A stretch of DNA of 55,950 bases, from contig JAFGXN010000041.1 of the NCBI GenBank assembly GCA_016936615.1, positions 1 to 55,950 on the forward strand, written 5' to 3'. The translations under genes and the position numbers were made by a program. Below, piece after piece: positions 1-55,950 of this stretch. The stretch is from Spirochaetales bacterium. Its GTDB lineage: Bacteria > Spirochaetota > Spirochaetia > JAFGXN01. A model generated the notes under the pieces. The model did not search any database. It saw only the letters and a list, made by a program, of their open reading frames with translations, and was not told the DNA's origin. The stretch's first letter is position 1; each line of letters begins with the position of its first letter.

Positions 1-1
1 A

Positions 2-478
2 GTATTTGCATTAGACGATGAGAAATATTACGAGTATCTGAGGAAGCTTGATTTCCAATTAGAGATGAAATACATCGAGAAATCTGGCTATGATCAGGGG
101 CTTCAAGAGGGTAAGCTTGAAGGGCTTCTCGAAGGTGAACAAAAAGGACTCCTCGAAGGTAAGCAGGCGGGGCGTTTGGAAGGAATCCTTGAAGGCAAGC
201 AAGAAGGGCTCCTCGAAGGCAAGCAAGAAGGAATTCTCGAAGGCAAGCAAGAAGGAATTCTCGAAGGTAAGCAGGCGGGGCTCTTAGAAGGCGAACAAAA
301 AGGGCAGTTAAATGGGAAAACTGAGCTTCTCTATAAATTATTAGTCAAAAAGTTTAGTTTTAAAAAATCAGATCTTTCCAGGATTCTAAAAGATTCTGGA
401 AATTACAGCATAGATGAGCTGTTTGATTTTGCTATGGATTCAAACTCCTTTGATGAGTTTCTCGGTAGAATAAAATAG
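2..478 (+). CDS. C-terminal part of Rpn-family (PD-(D/E)XK) recombination-promoting nuclease/putative transposase, truncated by the window start
   Basis: Frame is open from nt 2 (VFALDDEKYYEYLRKLDFQLEMKYIEKSGYDQGLQEGK...), upstream of the tracked ATG at 65; LLEGKQEG-type repeats are typical of Rpn-family C-terminal tails. Confidence 0.7.
   Translation, partial: VFALDDEKYYEYLRKLDFQLEMKYIEKSGYDQGLQEGKLEGLLEGEQKGLLEGKQAGRLEGILEGKQEGLLEGKQEGILEGKQEGILEGKQAGLLEGEQKGQLNGKTELLYKLLVKKFSFKKSDLSRILKDSGNYSIDELFDFAMDSNSFDEFLGRIK
98..306 (+). repeat. Degenerate 24-bp tandem repeat encoding (L/I)LEGKQEG
   Basis: Repeated 'attctcgaaggcaagcaagaagga'-like units; adjacent copies are near-identical around 185-280. 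Confidence 0.85.
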
Positions 479-601
479 TTTTCTAGGAAACATACATAAC
501 CATATATTAAAGATATTTTCGTTTTCTCTCGACATAATACCTGCAAGAAATTTTAAAATTAGGTTGATTTGAGAAAATCATTACTAGATTATAAAACTCT
601 T

Positions 602-622
602 CCGTCTCATGAGACTTTTTGT
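602..622 (+). terminator. Possible intrinsic terminator GTCT-CATG-AGAC followed by TTTTT
   Basis: Perfect palindrome GTCTCATGAGAC at 604-615 followed by a T-run; short stem. Confidence 0.4.
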
Positions 623-714
623 TGTGAACTTTTCCTACTCTTTTGAATTAAGAAAAAACCTTTTTCTATTGTTGATCCAGGTATTTTATTGTAGAATCTT
701 TGAAAAGAGGTTTT

Positions 715-2523
715 ATGAAAAAAAAGATTGTCCTATGCTTTTTCGCATTATTTTTGCTTGCTGGCTGCTGTAAAAAAGATTCAAAAGGTTCTGACTTTAT
801 AATTGAAGAAAAAGAGAATGGCGATGTCGTTCTTGTAAAATATCAAGGAAGCTCAAGTTATGTGGTTGTCCCTGAAGGTGTGACGCATATTGGGGATGAG
901 GCTTTTGCTTGGAAGAAGAATTTAGAGTCAATTAATATTGGTAATAGTGTTAAACATATTGGGAAAGGTGCTTTTAATGGTTGTTTGCGTTTGAAAAATG
1001 TTGTTAATTCAATTAATTTAGTTGATATAGAAGATAGGGCCTTTTATTTGTGCAGAAGCTTAGAATCAATAGTAATTCCAGATGGTGTGATAAGCATAGG
1101 CGATAAAGCTTTTTTTAAATGCATAGTCTTAGCATATGTTTTTATCCCTAGTAGTGTTACTTTAATGGGTCAAAATGTCTTTGCTTATTGTATTAGTTTG
1201 AAATCTATTATAATTCCAGGTAGTGTTACAAAAATTGAATATGGAACATTTTTTGGGTGTCGTAATCTGGAACAGGTTATTATTTTAGATGGTATAATTA
1301 CAATTGGAGAAAAGGCTTTTAAGGAATGTTTGAGTTTAGAGTTTGTTTTAATTCCTGATAGCTTGACTCATATTGGAGAAAAAGCCTTTGCTGAGTGTGA
1401 TAGTTTGAAGTCTGTCATTATTCCTAATAGTGTTACTCATATTGGCGATGAAGCTTTTTATGGGTGCGAGAATTTAGAGTTTGTTTCTATGTCTGATAGC
1501 CTTGTTTCTATAGGGGATGGTGTTTTCCGTTGGTGTTATCGTTTGAAGCCGATTGATATTCCTGAAAATCTAGCACATTTTGGAAGTTGGTCTTTTGAGC
1601 ATTCTCCATTTAAAATTGAGAGTCACGAGAATGGAGATGTTGTTCTTTCTGTTTCCTATGATGGATATTCTGATATTCCAGACGGAGTAACTCATATTGG
1701 AAACGGAGCTTTTGCTAAACGTGGAGGAATAGTATCTATTTCTATTCCTGATGGCGTGACCTATATTGGGAATGGGGCTTTTTACAGATGTGAAGATTTG
1801 GAATTTATATCTATTCCAAGTAGTGTCACTCATATTGGATTTGATGCTTTTAAAGAATGCTTAAGTTTAAAGTCCATAATCATCCCGGATAGCGTTAATT
1901 ACATTGGAGAGTCTGCATTCTTGTATGTATCTGGAGAAATAACCATTGGCAGTAAGAATAAATATTATACCATAGAGGATGGAGTTCTTTATACTAAGGA
2001 CAAAAAGAAACTTCACAGTATTTTGAATAGGGAAATAAGCTCTTTTGATATTCCATATGGTGTTGCTACTATAGGAAAAAATAGCTTTGACAGCTGTGGA
2101 AATCTAGAGACTATAACTATTCCTGATAGTGTTATAAATATTGAAGATGAAGCATTTCATGGGTGTTCAAATATAAAATCAATTATTATTCCAGATAGTG
2201 TTATTAGTATCGGTGTTGGCGCTTTTGGCTTCTGTTCTGGCATAGAGTCTATTTCTCTTCCTGATAGTATAACTTATATCGGAGATTCTGTTTTCGAGTT
2301 TTGTAGAGGTTTGAAAAACGTCTTTATTCCCAATACTGTGACCTCAATAGGTTCTGAAGCTTTTTACTGGTGCAGAGAATTGGTATCTATTAATATTCCA
2401 GAAAGTGTCAAAAGTATCGGTGATGAAGCCTTCCCAGAATCCACCATTCTCCAAGTCTCAAAAGACTCCTACGCCCATAAATGGGCAGTGGAGAATAAAT
2501 ATAAATTCGAGCTAATAAAATAG
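715..2523 (+). CDS. BspA-like leucine-rich-repeat (LRR_5) surface lipoprotein
   Basis: Signal MKKKIVLCFFALFLLAGC (lipobox LAGC); about 23-aa repeats 'SIIIPDSVTHIGDEAFxxCxxL'; tracked ORF starts at 700 but MKKK at 715 gives a cleaner signal peptide. Confidence 0.85.
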   Translation: MKKKIVLCFFALFLLAGCCKKDSKGSDFIIEEKENGDVVLVKYQGSSSYVVVPEGVTHIGDEAFAWKKNLESINIGNSVKHIGKGAFNGCLRLKNVVNSINLVDIEDRAFYLCRSLESIVIPDGVISIGDKAFFKCIVLAYVFIPSSVTLMGQNVFAYCISLKSIIIPGSVTKIEYGTFFGCRNLEQVIILDGIITIGEKAFKECLSLEFVLIPDSLTHIGEKAFAECDSLKSVIIPNSVTHIGDEAFYGCENLEFVSMSDSLVSIGDGVFRWCYRLKPIDIPENLAHFGSWSFEHSPFKIESHENGDVVLSVSYDGYSDIPDGVTHIGNGAFAKRGGIVSISIPDGVTYIGNGAFYRCEDLEFISIPSSVTHIGFDAFKECLSLKSIIIPDSVNYIGESAFLYVSGEITIGSKNKYYTIEDGVLYTKDKKKLHSILNREISSFDIPYGVATIGKNSFDSCGNLETITIPDSVINIEDEAFHGCSNIKSIIIPDSVISIGVGAFGFCSGIESISLPDSITYIGDSVFEFCRGLKNVFIPNTVTSIGSEAFYWCRELVSINIPESVKSIGDEAFPESTILQVSKDSYAHKWAVENKYKFELIK

Positions 2524-2524
2524 T

Positions 2525-2745
2525 CCTCTTCCTTCGCGCCCTCGCGTCTTCGCGTGAGACTCCTCTTTGCCTTGTCTTGATCGGCCGTATTTCTTCGCGT
2601 GAGATATCTTCCTTGCATTGCCTTGGCTCGACAGATTGCTTCTCTCTTCCGCGCCAGCGGGCGTAGGGGTGCTTTGCAGTCCGCAGGACCGTAGCGAAGC
2701 GAAGCCCTGCAGCACGCGGCCGACGAAGTCGGGGCGCCCATCTTC
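2525..2745. repeat. GC-rich intergenic island with two diverged copies of 'TTCGCGTGAGA...TTGCCTTG' and a multi-hairpin module
   Basis: Marked GC increase against AT-rich flanks; 'cttcgcgtgaga' occurs twice (about 2547 and about 2594); hairpins GTCC-GCA-GGAC (2679-2689), GCGAAGC twice (2694-2705), CCGAC-GAA-GTCGG (2720-2732). Confidence 0.75.
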
Positions 2746-2818
2746 ACTCCCTTATTTGCTAAGATTTCTTCTTTCGTTCTCCAAATTTTCATGATAAAAT
2801 ACTTCAAAGGGGCAAATT

Positions 2819-3637
2819 ATGAAGAGGCTTGTGTTTTTATTTTTACTAGTCGGGGCTAGTGTTTTTGCAGGAGAGTTCAGCGTAATCTCTTACAATGTGT
2901 GGAACGGGCTGGATTATGGAAAGGGGGAGACTCAGAGGGCTAATCTTGTTCAGATGATGCAGGAAGAGGCGCCGGATGTGGTGGCTTATCAGGAACTTTG
3001 CGGTTTTAACTCTATTAGTTTGAGAAAATTGTCTGAAGATATCGGACATAAATACTCTGTTATATTGAAGATTTCGGGTTATCCAGTGGGGATTAGTTCG
3101 AAATATCCAATTTCTGATGTGAAAAAAATGAGGACTGGGTTCTGGCATGGCGCTTTGTCTTGTCGTATAAATAATATTAACTTTGTTGTTGTTCATTTTT
3201 CACCAGCTTATGCGGATTTCAGGCTTAAAGAGTCGAATATGATTCTTGATTTTTTGCGAAAAACTGGCAAGATCGACGATAAGACTATTATCTTGGGTGA
3301 TTTTAATGCGGTGTCAGATGTTAATCGAGAATTTCTATCACAGCAGGGGATTGAAGAGGATGATAATGCAAATGATTTTTCGGTTATGAATAATTTTTTT
3401 GCAAATGGGTTGTTCGATACTGCTGTGCTTGGCAACAATAATTCAAACGGTGTCTATACTTTTCCTGCGAATCTTCTTGTCGCCGAGGAGAGTTCCTTCG
3501 GGCAGCGAGTACGCATTGATTATCAATTGATCAGCAAGGCCTTACTCGACAATGTTGTCTCTTATCAGGTGCTCATAAATGATTTTACACGAAATATTTC
3601 TGACCATTATCCTGTTAAGGTATTGTATAATTTTTAA
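2819..3637 (+). CDS. Endonuclease/exonuclease/phosphatase (EEP) family protein, secreted
   Basis: Signal peptide then FSVISYNVWNGL, ILGDFNAV and ISDHYPV motifs of EEP/DNase I-like proteins. Confidence 0.85.
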   Translation: MKRLVFLFLLVGASVFAGEFSVISYNVWNGLDYGKGETQRANLVQMMQEEAPDVVAYQELCGFNSISLRKLSEDIGHKYSVILKISGYPVGISSKYPISDVKKMRTGFWHGALSCRINNINFVVVHFSPAYADFRLKESNMILDFLRKTGKIDDKTIILGDFNAVSDVNREFLSQQGIEEDDNANDFSVMNNFFANGLFDTAVLGNNNSNGVYTFPANLLVAEESSFGQRVRIDYQLISKALLDNVVSYQVLINDFTRNISDHYPVKVLYNF

Positions 3638-3651
3638 AAAATACCGAAGAT

Positions 3652-4707
3652 ATGTATATGAGAGAAAAAACTAAGGCTATTAAGGTTGGGAACATCGTTA
3701 TTGGCGGTGATAATCCTATAAGTATTCAAACAATGTATAAGAAGCCTCTTACTATTGGGGTTGATGAGATTCTTGCAGATATGAGACATTATGCTTCATA
3801 TGGATGTGACATTATCAGGTTCTCTGTGCCTGATGCTGATTGTGTTGATAATTTGAAAAAGGTTTGCGATGCGGGGATTATGCCTGTTGTGGCAGATATT
3901 CATTTTGATTATAAATTGGCTCTGGCTTCGATTGAGGCTGGCGTCGCGAAGGTGAGGATAAATCCTGGTAATATCGGTGCTGAGTGGAAGGTTGCTGAGG
4001 TTATCAAGGCTTGCAAGGAGACTGGCACGCCGATTAGGATTGGTATCAATGGTGGTTCACTGCCTTCGTCGCTGCGTCATATTTCGCTTGAAGAGGGGAT
4101 TATGCAGGCGGCTGAGGCTGAGGTTGAGATTTTGCAGAAGTACAACTTTGACAATGCGCTTTTTTCCTTAAAGGCATCGACCGAAGATGTTACTCTGCTT
4201 GTTAATCGTGCATTTGCTAAGCGGTACAATTATCCTTTGCATCTGGGGGTGACTGAGGCGGGGACTTTGATTCCTTCGCTGGTGAAATCTTCCTACGTTC
4301 TTGTGAATCTTCTGCGGGAGGGAATCGGTAGTACGATTCGCGTCTCTATCTCTGATATTCCAGACTATGAGGTTATCGCAGGTAAGGAGATACTAAAGAC
4401 CGCAGGGCTAGAGGGCTATTCAAAAGGGGTGAGGGTTGTATCGTGTCCACGATGTGGTCGGGCTAGTTTTGATAACGGCGGGGCATTTGTCAAGGAGCTT
4501 GAGGCCTATCTTCAGACTGTGAAGAAAGACATTTGCGTTGCTGTAATGGGTTGCGTTGTCAATGGTCCAGGCGAGGCAAAAGAGGCTGATCTCGGAATTA
4601 CTGGTGCCGGAAATACAATAATAATTTTTAAGAATGGTGAGGTTCTTAAAAAAGTTGATATTAAAGATGCAATGGAAGAGTTTAAAAATGAAATTGAAAA
4701 GTTTTAG
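3652..4707 (+). CDS. ispG: 4-hydroxy-3-methylbut-2-enyl diphosphate synthase (flavodoxin)
   Basis: IQTMYKKPLT, VVADIHFDYKLAL, RINPGNIG, CPRCGRASFD and CVVNGPGEAKEADLGI motifs. Confidence 0.95.
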   Translation: MYMREKTKAIKVGNIVIGGDNPISIQTMYKKPLTIGVDEILADMRHYASYGCDIIRFSVPDADCVDNLKKVCDAGIMPVVADIHFDYKLALASIEAGVAKVRINPGNIGAEWKVAEVIKACKETGTPIRIGINGGSLPSSLRHISLEEGIMQAAEAEVEILQKYNFDNALFSLKASTEDVTLLVNRAFAKRYNYPLHLGVTEAGTLIPSLVKSSYVLVNLLREGIGSTIRVSISDIPDYEVIAGKEILKTAGLEGYSKGVRVVSCPRCGRASFDNGGAFVKELEAYLQTVKKDICVAVMGCVVNGPGEAKEADLGITGAGNTIIIFKNGEVLKKVDIKDAMEEFKNEIEKF

Positions 4708-5638
4708 TTTACTGTTTTTTCTGTTTTTCTCTTTTTCTACATTTGCTCAGAAGCCTTTGTGGATTTCATATCAGGAGGGGATTGAGTTTTTTAAAGATAA
4801 GCGGTTTAGCGAGGCTATGGCTATCTTTAAGAAGTGTACTTTGGAAAATCCAACATATCCTGAGGCTGAGTACTGGATTGGTAGGATTTTTGAGATTGAG
4901 GGTGAATTAGAGTTGGCAAAAAGGCAGTACTTGAAGGCCTTGGATCCTACTTTTATAAATGCTTTAAATATTCCCGACTTTGAGTTTACTATTAGGACTG
5001 CCTTGGCAGGTATCTACCAGAAGACTGGATATCCAGAGTTATATATAGAGCAGATTAATGCTATTATTCATCAAGATCCGTGGTTCTTGTCAGATATTGG
5101 CAAGCAAAATCTCTCAGCAATCTATAATCTTTGGCTGGATAAGGGTATAAATAGGGTCTTTGAACTTTTTCGCGTCAGGAATAGGCGGTTTGCAAGTTAT
5201 TACTCTATGGCTGGAATTTACTATTACAATAACGGAAAGGTTGAGGATGGGGTGAAGATGTTGTCTATCTCTGTCTTGTCAGCTCTCTCTGAACTTGCTG
5301 AGATTCAAAAGAATATGCATCCTGATTTCATTTTTACTACGAGGACAAATTTTGAAAAAAGATATTTAGATGCAGCTATACCAAAAGAGTTGTATGATTT
5401 TCATTTAGATGATATTGTTGAGTTGATAGATTTATCCTTGAATGATCCGAGGATAGAGCAATATTTGGTCGAGGCTGACTTTTTTAAGAATATTTATTAT
5501 CTAGGTATGGCTTTTGCGGCTGGTGGACATAATGAACACGCCTTTGATATGTTGATTATTTGTTCTTCATATCAGAATGCAGGTTATTTTCAGGATTTAG
5601 CTCTGAAAAAGATGCAATCTTTGTTGATTATAAATTAG
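4688..5638 (+). CDS. TPR-containing secreted protein
   Basis: Likely start ATG 4688 (MKLKSFSLLFFLFFSFSTFAQ signal) rather than the tracked 4634; TPR-like helices. Confidence 0.7.
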   Translation: MKLKSFSLLFFLFFSFSTFAQKPLWISYQEGIEFFKDKRFSEAMAIFKKCTLENPTYPEAEYWIGRIFEIEGELELAKRQYLKALDPTFINALNIPDFEFTIRTALAGIYQKTGYPELYIEQINAIIHQDPWFLSDIGKQNLSAIYNLWLDKGINRVFELFRVRNRRFASYYSMAGIYYYNNGKVEDGVKMLSISVLSALSELAEIQKNMHPDFIFTTRTNFEKRYLDAAIPKELYDFHLDDIVELIDLSLNDPRIEQYLVEADFFKNIYYLGMAFAAGGHNEHAFDMLIICSSYQNAGYFQDLALKKMQSLLIIN

Positions 5639-5670
5639 GCATGTAGTATACTTTCACAAATTGTAATTTT

Positions 5671-8496
5671 ATGGACAAAATAGTAATAAAAGGTGCGCGA
5701 GTTCACAACTTAAAAAACATTAGTCTAGAAATTCCACGAGATAAGCTTGTTATTGTCTCTGGTCTTAGCGGCAGTGGTAAATCCTCATTAGCTTTTGATA
5801 CTATCTATGCAGAAGGTCAGCGACGTTATGTCGAATCTTTGTCTGCTTATGCGAGGCAATTCCTTGGTACAATGGATAAACCTGATGTCGATTATATCGA
5901 GGGGCTCTCTCCTGCGATAAGCATCGAGCAGAAGACGACACATAAGAATCCGAGATCGACAGTGGGCACTGTAACCGAGATTTATGACTATTATCGTCTT
6001 CTTTTTGCTAGAATTGGTATTCCTCACTGCCCAGAGTGCGGCAAGGAGATTAAGGAACAGTCGGTGGATCAGATCATTGACACAATTGTTGCATTTGAAG
6101 AAGGTTCGAAGATTATGATTCTTGCGCCAGTTGTTAGAGGTCGCAAGGGTGAGCATCGGAAGATTTTTGAGGATGCGAAGGCTGCGGGTTTTGCTCGTGC
6201 TCGAATCGATGGTGAGATTGTTGAACTTGAGATTATTCCAGAATTAGATAAAAATAAGAAACACGATATTGAGATAATAGTAGATAGGGTAAAAATTTCA
6301 AACTCAGTCAGGCAAAGGGTTTCTGATTCCATTGAGACTGCTATCGAATTGACAGATGGGATTATTTTTGTAACCCTAGTTGGTGACGAGGGGGCTGATG
6401 AGTTCTTCTTTTCGACTAAGGCGGCTTGTTCTGAGTGTGGATTTAGCATGCCTGAGTTGCAGCCGAGGCTTTTTTCTTTTAACAATCCTTTTGGTGCTTG
6501 TCCTGAATGTTCTGGTCTAGGAGAAAAGAAAGAGTTTAGTGCAAAGATGATTGCACCAGATCATGAGTTATCGTTCAATGAACATGGATTTTTACCATTT
6601 AAACCAACTGCTGAGTGGTACAAGGCTCTGTTTTCAAGCCTTGCTCGAGAGCTTGGTTTTTCCCTAGATACAAAGATTAAGGATTATCCTGATGGAGTTC
6701 TTGATAAAATTTTTAACGGCTATGATGGCCTTATAGATTTTATCTATGAGCGAAAGGATGGAACTGGAAAATATCAGACAAAGAAAGCCTTTCCTGGCAT
6801 AATTGCTGAGTTGAAACGACGGTATTATGAGTCTGGCTCTTCATACATCAAGGAGTGGCTTGAGTCTTTTATGAAAATTTCAGTATGTCCAGCTTGTCAC
6901 GGGAAAAGACTTAGACCTGAGGCTCTTTCTGTACTTATTGCTGGCAAAAATATCTCTGATGTGACAGCGATGTCTGTTAAAGATTCAATTGTATTTTTTG
7001 AAAATTTGGATTTGAGCGAGACTGAGATTTTAATATCAAGCCAGATTCTTAAAGAGATTAAATCGCGTTTAAGTTTTTTAAAGAATGTTGGGTTGGAGTA
7101 TCTTAATCTTGAGAGAAAATCTGGTACTTTGTCAGGTGGAGAGGCTCAGCGGATTAGGCTTGCTACCCAGATCGGCTCTCAGCTTGTTGGTGTTCTCTAT
7201 ATTCTTGATGAGCCTTCGATAGGGCTCCATCAGCGGGATAATCAACGTTTGATTGATACCTTGCTTCGATTGCGAGATGTGGGAAATACTGTAATTGTCG
7301 TTGAGCATGATGAGCAGACTATGCTTTGCGCAGATTATTTAATTGATTTAGGCCCAGGAGCAGGTATACATGGTGGTGAGATTGTTTGTGCTGGTACACC
7401 TGAACAGGTAAAATTATGTCCTGAGAGTGTTACTGGTGCTTTTTTGAGTCGAAGAATTACAATAGATGCTTCCCGTCAGCGGAGGATTCCTGATGGAAGA
7501 TTTATCGAGGTTCTTGGTGCTACAGAAAATAATTTGAAAAATATTGATGTGCGGATTCCGCTTGGACTCTTTACTGTTATAACAGGAGTATCGGGTTCTG
7601 GTAAATCTTCGCTTCTTGAACAGATAATTTTTCCATGCCTCTCTAATCGGGTGAATAGAAGTAACCTAGATGAGGGTGCTTTTTCAGAGATTAAGGGGCA
7701 TGAACTAATTGACAAGGTTATCAATATTGACCAATCGCCGATTGGGAGAACTCCTCGGTCTAACCCAGCGACATATGTTGGAGTGTTTACTCCGATTCGA
7801 GAGCTTTTCGCGCAGATGCCTGAATCACGGCTAAGAGGTTATGCAGCTGGTCGTTTCTCTTTCAATGTCAAAGGTGGTCGATGCGAGATCTGCGAGGGTG
7901 ATGGAACTAAGAAGATTGAAATGCACTTTTTACCTGATGTCTATGTCACTTGTGAGTCTTGTAAAGGCAAGCGATATAACAAAGAGACATTAGAGGTTAG
8001 ATTTAAGGGAAAAAACATAAATGATATCTTGCATATGAGTGTTGACGAGGCTTGTGAGTTCTTTGAAAATCAGCCAAAGATCCTGAATAAATTGCAGACC
8101 TTATCTGAGGTTGGTCTTGGATATATAAAATTAGGTCAATCTGCTTTGACACTTTCAGGCGGAGAGGCTCAACGAGTAAAGCTTTCGGCAGAGCTAGCAA
8201 AGCGAAGTACTGGGAAGACCTTTTATATAATTGATGAGCCTACTACTGGGTTACATTTTGCAGATGTTAAAAAACTGCTTGAAGTTCTACAGCTACTAGT
8301 TGATAAAGGAAATACTGTAGTTTTGATAGAGCATGATCTTGATGTGATTAAGCAGGCAGACTATGTTATTGATTTAGGACCTGATGGCGGAGATGCGGGT
8401 GGTTACCTTGTTTGTGAAGGAACTCCTGAGGAAGTGGCTAAAAGTGAAAAATCCTATACTGGAAAGTTTTTAAAGCAGGTTTTTGATTGTGAATAG
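5671..8496 (+). CDS. uvrA: Excinuclease ABC subunit A
   Basis: Two ABC cassettes ([24 protein letters not shown]), [12 protein letters not shown] signature twice, CxxC zinc motifs. Confidence 0.98.
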
Positions 8497-11400
8497 ATTT
8501 TATAATAAATTTTTTCTTTTATATATAATATTACTCTTCTCGATTGCTACCCCCATCTTTTCTCAAGATAATTCTAGCGAGCTTGAACAGCTTAAAGATA
8601 CCTATGTTGTAGATATTGATACTGCCTCATATAATCAGTTAGTAGCGTGGTGTAAGGCTTTAGGCATTGATTATTCAGGTAATATCTCTGCCTTGAGGAC
8701 ACGTCTGAAGCGACACTATGAAGTCACAGGTGCTGCTTCTAGTAGCTCAGGATCTGATCAATTAGAGATAAAGCAGGCAGATGCGATAAACTACTATAAA
8801 ATTCAGGAGATTGAAGAAGATTATATTGAATTAGTTGGAAATGTTGAGGTTGTTATGACTGAAGATTCAACTACACATACAATCTCTGCCGATGTTCTTA
8901 TTTTTAATAAAAAGCAAAATTTATTGACTGCAATAGGTAATGTCGTATATAGAAAAAAGCTTGCTTCTGGTTCTGAAGATGTCTTTGTTAGTCAGGTAAT
9001 GAGTTTTGATATACAAAATTGGACTGGAACAATCTTGAAGGGTGTCTCTCGACAAGAGAAGAAATTAGATGATGAAGAGGGCAAGGAGTACAGCGAGGTA
9101 TTTTATTATAGTGGTGATCGAATTATCAAGGGTGAAGGTGAAAATTTAGTTCTTGAAAATGGATTGATCACATCGAGTAATCCTGAAAATCCTTATTATA
9201 GTATAAAAGCAGACAAAATTTGGGTTCTTGGACCTGGAGAGTGGGCGATAAAGAATGCTTTTTTAAGTGTAGGTGAAGTGCCTTTGATTCCTCTTCCATT
9301 TTTGTTAAAGTGGGGAGACCATCTATTTTTTAATCCTGTCTTTGGTGAAGATAGTGATAAGGGTATGTTTATTCAGACCACTACCTATCTATTAGGTGAA
9401 AAAGAAGAAGATCCAGATAATACCTTCTCATTTTTAGATCCAAGTTCTGGTGAAAGTGACAAGAAGAAGAAGCTAGATGGTTTTTTTCTTCGCCCATATG
9501 ATGATGAGGAAGAGACAAAGGAGAAAAAAAACTCTTTGCTAGCTCAGTTTGAAAAAAATAAGGCTAAAATTAAGTTTTTGTTTGATTTCTATTCTGGTAA
9601 AGGATTTATGTTCGGTTTTTCAGGCGATTTGGGTAAGTTTGATATAGATATTACTCCAAAACCCAAAGAGGGAGAGTCCGAAGAGAAGAGTAGTAATACA
9701 AAGAAGAAAACATTGACTATTTCTCAGTTGAATTTTACTGCTGCTTTGGCTGCCTCTATGAATAGTAACTCCTTCTTCTACTACAACGATCCACTGCTTT
9801 TCGGTGATAGAGTCGTTTACTCTCCAATTTGGGAAAAATCTTTCTTTCTCAATCCAATTGCTGCGTTAATCCCTAATGATGACTCTACTGACTCTGAGGC
9901 TGTCCAGAATTTAAAGAACACAAATGTTGAGTTGCCATTTTTGTATTATTTCACAATAAATACAAAATTAAGTTATGAAAAATTCTCGACAGAGATAAAT
10001 ATTGATTATATCGCGGATAGGTTGATTTATAGCAATTTTTTTGAGAAGCGAAAAGAGAATTTCGATTTTAAACAAATTTTCGGACTTAGTGATGAATCTA
10101 CGACATCTGATTTAAGCTTCAAGTCAACAACAGAGTGGTATATTAAGAACTCCTTTTCCTCTAATCTTATCACAAAGGAATTTTTTGCATATCCATATCT
10201 CTCTACGTTTAATTTAAGATCCTTTTCATTAATCATGAATTTTGATAGGTCTAAGATTTATACTAAGAGTTTTACTACATATACAGAGCCAAATGGTGCT
10301 CCTGCAGGTACTCAAACCCAGAGTATAAATTATTTAATGCCGAAAAATTTTGTTATTCCTATAGAATTTAACCTAGCTGGATCTATCTTTGATTTTGAGT
10401 ATGGCAAAAATGGATTTGTTAATAATTTGGAAAATTTACAGCCTAAGAAAAAGAGTGAAGGCGAGGAAAAAGAAGAAGAAAAAAAAGAACCACTCCGTTA
10501 TACTGAAGAAAATTATATGCGTCTGCCATGGGAGAGTCAATCCTCAGATGAAGAAGATAGTTCTGATGAAAATTCCGATTATATTAAACTTTCCGATCCG
10601 ATAAAGGATGATCAGACAAAGAAGACTTTGCTTGAAAAGTATTTTACACAAAGATTGACATGGTCTTTGGATAATATGGTGTTGCGCTTGCAGGGTAACT
10701 ATAATACAGATAGATGGATGACTCCGCAGGATATAGACTTTTCTCTTAAAGATTTTCAAACAATATTTTCTGGTAATTTTTCTTTAAAATATGATGGAGA
10801 TCTTGGTAATGGTTTTTTTACATATAGCAATACTGTAAAACTTGTAGGAAGTTATCAGCATAGGATAGATTTGAGAGATTATGAGGGTAATAATTCCGAT
10901 GGGGCTGAAGGATCTTATACTCAAGCGCAACTGGATGCTGAGAAAGAACAATTTTTTAAAGATCAGCTCAATGATAAAAAAGCTACAAAATTTGATTTAA
11001 CAAATAATTTTACTTTTACTATGAAGCCTTTTAAGTTTTTTCCTTATGTGACAGATACTTTGATCTCTTATAGTATTGGTGCTACTTTAATAAAGTTTTC
11101 ATTTAGTGAAATTCAGAATAAGTTTATTATAGAATCTCCGATAAATAATGAGCTATATGAATATGATCGAAGTTTATTTAGTACTCACAGGCTAAGTTTG
11201 AAGATTCCTTTTACAATTAAAGGTTTACCTCAGTATTATTTGAATACAGATTTTTTTACTTTTTCTTTAGGTCTTGATTCAAATCTACTTTTTAAATCCT
11301 TGAAGGGGGATATTAAGCCATCTTTTAGCTACGATGCAGGACCTGTAGATCAGAGTTTTACATTTACTTTCAGGAAAGACCTACTAAACTCTTCTTCTAC

Positions 11401-12430
11401 GTATGACGCTTTAATTGATGATTATGAATTAGACCGTTTGCAGTCGTGGTATTTGAACGATTTAAGTCTATCTTCGAATGTTGAGTTATTTAATAATTAC
11501 TTCTGTAGCTTTTTTATCGATGATTTAGATTCAAAACTGCTTAGGGACATAGTGAAGGTTTCAAATAAGATAGATTATAATTTCGTTACTGGAAAATTTT
11601 CTAATATAAAGACAGATTTGAGTTTTGATTTTATTGATTTAAAGACTTTTTTTCCTATGGAAAAATCTGAATATCTCTTGACATTAAAACAATCAGTTGG
11701 TTTTTCAAATAAAGAACTAGATACTTTGTATCCAGATTCTGCAAATTTTGAGATCTCACTCTGGAAATTTTCTTTGAGATTTGATGCTGTTCGCGATAAT
11801 GACTATATCTATAATAAAGATTCTTTTAACTTTTCGCGAGATACTGATTCCGAAAAGAGGCTTCGAAGTAGTAAGCTTACAGTAAAGTTTAAATATGATT
11901 ATGTCTCTCCTCCTTTTTGGGAAGATAGAATCAGACTAGGTTTTGGGATTGATACAAGTTACTCTAGTGATTTTTTAAATATCTTATCGAGTTCTCTCAG
12001 TTTTAAGTTTAAGTTTAAGTTTTCTTTATTTAATTATCTAGATGTTTTTATCGAGTCGTGGTCTCAGAATAATGTTCCATATCTGTATACAAAAAGTGGT
12101 GCCGATAAGGTTTCTGAATTAGCGGAGCAGCCTATTGAGGCTCGGGGATTTTTTGAGGATCTATTTCTCTCTATGTCTTTTGATCAAAATGATAGAAAAA
12201 GAGCTTATTTTAAACTTATGTCTATTAAGCTTGGTTTTGTTCATTACTTTGATGATTGGAATTTGAATTTCGTCTATGTTGCTGAGCCATACCCTGAGCC
12301 AGGATCTGATGAAACAAAGTGGAGTAGGAGTTTTGCGTTTTATATAACATGGAAGGGTATTAAACCTATTAAATCGAAGATATCATATCAAACTACTGGT
12401 GATACTGATAAGAAAATTTATATAGAGTAA
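8483..12430 (+). CDS. LptD/OstA-like outer-membrane assembly protein with N-terminal SAP-like segment
   Basis: Signal peptide; OstA/LptA-like segment ([41 protein letters not shown]); very long beta-rich C-terminus; position directly after uvrA. Confidence 0.75.
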
Positions 12431-12438
12431 TAAAGTAC

Positions 12439-12467
12439 TTGACAATTGGAGAATATAAACTTAAATT
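12439..12467 (+). promoter_or_regulatory. Candidate internal promoter for the phoH operon (TTGACA - N16/17 - TTAAAT/TAAATT)
   Basis: Perfect -35 TTGACA at 12439-12444; weaker -10 at about 12461-12467. Confidence 0.4.
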
Positions 12468-13444
12468 TTTTTGAGGTGGTTTTGCGTAAACAACATTTTG
12501 TTATAAAATTAGAAAATCAAGAATTATTGCAAGAGTTATGCGGTGAGAATGATTGTAATATTGATAAGCTAGAGGCCTTATTTGAATCGAAGGTAATTTC
12601 GTATGGAAATGAGATTATTATTGAGACTGATAATCAGCAAAAGCAAGCATTATTCAAGATTCTTATTGATAAGATTGACAATTTATTGATTTTAGGTAAG
12701 CATATAGATAGTGATGTTATTCAAGAGGTCTTTGATCTTGTAATAAAAAGCAGTGATTATCAGAAGACTAAGATTATGAATAACTTTATAGATGTGGGAA
12801 AGTATGGGAAAATTTTTCCTAAGAATCTCTCTCAGTCTGAATATATTGAGGCAATGAATAAATTCAGTCTAGTATTTGGTATTGGTCCTGCAGGAACTGG
12901 AAAGACTTTTTTAGCTGTTGCACACGCTATAAGCTTGATACAGCAGAAGCGATTTAAAAAGTTGGTTATTACAAGGCCTGTTGTTGAAAGTGGGGAAAAT
13001 TTGGGATTTTTACCTGGGGATTTGAACCAGAAGATAGACCCATACCTGAGACCTGTGTATGATGTCTTAGATCTGCTTCTTTCAAAAGAGGAGGCTGCTA
13101 AGTTTGAAGAGAGGAAGGTTATTGAGGCAGCTCCATTAGCATATATGCGTGGAAGAAATTTAAATGACTGTTATGTGATTTTAGATGAGGCTCAGAATGT
13201 GACGAAGTCTCAGATGAAGATGTTTTTGACTAGATTGGGCGAAAATTCCATGACAGTTGTAACGGGAGATCCCTCTCAGATTGATTTAAAAAAATCCTCT
13301 GAATCAGGATTAGTTGAGGTAATGAGGTTTTTAGGAGATATTGATCTTATAAGCTTCCATTATTTTTCTGAAAGTGATGTAATAAGGAGTAAGCTGGTTA
13401 GGCAAATTGTTGATGCTTATGAAAGAAATGCCAAAATTATTTAA
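12446..13444 (+). CDS. phoH: PhoH family protein (ATPase)
   Basis: GPAGTGKTFLAVAHA Walker A, TRPVVESGENLGFLPGDL, VILDEAQN, TGDPSQIDL; real start may be TTG at 12482 preceded by GAGGTGG. Confidence 0.93.
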   Translation: MENINLNFFEVVLRKQHFVIKLENQELLQELCGENDCNIDKLEALFESKVISYGNEIIIETDNQQKQALFKILIDKIDNLLILGKHIDSDVIQEVFDLVIKSSDYQKTKIMNNFIDVGKYGKIFPKNLSQSEYIEAMNKFSLVFGIGPAGTGKTFLAVAHAISLIQQKRFKKLVITRPVVESGENLGFLPGDLNQKIDPYLRPVYDVLDLLLSKEEAAKFEERKVIEAAPLAYMRGRNLNDCYVILDEAQNVTKSQMKMFLTRLGENSMTVVTGDPSQIDLKKSSESGLVEVMRFLGDIDLISFHYFSESDVIRSKLVRQIVDAYERNAKII

Positions 13445-15668
13445 AGGTTTTTTTATAAAAAAATATGAAAACTTTATTTCATTGTCAACTAAGGATAGGG
13501 TAGTTCTAAGTTTATACTATATATTCTTTTTGTTGGCAGTAGTTTTTTTGATTGTGTATAATTCTCTTAATTTTAGACACAATATGTCCACAACAGATTT
13601 GTTTAAGGTTGGGTATAGAGCTCCAGCGAAATTTGAAATTTCCAGAGATTTTGAATTTTTTGATAAAGACCTTACAGATCAAAGAAAAAAAGATGCACTT
13701 GATAAAGTAGAACCTATCTTTGTCTTTAGAGAGGATAAGCGTCAGGAGATGATTGCTGACTTTAGGCAATTTGCGGATTTTATTCTTCCACTTGCTTCAG
13801 AAGATTTAGCTGATGATGTCTATCTATCAAGAGCTAGTCGGAGATTGAATAGCCGGCAAGTTGAGATTGTCCCGCAGCAGGATCTTATCTATTTAAATAC
13901 TCTAAGTACTCGACAGCTAGATGATTTTTTGAAGACTATTGAGTCGAATATTGATAAAGTCTCAAATATTCCTTTAGTCAATGATGATAGAATTTTACAA
14001 CGATTCACAACTTCGAATATCTCTATTTATAAAAGGAATAGTGGAAATGTCGAAAGATTCTTTATTGATATGTCTAAGCACTCTCAAGGCAGTAATATTG
14101 ATTCTGAGATAAATAAGGTTATCGCCTCGTTAGGTTCGTTGCGGTTTTCTAAAGATATTATTTTTAATTTTACAAAGGCCTTTATTGTTGCTAATACTTT
14201 TTTCAGCGATGACGAGACCAAGAAGGCTAAGGATTCTGCAATGGCTGAGGTTGTTGAGGAGAAGAAATTTTTTCCTGCTGATACTGTTATTGTTAATGAG
14301 AATGAGATAGTTACCGAGCGGCATAGGCAGGTTATTGATTCTTACAATAAATTTCTTGTTGGTCAGGCTAATTTAATAAATGTTCTTGGGTTAATTTTTG
14401 CAGCTGTGTTGATAGGTGTTTCACTAAAGCTTATTTTTCGACCCTCTTTGCTGAAGGTTCGCTTGAAGATCTCTGATAGGATTATTCTTCTTTTTTCCGG
14501 ATATCTCATTTTAATTCCTGCTGTAATTACTTCTCATTACGGTCTTGCTGCGCCATGGATGCAGTCTGTATACTTTATTCCATTTATCATAAGTGTTCTG
14601 CTCGTTACAATCTTGATAAACTCGCTTTCGGCAATATTCTTTATAATTATTTTGGCATTAGTTAATCTTATTTTTCTTGGAGTAAATGATACTTTCTTGA
14701 TTTACATGATCTATATTGGTGTTGTCTCTGCTATCTTTGCTGGTGGTGTAGAGAGTCCTACGCAATTAATGAAGGTTATGGTGAAGATATTAATTGCATC
14801 TCTTAGTTATGTCATTATTTTAAGCTTTTTTGAGAATTTAGCGCCACTGAAGATTCTTATTCTCTGCGCTATAATCACCTTGAATGTCTTTGCTAGTGTC
14901 TTGATGACTATGGGGTTTGTCCATTTCTTAGAGATTATCTTTAACCTAGCAACTCCGTTTAGGTTGATGGAGCTTGCAAATACTAATCTTCCGATTTTTA
15001 AGCAGATGTTTACCCTCGCACCTGGAACATATTCACATAGCATGCATGTGGCTCACCTTGCCGAGTCTGGGTGTCGGGAGATTGGTGCTAATGGCTTATT
15101 GGCGAGAGTTGGTAGTTATTACCATGATATTGGAAAGATTGATCAGGCTGAATATTTTGTTGAGAATCAGAATTTGTCGAACAAACATGATGATTTGAGG
15201 CCAGAGTTGTCTGTTGCAGTTATCAAATCTCATGTTAAGAAAGGTGTAGAGAAGGCTAAAGAGATTAAGTTGCCTGATGAGGTTATCGATATTATTGAAC
15301 AACACCATGGGAATGGAATTATCTTGTATTTCTATGCTAGAGCAATAAATGGATTAGACAAGGATAAGAATACAATCTTGAGTGATGATTATCGTTATAA
15401 GACTCCTCTTCCTCAATCTCGTGAGGCTGCAGTAGTTATGCTTGCAGATTGTGTAGAGGCTGCATCTCGTACATTGAAAAATCCTACAATTAGCCAGCTG
15501 GAAAAATTTGTCTGGAAGATTATGACTGATAAATTTGATAATATGCAGCTGAGTGAGACAGCTATAAATTTTAAAGAGCTTGAGGCGGTAAAAAATGTCT
15601 TTGTTAAGATTTTAGCCGGAAATATGCATTCTAGGATTGCATATCCAGAGGAGACAAAGGGTGAATAG
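13407..15668 (+). CDS. 7TM-HD family membrane protein, PgpH-like cyclic-di-AMP phosphodiesterase
   Basis: N-terminal extracytoplasmic 7TMR-HDED-like region, multiple TM segments, HD motif (HSMHVAHLAE...YYHDIGKI...QHHGNGI). Confidence 0.9.
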   Translation: MLMLMKEMPKLFKGFFIKKYENFISLSTKDRVVLSLYYIFFLLAVVFLIVYNSLNFRHNMSTTDLFKVGYRAPAKFEISRDFEFFDKDLTDQRKKDALDKVEPIFVFREDKRQEMIADFRQFADFILPLASEDLADDVYLSRASRRLNSRQVEIVPQQDLIYLNTLSTRQLDDFLKTIESNIDKVSNIPLVNDDRILQRFTTSNISIYKRNSGNVERFFIDMSKHSQGSNIDSEINKVIASLGSLRFSKDIIFNFTKAFIVANTFFSDDETKKAKDSAMAEVVEEKKFFPADTVIVNENEIVTERHRQVIDSYNKFLVGQANLINVLGLIFAAVLIGVSLKLIFRPSLLKVRLKISDRIILLFSGYLILIPAVITSHYGLAAPWMQSVYFIPFIISVLLVTILINSLSAIFFIIILALVNLIFLGVNDTFLIYMIYIGVVSAIFAGGVESPTQLMKVMVKILIASLSYVIILSFFENLAPLKILILCAIITLNVFASVLMTMGFVHFLEIIFNLATPFRLMELANTNLPIFKQMFTLAPGTYSHSMHVAHLAESGCREIGANGLLARVGSYYHDIGKIDQAEYFVENQNLSNKHDDLRPELSVAVIKSHVKKGVEKAKEIKLPDEVIDIIEQHHGNGIILYFYARAINGLDKDKNTILSDDYRYKTPLPQSREAAVVMLADCVEAASRTLKNPTISQLEKFVWKIMTDKFDNMQLSETAINFKELEAVKNVFVKILAGNMHSRIAYPEETKGE

Positions 15669-16101
15669 TATTGATGTATCTTTTATCGACTATGAAGAGG
15701 ATTTTTATTCAGAAGAAGAGATCCAGAAACTTTCTGAAAAAGTCCTTAGACAATTAGGAATTGATAACTGGGAGCTTTCGATTTTGATTACAAGTTCTGC
15801 ATACATTCAGGAGTTGAATAAAAATTATCGAGGGATTGATGCAGCAACTGATGTCCTCTCTTTTGAGCAGGAGAGGTTTTTTTCTTCGGATATATATTAT
15901 GCTGGGGATCTAGTTCTTTCTCCAGCAGAAATTAAACAAAATACTGTTGAATTTGGTGTAGAATTTGATGACGAGTTTTTGAGATTGTTAATTCATGGAA
16001 TTCTTCATCTGTCTGGGATGTCTCATAAAGGATATGAACCAGATCAAGAGATGTTGATAAAGCAAGAAGAAATTTTAACTAAAATTAAGGGGAATATTTA
16101 A
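15661..16101 (+). CDS. ybeY: Endoribonuclease YbeY
   Basis: RGIDAATDVLSFEQE, YAGDLVLSP, LLIHGILHLSGMSHKGYEPDQEM (HxxxHLxGxxH); likely GTG start 15661 (tracked ORF begins 15637). Confidence 0.93.
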   Translation: MNSIDVSFIDYEEDFYSEEEIQKLSEKVLRQLGIDNWELSILITSSAYIQELNKNYRGIDAATDVLSFEQERFFSSDIYYAGDLVLSPAEIKQNTVEFGVEFDDEFLRLLIHGILHLSGMSHKGYEPDQEMLIKQEEILTKIKGNI

Positions 16102-16105
16102 TAGA

Positions 16106-16864
16106 ATGGGTTTTTTAAAAAGCATTTTTACAAAAAAATCTGATAGTGACGAGAATTTTCGTAATTTGAATGAGTCTAAGAGAGACATGATAGCTGGTGT
16201 CTATGAACTTGCTACTACGGTGGTAAAAGAGGTTATGGTTCCTCGTATTGATGTTACATTTGTGAATATCGATACTGAATTTGATGATCTAGTTAATACA
16301 ATCGTGGAGTGCGGTTATTCTAGATTTCCAGTATTTGAGGATACAATCGATAATGTCATTGGAATTTTATATGTAAAAGATTTGTTGAAGTATGTTATCC
16401 AGGGACAGAGCATTGATTTGAGAAGTATACTCAGAAAGCCTTATTTTGTACCAGAAAGTAAGAGGATTGACTCTTTGCTTGCTGAGTTCAAAGCCAGGAG
16501 AGTTCATATCGCGATCTCTGTTGATGAATATGGTGGAACATCAGGGATTGTCTGCCTTGAAGATATTATCGAAGAGATTGTCGGCGATATTATGGATGAA
16601 TTTGATAATGAGATGGATGAAATTTTACAGCTTCAAGACAATGTTTTTCTTTGCGATTCACGTGTAAGTATTGAAGATTTAAATAAATTTGTAAAGATTT
16701 CTTTGCCCGAAGAGGAGTTTGATACGCTTGGCGGGTTTGTCTTTGATCTTTTTGGGAAGATTCCAGTAAAATTTGAGAAGGTAAACTATAAAAATATTGA
16801 TTTTATTATTCAGAAAATGGATAATCATAAAATATCAACAATAAAAGTAGTGGTGAATGGTTAA
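16106..16864 (+). CDS. Hemolysin (TlyC/CorC)-family CBS-domain protein
   Basis: VKEVMVPRIDVTFV, two CBS domains, DEYGGTSGIVCLEDIIEEIVGDI motif. Confidence 0.9.
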   Translation: MGFLKSIFTKKSDSDENFRNLNESKRDMIAGVYELATTVVKEVMVPRIDVTFVNIDTEFDDLVNTIVECGYSRFPVFEDTIDNVIGILYVKDLLKYVIQGQSIDLRSILRKPYFVPESKRIDSLLAEFKARRVHIAISVDEYGGTSGIVCLEDIIEEIVGDIMDEFDNEMDEILQLQDNVFLCDSRVSIEDLNKFVKISLPEEEFDTLGGFVFDLFGKIPVKFEKVNYKNIDFIIQKMDNHKISTIKVVVNG

Positions 16865-18830
16865 AAAATGGTTGTTTTCAACATTTCTTGTTTTTATACT
16901 CGTTAATATTTCTGCGCAGACAATGAGCCCGGTAGAGTTGTATAACCAGGGCGCATTACTCGAGGCTGATGGCGACCTATACAAGGCATACGACTTTTAT
17001 CAGAGATCTTTGCAGCTAAATCCTTATTATATTGAACCACTTCTTGGTCTTACTGTGATTTTGTTTAAGATGCAGCAGTATGATCAAGCCCTTGAGTTTG
17101 TTGATAGAGCAATTGCTTTAGATCCTAATGATTGTGAGATTGAGAACCTTAAAGCGAGAATTCTGATCGGGCTAGGTCAATTCAGTGATGCAGAGCAGCT
17201 TTTTGAAAAAGTTCTGAGTGATAATCCCAATAATCTACATGCGAGGCTAGGTCTTGCTGATCTTCAAGCAATCTATGGATCCTATTCTAGTGCTATAAAC
17301 TCTTATAACTCAATTTTAAATGCTTATCCAGAAAATGCTAGAGCACTGATGGCTATAATCCTTGTATATGACAATATTAAAAATTTTCAGGAAGCTGATC
17401 GCTACATAAAAAGAGCAATTGCTGCCTATCCTAATAATAGTTATATAAGAATGCTTGCAGCAAGGCATTATCGAACAAATGGAAGTTATCTTATCGCAGA
17501 AAATCAAGCAAAGTTTGCTTTAAAAATTTCTCAGAATAAGGTTGAGCCTGTTCTTTTACTCTCTAAGATCTATCTTGAACAAGGTTTGTATTATCAGGCA
17601 TTGGAGTTGTTACTTAGTTATGAGACTATTGAAGATTTAGATATTTTATATTTAACTGCTTATGTCTATGGGAAGTTAGAGAATTATTCAAAGGCTGTTC
17701 TATATTATAAGAAAGTCTTAGCTTTAAATCCGGGTGATGAGATATCCAGAATCATGTTAGAAGAGACTGTTAGGCTTCATACCGATTTTAGCTCTGAGCC
17801 ACGGAACGAACTTGCTAATTACCATTTCAAACTTGCAAAAGAGTTTCAAGAGCGAAGTTTTTATCAGAAATCTTTTATTGCAAATAGAAGAGGTCTCTCT
17901 CTTTTGCCTAATTCTCGATTGGGAATTGAAGGATTAGCTACCTATTACAATGTAAATAATTATTTCTCGAGGTATTACCAGAAGATAATTGATTTGAATG
18001 CAATAGATCCTGAGAATATTCATTATAAGGATATTCTTGAGATATATGAGCCAAGAGTCAAGAATTTTGTCTCAACTAGATGGAATATAGATCAGTTCTT
18101 GTTAAATAGAGATAGTGTTCGGGTTAGCATGTTTTTTATAATAAAAAAATTAGATGATTCGCCACACTTTGATTCAAGTTCGCTACTTTTAGAGTATTTT
18201 AGACATGTCTTTACAGGCTATGAAGGTGCTAAAATTGTAAATAGTGTTCATTCTGTTTCAGATTATTCTGAGGCCTTGAGATTAGCGCAAGAGGGTGGGT
18301 CTGAGTATTTTTTCATATTAGACTTTTCTGAAGATAAAAGAGTCTTTTATTCTAGTATGGATATTTATTTCTCTTCAAGTGGCATCTTACTGAAATCTCT
18401 TGTGACCTCTTCTGCTGGTAATAACAGGGTTATTGACTCTTTCAGCATCTTAACTAGGGATTTTTTCTCTTTGATGCCGGTTAGAGGATCTATCTTGAGT
18501 GTTAACTTTGAGAAGGCCTTGATAAATCTCGGTAAGGTTGATGGGCTTAAAGTTGGTGATAAGTTAAATATTATACGGCGTGATTCCTTGTCGTTGAAGG
18601 GTCGGGGCTTTGATTTTGATTATCCAGAGGAAGCCTTAGTTGGTGAGCTAGAAATTATTGCTGTCGATGATTTAGTTGCTGAGGCAAGAATTATTAAGAA
18701 GTTACACTATGATTTTGTAAATGAGCGAGATTTTGTTATTTTGGAAAAAGAGGCAAAAGATCCAGCTTCTGCGTCTGTAAAGCGGCAGACAAATTCAAAT
18801 TTTTTAAAAGATATCCTAAAAATTTATTAA
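16857..18830 (+). CDS. TPR protein with C-terminal FlgT-C-like domain, secreted
   Basis: Signal peptide; multiple TPRs (AYDFYQRSLQLNPYYIEPLLGL...); C-terminal 'ALINLGKVDGLKVGDKLNIIRR'. Confidence 0.8.
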   Translation: MVKKWLFSTFLVFILVNISAQTMSPVELYNQGALLEADGDLYKAYDFYQRSLQLNPYYIEPLLGLTVILFKMQQYDQALEFVDRAIALDPNDCEIENLKARILIGLGQFSDAEQLFEKVLSDNPNNLHARLGLADLQAIYGSYSSAINSYNSILNAYPENARALMAIILVYDNIKNFQEADRYIKRAIAAYPNNSYIRMLAARHYRTNGSYLIAENQAKFALKISQNKVEPVLLLSKIYLEQGLYYQALELLLSYETIEDLDILYLTAYVYGKLENYSKAVLYYKKVLALNPGDEISRIMLEETVRLHTDFSSEPRNELANYHFKLAKEFQERSFYQKSFIANRRGLSLLPNSRLGIEGLATYYNVNNYFSRYYQKIIDLNAIDPENIHYKDILEIYEPRVKNFVSTRWNIDQFLLNRDSVRVSMFFIIKKLDDSPHFDSSSLLLEYFRHVFTGYEGAKIVNSVHSVSDYSEALRLAQEGGSEYFFILDFSEDKRVFYSSMDIYFSSSGILLKSLVTSSAGNNRVIDSFSILTRDFFSLMPVRGSILSVNFEKALINLGKVDGLKVGDKLNIIRRDSLSLKGRGFDFDYPEEALVGELEIIAVDDLVAEARIIKKLHYDFVNERDFVILEKEAKDPASASVKRQTNSNFLKDILKIY

Positions 18831-18880
18831 AATGTCAAATTTTGACTTTTTTCTGCTGTATACTAATCTTAGGAGGCTTT

Positions 18881-19399
18881 ATGGATTTTTGTGCAATTGA
18901 TTTTGAGACAGCAAATTATCAGCGAGATTCTGCTTGCTCTGTAGGAATAGTTAAGGTTGTGGATGGGCAGATTGTGGAGACATTTTACTCTTTGATTAAT
19001 CAAAAAGATCTCTACTTTGTCCCCAAGTTTATAGACATTCATGGCATTTATCCTCGTGATACTGCAAATTCGCCTAGTTTTGCTCAACTTTGGCCAGAAA
19101 TGCAATCTTTTATTGGCTCTTATCCATTGGTTGCCCATAATTCTGGGTTTGATATGGGCGTCTTAGCTGCGATGCTGAAGCAAAGCTCAATCGATTGGGT
19201 CTTGCCGAAATCATTCTGTACATGCAAAGGTGCAAGAAGGACATGGCCTTTTTTGCATAAATACGGATTGTCAGTAGTCTCAAACTACCTGAAGATAGAT
19301 TTAGACCACCACAATGCATTATCAGATGCTCAAGCTGCTGCATTGATTATGTTGGAGATTTTAAAAGAGAGAGGGGGAAACTTAGATGGTATTAGCTAG
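18881..19399 (+). CDS. 3'-5' exonuclease, DNA polymerase III epsilon-like
   Basis: AIDFETANYQRDSACSVG, HNSGFDMGVL, HNALSDAQAAA exonuclease motifs; start ATG 18881 preceded by AGGAGG. Confidence 0.9.
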   Translation: MDFCAIDFETANYQRDSACSVGIVKVVDGQIVETFYSLINQKDLYFVPKFIDIHGIYPRDTANSPSFAQLWPEMQSFIGSYPLVAHNSGFDMGVLAAMLKQSSIDWVLPKSFCTCKGARRTWPFLHKYGLSVVSNYLKIDLDHHNALSDAQAAALIMLEILKERGGNLDGIS

Positions 19400-19838
19400 T
19401 TTGTATGATTTAAAAAAATATAGAAGTTTGATAAAAAATTTCGATTATCTGCAAGGTGTTTTGTCTAAGACAGATTTTGAAGCTATTGAGAAAGGCAAAC
19501 ATGAATTAGATTTTGGCATGTTTTTTATTGTTAGCGAGTATCAGACAAAATCTGCATCAGAATCTTTGCTTGAATTTCATAAGAAGTATATAGATCTTCA
19601 GTTTATTGTTGAGGGCAAGGAGAATATTGGATATGAGCCTATTCTTTCAGATCATCTTGATGAGTATGAGTACAACTCCGATGATGACATCGCCTTTACT
19701 CAGCAGCCTGGCTCTTTTGTCACCTTAAATGAGGATGATTTTGCATTGTTTTTCCCTCATGATGGACATGCACCGTGCCTTCATTCTGATAGTAACCCAA
19801 GATTTGTTAGGAAGGTTGTATTTAAACTGCCTGTTTGA
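19386..19838 (+). CDS. YhcH/YjgK/YiaL family protein
   Basis: EFHKKYIDLQFIVEGKENIGY, FALFFPHDGHAPCL motifs. Confidence 0.9.
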   Translation: MVLASLYDLKKYRSLIKNFDYLQGVLSKTDFEAIEKGKHELDFGMFFIVSEYQTKSASESLLEFHKKYIDLQFIVEGKENIGYEPILSDHLDEYEYNSDDDIAFTQQPGSFVTLNEDDFALFFPHDGHAPCLHSDSNPRFVRKVVFKLPV

Positions 19839-19901
19839 TTTCAAAAAAAGTCTTTAATTTCCTGATATTATGTAATATAATTTAGCATAGTAGAGGTTTT
19901 T

Positions 19902-22379
19902 ATGAGCAGTTTGCCAGTTACAGATCCAGTTTTGATTTTCTCGATAGTATTGATTTCAGTTCTTGTTGCACCATTGTTGGCTGAGAAGTTGAGACTTCCA
20001 GGTATTATTGGACTTATCGTTTTTGGAATAGTTCTTGGTCCACATGTTAGTAAGGTCTTAGAGAAGGATCAGGCAATTGAACTTCTAGGGAAAATTGGAC
20101 TTCTCCACATCATGTTTCTTGCAGGGCTGGAGATAAATCTCGAAGAGGTTAAAAAATCGAAGCATCACAGTGTTCTCTTTGGTCTTTTGACCTTTTTCAT
20201 TCCTCTTCTCTTAGGAACTTTGGCTGGATTGTATATCCTAAATTTGAACCTGCTTGCTTCAATTTTGCTAGCTAGTATGTTCTCTTCTCATACATTGTTA
20301 ACCTTTCCAATTGTCAGTAAATTAGGTCTGACTAAGAAACCCTCAGTTACTGCGACAATTGGTGGAACCATTATAACTGACACTATGGCGATGATAGTAC
20401 TTGCTGTGATAATAGCGATGCAGGGCGGTGAGGTTGGTCCTATCTTTTGGGTAAAATTGAGTGTTTTTTCTCTGTTGTATGTTGCAGTAGTTGTGATTTT
20501 GTTGCCGAAGCTGACATTTTGGTTTTTTAAGAATTTTTTCTCTGATTCTGGCGCTGAGGATTATGTCTTTGTTATAACTGCCTTATTTGTCTCTGCTTAT
20601 TTCTCTCATCTAGTTGGGCTTGAACCAATTATTGGTGCGTTTCTTGCTGGATTAACCTTGAATCCATTAATTCCCGAGAAGAGTGTGCTGATGAATAGGA
20701 TTAAGTTTGTAGCTGACTCGCTTTTTATTCCATTTTTCCTTCTCTCAGTTGGAATGCTTATAGATCCTCTGCTGGTTTTTACAGATAAAGAATCAATTAT
20801 AGTTGCTGTTACAATGATTGCGGCAGCCTTATCCTCTAAATTTTTTGCAGCAATTATCTTTGGTAAGTTAACAAAATTTTCAAGATATGATATTGGACTT
20901 ATCTTTGGATTAAGTGTTAATCAAGCTGCTGCCACACTTGCAGCTGTCCTTGTCGGATATGATGTTGGAATATTCAAGGAACCAGTTCTTGCTGGTACAG
21001 TTATGATGATAATTGTTACAAGTTTCTTAGGTTCTATTTTAACTCAACGCTTTTCTATAAAAATAGTGAAACATGATGAAGCTAATCAAGATTCTGTAAA
21101 AAAAGGTGATGTAGAGAGAATTCTTGTTCCGCTTTCTAATCCCAACAATATAAATTCTCTTATGGACCTTGCATTTCTTTTGCAGCCTAAGGCTAGCCAA
21201 GAGCCAATCTATCCTCTTCATATTGCTCTAGAAAATGAAAACGTTGAGCAAAATGTAATATTTGGAGAAAATGTCCTGACTAAGGCTGGTGCGAGAGCAA
21301 ATGCTGTCCAAAAGAGAGTCTTGCCTTTGAACAAAATCGACAGTAATGTTCTATCTGCAATTTTAAAGACAGTTAATGAGCAGCGGATTTCCAAGATCAT
21401 AATGGGAGTTAGTCCTAGAGGGAAGTTTGCTAGTTCTTTTTTCAATAATGTCTCTGAACAGTTGATAAAATATTGCGACAAGATGGTCTTTATCTCAAAG
21501 TATGAGAAGCCGTTTAGTCTGATGAACCGAGTTATTTTAATTGTGCCTCCCTACATCTACAAGCAGAATGGGTTTTTGAATACTGTTAATTCTTTGAAAA
21601 AATTGGGATCTGAGCTCTCTGTGGAATGGTTTATCGTCTCTGAGGAAGATACCTTCCAGGAGATCAAAACCCTTTTTACTTCGCAGAAGGCTGAGCCAAA
21701 GCACCATTATGTTAGGAGTTGGAAAAATATAGAGAAAGAGTTAACACCAATTGTGAAGGGGTCGGATTTGATTATTCCTCTGTTAGCTCGGCGCGGTCAT
21801 TTGTCGTGGAGGCTTCACTTTGAGCAGATGCCTGCAATGCTTTACAAGTCTTTTGAAGAGAATAATGTCCTAGTTGTATATCCATTGTATAGCCAAGATG
21901 AAAAATTTGAATCTGCAGTTGAGGTCTCTGAAACATTGATAGAGGATTTGAGATTGTTGGAGTTAGTTCCTCCTGAAAATTTCTTTTTTAATTCCGCAGA
22001 TAGCAATTTTGTTTCAGTATTTAAGTCTTTATTGGAGAAGGTTCGTTTTGGTTTCACGCACGAGATAGTTCAAGAGATTGTTGAGGTTACAAATGATTTT
22101 CCAATTGAACTTAGCAAGGATATTGTCTTAATTCATACACGAACTGATTTGGTTCAGGAGTATAATCTATTTGTTGTTATAAATCGGGAAGGTTTTCTTA
22201 TTGAAAAAATTGAAAATCCCCATCGCTTGGTGATTATTTTGCTTTCGCCAAAATCTCAGAGTACCCAGAGCCATCTCAATATGCTATCTCAAATCTCACG
22301 TATGGTTCTTATGGAACGTTACGTAGAGTCTGTAATCGAGGCAGATAATTATAGTGATTTTAGAAAAAGATTAGAATAA
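19902..22379 (+). CDS. CPA2 cation:proton antiporter with USP-like and PTS EIIA-type-2-like C-terminal regions
   Basis: Na+/H+ exchanger TM region (LRLPGIIGLIVFGIVLGP, LGLTKKPSVTATIGGTIITDTMAMI); C-terminus FPIELSKDIVLIHTRTDLV...RLVIILLSPKSQSTQSHLNMLSQIS resembles EIIA-2. Confidence 0.85.
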   Translation: MSSLPVTDPVLIFSIVLISVLVAPLLAEKLRLPGIIGLIVFGIVLGPHVSKVLEKDQAIELLGKIGLLHIMFLAGLEINLEEVKKSKHHSVLFGLLTFFIPLLLGTLAGLYILNLNLLASILLASMFSSHTLLTFPIVSKLGLTKKPSVTATIGGTIITDTMAMIVLAVIIAMQGGEVGPIFWVKLSVFSLLYVAVVVILLPKLTFWFFKNFFSDSGAEDYVFVITALFVSAYFSHLVGLEPIIGAFLAGLTLNPLIPEKSVLMNRIKFVADSLFIPFFLLSVGMLIDPLLVFTDKESIIVAVTMIAAALSSKFFAAIIFGKLTKFSRYDIGLIFGLSVNQAAATLAAVLVGYDVGIFKEPVLAGTVMMIIVTSFLGSILTQRFSIKIVKHDEANQDSVKKGDVERILVPLSNPNNINSLMDLAFLLQPKASQEPIYPLHIALENENVEQNVIFGENVLTKAGARANAVQKRVLPLNKIDSNVLSAILKTVNEQRISKIIMGVSPRGKFASSFFNNVSEQLIKYCDKMVFISKYEKPFSLMNRVILIVPPYIYKQNGFLNTVNSLKKLGSELSVEWFIVSEEDTFQEIKTLFTSQKAEPKHHYVRSWKNIEKELTPIVKGSDLIIPLLARRGHLSWRLHFEQMPAMLYKSFEENNVLVVYPLYSQDEKFESAVEVSETLIEDLRLLELVPPENFFFNSADSNFVSVFKSLLEKVRFGFTHEIVQEIVEVTNDFPIELSKDIVLIHTRTDLVQEYNLFVVINREGFLIEKIENPHRLVIILLSPKSQSTQSHLNMLSQISRMVLMERYVESVIEADNYSDFRKRLE

Positions 22380-22457
22380 GATTAGAAAATAAAAGAGTGC
22401 ATATCGTTTTTCTCATAATTTTTTTAACAAAAAACTCATAAATCTCTAACATTTCTC

Positions 22458-22485
22458 TTGTCTACGACAGAAAATGGGGTATAAT
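22458..22485 (+). promoter_or_regulatory. Candidate sigma70 promoter TTGTCT-N16-TATAAT
   Basis: TTGTCT 22458-22463, TATAAT 22480-22485. Confidence 0.6.
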
Positions 22486-22502
22486 TTATTGGGAGATTTT
22501 TA

Positions 22503-25500
22503 ATGAAAAAGATAATGTTCGCTTTTTTAACCATGGTTATATTTTTTTCTGGATGCCAAAAAGATATTGATGCTCCAGTTGTAAGTAAGAAACAAGTTTC
22601 TGTTGTTATTGATAGCGCAGATAGTTGCTTGATTTCGTGGGAAGCTGCTACAGATTCAGTTACAGTTCAGGATAATTTATTGTACAAAGCAGTCTTGACT
22701 GATTCTAATTCTTTGAGTGTTGATGAGTTAGACAGTGTTAGTGCAAGCCAGCTTTTGCTTGATTGGAAGGTCGCTACCTTGTCTGCAGTTGCAAAGGGAT
22801 TAGATGCTAAGAATATCTATTATATTCATGTCTTTGTAAAAGATGAGGCTGGAAATATTTCTACATATACATCAAGACAGGTTAGGTTAAATGATAAGCC
22901 TCCTGTTGTCGGAAGCGCTGGAATTGTTGTTGCTAGTGCGATTGATTATTCGTCTTTAACCTTGTCTTGGGAGCCTGCTAGTGATGGCGAGACTCTTCCT
23001 GCGAATTTAAAGTATAAAATTTTAAAGTCTACTCTGTATTATGAAAATATAGATGAAATAAAGAATTTAGAGGATGTAGTTCTCTCGTGGAGTGATGGAA
23101 TTGACCATTATTCAGTTTCTGGATTAAATTCTGACACACTTTATTATTTCTATATTCTTGTGAAAGATGAAGCAGAAAATCTTGCAATCTATGTTCCATG
23201 TCCTGCTACTACTAAGAATAAAGCACCAGTCGCAGGTACCACTACCATAAAGAATCTTGTGGATAATTCCTTAACCCTAGAGTGGTCTTTAGCAAGTGAC
23301 GACTCTTCTGCGCAAGAGCTTGTGTATAAGGTTGTAAAATCATTTTTTAGCATTACATCTGTGGAATTGGCTAATTCTGCTGACGAAGTTCTTGGTTGGA
23401 CTGCAAATAAGAGCTCTCTTGATATTTCAGGATTGGAATATGATCAAGAGATTTATTTAAATGTTCTTGTTAGAGATCGAAGAGGAGAGATTGCCCTTTA
23501 TTCACAATCCTCGGTTCGTATCGAGAGTGGCGCACCAGTTGCTGGTGCTGGCGGAGAGATTACTTCGTCTAATTTAACTGGTAGTTCAGTTACGATTGGA
23601 TGGAAGAGTGCTTCTAGTGATTCCTATAGCTCCAATCAGCTGGCATATAAGATTGTCTTTTCTTCTTCGCCAATAAGTAGTGTCGCGGTTGCTGAGGGAT
23701 TAGAGAGAGGTAATATCTTATCTGATTGGACTCTTAATTCAGGAGACATTGTTGATTTTTCTTTTGATATTAGTGGCTTAGATTATGGTACAAAGTACTT
23801 TTTTAATATAATAGTAAAAGACCCGGCTGATATTAAGGCCTTATACTCTCAGCTAGAGGTTATCACAGTCGATAATCCTCCTGTTGTAGGAAATTCTGGA
23901 ATTATAACATCTTCAGATATAACAGCTGATTCTGTTAAGTTATCTTGGGCATTAGCATCTGATTTAGAGTTAGATGATGCTGAATTGGAATATAAGTTGG
24001 TAAAATCTGCTACCCCTATCGAGGATATAGATCAGGCAAATAGCTTTTCTGGTGATAATCTAGTTTTTGATTGGAGTAAAAATATTTCTGAAGCAATTGT
24101 TGCCCATCTTAGCTCTAATACCACTTATTATTTCAATGTGCTTGTCAGAGATGATTCTGCTAACTATGCACTCTATTCTGGAATTTCTGAAATTACCAAA
24201 GATACTGCTCCAGTTCCTGGAAACTCTGGTGTGTTGACTAGTTCTGAAGTGGCAAGTGGTTCATTTGTATTGAATTGGAGCCTTGCAATCGATGATGTAA
24301 CTTCTCAAGAGGATCTCCAGTACAAGGTAGTCATCTCGTCGACACCGACACTCGACACTGTTGAGGCAATTGATGATATAGAGACTATTGAGGATGGTTT
24401 GATCCTATATTGGGAAGATAATGAACTTCTTACTATAGATGGGCAGAATGCCTCCTTGATAATTTCAAATTTAAGATACAATACAACGTATTATTTAAAC
24501 GTAATGGTTAAGGATATTAATTCAAATAAGGGGCTGTATCATCAGCTTTCAGTTACAACTGAAAATGTCGATGACCTTACTGCTCCAGATGTAACCTCTG
24601 CTGAAATCTTTTTACAGTCGGTGGATACCTCTTCTGCTAGTATTTCATGGTCAAAGGCTACTGATGATTATACCTGGCAGGATGATTTAGAGTATAAAGC
24701 AGTTTACTCGTTGGATCCAATTGGTAGTCTCGAGATTGCTCAATCTCTTCCAGCTGAAAGTACTCTTGTTGACTGGGCAAAAGGAGTATCTCAGGCTTCA
24801 GTATCAGGGCTAACAAGTCCAAATTACTATTTTAATGTTCTTGTTAGAGATGAAAAAGGGAATATTGCATTGTATAACCAGTTAGCTGTTTCTACGCAGG
24901 TAGAGTATGCTTTTAATGCGTGGGAAATTGATACTTTTACAAGTGTATTTTCAACTGGTCATAAGAATAATTTAGGACCAAAGTTAGGAGTGAAGGGTGA
25001 TCCTAAGACTTCTATTGTTATAACATATGTAACAAAAGAAGTTAAGACTGAAGCTACTTTATATTTTGGAGATGACCCTAGTAATCTGCAATATGTCTAT
25101 CCTTCTCTTAAGCAATGCGAGGTTCATCATGTAGAAATCTCTGGACTTAAAGCAGATACAGAGTATTATTACTCATTGAGTATTGATACTGAGAGTTATA
25201 TTGATTCTCAGAGGACAAAATATCGAGCTAATAATGTTCTAAGTTTTAAGACTGCGCCTGAGTCAGAGATTGGTCATTCTATCTTAGTTCTTGGTGATCA
25301 GCAACCTAAGGATACTGGTACTATTGAAATGAACAGTGTTGTCGCTCGTGCGCTACGAGAACGAATAGATCAAGATGATATTCGATTAGTTGCACAAGTC
25401 GGAGATGTCTGCAATATGACCCCAACTCAGAATGCACGAGACTGGGAGTATACTTTATCAGTTTTACCAATTTTTTCTTCCAAAGTCCCTCAGATGTCAG

Positions 25501-26522
25501 TAATTGGTAATCACGATGGTTCAGATCCTTACCAGTATAAGACTATCTTTCAATATAATTATCCTTCAGAGATCTCAATAAGTGATGATCACGCATACCA
25601 CTCAATGGATTTTGGTAAGGCTCATTTAATTTTTATAGATTCAAATGGAACCCTTACTAGCTATGATGGTATTATGGAGAATCAGCAGAAAGCATGGATT
25701 GAGCAGGATATCCAGTCAGCCATTGCACGGGGGCAGGAGTGGATTTTTATGTATTTTCATTTAGCTATGCTTTGTAATGGAGCAGATCCTGATATGGGTA
25801 TGAAATCAAGTAGTGGCGGCAAGGGTCAGGCAGACTTGCAAGAGTATATAATTCCATTAGCTACGAAGTATAAGATTGATGCAATTTTTTGGGGACATGA
25901 CCATCTTTATGAGCACTGGCAGTATGAATACGGTGCAAACGGATATTTTTTCAAAAATGATACTGAGAGAATAGTTGCTGAATCTCCTATTATGATGTTT
26001 GAGACTGGCGGTGGTGGTGCAGTTAGTGAGTGGTCTTGGTCTGGTATTCGTGCAGATAATAAAGATGAGACAAAACAGTGGTATAATACTGCATCTTCGT
26101 CTGTTGTTTCAGTTGAGGCAAGACAGAACTCCTGGAACACATCTAAGTACTTTGCTGCAACAGATTCCTCCTATTTTGGAACTACATTTAATTGGATTTC
26201 TGATTGGGGTAAGGCTGGTTATTCGGAAAGTCAGTTTTATTATCATTTCCCATTTGAGTTAGATAATATGGGGAATGTTGTCTATGAAGATGGGAAAAAG
26301 AAATATTCGACAAATGATGGTATATCTTACTCCACTGACAATCAGTGGTATGGTTACCAGTATGGAGAGACTACTCCGCAGTATATGGAAATTCATTTTA
26401 ACCCTGATGGAACTGCAACTATAACTGCGAGATATCCAAATCATAAGATTCTCGGAGATCGACCTGGGGTTCTACCTCCAGAGGCGAAGCAGGAATTTGT
26501 GATACAAAAGAAGAGTAGATAA
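22503..26522 (+). CDS. Lipoprotein metallophosphoesterase with multiple FN3-like repeats (purple-acid-phosphatase-like)
   Basis: Lipobox FFSGC; about 7 repeats of 'SGSVTLSWxxASDD...LxYKVVxS...SGLxxxTxYYFNVLVRDxxxNxALY'; C-terminal LGDQQPKD...GDVCN...VIGNHDGSD...FHLAML...GHDHLYE. Confidence 0.9.
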   Translation: MKKIMFAFLTMVIFFSGCQKDIDAPVVSKKQVSVVIDSADSCLISWEAATDSVTVQDNLLYKAVLTDSNSLSVDELDSVSASQLLLDWKVATLSAVAKGLDAKNIYYIHVFVKDEAGNISTYTSRQVRLNDKPPVVGSAGIVVASAIDYSSLTLSWEPASDGETLPANLKYKILKSTLYYENIDEIKNLEDVVLSWSDGIDHYSVSGLNSDTLYYFYILVKDEAENLAIYVPCPATTKNKAPVAGTTTIKNLVDNSLTLEWSLASDDSSAQELVYKVVKSFFSITSVELANSADEVLGWTANKSSLDISGLEYDQEIYLNVLVRDRRGEIALYSQSSVRIESGAPVAGAGGEITSSNLTGSSVTIGWKSASSDSYSSNQLAYKIVFSSSPISSVAVAEGLERGNILSDWTLNSGDIVDFSFDISGLDYGTKYFFNIIVKDPADIKALYSQLEVITVDNPPVVGNSGIITSSDITADSVKLSWALASDLELDDAELEYKLVKSATPIEDIDQANSFSGDNLVFDWSKNISEAIVAHLSSNTTYYFNVLVRDDSANYALYSGISEITKDTAPVPGNSGVLTSSEVASGSFVLNWSLAIDDVTSQEDLQYKVVISSTPTLDTVEAIDDIETIEDGLILYWEDNELLTIDGQNASLIISNLRYNTTYYLNVMVKDINSNKGLYHQLSVTTENVDDLTAPDVTSAEIFLQSVDTSSASISWSKATDDYTWQDDLEYKAVYSLDPIGSLEIAQSLPAESTLVDWAKGVSQASVSGLTSPNYYFNVLVRDEKGNIALYNQLAVSTQVEYAFNAWEIDTFTSVFSTGHKNNLGPKLGVKGDPKTSIVITYVTKEVKTEATLYFGDDPSNLQYVYPSLKQCEVHHVEISGLKADTEYYYSLSIDTESYIDSQRTKYRANNVLSFKTAPESEIGHSILVLGDQQPKDTGTIEMNSVVARALRERIDQDDIRLVAQVGDVCNMTPTQNARDWEYTLSVLPIFSSKVPQMSVIGNHDGSDPYQYKTIFQYNYPSEISISDDHAYHSMDFGKAHLIFIDSNGTLTSYDGIMENQQKAWIEQDIQSAIARGQEWIFMYFHLAMLCNGADPDMGMKSSSGGKGQADLQEYIIPLATKYKIDAIFWGHDHLYEHWQYEYGANGYFFKNDTERIVAESPIMMFETGGGGAVSEWSWSGIRADNKDETKQWYNTASSSVVSVEARQNSWNTSKYFAATDSSYFGTTFNWISDWGKAGYSESQFYYHFPFELDNMGNVVYEDGKKKYSTNDGISYSTDNQWYGYQYGETTPQYMEIHFNPDGTATITARYPNHKILGDRPGVLPPEAKQEFVIQKKSR

Positions 26523-26539
26523 AAGATATAAATTAAGAT

Positions 26540-26582
26540 AAAAGGCTATTGTTTCTATTAAAAGAAACAATAGCCTTTTTAA
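26540..26582. terminator. Bidirectional intrinsic terminator between convergent genes
   Basis: AAAAGGCTATTGTTTCT (26540-26556) / AGAAACAATAGCCTTTT (26563-26579), 17-bp perfect stem, A/T tracts on both sides. Confidence 0.93.
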
Positions 26583-26702
26583 TTTCCAACTGATCCGATT
26601 CTTGCAAAACTATAAATTTATTCAGTCTATTGACGAGTTTCTTCTATATGGGTAAAAATTAGGTAAAAAAAATTGAAATTTTAAATCTTTGCAAGAAAAG
26701 TA

Positions 26703-27347
26703 TCAGTTGATTCTAAAACGTAGGTTAAGCTCAAACGGATTCGCTGTCCCAGGATATTTTCTTCCTTTTTTCTTATATGTCTGAAAGCTATTATTATATT
26801 TAATTGTTTTATCTTCGTTCTGCTTTAACTCAAACTCATAGTAAAAAAACTGATTATTAAGAAATTTAATAGGATTTTTTTCAACAAAGACAATATCGCA
26901 ATAGAAAGAGTCGTCATAGACTCCTATCGTTATCTCTTTCTCTGTTCTAAAGCCTTCAGATCTAAACGGAGTATAGAATCTGTAGAATACAGTGCCTTTT
27001 TTAATAAAAGCTGAAAAATCAGTAACCTTATTTGGTCTAATCAATCTGCCTCCATCAGTTATATAGAGAAAAAAGTTATATTCGACTAGATTGTAGAAGG
27101 CATCAACATAGATCTTTTCAAGCTCATCCTTGTCAAATTTCTTATCACTGTTTGAGTCGAAGTCTGCAATTAGACTTGCCGAATACATTGGGTCAAAGCT
27201 CCACTCAACCCAGAATCCATCTATCCCAGACCTATTAAAGTTTATCTCGAGAGAAGTCTCCATGAATATGTGAGGATGTGAGAATCCTCGCACAGCCACA
27301 AGTAAGAATGTAATTATAAAAAGTTTAATTTTTCCTGAGTTTTTCAT
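26703..27347 (-). CDS. DUF1007 family exported protein
   Basis: Signal peptide then FSHPHIFMETSLEINFNRSGIDGFWVEWSFDPMYSASLIADFD, characteristic of DUF1007. Confidence 0.85.
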   Translation of the reverse strand: MKNSGKIKLFIITFLLVAVRGFSHPHIFMETSLEINFNRSGIDGFWVEWSFDPMYSASLIADFDSNSDKKFDKDELEKIYVDAFYNLVEYNFFLYITDGGRLIRPNKVTDFSAFIKKGTVFYRFYTPFRSEGFRTEKEITIGVYDDSFYCDIVFVEKNPIKFLNNQFFYYEFELKQNEDKTIKYNNSFQTYKKKGRKYPGTANPFELNLRFRIN

Positions 27348-27407
27348 GAGATCTCCTAGAGAAATTATATTCCAATCTTATTCTAAAGTAAATATCCAAA
27401 ATCTTAA

Positions 27408-28568
27408 TTACTTGTATTCTGTGACTCTTTTTGTGAAGAATTCTATTATAATAAATATTGAGATTACTACAGATATGATAATATAGAAGGATTGAAAACT
27501 TATCTTTTCTGTTAGGATTGTAGTTGCAGATCCAGTAATGAAGCCTAAAGAGATTATAAACTCGTGCATTGATGTAGCCCTTCGCGTGTTACGACTGTTG
27601 TTGATTGTATAGAATTGATTTGAAGTGTATACAAATCCATAGACAAGCCCAGTTAATATAGTTGAAATCGACAAAATCAACATTGGAAATCTAAAATTCT
27701 CTGAAAAAGGAATCAACAACAGTGCGGGAACCAACAGAAATTGACTTAGGATTAGCAATCTTTTTTTACCATGCCATGCAGTAAATTTTTCCAGTAGAAA
27801 AAAAGCCAAGACAGTCGCAAAATTTATTAATGTGTTGATTAGCCCATAGTCTTTTTCGCTTTTTCCTAATTTTTCAGTCATGAATACTGATAGGTTTGTC
27901 TTGTAGCAGATGAATATAAGAGCAAGTAAAAAAAGACTGATTCTTGAGATAATCTTAATATTATCTTGCTTTGTCGTTGGTTGTGTAATTTCGCGCTTAT
28001 TAACTATTTTTGCAGAGGTATCGCTTTTTTCAAGGATAAGAAGAGAGACTATAATATAGAGAGTTCCGATGATTGCTGTTGTTAAAATGTAACTTTTTTC
28101 AAGAAGAAGACCTCCCAAAAACGGTACAATGAAAAAAGTCAGTGACCAGCTGTAGTTGTAAAGCGTAATCTGCTTTGCTAAAGCCTTGTCCGTGTATCCG
28201 CTAGTCACCTTGTTCATCATGACAGGGAAAAACTGTGATTGGAGCAATCCCATTATCGACATAATTAGTATGAGCAGATATTTTAAGTTAGTTGCATCTT
28301 CAGCTTTTAATATGAAGATTATTGAAAATGTAGCGAGCCCAGCAATCATGCAGGCTGCCGCAGTTATATATGTAGCATATCTCGTAATCTTTTCCGAGGA
28401 TATTAAGCATCCGATTCCGTAGAAGGTGAAGAAGAATCCGATTGAGAGTGCGATCAATAGCTCGCTGCCCCCAATTCTAATTGCAAAGAAAGGTACTACC
28501 GTAACTAACATGTTAGCTGTTAAAGAATATAATGCTACCGCAAGCAAAGGTCTAATTTTTCTGTTCAT
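27408..28568 (-). CDS. MFS transporter
   Basis: About 12 predicted hydrophobic segments; MFS-like architecture. Confidence 0.85.
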   Translation of the reverse strand: MNRKIRPLLAVALYSLTANMLVTVVPFFAIRIGGSELLIALSIGFFFTFYGIGCLISSEKITRYATYITAAACMIAGLATFSIIFILKAEDATNLKYLLILIMSIMGLLQSQFFPVMMNKVTSGYTDKALAKQITLYNYSWSLTFFIVPFLGGLLLEKSYILTTAIIGTLYIIVSLLILEKSDTSAKIVNKREITQPTTKQDNIKIISRISLFLLALIFICYKTNLSVFMTEKLGKSEKDYGLINTLINFATVLAFFLLEKFTAWHGKKRLLILSQFLLVPALLLIPFSENFRFPMLILSISTILTGLVYGFVYTSNQFYTINNSRNTRRATSMHEFIISLGFITGSATTILTEKISFQSFYIIISVVISIFIIIEFFTKRVTEYK

Positions 28569-28707
28569 AAGATCTCCATCTTTGAGATTGGTATATCATA
28601 AAGCAGAAAAAAATGTAAGTGGTTCTTTTAATAAAAAAATATTATTTTTTGGGTATTTTTTTGATTTTAGAGATAATAGAGATTATAATTAAAATGTAGG
28701 TTGAAAG

Positions 28708-29640
28708 ATGGGGGGAGCTATGACAAATATTTATCAAATGGACAGCAAGGTTAAATACGAGAAGGAGTTGTTAAATTTTGAGAAAAAATTTGATTATTGC
28801 AACATGGTTGGTGATTTTGAGAATGCACTTGGGTGTCTTAAAAATATTGGTACTTGCTACTATTATTTGGGTAAGCCCTCATCAGCGATAGATTATTTTG
28901 ATATGGTCGCAGATGCTAGCGATAGAAGTGGAGACTATATTGGGATGATCGAGGCCTTAGAGAGTGCAGCAGAGACTTTGATTCGCAGTTATAATGATTA
29001 TGATATCGGTATTGAAAAATATCGTGAAGTTGTTGAGATTGCTAAATCTCACGATCTGAAGGTTGATGAGGCTTGGGCGCAGTTTAAAATGGCACGTCAT
29101 CTACTTAGAATTGGAAAATTTTTAGATGCCCATATCTATTTAGTACAGGCAAAGAAAAATTGGTTGGAGGCTGGATATGAAAATATTAGCTTAGTTCTGC
29201 CTTTTTTGATGGAGTATTATCTTTTGAACGATGAGCTTTCGGAATTAGAAGATACTTTTGTGGAGTATTTGCATGTAGTTGATAGATTTGGGCATGATAA
29301 TTCTAGTGGTTATGGTTATATAGTCTTTGCAAAAGCCCTATATTTTGATTCAATTGATATTTTTCTTGATAACGCTAATATCGCGACAATACATGAGAAG
29401 ACAGGCCTTAAGTTTAAGTATATGGATTTTTTGAAGCGAGGAATTTCGATTGCAAAAAGCTCTAACAATCTTGATACTGTTATCTATGCATATTGTCAGG
29501 CTGCTATAATATTGAACGGACAGAACCATTTAGCAAGATCTAGGGCTTTCTTGAAAAAAGCTAAATCAATAGATCAACAAAATAGATACAATTCGTTGGT
29601 GTTAAGAAACACCTTAAAGCTCTTGGGGGAGGGCATTTAA
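28708..29640 (+). CDS. Cytoplasmic TPR-repeat protein
   Basis: NIGTCYYYLGKPSSAIDYFDMVADASDRSGD TPR motifs; no signal peptide. Confidence 0.75.
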   Translation: MGGAMTNIYQMDSKVKYEKELLNFEKKFDYCNMVGDFENALGCLKNIGTCYYYLGKPSSAIDYFDMVADASDRSGDYIGMIEALESAAETLIRSYNDYDIGIEKYREVVEIAKSHDLKVDEAWAQFKMARHLLRIGKFLDAHIYLVQAKKNWLEAGYENISLVLPFLMEYYLLNDELSELEDTFVEYLHVVDRFGHDNSSGYGYIVFAKALYFDSIDIFLDNANIATIHEKTGLKFKYMDFLKRGISIAKSSNNLDTVIYAYCQAAIILNGQNHLARSRAFLKKAKSIDQQNRYNSLVLRNTLKLLGEGI

Positions 29641-29647
29641 AAATCTT

Positions 29648-29675
29648 GGGGCTGCCGAAAGGCAGTCTCTTTTTT
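29648..29675 (+). terminator. Intrinsic terminator with GAAA tetraloop
   Basis: GGGGCTGCC-GAAA-GGCAGTCTC followed by TTTTTT. Confidence 0.88.
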
Positions 29676-29745
29676 AATCTTTTTTTAATCTAAGGAGAAG
29701 AAAATTATCATATAATTTATTAAACGTTATATTTAGGAGGTACAA

Positions 29746-31344
29746 ATGCGTTTGCTATTTGTGTTTTTATTAGCCTGTGTTAGTTTTTCTTGCATGGTAG
29801 AGGAGACTGCTCCGCCAATTGATGATAGAAATTATTCTAGTGAGGAGCTTGATATACTGAAGAGTGCTGGACATATCAAGCCTAGTTCGAGACAGCTTGA
29901 GTGGCAAAAAGATGAATTGACAGCTTTTTTTCATTTCGGGATAAATACTTTTACTGGAAGAGAGTGGGGGAATGGAGAGGAAGATCCTAATCTTTTTCAG
30001 CCAAGTAATCTTGATACTGATCAGTGGATTAAGACTATCAAGGATGCTGGTTTTAAATTAGCAATTTTGACAGCAAAGCATCATGATGGATTTTGTCTGT
30101 GGCAGAGCGATTATACAGACCATGACCTTGGTTCTACTTCGTGGATGGATGGAAAAGGTGATGTTTTGAGAGATTTTGTAGATTCTTGTAGAAAATATGG
30201 GATTCGGGTTGGAGTCTATATCTCTCCATGGGATAGAAATCAATCTAGTTATGGAAGTGATGAGTATAATACCTATTTTAAGAATCAGTTGACCGAGGTT
30301 TTGGAGAATTATGGCCCATTTGATGAGGTTTGGTTTGATGGCGCTTGTGGTGAAGGTCCAAATGGAAAAAAGCAGATCTATGACTGGGAAGGTTATTATC
30401 GAATAATTCGTGAATTTGAGCAGCGATATAATAAGAATTGCGTTATTGCTGTCTCTGGTCCAGATGTGAGATGGGTTGGTAATGAGTCTGGCTTATCAAG
30501 ATTCAATGAGTGGAGTGTCTTACCGGTGCATACTCTCTCTCAGGATGATGTTCAGCAACAGTTTGAGGGGTATCATTTTGAGGATATTACTGACGAAGAG
30601 AGAGAATCTCTTGATTTAAAGAATATTTCTAGGGGAGATGGGACAGTCAAGGATTTAGGTAGTCGTTCTCAGATCATTTCATCTGTCAAGGGTGGGATGG
30701 ATTTAACTTGGTACCCTGCAGAGGCTGATGTCTCGATTAGACCAGGCTGGTTCTACCATTCTAGTCAGGACTCCAAGGTTAAGTCTTTGTCGCATCTGCT
30801 ACATATCTACTATTATTCTGTTGGTCGAAACAGTAACTTACTGCTTAATTTCCCTCCTGATAAGCGAGGACTAGTTCATGAGAATGATGCTTCGAGGATT
30901 AAGGAGTTTGGAGATGTAATTAGATCTACTTTTAAGAAAAATTTAGCCGAGGAAGCTTCGATTAGGTTAGTCTCAGGCCTCGCAGTTAGCCAAGAATTTT
31001 CTGAGAAAAATATAATCGATGGTGATCTGTTGACTTTTTTCAGAGCTGCAAGTGATTGTTACACTCCGAGCTTTGAGCTCTCTTTCGAATCTCCAGTTAC
31101 ATTTAATCGTGTAATGCTACAAGAGAACATCGCCGAGGGACAGCGTATTGAGCGCTGCGAAATAGAGTTTTTCGAAAATGGTTCGTGGGTCAATGCGACT
31201 ACCTTCGGTTCTGTTGGCTACAAGCGAATCTTAAAGACAAAAAAGATCACCACTGACAGGGTGAGAATTAAGATTATTCAATCAAGATCCTTCCCTGAGC
31301 TGGTAAACTTTGGATTGTTTCTTGCAGATCCACGGGATAGATAG
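29746..31344 (+). CDS. Alpha-L-fucosidase (GH29) lipoprotein with F5/8-type C-like C-terminal domain
   Basis: Lipobox SFSC; FHFGINTFTGREWGNGEEDP, LTAKHHDGFCLWQSDYTDHD, PFDEVWFDGACGEG (nucleophile Asp motif), NLLLNFPPDKRG. Confidence 0.92.
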   Translation: MRLLFVFLLACVSFSCMVEETAPPIDDRNYSSEELDILKSAGHIKPSSRQLEWQKDELTAFFHFGINTFTGREWGNGEEDPNLFQPSNLDTDQWIKTIKDAGFKLAILTAKHHDGFCLWQSDYTDHDLGSTSWMDGKGDVLRDFVDSCRKYGIRVGVYISPWDRNQSSYGSDEYNTYFKNQLTEVLENYGPFDEVWFDGACGEGPNGKKQIYDWEGYYRIIREFEQRYNKNCVIAVSGPDVRWVGNESGLSRFNEWSVLPVHTLSQDDVQQQFEGYHFEDITDEERESLDLKNISRGDGTVKDLGSRSQIISSVKGGMDLTWYPAEADVSIRPGWFYHSSQDSKVKSLSHLLHIYYYSVGRNSNLLLNFPPDKRGLVHENDASRIKEFGDVIRSTFKKNLAEEASIRLVSGLAVSQEFSEKNIIDGDLLTFFRAASDCYTPSFELSFESPVTFNRVMLQENIAEGQRIERCEIEFFENGSWVNATTFGSVGYKRILKTKKITTDRVRIKIIQSRSFPELVNFGLFLADPRDR

Positions 31345-31355
31345 TTATATTGTAG

Positions 31356-31396
31356 AAAAGGGGATTATTTCGTAAGATTAATTCCCTTTTTTTTAT
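31356..31396 (+). terminator. Intrinsic terminator
   Basis: AAAAGGGGATTA (31356-31367) / TAATTCCCTTTT (31379-31390), one G.T wobble, then TTTT. Confidence 0.85.
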
Positions 31397-31535
31397 GTGA
31401 GGATTTATGTCTTTTTTGCAAAGAGATTGTTTTTTTTATAAAAAAAATAAGATATTCTAGCTGAAAGGTTGTTATTTTTATCTCTACGTTTTAAAATGGG
31501 GAAAAATCAGATTTTATCTGAGTAAAGGATTTTTT

Positions 31536-32372
31536 ATGATTAGAGTAAATGATTTTGTAATTGATGTTTCTGAGTATCAGAATGCTTGTAATACATTTAT
31601 GATGCATGCGCAGAGAAGTGAAATGTCTGAAAATGAAAAAAATGCAATTGTTCAGCAGTTAATTGGTGCTAAATTGCTTTTAGAAGAGAGTAAGAAGGCT
31701 GGAGTTGAGGTTACTGAGGGTGAAGTTGAAGAGCTTGTTGCTCAGGTTAAGAGTCAGTTTCCTGATGGAGATGCGGCTTTTGAGTCTGCTATTGCTAGTA
31801 TTGGTGATACGTTAGATTCTTTCAAGGCTAAGTTGAAAGATGATGTGGGTATGCAGAAATTTTTGGATCAAGAGTTTTATTCAAAGATTGATATCTCTGC
31901 TGAAGATGCTAAGGATTTCTATTCAAAGAATCCTCAGATGTTCGAGTCTTCAGCGAAGGTTCAAGCATCTCATATCCTTGTTAAAGAGGAAGCTGAAGCT
32001 GTTGATTTGCAGAAACAACTAGCTGCGGGTGCGGATTTTGCTAAGCTTGCTGAGGAGAAATCTCTTTGCCCAAGCGGAAAATCTTCAGGTGGTGATTTAG
32101 GACTTTTTCAGAAAGGTCAAATGGTTCCAGAGTTTGATGAAGCTGTCTTCTCAATGGCAGTAGGTGAGGTTTCTGAACCTGTCAAGACTCAGTTTGGTTA
32201 CCATCTAATCAGCTTGACAGATAAACAAGAATCGTCTAATTATTCTTTTGATGAAGTTCAAAATGATCTGGTTAAGTATCTAAATCAGCAAGAGGCAGAA
32301 AAGAGGATAGCTACATTTGTTCAAGGTCTTATGGATCAGGCAAAGATTGTTGTAGATGAATCTTTGATGTAA
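31536..32372 (+). CDS. SurA/PpiC-type peptidylprolyl isomerase without obvious signal peptide
   Basis: Parvulin motif [14 protein letters not shown]...[41 protein letters not shown]. Confidence 0.92.
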
Positions 32373-32379
32373 TTTTATT

Positions 32380-32404
32380 GTGCCATAGGTTTGCCCTGTG
32401 GCAC
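32380..32404. terminator. Hairpin between convergent genes
   Basis: GTGCCATAGG (32380-32389) / CCTGTGGCAC (32395-32404); no long T tract. Confidence 0.55.
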
Positions 32405-33501
32405 TAGAATTCTTTGCTAGCCTTGAACCATATTCGGGTTTCGCTGAGGCCTTGACTGTCTAAAGAATTGAGCTTTGTAAGTGAGATTTTTTTAGTTTCA
32501 GCTGTTGTGTTAGCATTTATGAATGCTATATTGTTTGTCAAATCTATATTATTCTGTAATTCTAAGTTTTTATCAAATAGGTCAATTCCAATATTTTCTT
32601 TTTTTGTAGCAGAGAATAGAAACGGGCCTACTGCTATTGCTTGCTGGCGAGTTTTTGATTTTTTTATATCGTAGATAGTGTATGGTAGCTTGCAAAAATT
32701 AAGAAGAATTATGTTTTCACCTATTTTAAGGTCTGGAACAGTTATATAATTTGCCTTTTCGAATTGGCTACTTTCTTGCTCCCGTTTAGGTGGAATAAGT
32801 TCAGCATCATCAATCTTCTGGTTGTTAATCTCTAGGGTGTAACCTGCAGTCCAACCAGGAATTCTAAGAGTTATCTCATCAATTTCTTCAATAACATTTA
32901 TTTTGATTATAAATTTAAACTCGTTATTATAGCCATCATTCATTTCTATGGTAAAGTTCTCTCGCTCTATTTTGCATGGAAGGTAGTGCTTGACAATTAT
33001 TGAATTGTTAGACTCTTTTAGCGCTTCATCTTCGATTATTTGAGGAAGTTTGTCGATGAAAATTGAGTAATTGTTGAACATTATCCACTCTTTGAGGTCT
33101 GAGTAGAAGGCACTATCTGATTTTGCCGAGATAATATCGATAATCTCTATTGCGTTCAGAATAAACTCCTTGTACTCTTGTTCTATTTCAATATTTTTTG
33201 TAAAAAAGTTTAACTCAGAAAAAAGCGTGTATTTTATTATATTGTTTTTTAATCTCTTGTTAAAGTTATCGATTAAAGAGTCTATCCTTATCTCGGTTGT
33301 CTTATATCTTTGTAGTTCATTTTTTAGTAGCTTGGCATTTTTTATAAAAATATAATCTTCAAAACTTCTCATCTGTAAAAAATCCTTAGTAAAAAATTTG
33401 ATTTGTTGGAATAAAAGTCTTTCATTTTGACATTTTTTATTTTTTCCATAGAATAATAGTAGCATAATATTTATAATATGTCTGTATATTTTATTTGTCA
33501 T
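32404..33501 (-). CDS. Uncharacterised protein with GH127 (beta-L-arabinofuranosidase/DUF1680)-like C-terminal beta-sandwich; catalytic barrel not evident
   Basis: NNSIIVKHYLPCKIERENFTIEMNDGYNNEFKFIIKINV...ITLRIPGWTAGYTLEINNQKI...QQAIAVGPFLFSA matches the order of GH127 C-terminal motifs (LYxPS...LRIPGW...xxGPLVY). Confidence 0.5.
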   Translation of the reverse strand: MTNKIYRHIINIMLLLFYGKNKKCQNERLLFQQIKFFTKDFLQMRSFEDYIFIKNAKLLKNELQRYKTTEIRIDSLIDNFNKRLKNNIIKYTLFSELNFFTKNIEIEQEYKEFILNAIEIIDIISAKSDSAFYSDLKEWIMFNNYSIFIDKLPQIIEDEALKESNNSIIVKHYLPCKIERENFTIEMNDGYNNEFKFIIKINVIEEIDEITLRIPGWTAGYTLEINNQKIDDAELIPPKREQESSQFEKANYITVPDLKIGENIILLNFCKLPYTIYDIKKSKTRQQAIAVGPFLFSATKKENIGIDLFDKNLELQNNIDLTNNIAFINANTTAETKKISLTKLNSLDSQGLSETRIWFKASKEF

Positions 33502-33526
33502 TTATTGTTAAAAGATAGGAGATTTC

Positions 33527-35017
33527 ATGAGTAATACAACAATCTTTTGGTATGATTTAGAAACCTTCGGTAAGGATCCTCTTTTTGATCGTGTTGCCCA
33601 GTTTGCAGGTGTTCGAACAGATCTTGAATTGAATATAATTGGAGATCCTCTTGTTTTATATTGTAAGATTTCACCAGATTACATTCCTGATCCTCTTGCC
33701 TGTTTTATTACTGGTATAACTCCACAGGAGACACTTGAGAAGGGCTTGAATGAGTATGATTTTATAAAAAGGATTAATGACGAGTTCTCTGTTCCTGATA
33801 CAACTGTTGCTGGTTATAATAATATAAAATTCGATGATGAGTTTATAAGAAATTTACTTTTTCGCAATTTTTTCGATCCATACAGGCGGGAGTATGAGAA
33901 TAATAATGCACGCTGGGATTTATTAGATTTGGTAAGGGCTACACATGATTTGCGCCCTGATGGTATCAATTGGTACTACAATGAGGCTGGTGCTCCTTCG
34001 TTTAAATTAGATAAGTTGTCTATTTTGAATGGAATAGAGCATGATAATGCCCATGATGCCTTAGCTGATGTTTATGCCACTATTGAAATTGCTCGTTTGA
34101 TAAAGCAGACTAATGAAAATTTGTTTAACTACCATTTTTCAAATAGATATAAGTCTAATGTCAAACAGAAGATTGATTTCTATAATAAAGTTCCTTTTTT
34201 TTATACCTCTTCATTTCTTTCAAATGGAAAAGGCTGTAGCTCTATCTTAGTTCCTTTGACTACCGACCAGGTGAACAAGAATAACATAATTTGTTTTGAT
34301 CTTAGTAATGACCCTCAGCCAATTATTGATAACTCTGTTGCAGATCTAAAACGAATGGTCTTCTCGTCAGAATCAGATCTTAAGGCCTTGAAGTTAGAAC
34401 GTGTGAGATTTCAGACAGTCTCGATAAATAAGGCTCCATTTATTGGACCAGCAAATATATTAAAAGATGAAGAGGCAGCTAGAATCGGTTTAAATCTTCC
34501 ATTGTGTCGAGAACATTACAAAAAGATTAAAAATAATAAAGATCTTATTTTTAAAGTTACTTCAGTATTTTCAAATGATAAGGGGGCGGGTGCTCCTCTT
34601 GCTGAAGATCCAGATTTTTCAATCTATTCTGGGGGCTTTATTACCGATTCAGATAGACAGAGGTTGGAGTTTATTCATCAGAATATTGAAGAGCCTGAAA
34701 AAATTTTAACTACATCTATCAAATATGATGATAGTCGTTTGTATGAGATGCAGTGGCGTTTTGTTTGTCGGAATTTTCCCCATGTCTTATCTGGCGATGA
34801 AGCCTATCGATGGCGTAGTTTTTGTGCCTCAAGGGTGCTAATGCCTCCGAAAGACAGGACAGTGGATTTCCATTTTTATATGAGAAAGCTTGATGAGTAT
34901 CAGAACGACAAAGAGGCCTCTCCTGAGAAGTTGGAAATTATACGAAAATTGAAGTTATATGGAAAAAAAATCCAAGATGAGGTTTTAACCTTTGGACAGG
35001 GTGAACTTTTTGAATAA
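33527..35017 (+). CDS. sbcB: Exodeoxyribonuclease I
   Basis: FWYDLETFGKDPLFDRVAQFAGVRTD, NNIKFDDEFIRNLLFRNFFDPY, HDALADVYATI. Confidence 0.95.
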   Translation: MSNTTIFWYDLETFGKDPLFDRVAQFAGVRTDLELNIIGDPLVLYCKISPDYIPDPLACFITGITPQETLEKGLNEYDFIKRINDEFSVPDTTVAGYNNIKFDDEFIRNLLFRNFFDPYRREYENNNARWDLLDLVRATHDLRPDGINWYYNEAGAPSFKLDKLSILNGIEHDNAHDALADVYATIEIARLIKQTNENLFNYHFSNRYKSNVKQKIDFYNKVPFFYTSSFLSNGKGCSSILVPLTTDQVNKNNIICFDLSNDPQPIIDNSVADLKRMVFSSESDLKALKLERVRFQTVSINKAPFIGPANILKDEEAARIGLNLPLCREHYKKIKNNKDLIFKVTSVFSNDKGAGAPLAEDPDFSIYSGGFITDSDRQRLEFIHQNIEEPEKILTTSIKYDDSRLYEMQWRFVCRNFPHVLSGDEAYRWRSFCASRVLMPPKDRTVDFHFYMRKLDEYQNDKEASPEKLEIIRKLKLYGKKIQDEVLTFGQGELFE

Positions 35018-35022
35018 TAACC

Positions 35023-35049
35023 ATTATCATATCAAAAAAAAATGATAAT
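35023..35049. repeat. Inverted repeat ATTATCAT-N11-ATGATAAT between sbcB and the Lrp/AsnC gene
   Basis: 8-bp perfect arms at 35023-35030 and 35042-35049; could be a weak terminator or an operator. Confidence 0.6.
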
Positions 35050-35144
35050 ATATTTTTAATCTATATAAATTTACCTATTTGTCGGTTGAAATAAATCCAA
35101 AAAAACTGTATATTTGCAAGTGAGAAAACTATTCGGAGCTATTT

Positions 35145-35606
35145 ATGAACGATTTTGTTATTGATGATTTAGATAAAGAGATCATCAAGAGATTACAACT
35201 TAATGCTAGGCGATCTTTTCAAGAAATTGCAAAGGAGCTTAATGTTTCAGGTGGAACTATTCATGTTAGAGTGAATAAGTTAAAAGAGATGGGAATTTTT
35301 AAAGGTGCAAAGATTGTATTAGACTATGATAGTCTAGGTTATACTGTTGTTGCTTTCATAGGTATTAATTTGCATAATGCTTCTGATAATAAATATGTTA
35401 TCACTAAGCTGAAATCAATGAGCGAAGTCCTTGAAATTCATTACACAACTGGAAGTTATGGAATCTTCATTAAGGTTGCTGCAAAGAATACCAAAGATTT
35501 GCACAGATTTTTGGTAGAGAACTTACAATCTCTTTCTGAGATTCAGTCTACTGAGACATTGATTTCTTTAGATTGTCCAGTTGATAGAGATGTTCAGATG
35601 TTGTAA
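35145..35606 (+). CDS. Lrp/AsnC family transcriptional regulator
   Basis: LDKEIIKRLQLNARRSFQEIAKELNVSGGTIHVRVNKLKEMGIFKGAKIVLDYDSLGY. Confidence 0.95.
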   Translation: MNDFVIDDLDKEIIKRLQLNARRSFQEIAKELNVSGGTIHVRVNKLKEMGIFKGAKIVLDYDSLGYTVVAFIGINLHNASDNKYVITKLKSMSEVLEIHYTTGSYGIFIKVAAKNTKDLHRFLVENLQSLSEIQSTETLISLDCPVDRDVQML

Positions 35607-35610
35607 TTGT

Positions 35611-35648
35611 TTAAAGCCTTATACATTTTTTGTGTAAGGTTTTTTTAT
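35611..35648 (+). terminator. Intrinsic terminator after the Lrp/AsnC gene
   Basis: CCTTATACA...TGTGTAAGG followed by TTTTTTT. Confidence 0.85.
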
Positions 35649-35676
35649 ATAGAAAAGTCTTAATCTTTTTTTGCAC

Positions 35677-35704
35677 TTGACTTTTTTTTATAATTGTTTA
35701 AAAT
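35677..35704 (+). promoter_or_regulatory. Candidate promoter of the rimP-nusA operon (TTGACT-N16-TAAAAT)
   Basis: TTGACT 35677-35682, TAAAAT 35699-35704. Confidence 0.65.
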
Positions 35705-35731
35705 GAAAGTAAATAATGAATAACTTCCGTG

Positions 35732-35760
35732 AAAAGAAGTCTTTTGAGACTTCTTTTTTT
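35732..35760 (+). terminator. Terminator-like hairpin in the rimP-nusA leader (attenuator candidate)
   Basis: AAAAGAAGTCT (35732-35742) TTTG AGACTTCTTTT (35747-35757) then T-run. Confidence 0.75.
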
Positions 35761-35773
35761 TATAGGTGATTTT

Positions 35774-36226
35774 TTGGAAAGATTAGATAAGAGTTTAGAA
35801 ATTTTTAAGGTGGTGGCTCCAGTTGTAGAAGGGTTGGGGTTCAATATTGTAGATTTATCTCTTCGTCATGCGAGTGGTGTAAAGATGATCTCTTTGGTAG
35901 TGATTTCTTCTAATGGGGTTACTATAGATGATTGTTCTAATATTTCGAGAGCATTATTTGTTGAGCTAGAGCTTCTGTATGGCAGAGATCAGTTTTCGTT
36001 GGAAGTCTCATCGCCAGGATTAACAAGAAAAATAAGACATAGTGATGAGTTTTCTTTTTTTATTGGTTCGTCTGTTCGTGTTGTTTTGGATGGTGGCGAT
36101 ACAGTTGAGGGAGAGATTATAGAAGTCGCAGATTCAGGTATCTCTATCTGTGGGTTTGAAGATAAAATCAGCTTTGCTGATATAAAGAAAGCAAAATTAA
36201 TTTATAGTACAAAGGGAGGCAGATAA
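35774..36226 (+). CDS. rimP: Ribosome maturation factor RimP
   Basis: VVAPVVEGLGFNIVDLSLRHASGVKMISLVV, DDCSNISRALFVELE, LEVSSPGLTRKIR; likely TTG start at 35774 after AGGTGA; tracked GTG 35729 would translate the hairpin. Confidence 0.9.
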   Translation: MERLDKSLEIFKVVAPVVEGLGFNIVDLSLRHASGVKMISLVVISSNGVTIDDCSNISRALFVELELLYGRDQFSLEVSSPGLTRKIRHSDEFSFFIGSSVRVVLDGGDTVEGEIIEVADSGISICGFEDKISFADIKKAKLIYSTKGGR

Positions 36227-37668
36227 TGGCTGCTGGTCTTTATGAAGGAATAAAACAATTAGTTCAGGATATGGATATGCCTGAGGAATTAATCAAGAGC
36301 GCAATTGAAGAATTTTTGGTTGCAGCTTATAAAAGAACATTTAAGACTGCTGATAATGCAGTTGTAGTCTTTAGCGAAGATGGAAAAGAGGTTTCCTTGT
36401 TTGCAAAGAAGATAATTGTTGAGCATGATGAAGTCTATGAGGATGTAAAAGAGATTGACATTGAGGATGCCTTGGTATTGAACAAGGAGAGCGAGATTGG
36501 AGATGAAATTCTAATAGAGATCGATCCTAAAGAATTTGACAGAGCATCTATTCAGACTGCTAAACAGAGAGCAAAGCAGATTATTGGTGAAATTAAGAAG
36601 AACTCCTTGTATTCTGAATATAAACAGAAAGAGGGTGAGATGATTGTTGGATATTGTCAGAGAATTAAGAATGATAATATCTATGTAGATCTAGGCAAGT
36701 TTGAGGGTGTTTTATTAAAAAAATATCAATCTCCTCGTGAGATTTATAACGTCAATGATAGAATCAAGGCTCTTCTTTATGAAGTAAAGGCTGGAGATAA
36801 AGGTGTTCAGGTTGTACTGTCTCGAACTCATCCAGAATTTGTTCAGAAACTTTTTGAGCTTGAAGTTCCAGAGATATATGACCAAACTGTTGTGATTGAA
36901 AGGATTGTTAGAGATCCTGGCTATCGTACAAAGATGGCTGTCTCTTCTCGAAGAGATGATATTGATCCTGTTGGTGCTTGTGTTGGAATGAAAGGTGTTC
37001 GAATTCAGAGTGTCGTAAAGGAATTAGAGGGTGAAAAAGTCGATGTTCTTCAATATCATGAAGATCCTAAGACTTTTATCAAGAATGCTTTGCTTCCAGC
37101 TGAGATTGAGACTGTCTTTATTTTAGACGAAGATAAGAAGAACGCTCTAGTTGTTGTTAAAGAGTCTCAGCTTTCATTAGCAATCGGAAAGCAAGGTCAG
37201 AATGTACGATTAGCAAATCGTCTGGTTGATTGGAATATTGAAGTAAAGACAATTCAGCAATTTCAGGAGATGGATATTGCGTCAGAAAGCAAGAAAGCAG
37301 CTTTTGATTTGTTTGATAACAATGACTCATATGAAGATAATGATGAAATTGTCTCTATTAGAGAGTTGCCTGGTATTCCAGCTTACATTTGTGAAATTTT
37401 AGAGAATAATGATGTAAACCTTATTGAAACTGTTGTCAATATGGACGAAAATGATTTAAGGTTAATCAAGGGTCTCGGCGAAGAAGATATTGCTACTTTG
37501 CTAGAAATTATCAATGAGAATGTTGATATAATTGAAGAAGAAGAGTATGAGGATGATGAATATGAAGAAGAGTATTATTGTCCTGAATGTAATAGCGTAA
37601 TTAGTTTGGATATGACAACTTGTCCTAATTGTGGAGTTGGGATTAGTTTTGAAGAAGAGGAAGAATAA
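36226..37668 (+). CDS. nusA: Transcription termination/antitermination factor NusA with C-terminal zinc ribbon
   Basis: NusA N-terminal, S1, KH domains (SRTHPEFVQKLFELEVPEI, VGACVGMKGVRIQSVVKELEGEKVD); acidic linker then YYCPECNSVISLDMTTCPNCGVG. Confidence 0.96.
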   Translation: MAAGLYEGIKQLVQDMDMPEELIKSAIEEFLVAAYKRTFKTADNAVVVFSEDGKEVSLFAKKIIVEHDEVYEDVKEIDIEDALVLNKESEIGDEILIEIDPKEFDRASIQTAKQRAKQIIGEIKKNSLYSEYKQKEGEMIVGYCQRIKNDNIYVDLGKFEGVLLKKYQSPREIYNVNDRIKALLYEVKAGDKGVQVVLSRTHPEFVQKLFELEVPEIYDQTVVIERIVRDPGYRTKMAVSSRRDDIDPVGACVGMKGVRIQSVVKELEGEKVDVLQYHEDPKTFIKNALLPAEIETVFILDEDKKNALVVVKESQLSLAIGKQGQNVRLANRLVDWNIEVKTIQQFQEMDIASESKKAAFDLFDNNDSYEDNDEIVSIRELPGIPAYICEILENNDVNLIETVVNMDENDLRLIKGLGEEDIATLLEIINENVDIIEEEEYEDDEYEEEYYCPECNSVISLDMTTCPNCGVGISFEEEEE

Positions 37669-37685
37669 GGAGAGGATAGGTTTTA

Positions 37686-40544
37686 ATGGGAGAAGATATT
37701 AAGCCAGAAGCTCAATTAATAAAACATGCTGCACAAAAGACTGAAAGTGATGCTGCGAGCTCTGATAAAAAAAAGGTTGTAGTACAATCAAAAAAGAAAA
37801 GAAAGGTTAAGGTTGTTAAAACTGTTGAAGGCCCTTCTGAGAAGAAAGATGTCTCTAAGGAGAAGGAAGAAGCTGTGGCTTCGTCTAAGACTAAAGAGGA
37901 AAAGTCATCTGAGAAAAGTGAAAATAAAATACCTCCTTCCATTAGGGAAAATTATTTAGCAAACCGTTCACGGACTGATTCAGCTAGTAAACCTAGTACT
38001 TATGACTCACCTAAGCGATTTGCAGGTGATAAAGGTTCAGCACCTCCTCGAAGAAGAAATTCTGAAAATACTCAAGAAGAATCTGCAGCTGGTGATCAGT
38101 CACGTACACCAGATGCTGAATATCCAAGAAAGGCTTATCCTCGAAAAGATGGTAATCCTTCTAGATCAACATATGTTCGTCGTGATGGCGATAATAATAG
38201 ACAGCCCTATCCTAAAAGGGAAGGTGATGGAACAAGGCCATCTTATCCAAGAAGAGAAGGTGATGCTTCACGACCTTCTTATCCAAGACGCGAAGGAGAT
38301 GGAACAAGACCAGCTTATCCAAGACGCGAAGGAGATGGAACAAGGCCAGCTTATCCAAGACGCGAGGGAGATGCAACAAGACCAGCATATCCGCGACGCG
38401 AAGGAGATGGAACAAGGCCAGCCTATCCAAGACGCGAGGGAGATGGAACAAGACCTCCATATCCGAGACGAGATGGAGATAGTTCTCGACCAAGTAATTA
38501 TCGTGGACCAGGTGGTCCTCGAACTGGTACTAATCCGAGATTTCAGAATAATAGAAATGCTGCTGGTGGTGGTAGACCTTTTTCTCCGAATGGTAGGCCA
38601 GGTGGTGGACGTCCAGGAATGGCACCTCCAACAGCTGCACCGCTTCCAGATGATGGAAAGAAGAGAGTTTTTAAGGCTAAGAAAAAGCCAGAGCAAGATA
38701 AAAAGGTAAAGAACAGAGAGATAAATTTCCAGTTGCCAACTAGAAAGCAGAAGAATACTACAAATCCAGTGCCAAAAAGCATTGATATTATGGAAGTAAT
38801 TACTGTCTCTGATTTGGCACGAAAGATGAATTTGAAGGTTTCAGATTTGATTTCTAAGCTTATGGGCATGGGAATGATGGTTACAATCAATCAACAGATT
38901 GATGCAGATACTGCTGCTATATTAGCTTCAGAGTTTGGTTGTGATGTTAAGGTTGTTTCCTTGTATGATGAGACTTTGATTCAAGGTGATGATGCTTCAG
39001 AAGAGACTTTTGTAAAAAAAGCCCCTGTAGTTACTGTAATGGGTCATGTTGACCATGGAAAGACTAAATTGTTAGATGCAATCAGAACTACAGATGTTGT
39101 TGCTGGTGAGCATGGTGGAATAACACAGCATATTGGTGCGTACAAGGTAAAGGTTCATGATGATCATGAAATTGTATTTTTGGATACTCCAGGTCACGCT
39201 GCCTTCACATTGATGAGAGCTCGTGGTGCACAGATAACTGATATTGTTGTTCTGGTTGTTGCTGCGAATGATGGAGTAATGCCACAAACAAAAGAAGCAA
39301 TTGCCCACGCGAAAGAAGCAGGTGTTCCAATTATTGTAGCAGTAAATAAGATTGATTTGCCAGAAGCAAATCCTGACAGAGTGAAGCAACAATTATCAGA
39401 ATTTGGTTTGATGCCAGAAGATTGGGGTGGTGAGACACTTTTTTGCCCTGTATCTGCTTTGCGTAAGGAAGGAATACAAGATCTTCTAGATTCTATAATT
39501 TTGCAAGCTGAGATGTTGGAGTTAAAGGCTTCTGCTGATATGAGAGCTGAAGGTAAGGTTATTGAGGCTAGAGTTGACCATGGACGTGGAACTGTTGCGA
39601 GTGTTCTAATTGAAAAAGGAACAATCAATGTTGGTGATCCGTTTGTTGCTGGAATCTACTCAGGTAAGGTTAGGGCTCTTTTTGATGACCGTGGCAATAA
39701 GATTAAATCTGCTGGACCATCAACTCCGGTTGAAATTCTCGGATTTAGTGGAGTACCTTCTGCTGGAGCACCTTTTCAGGTTACAGAATCTGAAAAAGAG
39801 GCTAAAAATGTCAGTGAGAAGAGAATTGAGCTTGAGAAACATGGTGAAGCAAAGAATTTGAAGAAGGTTACTCTCGATAATTTCTATGATTCTATCCAGG
39901 ATGGAGAGATTAAAGAGCTTAAAGTTATTGTTAAGGGTGATGTTGTTGGTTCTGTTGAGGCAATTAAATCAGCTCTAGAGAAGCTAAGTACAAATGAGAT
40001 TAGATTAAATGTTATTCAGGCTGGTGTAGGTGCAATCGTAGATAATGATGTAACCCTTGCTGATGCTTCGAATGCAATAATTATAGGATTTCATGTTAGA
40101 CCAACACCAAAGGCTCAATCTCTTGCAGATGAGAACAAAGTTGATATTCGAAAATATCATATAATCTATGATATTGTTGATGATATGACTGCTGCAATGG
40201 AAGGATTGTTAGATCCTGATTATAACGATGTTGCAATTGGAACTGTTGAGGTTAGAGATACTTTCAAAGTACCAAAGATTGGAATAATTGCAGGTTGTTA
40301 TGTGACTAAGGGAAGTGTTAAACGAAATGCTAAGGTTCATTTAGTTCGAGATAGTATTGAAATCTTTACAGGGACAATTGAGTCTTTGAAGAGATTTAAA
40401 GATGATGCAAGAGAAGTTAAAGAAGGCTTTGAGTGTGGTATCTCTTTGAAAGATTGTCAGGATATACAGAAAGGTGATATAATGGAAATCTTCGAAGTTA
40501 AAGAGGTCAAGAAGACACTTAAACAATCTGAGGTAAGAATATAG
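37686..40544 (+). CDS. infB: Translation initiation factor IF-2
   Basis: [47 protein letters not shown]; Arg-rich repeat-containing N-terminus. Confidence 0.98.
38136..38495 (+). repeat. 36-bp tandem repeat in infB encoding [12 protein letters not shown] (8 clear units 38208-38495, about 2 degenerate before)
   Basis: Repeated 'tatccaagacgcgaaggagatggaacaagaccagct'-like units. Confidence 0.92.
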
Positions 40545-40913
40545 ATGAGCAGTTTTAGGATTGATCGATTGAATGCGTTGCTTATGCATGAGATAGGCCA
40601 GTTAATTGTCACTGGAAAGATTAAGGATTATCGAGTAGATTCCTTAATCTCAGTGACCGATGTCCAGGTTAGTGGTGATATTTCCTTTGCAAAGATTAAG
40701 GTTTCATCACTTTCTGGGCGAAGAGAAGCTACTGAGGATGCTGCTGTTGGGTTAAACCACGCAGCAGGCTTTATACAGTCTCAGATAGCAAAGAAGATTA
40801 AGACTAGAAATACCCCTAAGCTGAAATTTATACCAGATCATTCTATAGAGGATGCTATAAACATAAATCTTAAGATAGATCAACTTAATCGTGATGTTGA
40901 GAAAGAAGAATAA
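40545..40913 (+). CDS. rbfA: Ribosome-binding factor A
   Basis: FRIDRLNALLMHEIGQLI...SVTDVQVSGDISFAKIKVS; position in operon. Confidence 0.94.
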   Translation: MSSFRIDRLNALLMHEIGQLIVTGKIKDYRVDSLISVTDVQVSGDISFAKIKVSSLSGRREATEDAAVGLNHAAGFIQSQIAKKIKTRNTPKLKFIPDHSIEDAININLKIDQLNRDVEKEE

Positions 40914-41787
40914 TTTAGTTTTACTATACAAACCTGAGAATATCTCCTCTTTTAAGGCGCTCTATAGCGTAAAAAGAGGTTTAGGTATGAAAAAAGTTGG
41001 GCATACTGGAACTTTAGATCCATTTGCTTGCGGTTTGATGGTTGTTTTGACAGGACAATATACCAAGTTAGCCCAGTATTTTGAAGCCTCGGAGAAGAGA
41101 TATAGGACTGTGGTTAAATTAGGCGTAGAGACAGATACCCTTGATACTGAAGGCGATGTCGTTGCAACCTCTGAGTACCTGCCTAGCATTGAAGAGATTA
41201 AAGATAGTGTAGCAAGACATCTTGGAGTTATCCAACAAATGCCACCTATTTACTCAGCAATTAAGATTGATGGTAGACGCGCCTATGATTATGCTAGATC
41301 TGGTAAAGAGATAGAGATGAAGTCACGAGAGGTCTTTGTAAAAGAGATTTCAATTTTAAACTATGAAGATGGCTTGTTGGAATTAGATATCTTGTGTGGG
41401 AAAGGTACATATATTCGAAGCCTTGCCCGAGATATTGCAAAGGGTGCTGGGACAGTTGGTCATTTAGTCTTCCTTGAAAGAACCATGGTTGGAGGGTTTT
41501 TCAGCTCAGATGCAGTGGTTCCTGATGAATTTGATAGTTCAAAGGTAATTGATGTCTCAAAAGATATTTTTGCTGATAAATTAGGAATTCTTTCCTTAGA
41601 TTTAAAGCAAGAATATCTTGAGAATGTGAAGCATGGAAAAGCCTTGAGAGATGAGTTTTTTTATCAGAAAATGGATGACGAAGCTCTCTATTCCGTGTTT
41701 TTGGAAGAGAGATTTATTGCATTGGTTCGCAAAGGAACAGATAATATATCCTATGAAGGTGTTTTTTTAGAAGATGAAGATATTTAG
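40891..41787 (+). CDS. truB: tRNA pseudouridine(55) synthase
   Basis: VGHTGTLDPFACGLMVVLTGQYTKLAQYF, PPIYSAIKIDGRRAYDYARSG, GTYIRSLARDI. Confidence 0.97.
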   Translation: MMLRKKNNLVLLYKPENISSFKALYSVKRGLGMKKVGHTGTLDPFACGLMVVLTGQYTKLAQYFEASEKRYRTVVKLGVETDTLDTEGDVVATSEYLPSIEEIKDSVARHLGVIQQMPPIYSAIKIDGRRAYDYARSGKEIEMKSREVFVKEISILNYEDGLLELDILCGKGTYIRSLARDIAKGAGTVGHLVFLERTMVGGFFSSDAVVPDEFDSSKVIDVSKDIFADKLGILSLDLKQEYLENVKHGKALRDEFFYQKMDDEALYSVFLEERFIALVRKGTDNISYEGVFLEDEDI

Positions 41788-42532
41788 CTGGAATGATGTT
41801 TGTAATTTTAACCAACCAAGAGTCTTTGAGAATGTTGCATTGACAATTGGTGTTTTTGATGGCGTTCATGTTGGTCATCAGGCATTGTTAGCTTCAGTAT
41901 TAGAGAAAAAAATAACCTCCGGAGTAGTTACCTTTTCTGATAATATTTCTAGTCGTTTGCACAAGAAGGACCATGCAATTTTAACAGATGATGAAGAAAA
42001 GATAAATCTTTTGTCTGATTTGGGATTTGATTTTATTGTTTTGATTGACTTTTCAGATAATTTTGGTAAACTAAGTTGTAGGGATTTTATTCACAAATTG
42101 AATAACTTTATCGAGATGAAGTCTATCGTGGTAGGTTCTGATTTTCGATGTGGGCATAAAGGTGAGGCTGATGTAACTCTTTTAGGTAAAATTTTAAATG
42201 ATTACGGTGTAGAACTTGAAATTTTATCAAAAATAATGGATAATTCAGCTAATGAAGTTAGTAGCTCCTTGATTAAAGGTTTTCTTCGGAAGGGAGAGAT
42301 GCATTTAGTTAATGAGTTGTTAGGATACAGGTATTCATTTTTTTTAAAAGATTATGAAGTAGACGGTGATTTTTTGATTATAAATCGTAAAAAGATTAAG
42401 AAATTATTGCCATGTGAAGGATTATTTCAAGTTAAAGACAATCTAAGCCGTGATTGTTTGCTTGTGATAGAGAAAGAGAGAATATTTATAAATAAACCTG
42501 AAGGTGAAATACCTAAAAGGATTATTTTTTGA
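41774..42532 (+). CDS. ribF: FAD synthetase/riboflavin kinase family protein
   Basis: LTIGVFDGVHVGHQALL, VVGSDFRCGHKGEADV, SSSLIKGFLRKGEM. Confidence 0.88.
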   Translation: MKIFSWNDVCNFNQPRVFENVALTIGVFDGVHVGHQALLASVLEKKITSGVVTFSDNISSRLHKKDHAILTDDEEKINLLSDLGFDFIVLIDFSDNFGKLSCRDFIHKLNNFIEMKSIVVGSDFRCGHKGEADVTLLGKILNDYGVELEILSKIMDNSANEVSSSLIKGFLRKGEMHLVNELLGYRYSFFLKDYEVDGDFLIINRKKIKKLLPCEGLFQVKDNLSRDCLLVIEKERIFINKPEGEIPKRIIF

Positions 42533-42571
42533 AATAAATACAATTATTATTCATATTCAAAGGAGATAAAA

Positions 42572-42841
42572 ATGGCTTTAACAAAAGAACAGAAGGAAGC
42601 TGTTGTAAAAGAATTTGGTTTTTCAGAGGCAGACACTGGATCTACTCAAGTACAGGTTGCGTTGCTTACAAAGAGAATTACTGAGCTTACAGAACATCTA
42701 CAAACTCATGCAAAAGATAACTCTTCAAGACGAGGTTTATTAAAACTTGTAGGTCAGAGAAGAAGACTTCTTAAGTACTTACAGAAAGTTGACCTTGAAG
42801 GCTATAGATCTTTGATCGGAAAACTTGGAATTAGAAAATAG
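42572..42841 (+). CDS. rpsO: 30S ribosomal protein S15
   Basis: [50 protein letters not shown]. Confidence 0.98.
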
Positions 42842-42854
42842 TTAAGGATGTTTT

Positions 42855-44933
42855 ATGGAAAAAATTACTATGAATGTAGGCGGGAAAGAGCTAACACTTG
42901 AAACTGGTCGAATGGCTAGACAAGCAAATGGTGCGATTCTTGCTACATATGGTGGTTCTGCAGTATTGGCAACAGCCTGCTGCAGTTCTAGTGTTACTGA
43001 AGGATTGGATTTTGTTCCTCTTCAAGTAGAATATAACGAAAAGTATTATGCTGCTGGAAAGATTCCAGGTGGTTTTTTAAAGAGAGAGGGACGAGCTAAG
43101 AATAAAGAAATTCTTGTTTCTCGATTGATTGATAGACCAATGCGACCACTATTTCACAAAGAGTTTGGTCGTGAGATACAGGTAATCCCTACTGTAGTTT
43201 CTGCAGATCAGATAAACCCCCCAGACATGTTGGCTGTTATTGCTGCGTCTGCTGCTGTAACAATCTCAGATATCCCTTTTGAAGGACCAGTTGGTGGACT
43301 TCGTGTTGCTTATGTGAATGATGAATTTGTAGTTAATCCTACATTTGATCAGATTCAAGAGAGTATCATGGACATTGTTGTTGCTGGAACTGAAGAAGGT
43401 ATCACAATGGTTGAGGGTGGTGCTAAAGAGGTCTCTGAGGATTTAATGTTACAAGCAATTGAGATTGCTGAGACAACAATCAAAGAGATGTGTCAGGTTC
43501 AGCGAAAGTTAGCAGAACTTGTTGGTAAAGAGAAATTACCTATGGCGACTATCCCAGCAAAATTGGAAAATGAGGCTGAGATTACTGAGTTTCTTGCTCC
43601 AAAATTAGCTGAGGCATGTTTTGTCCTTGGAAAGAAGGCAAGATACGCTGCGATTGATGAAGTTAAAGCTGAGGCAAAGGCAAAATTTATTGCCGAAGAT
43701 GCTGATGAAGATACCTTGAAGATGTTCTCGAAGTTAGCAGGTTCTATTGAGAAAAATGTTGTAAGACAATCAATTCTTAAGAACAACAAGCGAACAGATG
43801 GAAGATCTACAACTGATATTAGAAATATAACTTGCGAAGTTGGAATTTTAGAAAGAACTCATGGTTCTTCCTTGTTCACTCGTGGTGAGACACAAAGTTT
43901 AGGTGTGGTCACCCTTGGAACTGTTTCTGACGAGCAGATGCAAGATGATATTGATGGCGATTTGAAGTATGAACATTTTATGTTACATTATAATTTCCCA
44001 CCTTTTTCAGTTGGTGAGACAGGTAGATTAGGAACTGGTAGACGAGAGATTGGTCATGGCCATTTAGCTCAGCGAGCTCTTGAAGGTGTATTGCCTACTA
44101 AGCTTGATTTTCCATATACTATTCGAATTGTTTCAGAAGTTTTAGAATCAAATGGTTCTTCTTCTATGGCTACAGTTTGTAGTGGATCTTTGAGCATGCT
44201 TTCTGCTGGTGTACCTATTAAGGCTCCGGTTGCAGGTATAGCTATGGGTCTAATAAGTGAAGGCGATGATTATGTTATCTTGAGTGATATTCTTGGAGAA
44301 GAAGATCATTTAGGTGACATGGATTTTAAAGTTGCTGGAACTGAGAAGGGTATAACTGCTTTTCAGATGGACATCAAGATAAGCAATGTATCACGAGAGT
44401 TGATGCAGAATGCCTTGAAACAAGCCTATGATGGAAGAATGCATATTCTAGGTATCATGAATCAGACAATTGCTACTCCAAATTCAGATGTGAGCAAGTA
44501 TGCGCCTAAGATTGTTGCTTTTAATGTTCCTCAAGATAAGATTGGTATGATTATTGGTCCTGGTGGAAAGACAATTCAGTCTATCACTGAGAAGACTAAG
44601 GCTACTGTTAATATCGATAATGATGGAAAGGTTACTGTCTCAGGCAAGAATTCAGAATCAGCTGAAATGGCTTGTAACTTGATTAAAGGCATGATTGCAG
44701 AACCTGAAGTTGGAAAGACATACAAAGGAGTAGTCAAGAAGATTACTGAATTTGGTGCTTTTATTGAAATTTTTCCTGGAAAAGAGGGACTTTGTCATAT
44801 CTCTAAGCTTTCAAAAGAGAGAGTTCAGAAGGTAGAGGATGTTCTGCAGATTAACCAGGTAATACAAGTTAAATTGATTGAGATTGACAGAATGGGAAGA
44901 ATAAACTTCTCTTATGTCGATGCTGAACAATAA
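42855..44933 (+). CDS. pnp: Polyribonucleotide nucleotidyltransferase
   Basis: [38 protein letters not shown] ([14 protein letters not shown]) and S1 domains. Confidence 0.98.
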
Positions 44934-44935
44934 AA

Positions 44936-44961
44936 TTGAGGCTTAGGCCTCGATTTTTTTT
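44936..44961 (+). terminator. Intrinsic terminator immediately after pnp
   Basis: TTGAGGC-TTAG-GCCTCGA followed by TTTTTTTT. Confidence 0.85.
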
Positions 44962-44968
44962 AAAAGCT

Positions 44969-45406
44969 ATGAAAAAGATAACAATTCGTGCAAACTACAA
45001 AAAAGATTTAAAACCTTCATATCAGACAAAATTGTCAGCCGGGATGGATATTCTTGCTGATCTTGAGTCTGAGTTGGTTCTTGAACCTGGAAAAAGAGCC
45101 TTAGTCCCTACTGGGCTTTTTCTTCAGATTCCAGATGGATTTGAGGTTCAAGTTAGACCTCGTTCTGGGTTAGCAATCAAACATGGAATATCTCTGTTGA
45201 ACTCTCCAGGCACCATCGATGCTGATTATCGTGGTGAGATTTGTGTAATAATGATAAATCATGGAGAGCAACCCTTCACAGTCAAGCCTGGAGAGAGGAT
45301 TGCCCAATTAGTATTGGCGCCAGTATTTCATGCAAAACTAAAATTCTCAAAAAAATTAAACAAAACTAAACGCGGAGCTGGAGGCTTCGGCTCTACAGGG
45401 AAATAA
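44969..45406 (+). CDS. dut: dUTP diphosphatase
   Basis: [63 protein letters not shown] 44969 preferred over tracked 44936. Confidence 0.96.
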
Positions 45407-45407
45407 T

Positions 45408-46697
45408 ATGCTGATAAAGTCAAAGAAGATCTTTGAATATATGTCTAAAGAATTTCTATTTTCTTTCTTTGTCTCTTTTATGTTTTTTTTCCTAGTTTTT
45501 TTTATAAACTTCTTCCTTTTGTTCTTTAATGAATTAATTGAGAAGCAGGTTGGGGTTCTCAAATCGCTTAAGATTATCTCATATTTAATTCCTGAGGTTC
45601 TTGTCTTTACATTCCCATTTTCAACTATGATGGCCTGTCTAATGGCGGTTGGTCGATTCAGTTCTGATAATGAGATCCAGGCTATGAGAGCTTCTGGATT
45701 GCGTTATATTCACCTTTTTGTACCGTTTTTATTGTTGAGCATTGCTATTTCAGGTGTTGCCTTTGTCACAAATGACTATTTCATGCCACTTGGTAAGCAA
45801 CAATTTAACAAAGAGTATATGGATATTGTTATCTCTTCACCTAAGATAGTAGTTGAAGCTAACTCTATAAAGCGTCATAAAGAGAGCAATGCTACGATAA
45901 TTTCCGGAGATGTCGATGAAAACGGAATACAGAATATCTTTATCATTGATAACGATCCAGCTAGCGGGCGTAGAATCATCTCAACCCCTCTTGGTAGAAT
46001 TATGAGAAATGAAGATCAGGAGGGAGTTGTCACTCTCCGTCTAGAAGATATCTTTATGTTTGCTGCGCCAACTAACAAACGCAATGAGTTTGAGTATGCA
46101 GAAGCAGAGATGATGGATTATAATATTGTAATGAATAAATTTTCTATTGGAAGCGGGAACTTCTCTGGTCCAGAATCTATGACTGTCCGCCAATTGCGTA
46201 AGGAGATTCTACAGCGAAAGAGTGAATCAAAGAAGCGAGAAGAGACTAGGATTAGAAATAAGGAGTATAATCATATGTTGACTCGAGAATACTACAAAGC
46301 AACAGTAGATCTGAATGCTTCAAACTACGCTTATGCCAATTCTAATCTTAATCAACTTAATCAAAATTACTCAAAATACAAGAATATAAATATAAATGTT
46401 ACACAGTATACCTTGAAGACATATCTGATTGAATTTCATAAGCGTATAGCACTTCCGCTCTCTTGCTTTATCTTTATCTTTTTCTCATTTCCAGTTGGAA
46501 TGTTCTCGAAGAGGGATGGGCGTGTTGTTGGAATCTTTGTTGGAGTGCTAGTCTCTACAGTCTACTGGTTTATGTTCTTTGGTGGACAGATTATGGGTTA
46601 CAAGACTAACTACCCAGTCTGGTTCTCTTTGTGGTATCCTAATATATTCTTTTTTATAGTAGGTGTGATAATCTATGCGATGAGGTTGAAGAAGTGA
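45408..46697 (+). CDS. LptF/LptG family permease
   Basis: YjgP/YjgQ-type membrane protein: LSFFVSF..., MRASGLRYIHLFVPFL, C-terminal TM triplet. Confidence 0.85.
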   Translation: MLIKSKKIFEYMSKEFLFSFFVSFMFFFLVFFINFFLLFFNELIEKQVGVLKSLKIISYLIPEVLVFTFPFSTMMACLMAVGRFSSDNEIQAMRASGLRYIHLFVPFLLLSIAISGVAFVTNDYFMPLGKQQFNKEYMDIVISSPKIVVEANSIKRHKESNATIISGDVDENGIQNIFIIDNDPASGRRIISTPLGRIMRNEDQEGVVTLRLEDIFMFAAPTNKRNEFEYAEAEMMDYNIVMNKFSIGSGNFSGPESMTVRQLRKEILQRKSESKKREETRIRNKEYNHMLTREYYKATVDLNASNYAYANSNLNQLNQNYSKYKNININVTQYTLKTYLIEFHKRIALPLSCFIFIFFSFPVGMFSKRDGRVVGIFVGVLVSTVYWFMFFGGQIMGYKTNYPVWFSLWYPNIFFFIVGVIIYAMRLKK

Positions 46698-47770
46698 AAA
46701 AAATACATCAGCTTTTGTTTAAAGAATTTTTTAAAGTCTTTGGGATCTCCTTGTTGTTATTCAGTTTTATCATTGTTATGGTAGATATCTTCATGAATTT
46801 GATGAATTACTTGAATTATAATGTGCCATTTAAGTCAGTCTTGCAGATTGCTTTCTTTTATTTTCCTAAATGTATAAATCTCTCAATTCCAATTGCGCTG
46901 CTATTTGCTGCCTCTTTTACTCTTGGGTCGATGTACTCGAAGAATGAGCTTATTGCAATATTTAGTTCAGGAATTAAGCTTATGTGGTTTGTGTTTCCAT
47001 TAATCTTGACAGGATTACTCCTTAGCCTTTTTTCATTCCTTTTTCAAGAGTATGTAGTTATAGACTCTTTTAGAAAAAAGACTGAGATACAAAATATTGC
47101 TTTGCGTCGTGATACTAGGGAATCTAGCTCGATAATAACTGTCTATGATAGGGTCAGAGGAGTCATCTACTATGCTGATAGTTATAAAGATAGCTCTGCT
47201 GTCTTACATAATCCTAGTGCATTCTTTGTAGATGATGGCGAGATCTATTTCCGTATCGATGCTCAGCTTGCAAGATGGGAGAACGAGAGATGGATCTTTG
47301 AGCAAGTAAAACTTTTTAAAAAAGATAAAGATGGTAACTTCACTGAGGAATTTGCCTTTAAATTTTCTAATGGTTTGTTAGTCGAGAGACCTCGAGCTTT
47401 TAGGGAATTGACCAGCGAGATTGATGAATTGAAGACAGCTGATGCCTGGGTTCAGATTCAGGCAGTCAAAGAGGCTGGTCGTGTGGATTATCGTAAACTC
47501 CTCACTGAGTTCTATAAACGATTCTCGATGGCCTTCACCCCATTTATTGTTACATTTCTCTCAAGTGCAATCGGTGGAAAGTTTAAAAATAATATTATGC
47601 TTTTCAGCTTGATTATATCTCTAGTTATTGTTGTTGTTTACTATGTGTTTCAAATGATTACAACTGTCCTAGGAACTGGTGGAGTAGTCTCCCCATTCTT
47701 GGCAGCCTTTTTACCATTGATATTATTTTCTATAATCGGTTTCTGGCAATTTTCATTTGCTAGGACTTAA
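46694..47770 (+). CDS. LptF/LptG family permease
   Basis: Paralogous YjgP/YjgQ permease; LGSMYSKNELIAIFSSGIKLMWFVFPLI. Confidence 0.85.
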   Translation: MKKIHQLLFKEFFKVFGISLLLFSFIIVMVDIFMNLMNYLNYNVPFKSVLQIAFFYFPKCINLSIPIALLFAASFTLGSMYSKNELIAIFSSGIKLMWFVFPLILTGLLLSLFSFLFQEYVVIDSFRKKTEIQNIALRRDTRESSSIITVYDRVRGVIYYADSYKDSSAVLHNPSAFFVDDGEIYFRIDAQLARWENERWIFEQVKLFKKDKDGNFTEEFAFKFSNGLLVERPRAFRELTSEIDELKTADAWVQIQAVKEAGRVDYRKLLTEFYKRFSMAFTPFIVTFLSSAIGGKFKNNIMLFSLIISLVIVVVYYVFQMITTVLGTGGVVSPFLAAFLPLILFSIIGFWQFSFART

Positions 47771-47784
47771 TAAGGATTTTTTAT

Positions 47785-48903
47785 ATGAGTTTCAAGACTA
47801 TTTACAAAGATAAGAATTCTAAGGCAAGAATTTGTACCTTAGATCTACCTCATGGGCAGGTGACAACACCTATGTTTATGCCAGTTGGCACAAACGGAAG
47901 TGTTAAGGCTATCAAGCACGATGATGTGAAGTCAGCAGGTTATAATCTGATTTTGGGCAATACCTACCATTTATACCTACGTCCTGGGACAGAGGTAATC
48001 TCTAAATTCGGTGGATTGCACGATTTTATAAATTGGCAGGGAAATATCCTCACTGATAGTGGTGGTTTTCAAATCTTCTCATTAGCACCGTTTAGGAAGA
48101 TAATGAAGGAGGGGGTAAAATTTAGAAGTCACATTGATGGTGCTTATCACATACTTACCCCGGAGAAGGTCGTCCGTGTGCAAGAGATTTTCAACAGCGA
48201 CATACAAATGGTTCTCGATGTCTGTACACCACCAGGAATCACTGAGAAAAAAGCACTAGAGGCTGCGTACATCACTGCAGATTGGGCAGCACGAGCCAAA
48301 AAAGAGTGGGAACAGACAGCAGACGAGTACAAAGGTCTTCTTTTTGGCATTATACAGGGCAATTTCTACAAAGATTTGCGCAAGATGAGTGCCCAGCAGA
48401 TAAATGAGATCGATTTTCCCGGCATAGCAATTGGTGGACTCTCAGTAGGCGAAGAATACTCAGTCTTCCAAGATTATCTCTCCTACACTGCGGAATTTCT
48501 ACCCGAGGATAAGCCCCGCTACCTCATGGGAATTGGAACGCCAGAATACATCCTTGACGCTGTCGAGAATGGCATCGACATCTTCGATTGTGTCTTTCCC
48601 ACAAGAATCGCCCGTAACGGAACAGTCTTCACCGAGCATGGTCGAGTTGCTCTGAAAAATGCAAAATACACCTTTGACAATACCCCAATCTCTGAGAACT
48701 GCGATTGCGTTGCCTGTCGCAACTACTCAAAGAGCTTTCTCCGCCATATGTTCAAGGCAAACGAGATACTTGGTCCAATGCTTGCGACAGAACATAATCT
48801 AGTATTTTTAAGAAAATTTATGGCAGATATTCAAGAGAGCATAAAAAATGGAACTTTCATGGAATTTAAAAGAAGCTTTTTAGATTCTTATCGTGGAGAA
48901 TAA
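47785..48903 (+). CDS. tgt: tRNA-guanine transglycosylase (queuine)
   Basis: TPMFMPVGTNGSVKAI, LGNTYHLYLRPG, LTDSGGFQIFSLA, GGLSVGE, DCVFPTRIARNG. Confidence 0.98.
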   Translation: MSFKTIYKDKNSKARICTLDLPHGQVTTPMFMPVGTNGSVKAIKHDDVKSAGYNLILGNTYHLYLRPGTEVISKFGGLHDFINWQGNILTDSGGFQIFSLAPFRKIMKEGVKFRSHIDGAYHILTPEKVVRVQEIFNSDIQMVLDVCTPPGITEKKALEAAYITADWAARAKKEWEQTADEYKGLLFGIIQGNFYKDLRKMSAQQINEIDFPGIAIGGLSVGEEYSVFQDYLSYTAEFLPEDKPRYLMGIGTPEYILDAVENGIDIFDCVFPTRIARNGTVFTEHGRVALKNAKYTFDNTPISENCDCVACRNYSKSFLRHMFKANEILGPMLATEHNLVFLRKFMADIQESIKNGTFMEFKRSFLDSYRGE

Positions 48904-48905
48904 CA

Positions 48906-50471
48906 ATGGATGATAAAAAAGGTGAATCAAAGTCTATCTTAAGTACTTTAGTCGTCAGTCTTTGCACATTAGTGTCAAGAATTTTAGGATTTGTGAAACT
49001 AGCAGTAATTGCAAAATATTTTGGTGGAGATAAAGTCGCTGATATTATAAATTTCACCTTTAATATCCCCAATAACCTCCGTAAGTTGATGGCTGAAGGC
49101 GCATTATCTTCCGCCTTTGTTCCAGTCCTCTCAGATGAGATTGAGAAAAAAAAAGATCACGATGCAGCTAGAAAATTAGTCCAGAATGTCTTGGCATTGC
49201 AGTTTATTATTGTTGTGCCCATAACTATTCTCTGTTTTATCTTTTCGAGACAAATAATGGGGTTGATTTCAACATATGAGGGTAACGATCTCACGTTAGC
49301 TGCAGATCTATTCAAATATTTTATGATCTACCTTCTGCTGATAAGTCTAAGTGCAGTCCTCATGGGTACAATCAATACTCATGCAAAGTTCTTGATACCA
49401 GCATTAACTCCTATTTTGTTTTCAATCTTTGTAATTGTTGCAGTAATTGTTCTTTATGAATATATCGGTGCTTTTTCCATGGTCGTTGGAGTCTTGTCTG
49501 GAGGAGTTGCTCAAATATTTTTTCAACTACCTCAATTTTTTCGCCTAAAATACTCCTTTGTTCCTTCCCTGAGAGTCAAAAGTCCAGGATTCAAGCGAGT
49601 TCTGATAAATTGGGTTCCAATATTAGTTGCCTCTAGCATCTTCTCTGTTACACAAATCATAGCCAACGCACTAGCGACCTCCTTGCCAGAGGGAAGTGTA
49701 ACCGCATTGAACAACTCTATAGTCTTTTTTCAGCTACCGCTTGGCATCTTCTCCATAGCAATCACAACCGTACTATTCCCCAAGATGAGCCGTCAATTTG
49801 CAGTAGATGATGTCGAAGGTGTCAAGTCCACAGTTGTTCGTGGATTGAATATGATGTTTATGTTGCTTGTTCCATCAATGATAGTTCTAATCTTTTTTGG
49901 AAAAGATATGATAAGCGCAGCCTTTGTCCGAGGTTTTTATACCCAGGAACACGCAATCCTTGCAGCAGATGTCTTGATTTACTATTCAATAGGGCTTTTC
50001 TTTGTTGGTTCTTTTAATTTTCTTAATAGATTCTTTTACTCGAGGAAAAATTTTTCAATACCCCTGATAGCAGCATTAATTGTTGCAATTGTAGATATAA
50101 GCTTGTCAATTATCCTTATGCGAACCCCTCTTGAGGCAGCTGGTCTAGCTCTAGCCAATACAATCTCGTTTTTTGTTGGATTTGTGATACTATTTTTCTT
50201 TTTTCGTAATATGGTTGGAAAATTGAATTTTAGAGATACCATTCTTGATTCAATAAAAATAACAATTTCAATGGTGCCCTTGTTTTTTCTACTATTCTAT
50301 TCGTCAATTTTTATAGAAAAATTCAACCTTAACCAATCTAATAAGATTTACATGCTTGTTGTTGCAGCTGTAGGAATTGTTGCGATGATTTTAGTTTTAG
50401 TACTTTATCGCCTAACAAAAGTCTCTACACTTGCCGAATTAATGAGTATGAGAAGGAGAAAAAAGCCATGA
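48906..50471 (+). CDS. murJ: Lipid II flippase MurJ
   Basis: STLVVSLCTLVSRILGFVKLAVIAKYFG, NIPNNLRKLMAEGALSSAFVPVLSDE. Confidence 0.96.
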   Translation: MDDKKGESKSILSTLVVSLCTLVSRILGFVKLAVIAKYFGGDKVADIINFTFNIPNNLRKLMAEGALSSAFVPVLSDEIEKKKDHDAARKLVQNVLALQFIIVVPITILCFIFSRQIMGLISTYEGNDLTLAADLFKYFMIYLLLISLSAVLMGTINTHAKFLIPALTPILFSIFVIVAVIVLYEYIGAFSMVVGVLSGGVAQIFFQLPQFFRLKYSFVPSLRVKSPGFKRVLINWVPILVASSIFSVTQIIANALATSLPEGSVTALNNSIVFFQLPLGIFSIAITTVLFPKMSRQFAVDDVEGVKSTVVRGLNMMFMLLVPSMIVLIFFGKDMISAAFVRGFYTQEHAILAADVLIYYSIGLFFVGSFNFLNRFFYSRKNFSIPLIAALIVAIVDISLSIILMRTPLEAAGLALANTISFFVGFVILFFFFRNMVGKLNFRDTILDSIKITISMVPLFFLLFYSSIFIEKFNLNQSNKIYMLVVAAVGIVAMILVLVLYRLTKVSTLAELMSMRRRKKP

Positions 50472-51832
50472 AAAAGATAATTCTAGCATTTTTGTTACTA
50501 AGCTCAGTATTTGCATACTCCCAGGAAGTAGAAAAAATCGATGATGCTGAGGCAAAGATTAGAAACGAGAGGCTAGCAATCTTTGAGTGGGGAACTCCCG
50601 ACGATGTTAAAGAGTTGATAAACCGATTAATTGGTGAAGAGGATGATAGCTATGTTGAGCAAGTAATTGCTCTGCTTGATGCACCATTTGTCTCAAACGT
50701 AATTGAAGAGATCTTTGGATATCTGAAAAAGTTTAAATCTCCTGCAGCCTTTGATAATGCGGTTGAAATTCTGAAATTCTTTGACGAATATCCTGATAAC
50801 ACAGTTAAATTAGCAATATCATACCTTGATACAATTGCAGATCAATTAGAGTTTGATGATGAGTTTGCAGAAATTCTGTGGATGATTGTCGAGACAGACC
50901 ATGTGAATACAATTATCTTGACCTTAGCTCTTATAAAAAAAACTAATCTATCTCAGTTTAGTGATAAGCTTCTAAAGCTATACAAACAGAGCCAGACTGA
51001 TTCTCGTTTAAAACCCCGCATATTGTCTGTTCTAGCATATTTCAAGCATCCTGAAGCCTTTGATGAGATAAAAAACATACTTTCTGATTCAAATGAAGAT
51101 AAATCACTACGTTGGGAAGCTTGCCGAAGTGCAGTCTATTATGTTGGCAATGCTGATCTTGAGAAAATATTGGCAGGATTACTCGACGATAATGACGCGT
51201 ACCTTCGAATGTATGCTTATGAGGCATTGTTCTCGGTAGCAACAGACCCTGAAAAATATTTTAAAAATTCATTCCGTGATAATTTTTGGAAGATTAGACA
51301 AACCGCGATAAGGGTTGCTGGTGAGAAGAAGCTTGTTGAATATGTTGGTGTATTGAAATATCTTGCTGAGAATGATAAAGAGCAGGTAATTAAAAAAAAT
51401 GCAATTGAGGCTCTAGGCAGAATTGGAGGCGAGGAGGCTGAGGATTTTTTAGTAGCTCTTCTTTTTAATACTAGAAAATCTCCTGATTTGAGAATTTCTG
51501 CAATCGAAGCTTTAGACCTAGCAAAGTCGAAGAGTTACTATCATAGATTAACTAGTATCTTTGATGAGAAGATGCAAGACAAACAGAAATATGCCCTGCT
51601 TGGAAAGATTGCAGATATCTGTAGATATCATGATTATGATCTTGATCTTGAGATATTCTTTAAAAAATGTATCGAGTCAAATAACTTTGTCTTAAAGGTA
51701 AGTGCTCTTCGTTGGATTCTTCATACAAAGGTTGTCTTTTCAAAAGATTTAATCAAGAGTTGGTCGGAAAAAGAGAAAAAAAATCTAGTAGGAAGGTTAA
51801 GTCTTCAGATTATTCAGTTAGATACTGATTGA
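50468..51832 (+). CDS. HEAT-repeat secreted protein
   Basis: Signal MKKIILAFLLLSSVFAYSQ; HEAT-like repeats (KKNAIEALGRIGGEEAEDFLVALL). Confidence 0.8.
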   Translation: MKKIILAFLLLSSVFAYSQEVEKIDDAEAKIRNERLAIFEWGTPDDVKELINRLIGEEDDSYVEQVIALLDAPFVSNVIEEIFGYLKKFKSPAAFDNAVEILKFFDEYPDNTVKLAISYLDTIADQLEFDDEFAEILWMIVETDHVNTIILTLALIKKTNLSQFSDKLLKLYKQSQTDSRLKPRILSVLAYFKHPEAFDEIKNILSDSNEDKSLRWEACRSAVYYVGNADLEKILAGLLDDNDAYLRMYAYEALFSVATDPEKYFKNSFRDNFWKIRQTAIRVAGEKKLVEYVGVLKYLAENDKEQVIKKNAIEALGRIGGEEAEDFLVALLFNTRKSPDLRISAIEALDLAKSKSYYHRLTSIFDEKMQDKQKYALLGKIADICRYHDYDLDLEIFFKKCIESNNFVLKVSALRWILHTKVVFSKDLIKSWSEKEKKNLVGRLSLQIIQLDTD

Positions 51833-52175
51833 CCTTTCTCATTATCTCATCGATTTTGAAAGGTTTTTCAATATAATCTACACCACCAGCATTCTGTGCA
51901 AGTTGCTTTGATTCAGAATCATTGCTTGCACTCAAGAAAATTACAGGAATATCTGCAAATTCACTCTCTTTTTTTATTTCTCTACAGGCTTCGAAGCCGT
52001 CCATTTTAGGCATTTTAATATCAAGTAGAATCATATCCGGCTTTTTCTGTTTGATAGAATCGATTGCTAGACTTGGATCTGCAAATAGTCTTAATTCAAA
52101 GTTATTTTCAAGTATTGATTCTAGAAGTTTTAGGTTGATAGGGTTGTCGTCTACGATTACTAATTCTTTACTCAT
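51810..52175 (-). CDS. Single-domain response regulator (CheY-like receiver)
   Basis: LVIVDDNPINLKLLESIL, DMILLDIKMPKMDGFE, PVIFLSASND, YIEKPF; start likely ATG at 52175 (MSKELVIVDD). Confidence 0.92.
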   Translation of the reverse strand: MSKELVIVDDNPINLKLLESILENNFELRLFADPSLAIDSIKQKKPDMILLDIKMPKMDGFEACREIKKESEFADIPVIFLSASNDSESKQLAQNAGGVDYIEKPFKIDEIMRKVNQYLTE

Positions 52176-52318
52176 TTTTACCTCAGCTTTAATTATATTA
52201 GAAACTTCATTATAACGCAAATTTACATTTTTGGCAAAAGAAAAGTTTCTTTTTGACTGATAAAAATCTCAGTTTTTTTAAATTTTTCATAATAATATAT
52301 TCTCAGTGCATAAAAAAC

Positions 52319-52346
52319 TTGCATTTATTACAGCTCATTATATAAT
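52319..52346 (+). promoter_or_regulatory. Candidate promoter TTGCAT-N16-TATAAT
   Basis: TTGCAT 52319-52324, TATAAT 52341-52346. Confidence 0.55.
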
Positions 52347-52369
52347 AGTATCATATTAAGGAGTTTGTC

Positions 52370-52630
52370 TTGTCAAAGTTTTATTGTCAGAGTTGTGGAA
52401 TGCCTATCAGTAAAGATCCTCACCACGGTGGGCTAGAGAAGGATGGAACGAGATCTAGCAGATATTGTAGTTTCTGCTACAATGATGGTGAGTTTGTTCA
52501 GAAAGATATAACCTTAGAGCAGATGCAGGGAGTTGTCTTAGAACAACTTTTAAAATCGAAGATGCCAAGACTTTTGGTTCGAATTTATGTTAGAAATATT
52601 AAGAAATTGTCACGCTGGAAGACAAAGTGA
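52370..52630 (+). CDS. Putative zinc-ribbon protein (PF12674-like)
   Basis: YCQSCGMPISKDPHHGGLEKDGTRSSRYCSFCYNDGEF. Confidence 0.88.
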   Translation: MSKFYCQSCGMPISKDPHHGGLEKDGTRSSRYCSFCYNDGEFVQKDITLEQMQGVVLEQLLKSKMPRLLVRIYVRNIKKLSRWKTK

Positions 52631-52636
52631 GGTGCG

Positions 52637-52843
52637 ATGTCAGAAGTCAAGAAATTGTTTAGAAGTAAGAAAAATAAGATGGTAGCTGGGGTTTTGGGTG
52701 GGCTTGCCGAATATTTTAATATCGACGCAACCTTAGTTCGAGTTATTGGGATTTTGATAATACTTTTTTCTGGGTTTGTCCCTGGAATAGTAGCTTATCT
52801 GATATTAATTCTAATAATGCCAGTAAATCCTGCTCAAGATTAG
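52637..52843 (+). CDS. PspC domain-containing protein
   Basis: KMVAGVLGGLAEYFNIDATLVRVIGILIILFSGFVPGIVAYLIL. Confidence 0.92.
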   Translation: MSEVKKLFRSKKNKMVAGVLGGLAEYFNIDATLVRVIGILIILFSGFVPGIVAYLILILIMPVNPAQD

Positions 52844-52972
52844 TTTTTATTAAAAAAAACTACAAAAATCTTTATATTCATTAGATATTTCTTTGTTTTA
52901 ACTACTTGTATCATAGATTAAATTTACTCTCTGTGCTATTATTTGTTATAAATTTTACGGAGATTCTATTAG

Positions 52973-54751
52973 ATGAACAATTTTGATGACATGAGTATCA
53001 GGCCTGCAATTCTCCAAGCGTTGAAGAAAGCCGGTTTTGATACACCTACACCTATCCAAAGCAGTGTTATTCCATTTTTTATGGAAAATGACAAGGATAT
53101 TATTGCTTTAGCAGGTACCGGCACGGGGAAAACAGCAGCCTTTGGAATCCCATTATTAGAAAAACTAGACTATAATTTGTTTGCAGTGCAAGCAGTTATT
53201 TTATCGCCTGTTAGAGAGTTAGCAACTCAGATAAACGAAGAGTTAGAGATGCTATCTGGTAACATGAAAGGTCCGGACATTTTTTCTGTATATGGTGGGA
53301 TGAGTATTAGCAATCAATTTAGAAGATTGCGAAATGGAGTACAAGTCTTATGCGCGACACCAGGAAGATTAAGGGACATTATAGAGAAAAAAGCTATTGA
53401 TTTTTCACAGGTAAAGACCTTTGTTATTGACGAGGCAGACAGATTTTTTGAGATGGGTTTTCTTGAAGACCTTGAGTTTATAATGATGAATATGCCAAAG
53501 GAGAAGCAGGTATGCATGTTTTCAGCAACTATGCCTCCAGCAATTCAGAAATTAGCACAAACTTTTATTAGGGAACCTGAGGTTTTTAAAGTAAAGGGAA
53601 CAAACCAGTCAAGTGTTAACATAACTCACAGTTTTGTTGTTGCTGGACGTGGACATCGCTACGAGGTTCTAAGACGTGTCTTAGACCATTGTCCAGAGAT
53701 CTACGGTATTGTATTTTGCCGTACTAAGAAAGAGACTGCAGATATTAGCGAAATGCTGCATAGAGACGGATATGAGATTGATTGTTTGCATGGCGATATG
53801 CAGCAGCTTGATCGAGAATCAGTTATTAGGAAGTTTAAGACTAAGAAATTAAGGATTTTGGCTGCGACAGATGTTGCTGCTAGAGGTATTGATGTAGATA
53901 GTCTTACTCATATTATTAATTATTCATTGCCAGATGATCCTGAGACTTATATACATAGGACTGGGCGAACAGCAAGAGCAGGGAAGAGTGGTATTGCTGT
54001 ATCAATTATCGAGAAATCAGATCACAAGAGGATTGGTTTTTTTGAGAAAAAGATAGGAAAGTCTATTACTCGAATGAATATTCCTTCTGCTGATGAGATT
54101 TGTAGAAATCAGTTGGATTTCCTCTCTACATCACTAGAGACTCAGGGATTTAATATTGATGAGTTTAAGAATGCATATCCAGATATCTATCAGAAATTTA
54201 GTGAGATGTCTCGTGATGATATGTTGAATTACATTCTTGCTGCTGAGTATGGTAAAATCCATGAGTTTTACTTGAATAGGAAGGATCTGCAAGAGGTTAG
54301 TCTTGTCAGAGATTTCAATGATAGACCAAGTCGAGGTGGACGAGATAGTCGTGGCCGAGACAACAGTCGTGGACGTGATCGTGATTACGGCAATAGGGCT
54401 GGAGGCGGAAGGAGAGAAGACTCCTTTGCTAAAGGAAAGAGACCTTTTTCTGATGATAGACGAAGCACAGGTGGCTCTCCACGTAGAGAATCCGCAGGTA
54501 GTAACCAAGCTGGTTACACGCGATTCTTTGTAACTATGGGGCGAAAGGATAATATCTCTCCACGAGATATTATTGGTTTTGTAAATGAGTCAACAAATGT
54601 TAGAAACATCCCAATAGGTGATATCGATATCAAGGATAATTTTAGTTTCTTTGAGGCTGATTCATCATATGAGAAGATGATTGTAGAGAAATGCGATGGT
54701 GCAAGATTTATTAACAAGAAGATTGCACTTGAAGTTGCAAAAAAAAGATAA
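52973..54751 (+). CDS. DEAD-box RNA helicase with Arg/Gly-rich linker and DbpA-like C-terminal RNA-binding domain
   Basis: TPIQSSVIP, AGTGTGKTAAFGIP, SPVRELATQI, DEADRFFEMGF, SAT, HRTGRTARAGKSG; C-terminal TRFFVTMGRKDNISPRDIIGFV. Confidence 0.95.
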   Translation: MNNFDDMSIRPAILQALKKAGFDTPTPIQSSVIPFFMENDKDIIALAGTGTGKTAAFGIPLLEKLDYNLFAVQAVILSPVRELATQINEELEMLSGNMKGPDIFSVYGGMSISNQFRRLRNGVQVLCATPGRLRDIIEKKAIDFSQVKTFVIDEADRFFEMGFLEDLEFIMMNMPKEKQVCMFSATMPPAIQKLAQTFIREPEVFKVKGTNQSSVNITHSFVVAGRGHRYEVLRRVLDHCPEIYGIVFCRTKKETADISEMLHRDGYEIDCLHGDMQQLDRESVIRKFKTKKLRILAATDVAARGIDVDSLTHIINYSLPDDPETYIHRTGRTARAGKSGIAVSIIEKSDHKRIGFFEKKIGKSITRMNIPSADEICRNQLDFLSTSLETQGFNIDEFKNAYPDIYQKFSEMSRDDMLNYILAAEYGKIHEFYLNRKDLQEVSLVRDFNDRPSRGGRDSRGRDNSRGRDRDYGNRAGGGRREDSFAKGKRPFSDDRRSTGGSPRRESAGSNQAGYTRFFVTMGRKDNISPRDIIGFVNESTNVRNIPIGDIDIKDNFSFFEADSSYEKMIVEKCDGARFINKKIALEVAKKR

Positions 54752-54772
54752 TAGTGTAATAATTATTTGAAA

Positions 54773-54812
54773 AACCCCCAAGCCAGATAACGGTTGGGGG
54801 TTCTTTTTTTTG
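54773..54812. terminator. Intrinsic terminator between convergent genes
   Basis: AACCCCCAA (54773-54781) / TTGGGGGTT (54794-54802) followed by CTTTTTTTT. Confidence 0.9.
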
Positions 54813-54823
54813 TATAAAATCTT

Positions 54824-55831
54824 TTACAAGCTTATGTTAAGTTTAATCCTGAAATCATGGTGATCTGCTCCAGCTCTAGCTGAACCAACTTCCCATAGAG
54901 GAATGTATTGGAAGCTAATATCTATCCAATCCTTGGCAAAACCTAATCCTAGAGTTAGTCCATTTTCAATTTTTCCATTGTAGTTTTTGTTAAAGAGTAA
55001 TGCATATCCTAGATGAAGATTCATGAAGTCTAGTGGTGCATATTTAATTCCTGTAAAGTTCCATGTTCTGAAGCTATGAGAATCTCCTATATTTCCCCAA
55101 GTCTTTATCTCTCCATCATAGAATAGTCCGAAGTTAGCTGCTGGTGTCTCTTCGATAAAGTTACCAAACATGAAGTTGAAGCTATATAGTACCTGGTTGA
55201 AGAGAGATACTTGTTTCGCAGTATCCTGTGTCCACATTGGTTGAGCCCAGTAGTAGAGATTCATGTCGAAGAAGCCTTCTGGGACACTGATATCAAAACT
55301 AGCCCAAGTTATGAATCCAGCTGTGACTGAAGGGTCATATGCATCTGCACCTTCACCTCCACCAGCATTTATTCCAACTGCAGCTTCTAATGCATATGTC
55401 ATTGAGAAGTAGTCGTTAGCTGTATAGGTTACGCCTAATCCAGCATATATCTCAGTGTATGCAAACTCCGGTGCTGTTGATTCAGCACTCATTGAAAATC
55501 CAGGGAAAAAGTCTAGTTGGAAGAATAGATAGACATCATCTGTTAGACTAGCACCCGCACCAATCCAGGTAAATACTGTCATATCTAGGATTGGTGAGTT
55601 ATTAAATCCTGGTTGCAAGGCATCGCTACCGTTTACAGGAACAAATACATCATTCTTGTTAGCCATTCCAAAATATGGATCCCATGTAATCTTCTTCTCT
55701 TCTTGAGCCTCATTTGCCTCTTGAGCCTCTTGTGTTGGTTGCGCTTCTTCACTGTTCGCCTCTTGAGCAAAAGCAGTAAAGCCTAGTAATAAAATCAGTG
55801 CAAGTAATATTAGTTTTTTTACGTTTTTCAT
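54824..55831 (-). CDS. Exported, probably outer-membrane beta-barrel protein with N-terminal QEA-rich linker
   Basis: Signal MKNVKKLILLALILLLGFTAFAQ; EANSEEAQPTQEAQEANEAQEEKK; amphipathic aromatic strands; AGGAGG SD upstream. Confidence 0.7.
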   Translation of the reverse strand: MKNVKKLILLALILLLGFTAFAQEANSEEAQPTQEAQEANEAQEEKKITWDPYFGMANKNDVFVPVNGSDALQPGFNNSPILDMTVFTWIGAGASLTDDVYLFFQLDFFPGFSMSAESTAPEFAYTEIYAGLGVTYTANDYFSMTYALEAAVGINAGGGEGADAYDPSVTAGFITWASFDISVPEGFFDMNLYYWAQPMWTQDTAKQVSLFNQVLYSFNFMFGNFIEETPAANFGLFYDGEIKTWGNIGDSHSFRTWNFTGIKYAPLDFMNLHLGYALLFNKNYNGKIENGLTLGLGFAKDWIDISFQYIPLWEVGSARAGADHHDFRIKLNISL

Positions 55832-55950
55832 TGCACACCTCCTAATCTCTTATAACAAATTTTAGCACTTTTCATTGTTAATATCAAAGAAAACGGAGAA
55901 TTTTATAATATTTATTTAGATTTTGAAAATATTGAAAGAAATAATGAAAT

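Follow-up and report, generated by a model that had tools for sequence, protein, structure and literature searches.

The 55,950-base stretch of DNA analysed here (the window) contains a block at 2651-2739 with a GC content of 73%, compared with 36% for the window, and so conforms to the GC-rich block in AT-rich surroundings described in an earlier reading made from the letters alone (the sequence-only reading). The block is flanked by a gene for a BspA-type leucine-rich-repeat protein that ends at 2523 and by an endonuclease/exonuclease/phosphatase gene that starts at 2819, both on the plus strand. A minus-strand open reading frame at 2469-2807 spans the block and has no Pfam match, and a coding role was rejected. 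No tRNA or tmRNA was detected in the window, Rfam gave no match there at the gathering score, searches of the block against plasmid and phage collections gave no match, and a literature search by its sequence letters returned nothing relevant. Immediately next to the element, 2524-2605 is occupied by degenerate copies of another dispersed repeat, CTTCGCGCCTTCGCGTCTTCGCGTGAG, which has about 10 more copies in the same genome (also at L002-L010). The start of the contig (2-478) contains the tail of a GKxEGxLEG-type repeat protein, which we take to be an Rpn-like protein; its match to Yae1_N probably reflects low complexity.

Direct reading of the plus strand confirmed the hairpin GTCC-GCA-GGAC (2679-2689), at the position given previously, as well as CCGAC-GAA-GTCGG (2720-2732) and a CGCC/GGCG stem (2652-2663). 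The two hairpins have GNA triloops and correspond to arm 2 and arm 1, respectively, of a frame shared with related elements, arm 1 being the hypervariable arm position. A pairing of GTGCTttGCA (2669-2678) with TGCAGCAC (2708-2715) had been proposed to form an outer stem; the letters are present, but L028, the nearest relative, has not kept the pairing. That reading overlooked a better outer stem, here termed P1, which is formed by GCGCC (2651-2655) and GGCGC (2733-2737), and is present both in the MFE fold and in the cross-genome covariation. Two overlapping GCGAAGC motifs (2694-2700 and 2699-2705) are also present as described, but the mini-hairpins they were thought to form are absent from the predicted fold, in which 2694-2701 pairs with 2670-2677; comparison of copies identified 2694-2705 as the conserved core of the family, GGAGCGnnAGCGGAG.

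Within P1 are two further stems. P2 pairs GCG (2657-2659) with CGC (2715-2717), occurs in the MFE fold, and corresponds to alignment columns 8-10 with 31-33, where relatives have GGG/CCC or GTG/CAC. P3 pairs GGGG (2666-2669) with CCCT (2705-2708), including one G-T pair on the plus strand, and is assigned from the 6+6 loop spacing found in relatives, in which P3 covaries. The window copy thus has the 5-bp outer stem of the family, GCGXY/Y'X'CGC, with a single unpaired T (A on the plus strand) before the 3' side (2651-2656 with 2733-2737), followed by the 3-bp P2, the 6x6 loop, and the 4-bp P3 (2657-2669 with 2705-2717). Read on the minus strand, the whole element (2651-2739) runs GGGCGCC, arm CCGAC-TTC-GTCGG, P2 GCG, loop TGCTGC, P3 AGGG, core CTTCGCTTCGCTACG, arm GTCC-TGC-GGAC, P3' CCCC, loop TACGCC, P2' CGC, T, and GGCGC; its plus strand corresponds to the sense strand of the Rfam motif Flavo-1. 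The single-sequence MFE fold already contained P1, P2, and both arms.

The unusual stability that had been attributed to GNA-triloop hairpins was not reflected in the folding energy of the block. RNA folding gave a z-score of -0.79 (42 of 200 dinucleotide shuffles were as good), and DNA folding against dinucleotide shuffles was likewise ordinary, with z-scores of -1.40 for the plus strand (22 of 200) and +1.22 for the minus strand (181 of 200). The two GNA-loop hairpins are real, and they occupy the variable-arm places of a conserved frame, but their folding energy is ordinary. Given that the energy is no better than that of shuffled sequence, a stability criterion alone would reject the block; its conservation in relatives rescues it.

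A BLAST search of 198 related genomes with 2620-2750 as the query yielded short matches with E values down to 3e-6. Five loci in three genera (L025, L026, L028, L029, and L036) have a layout in common with the minus strand of the window, and when the L029 element served as the query, three genomes of a single genus yielded dozens of copies. Matches at L030-L032 and L035 look like chance matches inside coding DNA and were rejected. In the window-minus orientation, the family layout consists of GGGCGXY, the arm 1 hairpin, P2 (3 bp, usually GGG), the loop CTTTSC, P3 (4 bp), and a core such as CTCCGCTATCGCTCC, followed by arm 2 and further hairpins, P3', the loop TCCAAT, P2' (CCC), an unpaired T, and Y'X'CGC. 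The spacings of stems and loops in the window copy are those of its relatives, and its variant loop is common to L028 (TGCTGC) and L189 (TGTTGC). The two genomes of the family to which the genome of the window belongs (G001 and G002) contain similar sub-types, GGGCGCG..CCGCGTCGACGGCGGG..CCGCTCGCGC. A third sub-type of the frame, GGGCGTCCCGGC-TTC-GCCGTCGGCGCCCTCCGAG..GGGCGCCTGACGC, is also found in both of these family mates (L242 at 10749, L244 at 9703, L254 at 9751, L257 at 5849, and L261).

The stems of the frame covary. Among 61 copies whose 5' end had been found without requiring pairing, the variable dinucleotide XY of P1 and its partner were complementary in 55, compared with a mean of 11.8 and a maximum of 21 in 1000 shuffles. 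The corresponding figure for a larger set was 75 of 99 (19.1 after shuffling), and complementarity was complete (21/21) in metagenomic viral contigs chosen by the 3' side and core only. P3 was fully paired in 29 of 31 copies, with six different pair sets. We also prepared a composite alignment of 34 distinct rows with the arms cut out, eight of the rows, including that of the window, having been cut by hand to the frame. Pairing extended to 95.1% of cells in this alignment, compared with 80.1% (sd 1.1) after shuffling, and P1, P2, and P3 together had two-sided changes in 57 cells, compared with 14.4 by shuffling, although the shuffles overstate the significance of such contrasts because the copies are related to one another. 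The covariation score was 0.414 (0.129 shuffled, and at most 0.080 for structures slid along the alignment, for which pairing dropped to 45-70%). Kinship among the rows does not by itself explain the many independent pair types. These comparisons showed that three short stems (P1, P2, and P3) and the internal-loop sequences are conserved as a frame around variable hairpin arms, and they support, mainly across genomes, the structured dispersed repeat with compensatory changes that the sequence-only reading had suggested. Among frame copies in IMG/VR viral contigs, those at L361, L384, L368, and L396 have as inner arm a very long palindrome or a long insert of tens of bases.

These results bear on whether the block is simply a chance GC-rich palindromic stretch without relatives, with a coincidental match to the frame, a reading that we regard as improbable. 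It would fit the ordinary folding energy of the block and the single occurrence of its exact form in its own genome, and a descriptor of the frame gave 47 matches over 894 kb of DNA from unrelated sources, most of it rich in GC. Within the window, however, the descriptor matched only at 2651-2739, and dinucleotide shuffling of the block produced a match in 7 of 20,000 cases, a figure that is somewhat post hoc in that the tolerance for P3 was chosen to let the window copy pass. The presence of BLAST relatives with the same layout in other genera, and of a similar sub-type in the family mates, also argues against chance.

The 3' signature of the element, CTNCAATCCCTNNCGC, was found in 70 of 297 genomes of the class, with 1 to 677 occurrences each and about equal numbers in the two directions; the reversed pattern gave one match over the 297 genomes, and single matches can be chance. 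Copy number is high in some genomes of the class (677, 272, 249, 200, and 114) and only one or two in others, with 21 and 20 copies in the family mates G001 and G002, respectively. Copies had been expected in the host genome: the exact window form is single there, but two canonical full elements (C9 and C99), 94% identical to each other, are also present, and the window copy is a third, diverged one. A census of three Bacteroidota genomes found no copies. A scan of GTDB genomes with CTACGCCCGCTNGCGC was discarded, the pattern being too weak: it returned 120 rows, mostly high-GC DNA, and no convincing copy. Other repeats were encountered during these searches. Pattern matches at L206-L208 end in CAATCCCTGACGC inside another repeat, with GTAGAGACGCCC..GGGCGTCTCTAC arms. 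The genome of the window also contains a clustered multi-hairpin repeat, GGATTAGTTCGAAGAACTAATCCGTCC ... GGGCAGTGCG ... CTGCTAAGCAGGA, with perfect hairpins and varying tips (L005, L007, L013, and L016), and a recurring intergenic block in which ATCGAG is followed by a variable hairpin and CGGGCGGTT (L003, L004, L006, and L013).

Flavo-1 is an RNA family, Rfam RF01705, listed for Bacteroidetes (Weinberg et al. 2010, PMC2864571). With cmscan, we detected Flavo-1 in L064 (55.1 bits), on the strand opposite to a neighbouring frame copy, and the highest score for a sibling form in relatives was 72.8 bits, the cut-off being 42. A search of 24 genomes with the Flavo-1 model gave more than 100 matches in each of four genomes of one genus. 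The model had no match in the window and none in the genome of the window at an E value of 0.001 or lower, and the window copy shares P1 and P2, with identical spacing, with the Flavo-1-matching copies L064 and L063. By the model, then, the window copy falls outside Flavo-1 itself and is instead one of its relatives.

This relationship raises the possibility that the copies are RNA genes or UTR modules, with selection acting on the RNA fold of a Flavo-1-type noncoding RNA or UTR element. The status of Flavo-1 in Rfam, the bit scores of the sibling form, the conserved loops, and the covarying stems would all suit such an RNA, as would the frequent start of the element just past a stop codon: the GGGCG end lies close behind same-strand stop codons (median of about 28 versus about 200 nt, p = 8e-6), and this proximity could be a hint of some function in transcripts. 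Orientation relative to flanking genes, however, was exactly balanced, at 24 versus 24 for 45 scorable elements, and copy number ranges from one or two to hundreds among genomes. Flavo-1 matches in the transcriptome of Flavobacterium psychrophilum are sense and antisense indistinctly, with many outside transcribed regions (PMC9723704), and so are not tied to transcripts.

The arms point in the same direction. Among 63 distinct versions of arm 1, 97% of 714 pairs were Watson-Crick and only six were of the wobble type, statistics that depend on a hairpin finder that penalises mismatches. In genome G080, nine elements whose cores differ by no more than four bases have quite different arms, such as TTTTTGGCGC-TTT-GCGCCAAAAA, CTCCCCGGCGC-TTC-GCGCCGGGG, and TTTTTGGGCCGCC-GGAT-GGCGGCCCAAAAA. 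Given that selection on an RNA helix should leave wobble intermediates, the scarcity of wobble pairs suggests replacement of whole palindromes. G-T asymmetry was tried as a test of the strand, but the wobble pairs were too few to decide (4 versus 2). GNA triloops were more frequent on the Flavo-1 sense strand (29) than on the other (8, p = 7.5e-4); they were also plentiful in hairpins outside elements in the same genomes (21 of 64). RNA-type tetraloops (GNRA/UNCG) were rare (4 of 51), which speaks against an RNA, as do the hypervariable arms almost free of wobble pairs.

Some of the element sites are also unstable on one side. Identity between the family mates G001 and G002 is about 85-98% across shared flanks. 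Both flanks were kept around the element at three sites (L242/L251, L244/L254, and L237/L269), and the GGGCG-side flank was kept and the other not at five (L246/L260, L248/L253, L240/L255, L236/L271, and L247/L265). For L247, the element and downstream flank found in the partner genome are those of L246; between the two genes that flank L243/L252, one genome carries another sub-type plus a copy in the opposite orientation. Such loss or exchange of flanks indicates that the elements mark points of rearrangement. No empty site with a target duplication was found among the G001/G002 site comparisons, and the breaks in synteny could have arisen by homologous recombination between repeats. Together with the balanced orientation and the hypervariable, 97% Watson-Crick arm 1, these breaks favour a DNA-level dispersed element over an RNA gene. 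The structured RNA proposed in the sequence-only reading thus has a counterpart in Flavo-1, an Rfam RNA, but genomic behaviour and the published transcriptome (PMC9723704) argue for DNA, and we consider the RNA alternative unlikely.

We therefore interpret the block, with some confidence, as one old and diverged copy of a Flavo-1-related dispersed structured repeat that acts at the DNA level. The element most likely works through a folded strand or cruciform with a putative partner enzyme. One strand, probably that of the Flavo-1 sense (plus in the window), would fold when single-stranded, or both might form an extruded cruciform; a putative DNA-processing factor would recognise the element by its fixed stems and loops, and the arm hairpins would be freely replaceable provided that they are palindromic. 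Dispersal and exchange of copies at element sites would then give rise to the broken synteny. A site for binding of single-stranded DNA or for recombination is the best functional reading of the sequence, as a candidate function. The window copy itself is most likely a relic that has no current role for the adjacent genes, and the greater interest lies in the wider family, where near-perfect palindromes of hypervariable sequence are set in a fixed frame.

Known systems of folded DNA offer two alternatives. An element of the REP or IS200/IS605 type, moved by a Y1 transposase (RAYT), had been proposed. Frame elements resemble REP sequences of the GTAG and CGTC families in being small intergenic hairpin repeats, often downstream of genes, with patchy and high copy numbers (PMC3733652), and Y1_Tnp was found in some high-copy genomes. 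The Y1_Tnp domain (PF01797) was nevertheless absent from the genome of the window (G000, 94% complete) and from both family mates (with their 21 and 20 copies), as well as from copy-carrying G149, G156, and G113, and it was present in copy-free G003 and G023. Instead of a GTAG- or CGTC-tagged palindrome of 20-40 bp, the unit is an untagged three-stem frame that bears at least two arms and, in most copies, spans about 80-145 bp; and its arms have almost no G-T pairs, whereas these are often seen in GTAG REP stems (PMC3733652). A REP or IS200 substrate is thus very improbable.

The other alternative, an integron attC-like site whose folded single strand is recognised by a tyrosine recombinase, seems to us the most remote. 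Like attC sites of Treponema, in which structure is kept more than sequence (PMC3607928), frame elements have a folded-strand architecture with a variable middle, lie directly behind stop codons, and have one unstable flank. The AAC/GTT triplets that define attC (PMC3607928) are absent from the outer stem of the window copy (GCGCC/GGCGC), however, and occur at the P1 positions only where the variable pair is TT/AA. Frame copies are dispersed, not arranged in cassette arrays. Nor does integron integrase (TIGR02249) track copy number: most genomes rich in copies lack a match at the cut-off, with scores above it in copy-free G003, G025, and G046 and below it in G000, G001, G002, G080, and G050.

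The comparison with Flavo-1 is closer. We tentatively propose, as a conjecture still open to considerable doubt, that Flavo-1, together with its relatives, forms a single cross-phylum class of DNA elements and not a set of RNA genes. Their palindromic arms would be repeatedly rewritten as new near-perfect palindromes inside an unchanged core, and the putative hairpin-processing machinery responsible would have no relation to either Y1 transposases or integron integrases. The analysis places Flavo-1, an orphan RNA motif in Rfam, within a larger dispersed family, and grounds for treating it as DNA come from the balance of orientations, the scarcity of wobble pairs, the hypervariability of the palindromes, and the breaks in synteny. 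Were the proposal correct, hundreds of Flavo-1 matches per genome would need relabelling, and a hairpin-spreading or -rewriting enzyme would still have to be found in Bacteroidota and in the class of the window. Flavo-1 has the same layout on the opposite strand, GGGATTGnAGCGG ... variable hairpin ... AGCGGAAAGCCCG. The window copy, which the model does not match, differs in its loops (TGCTGC and TACGCC for CTTTCC and TCCAAT) and has GCG/CGC as P2 where Flavo-1 has GGG/CCC. Copies of the Flavo-1 type (L064, those in G001 and G002, and those in viral contigs) are enclosed by the same outer stem P1. The Rfam model is confined to the inner portion of one form of the element and includes neither P1 nor arm 1.
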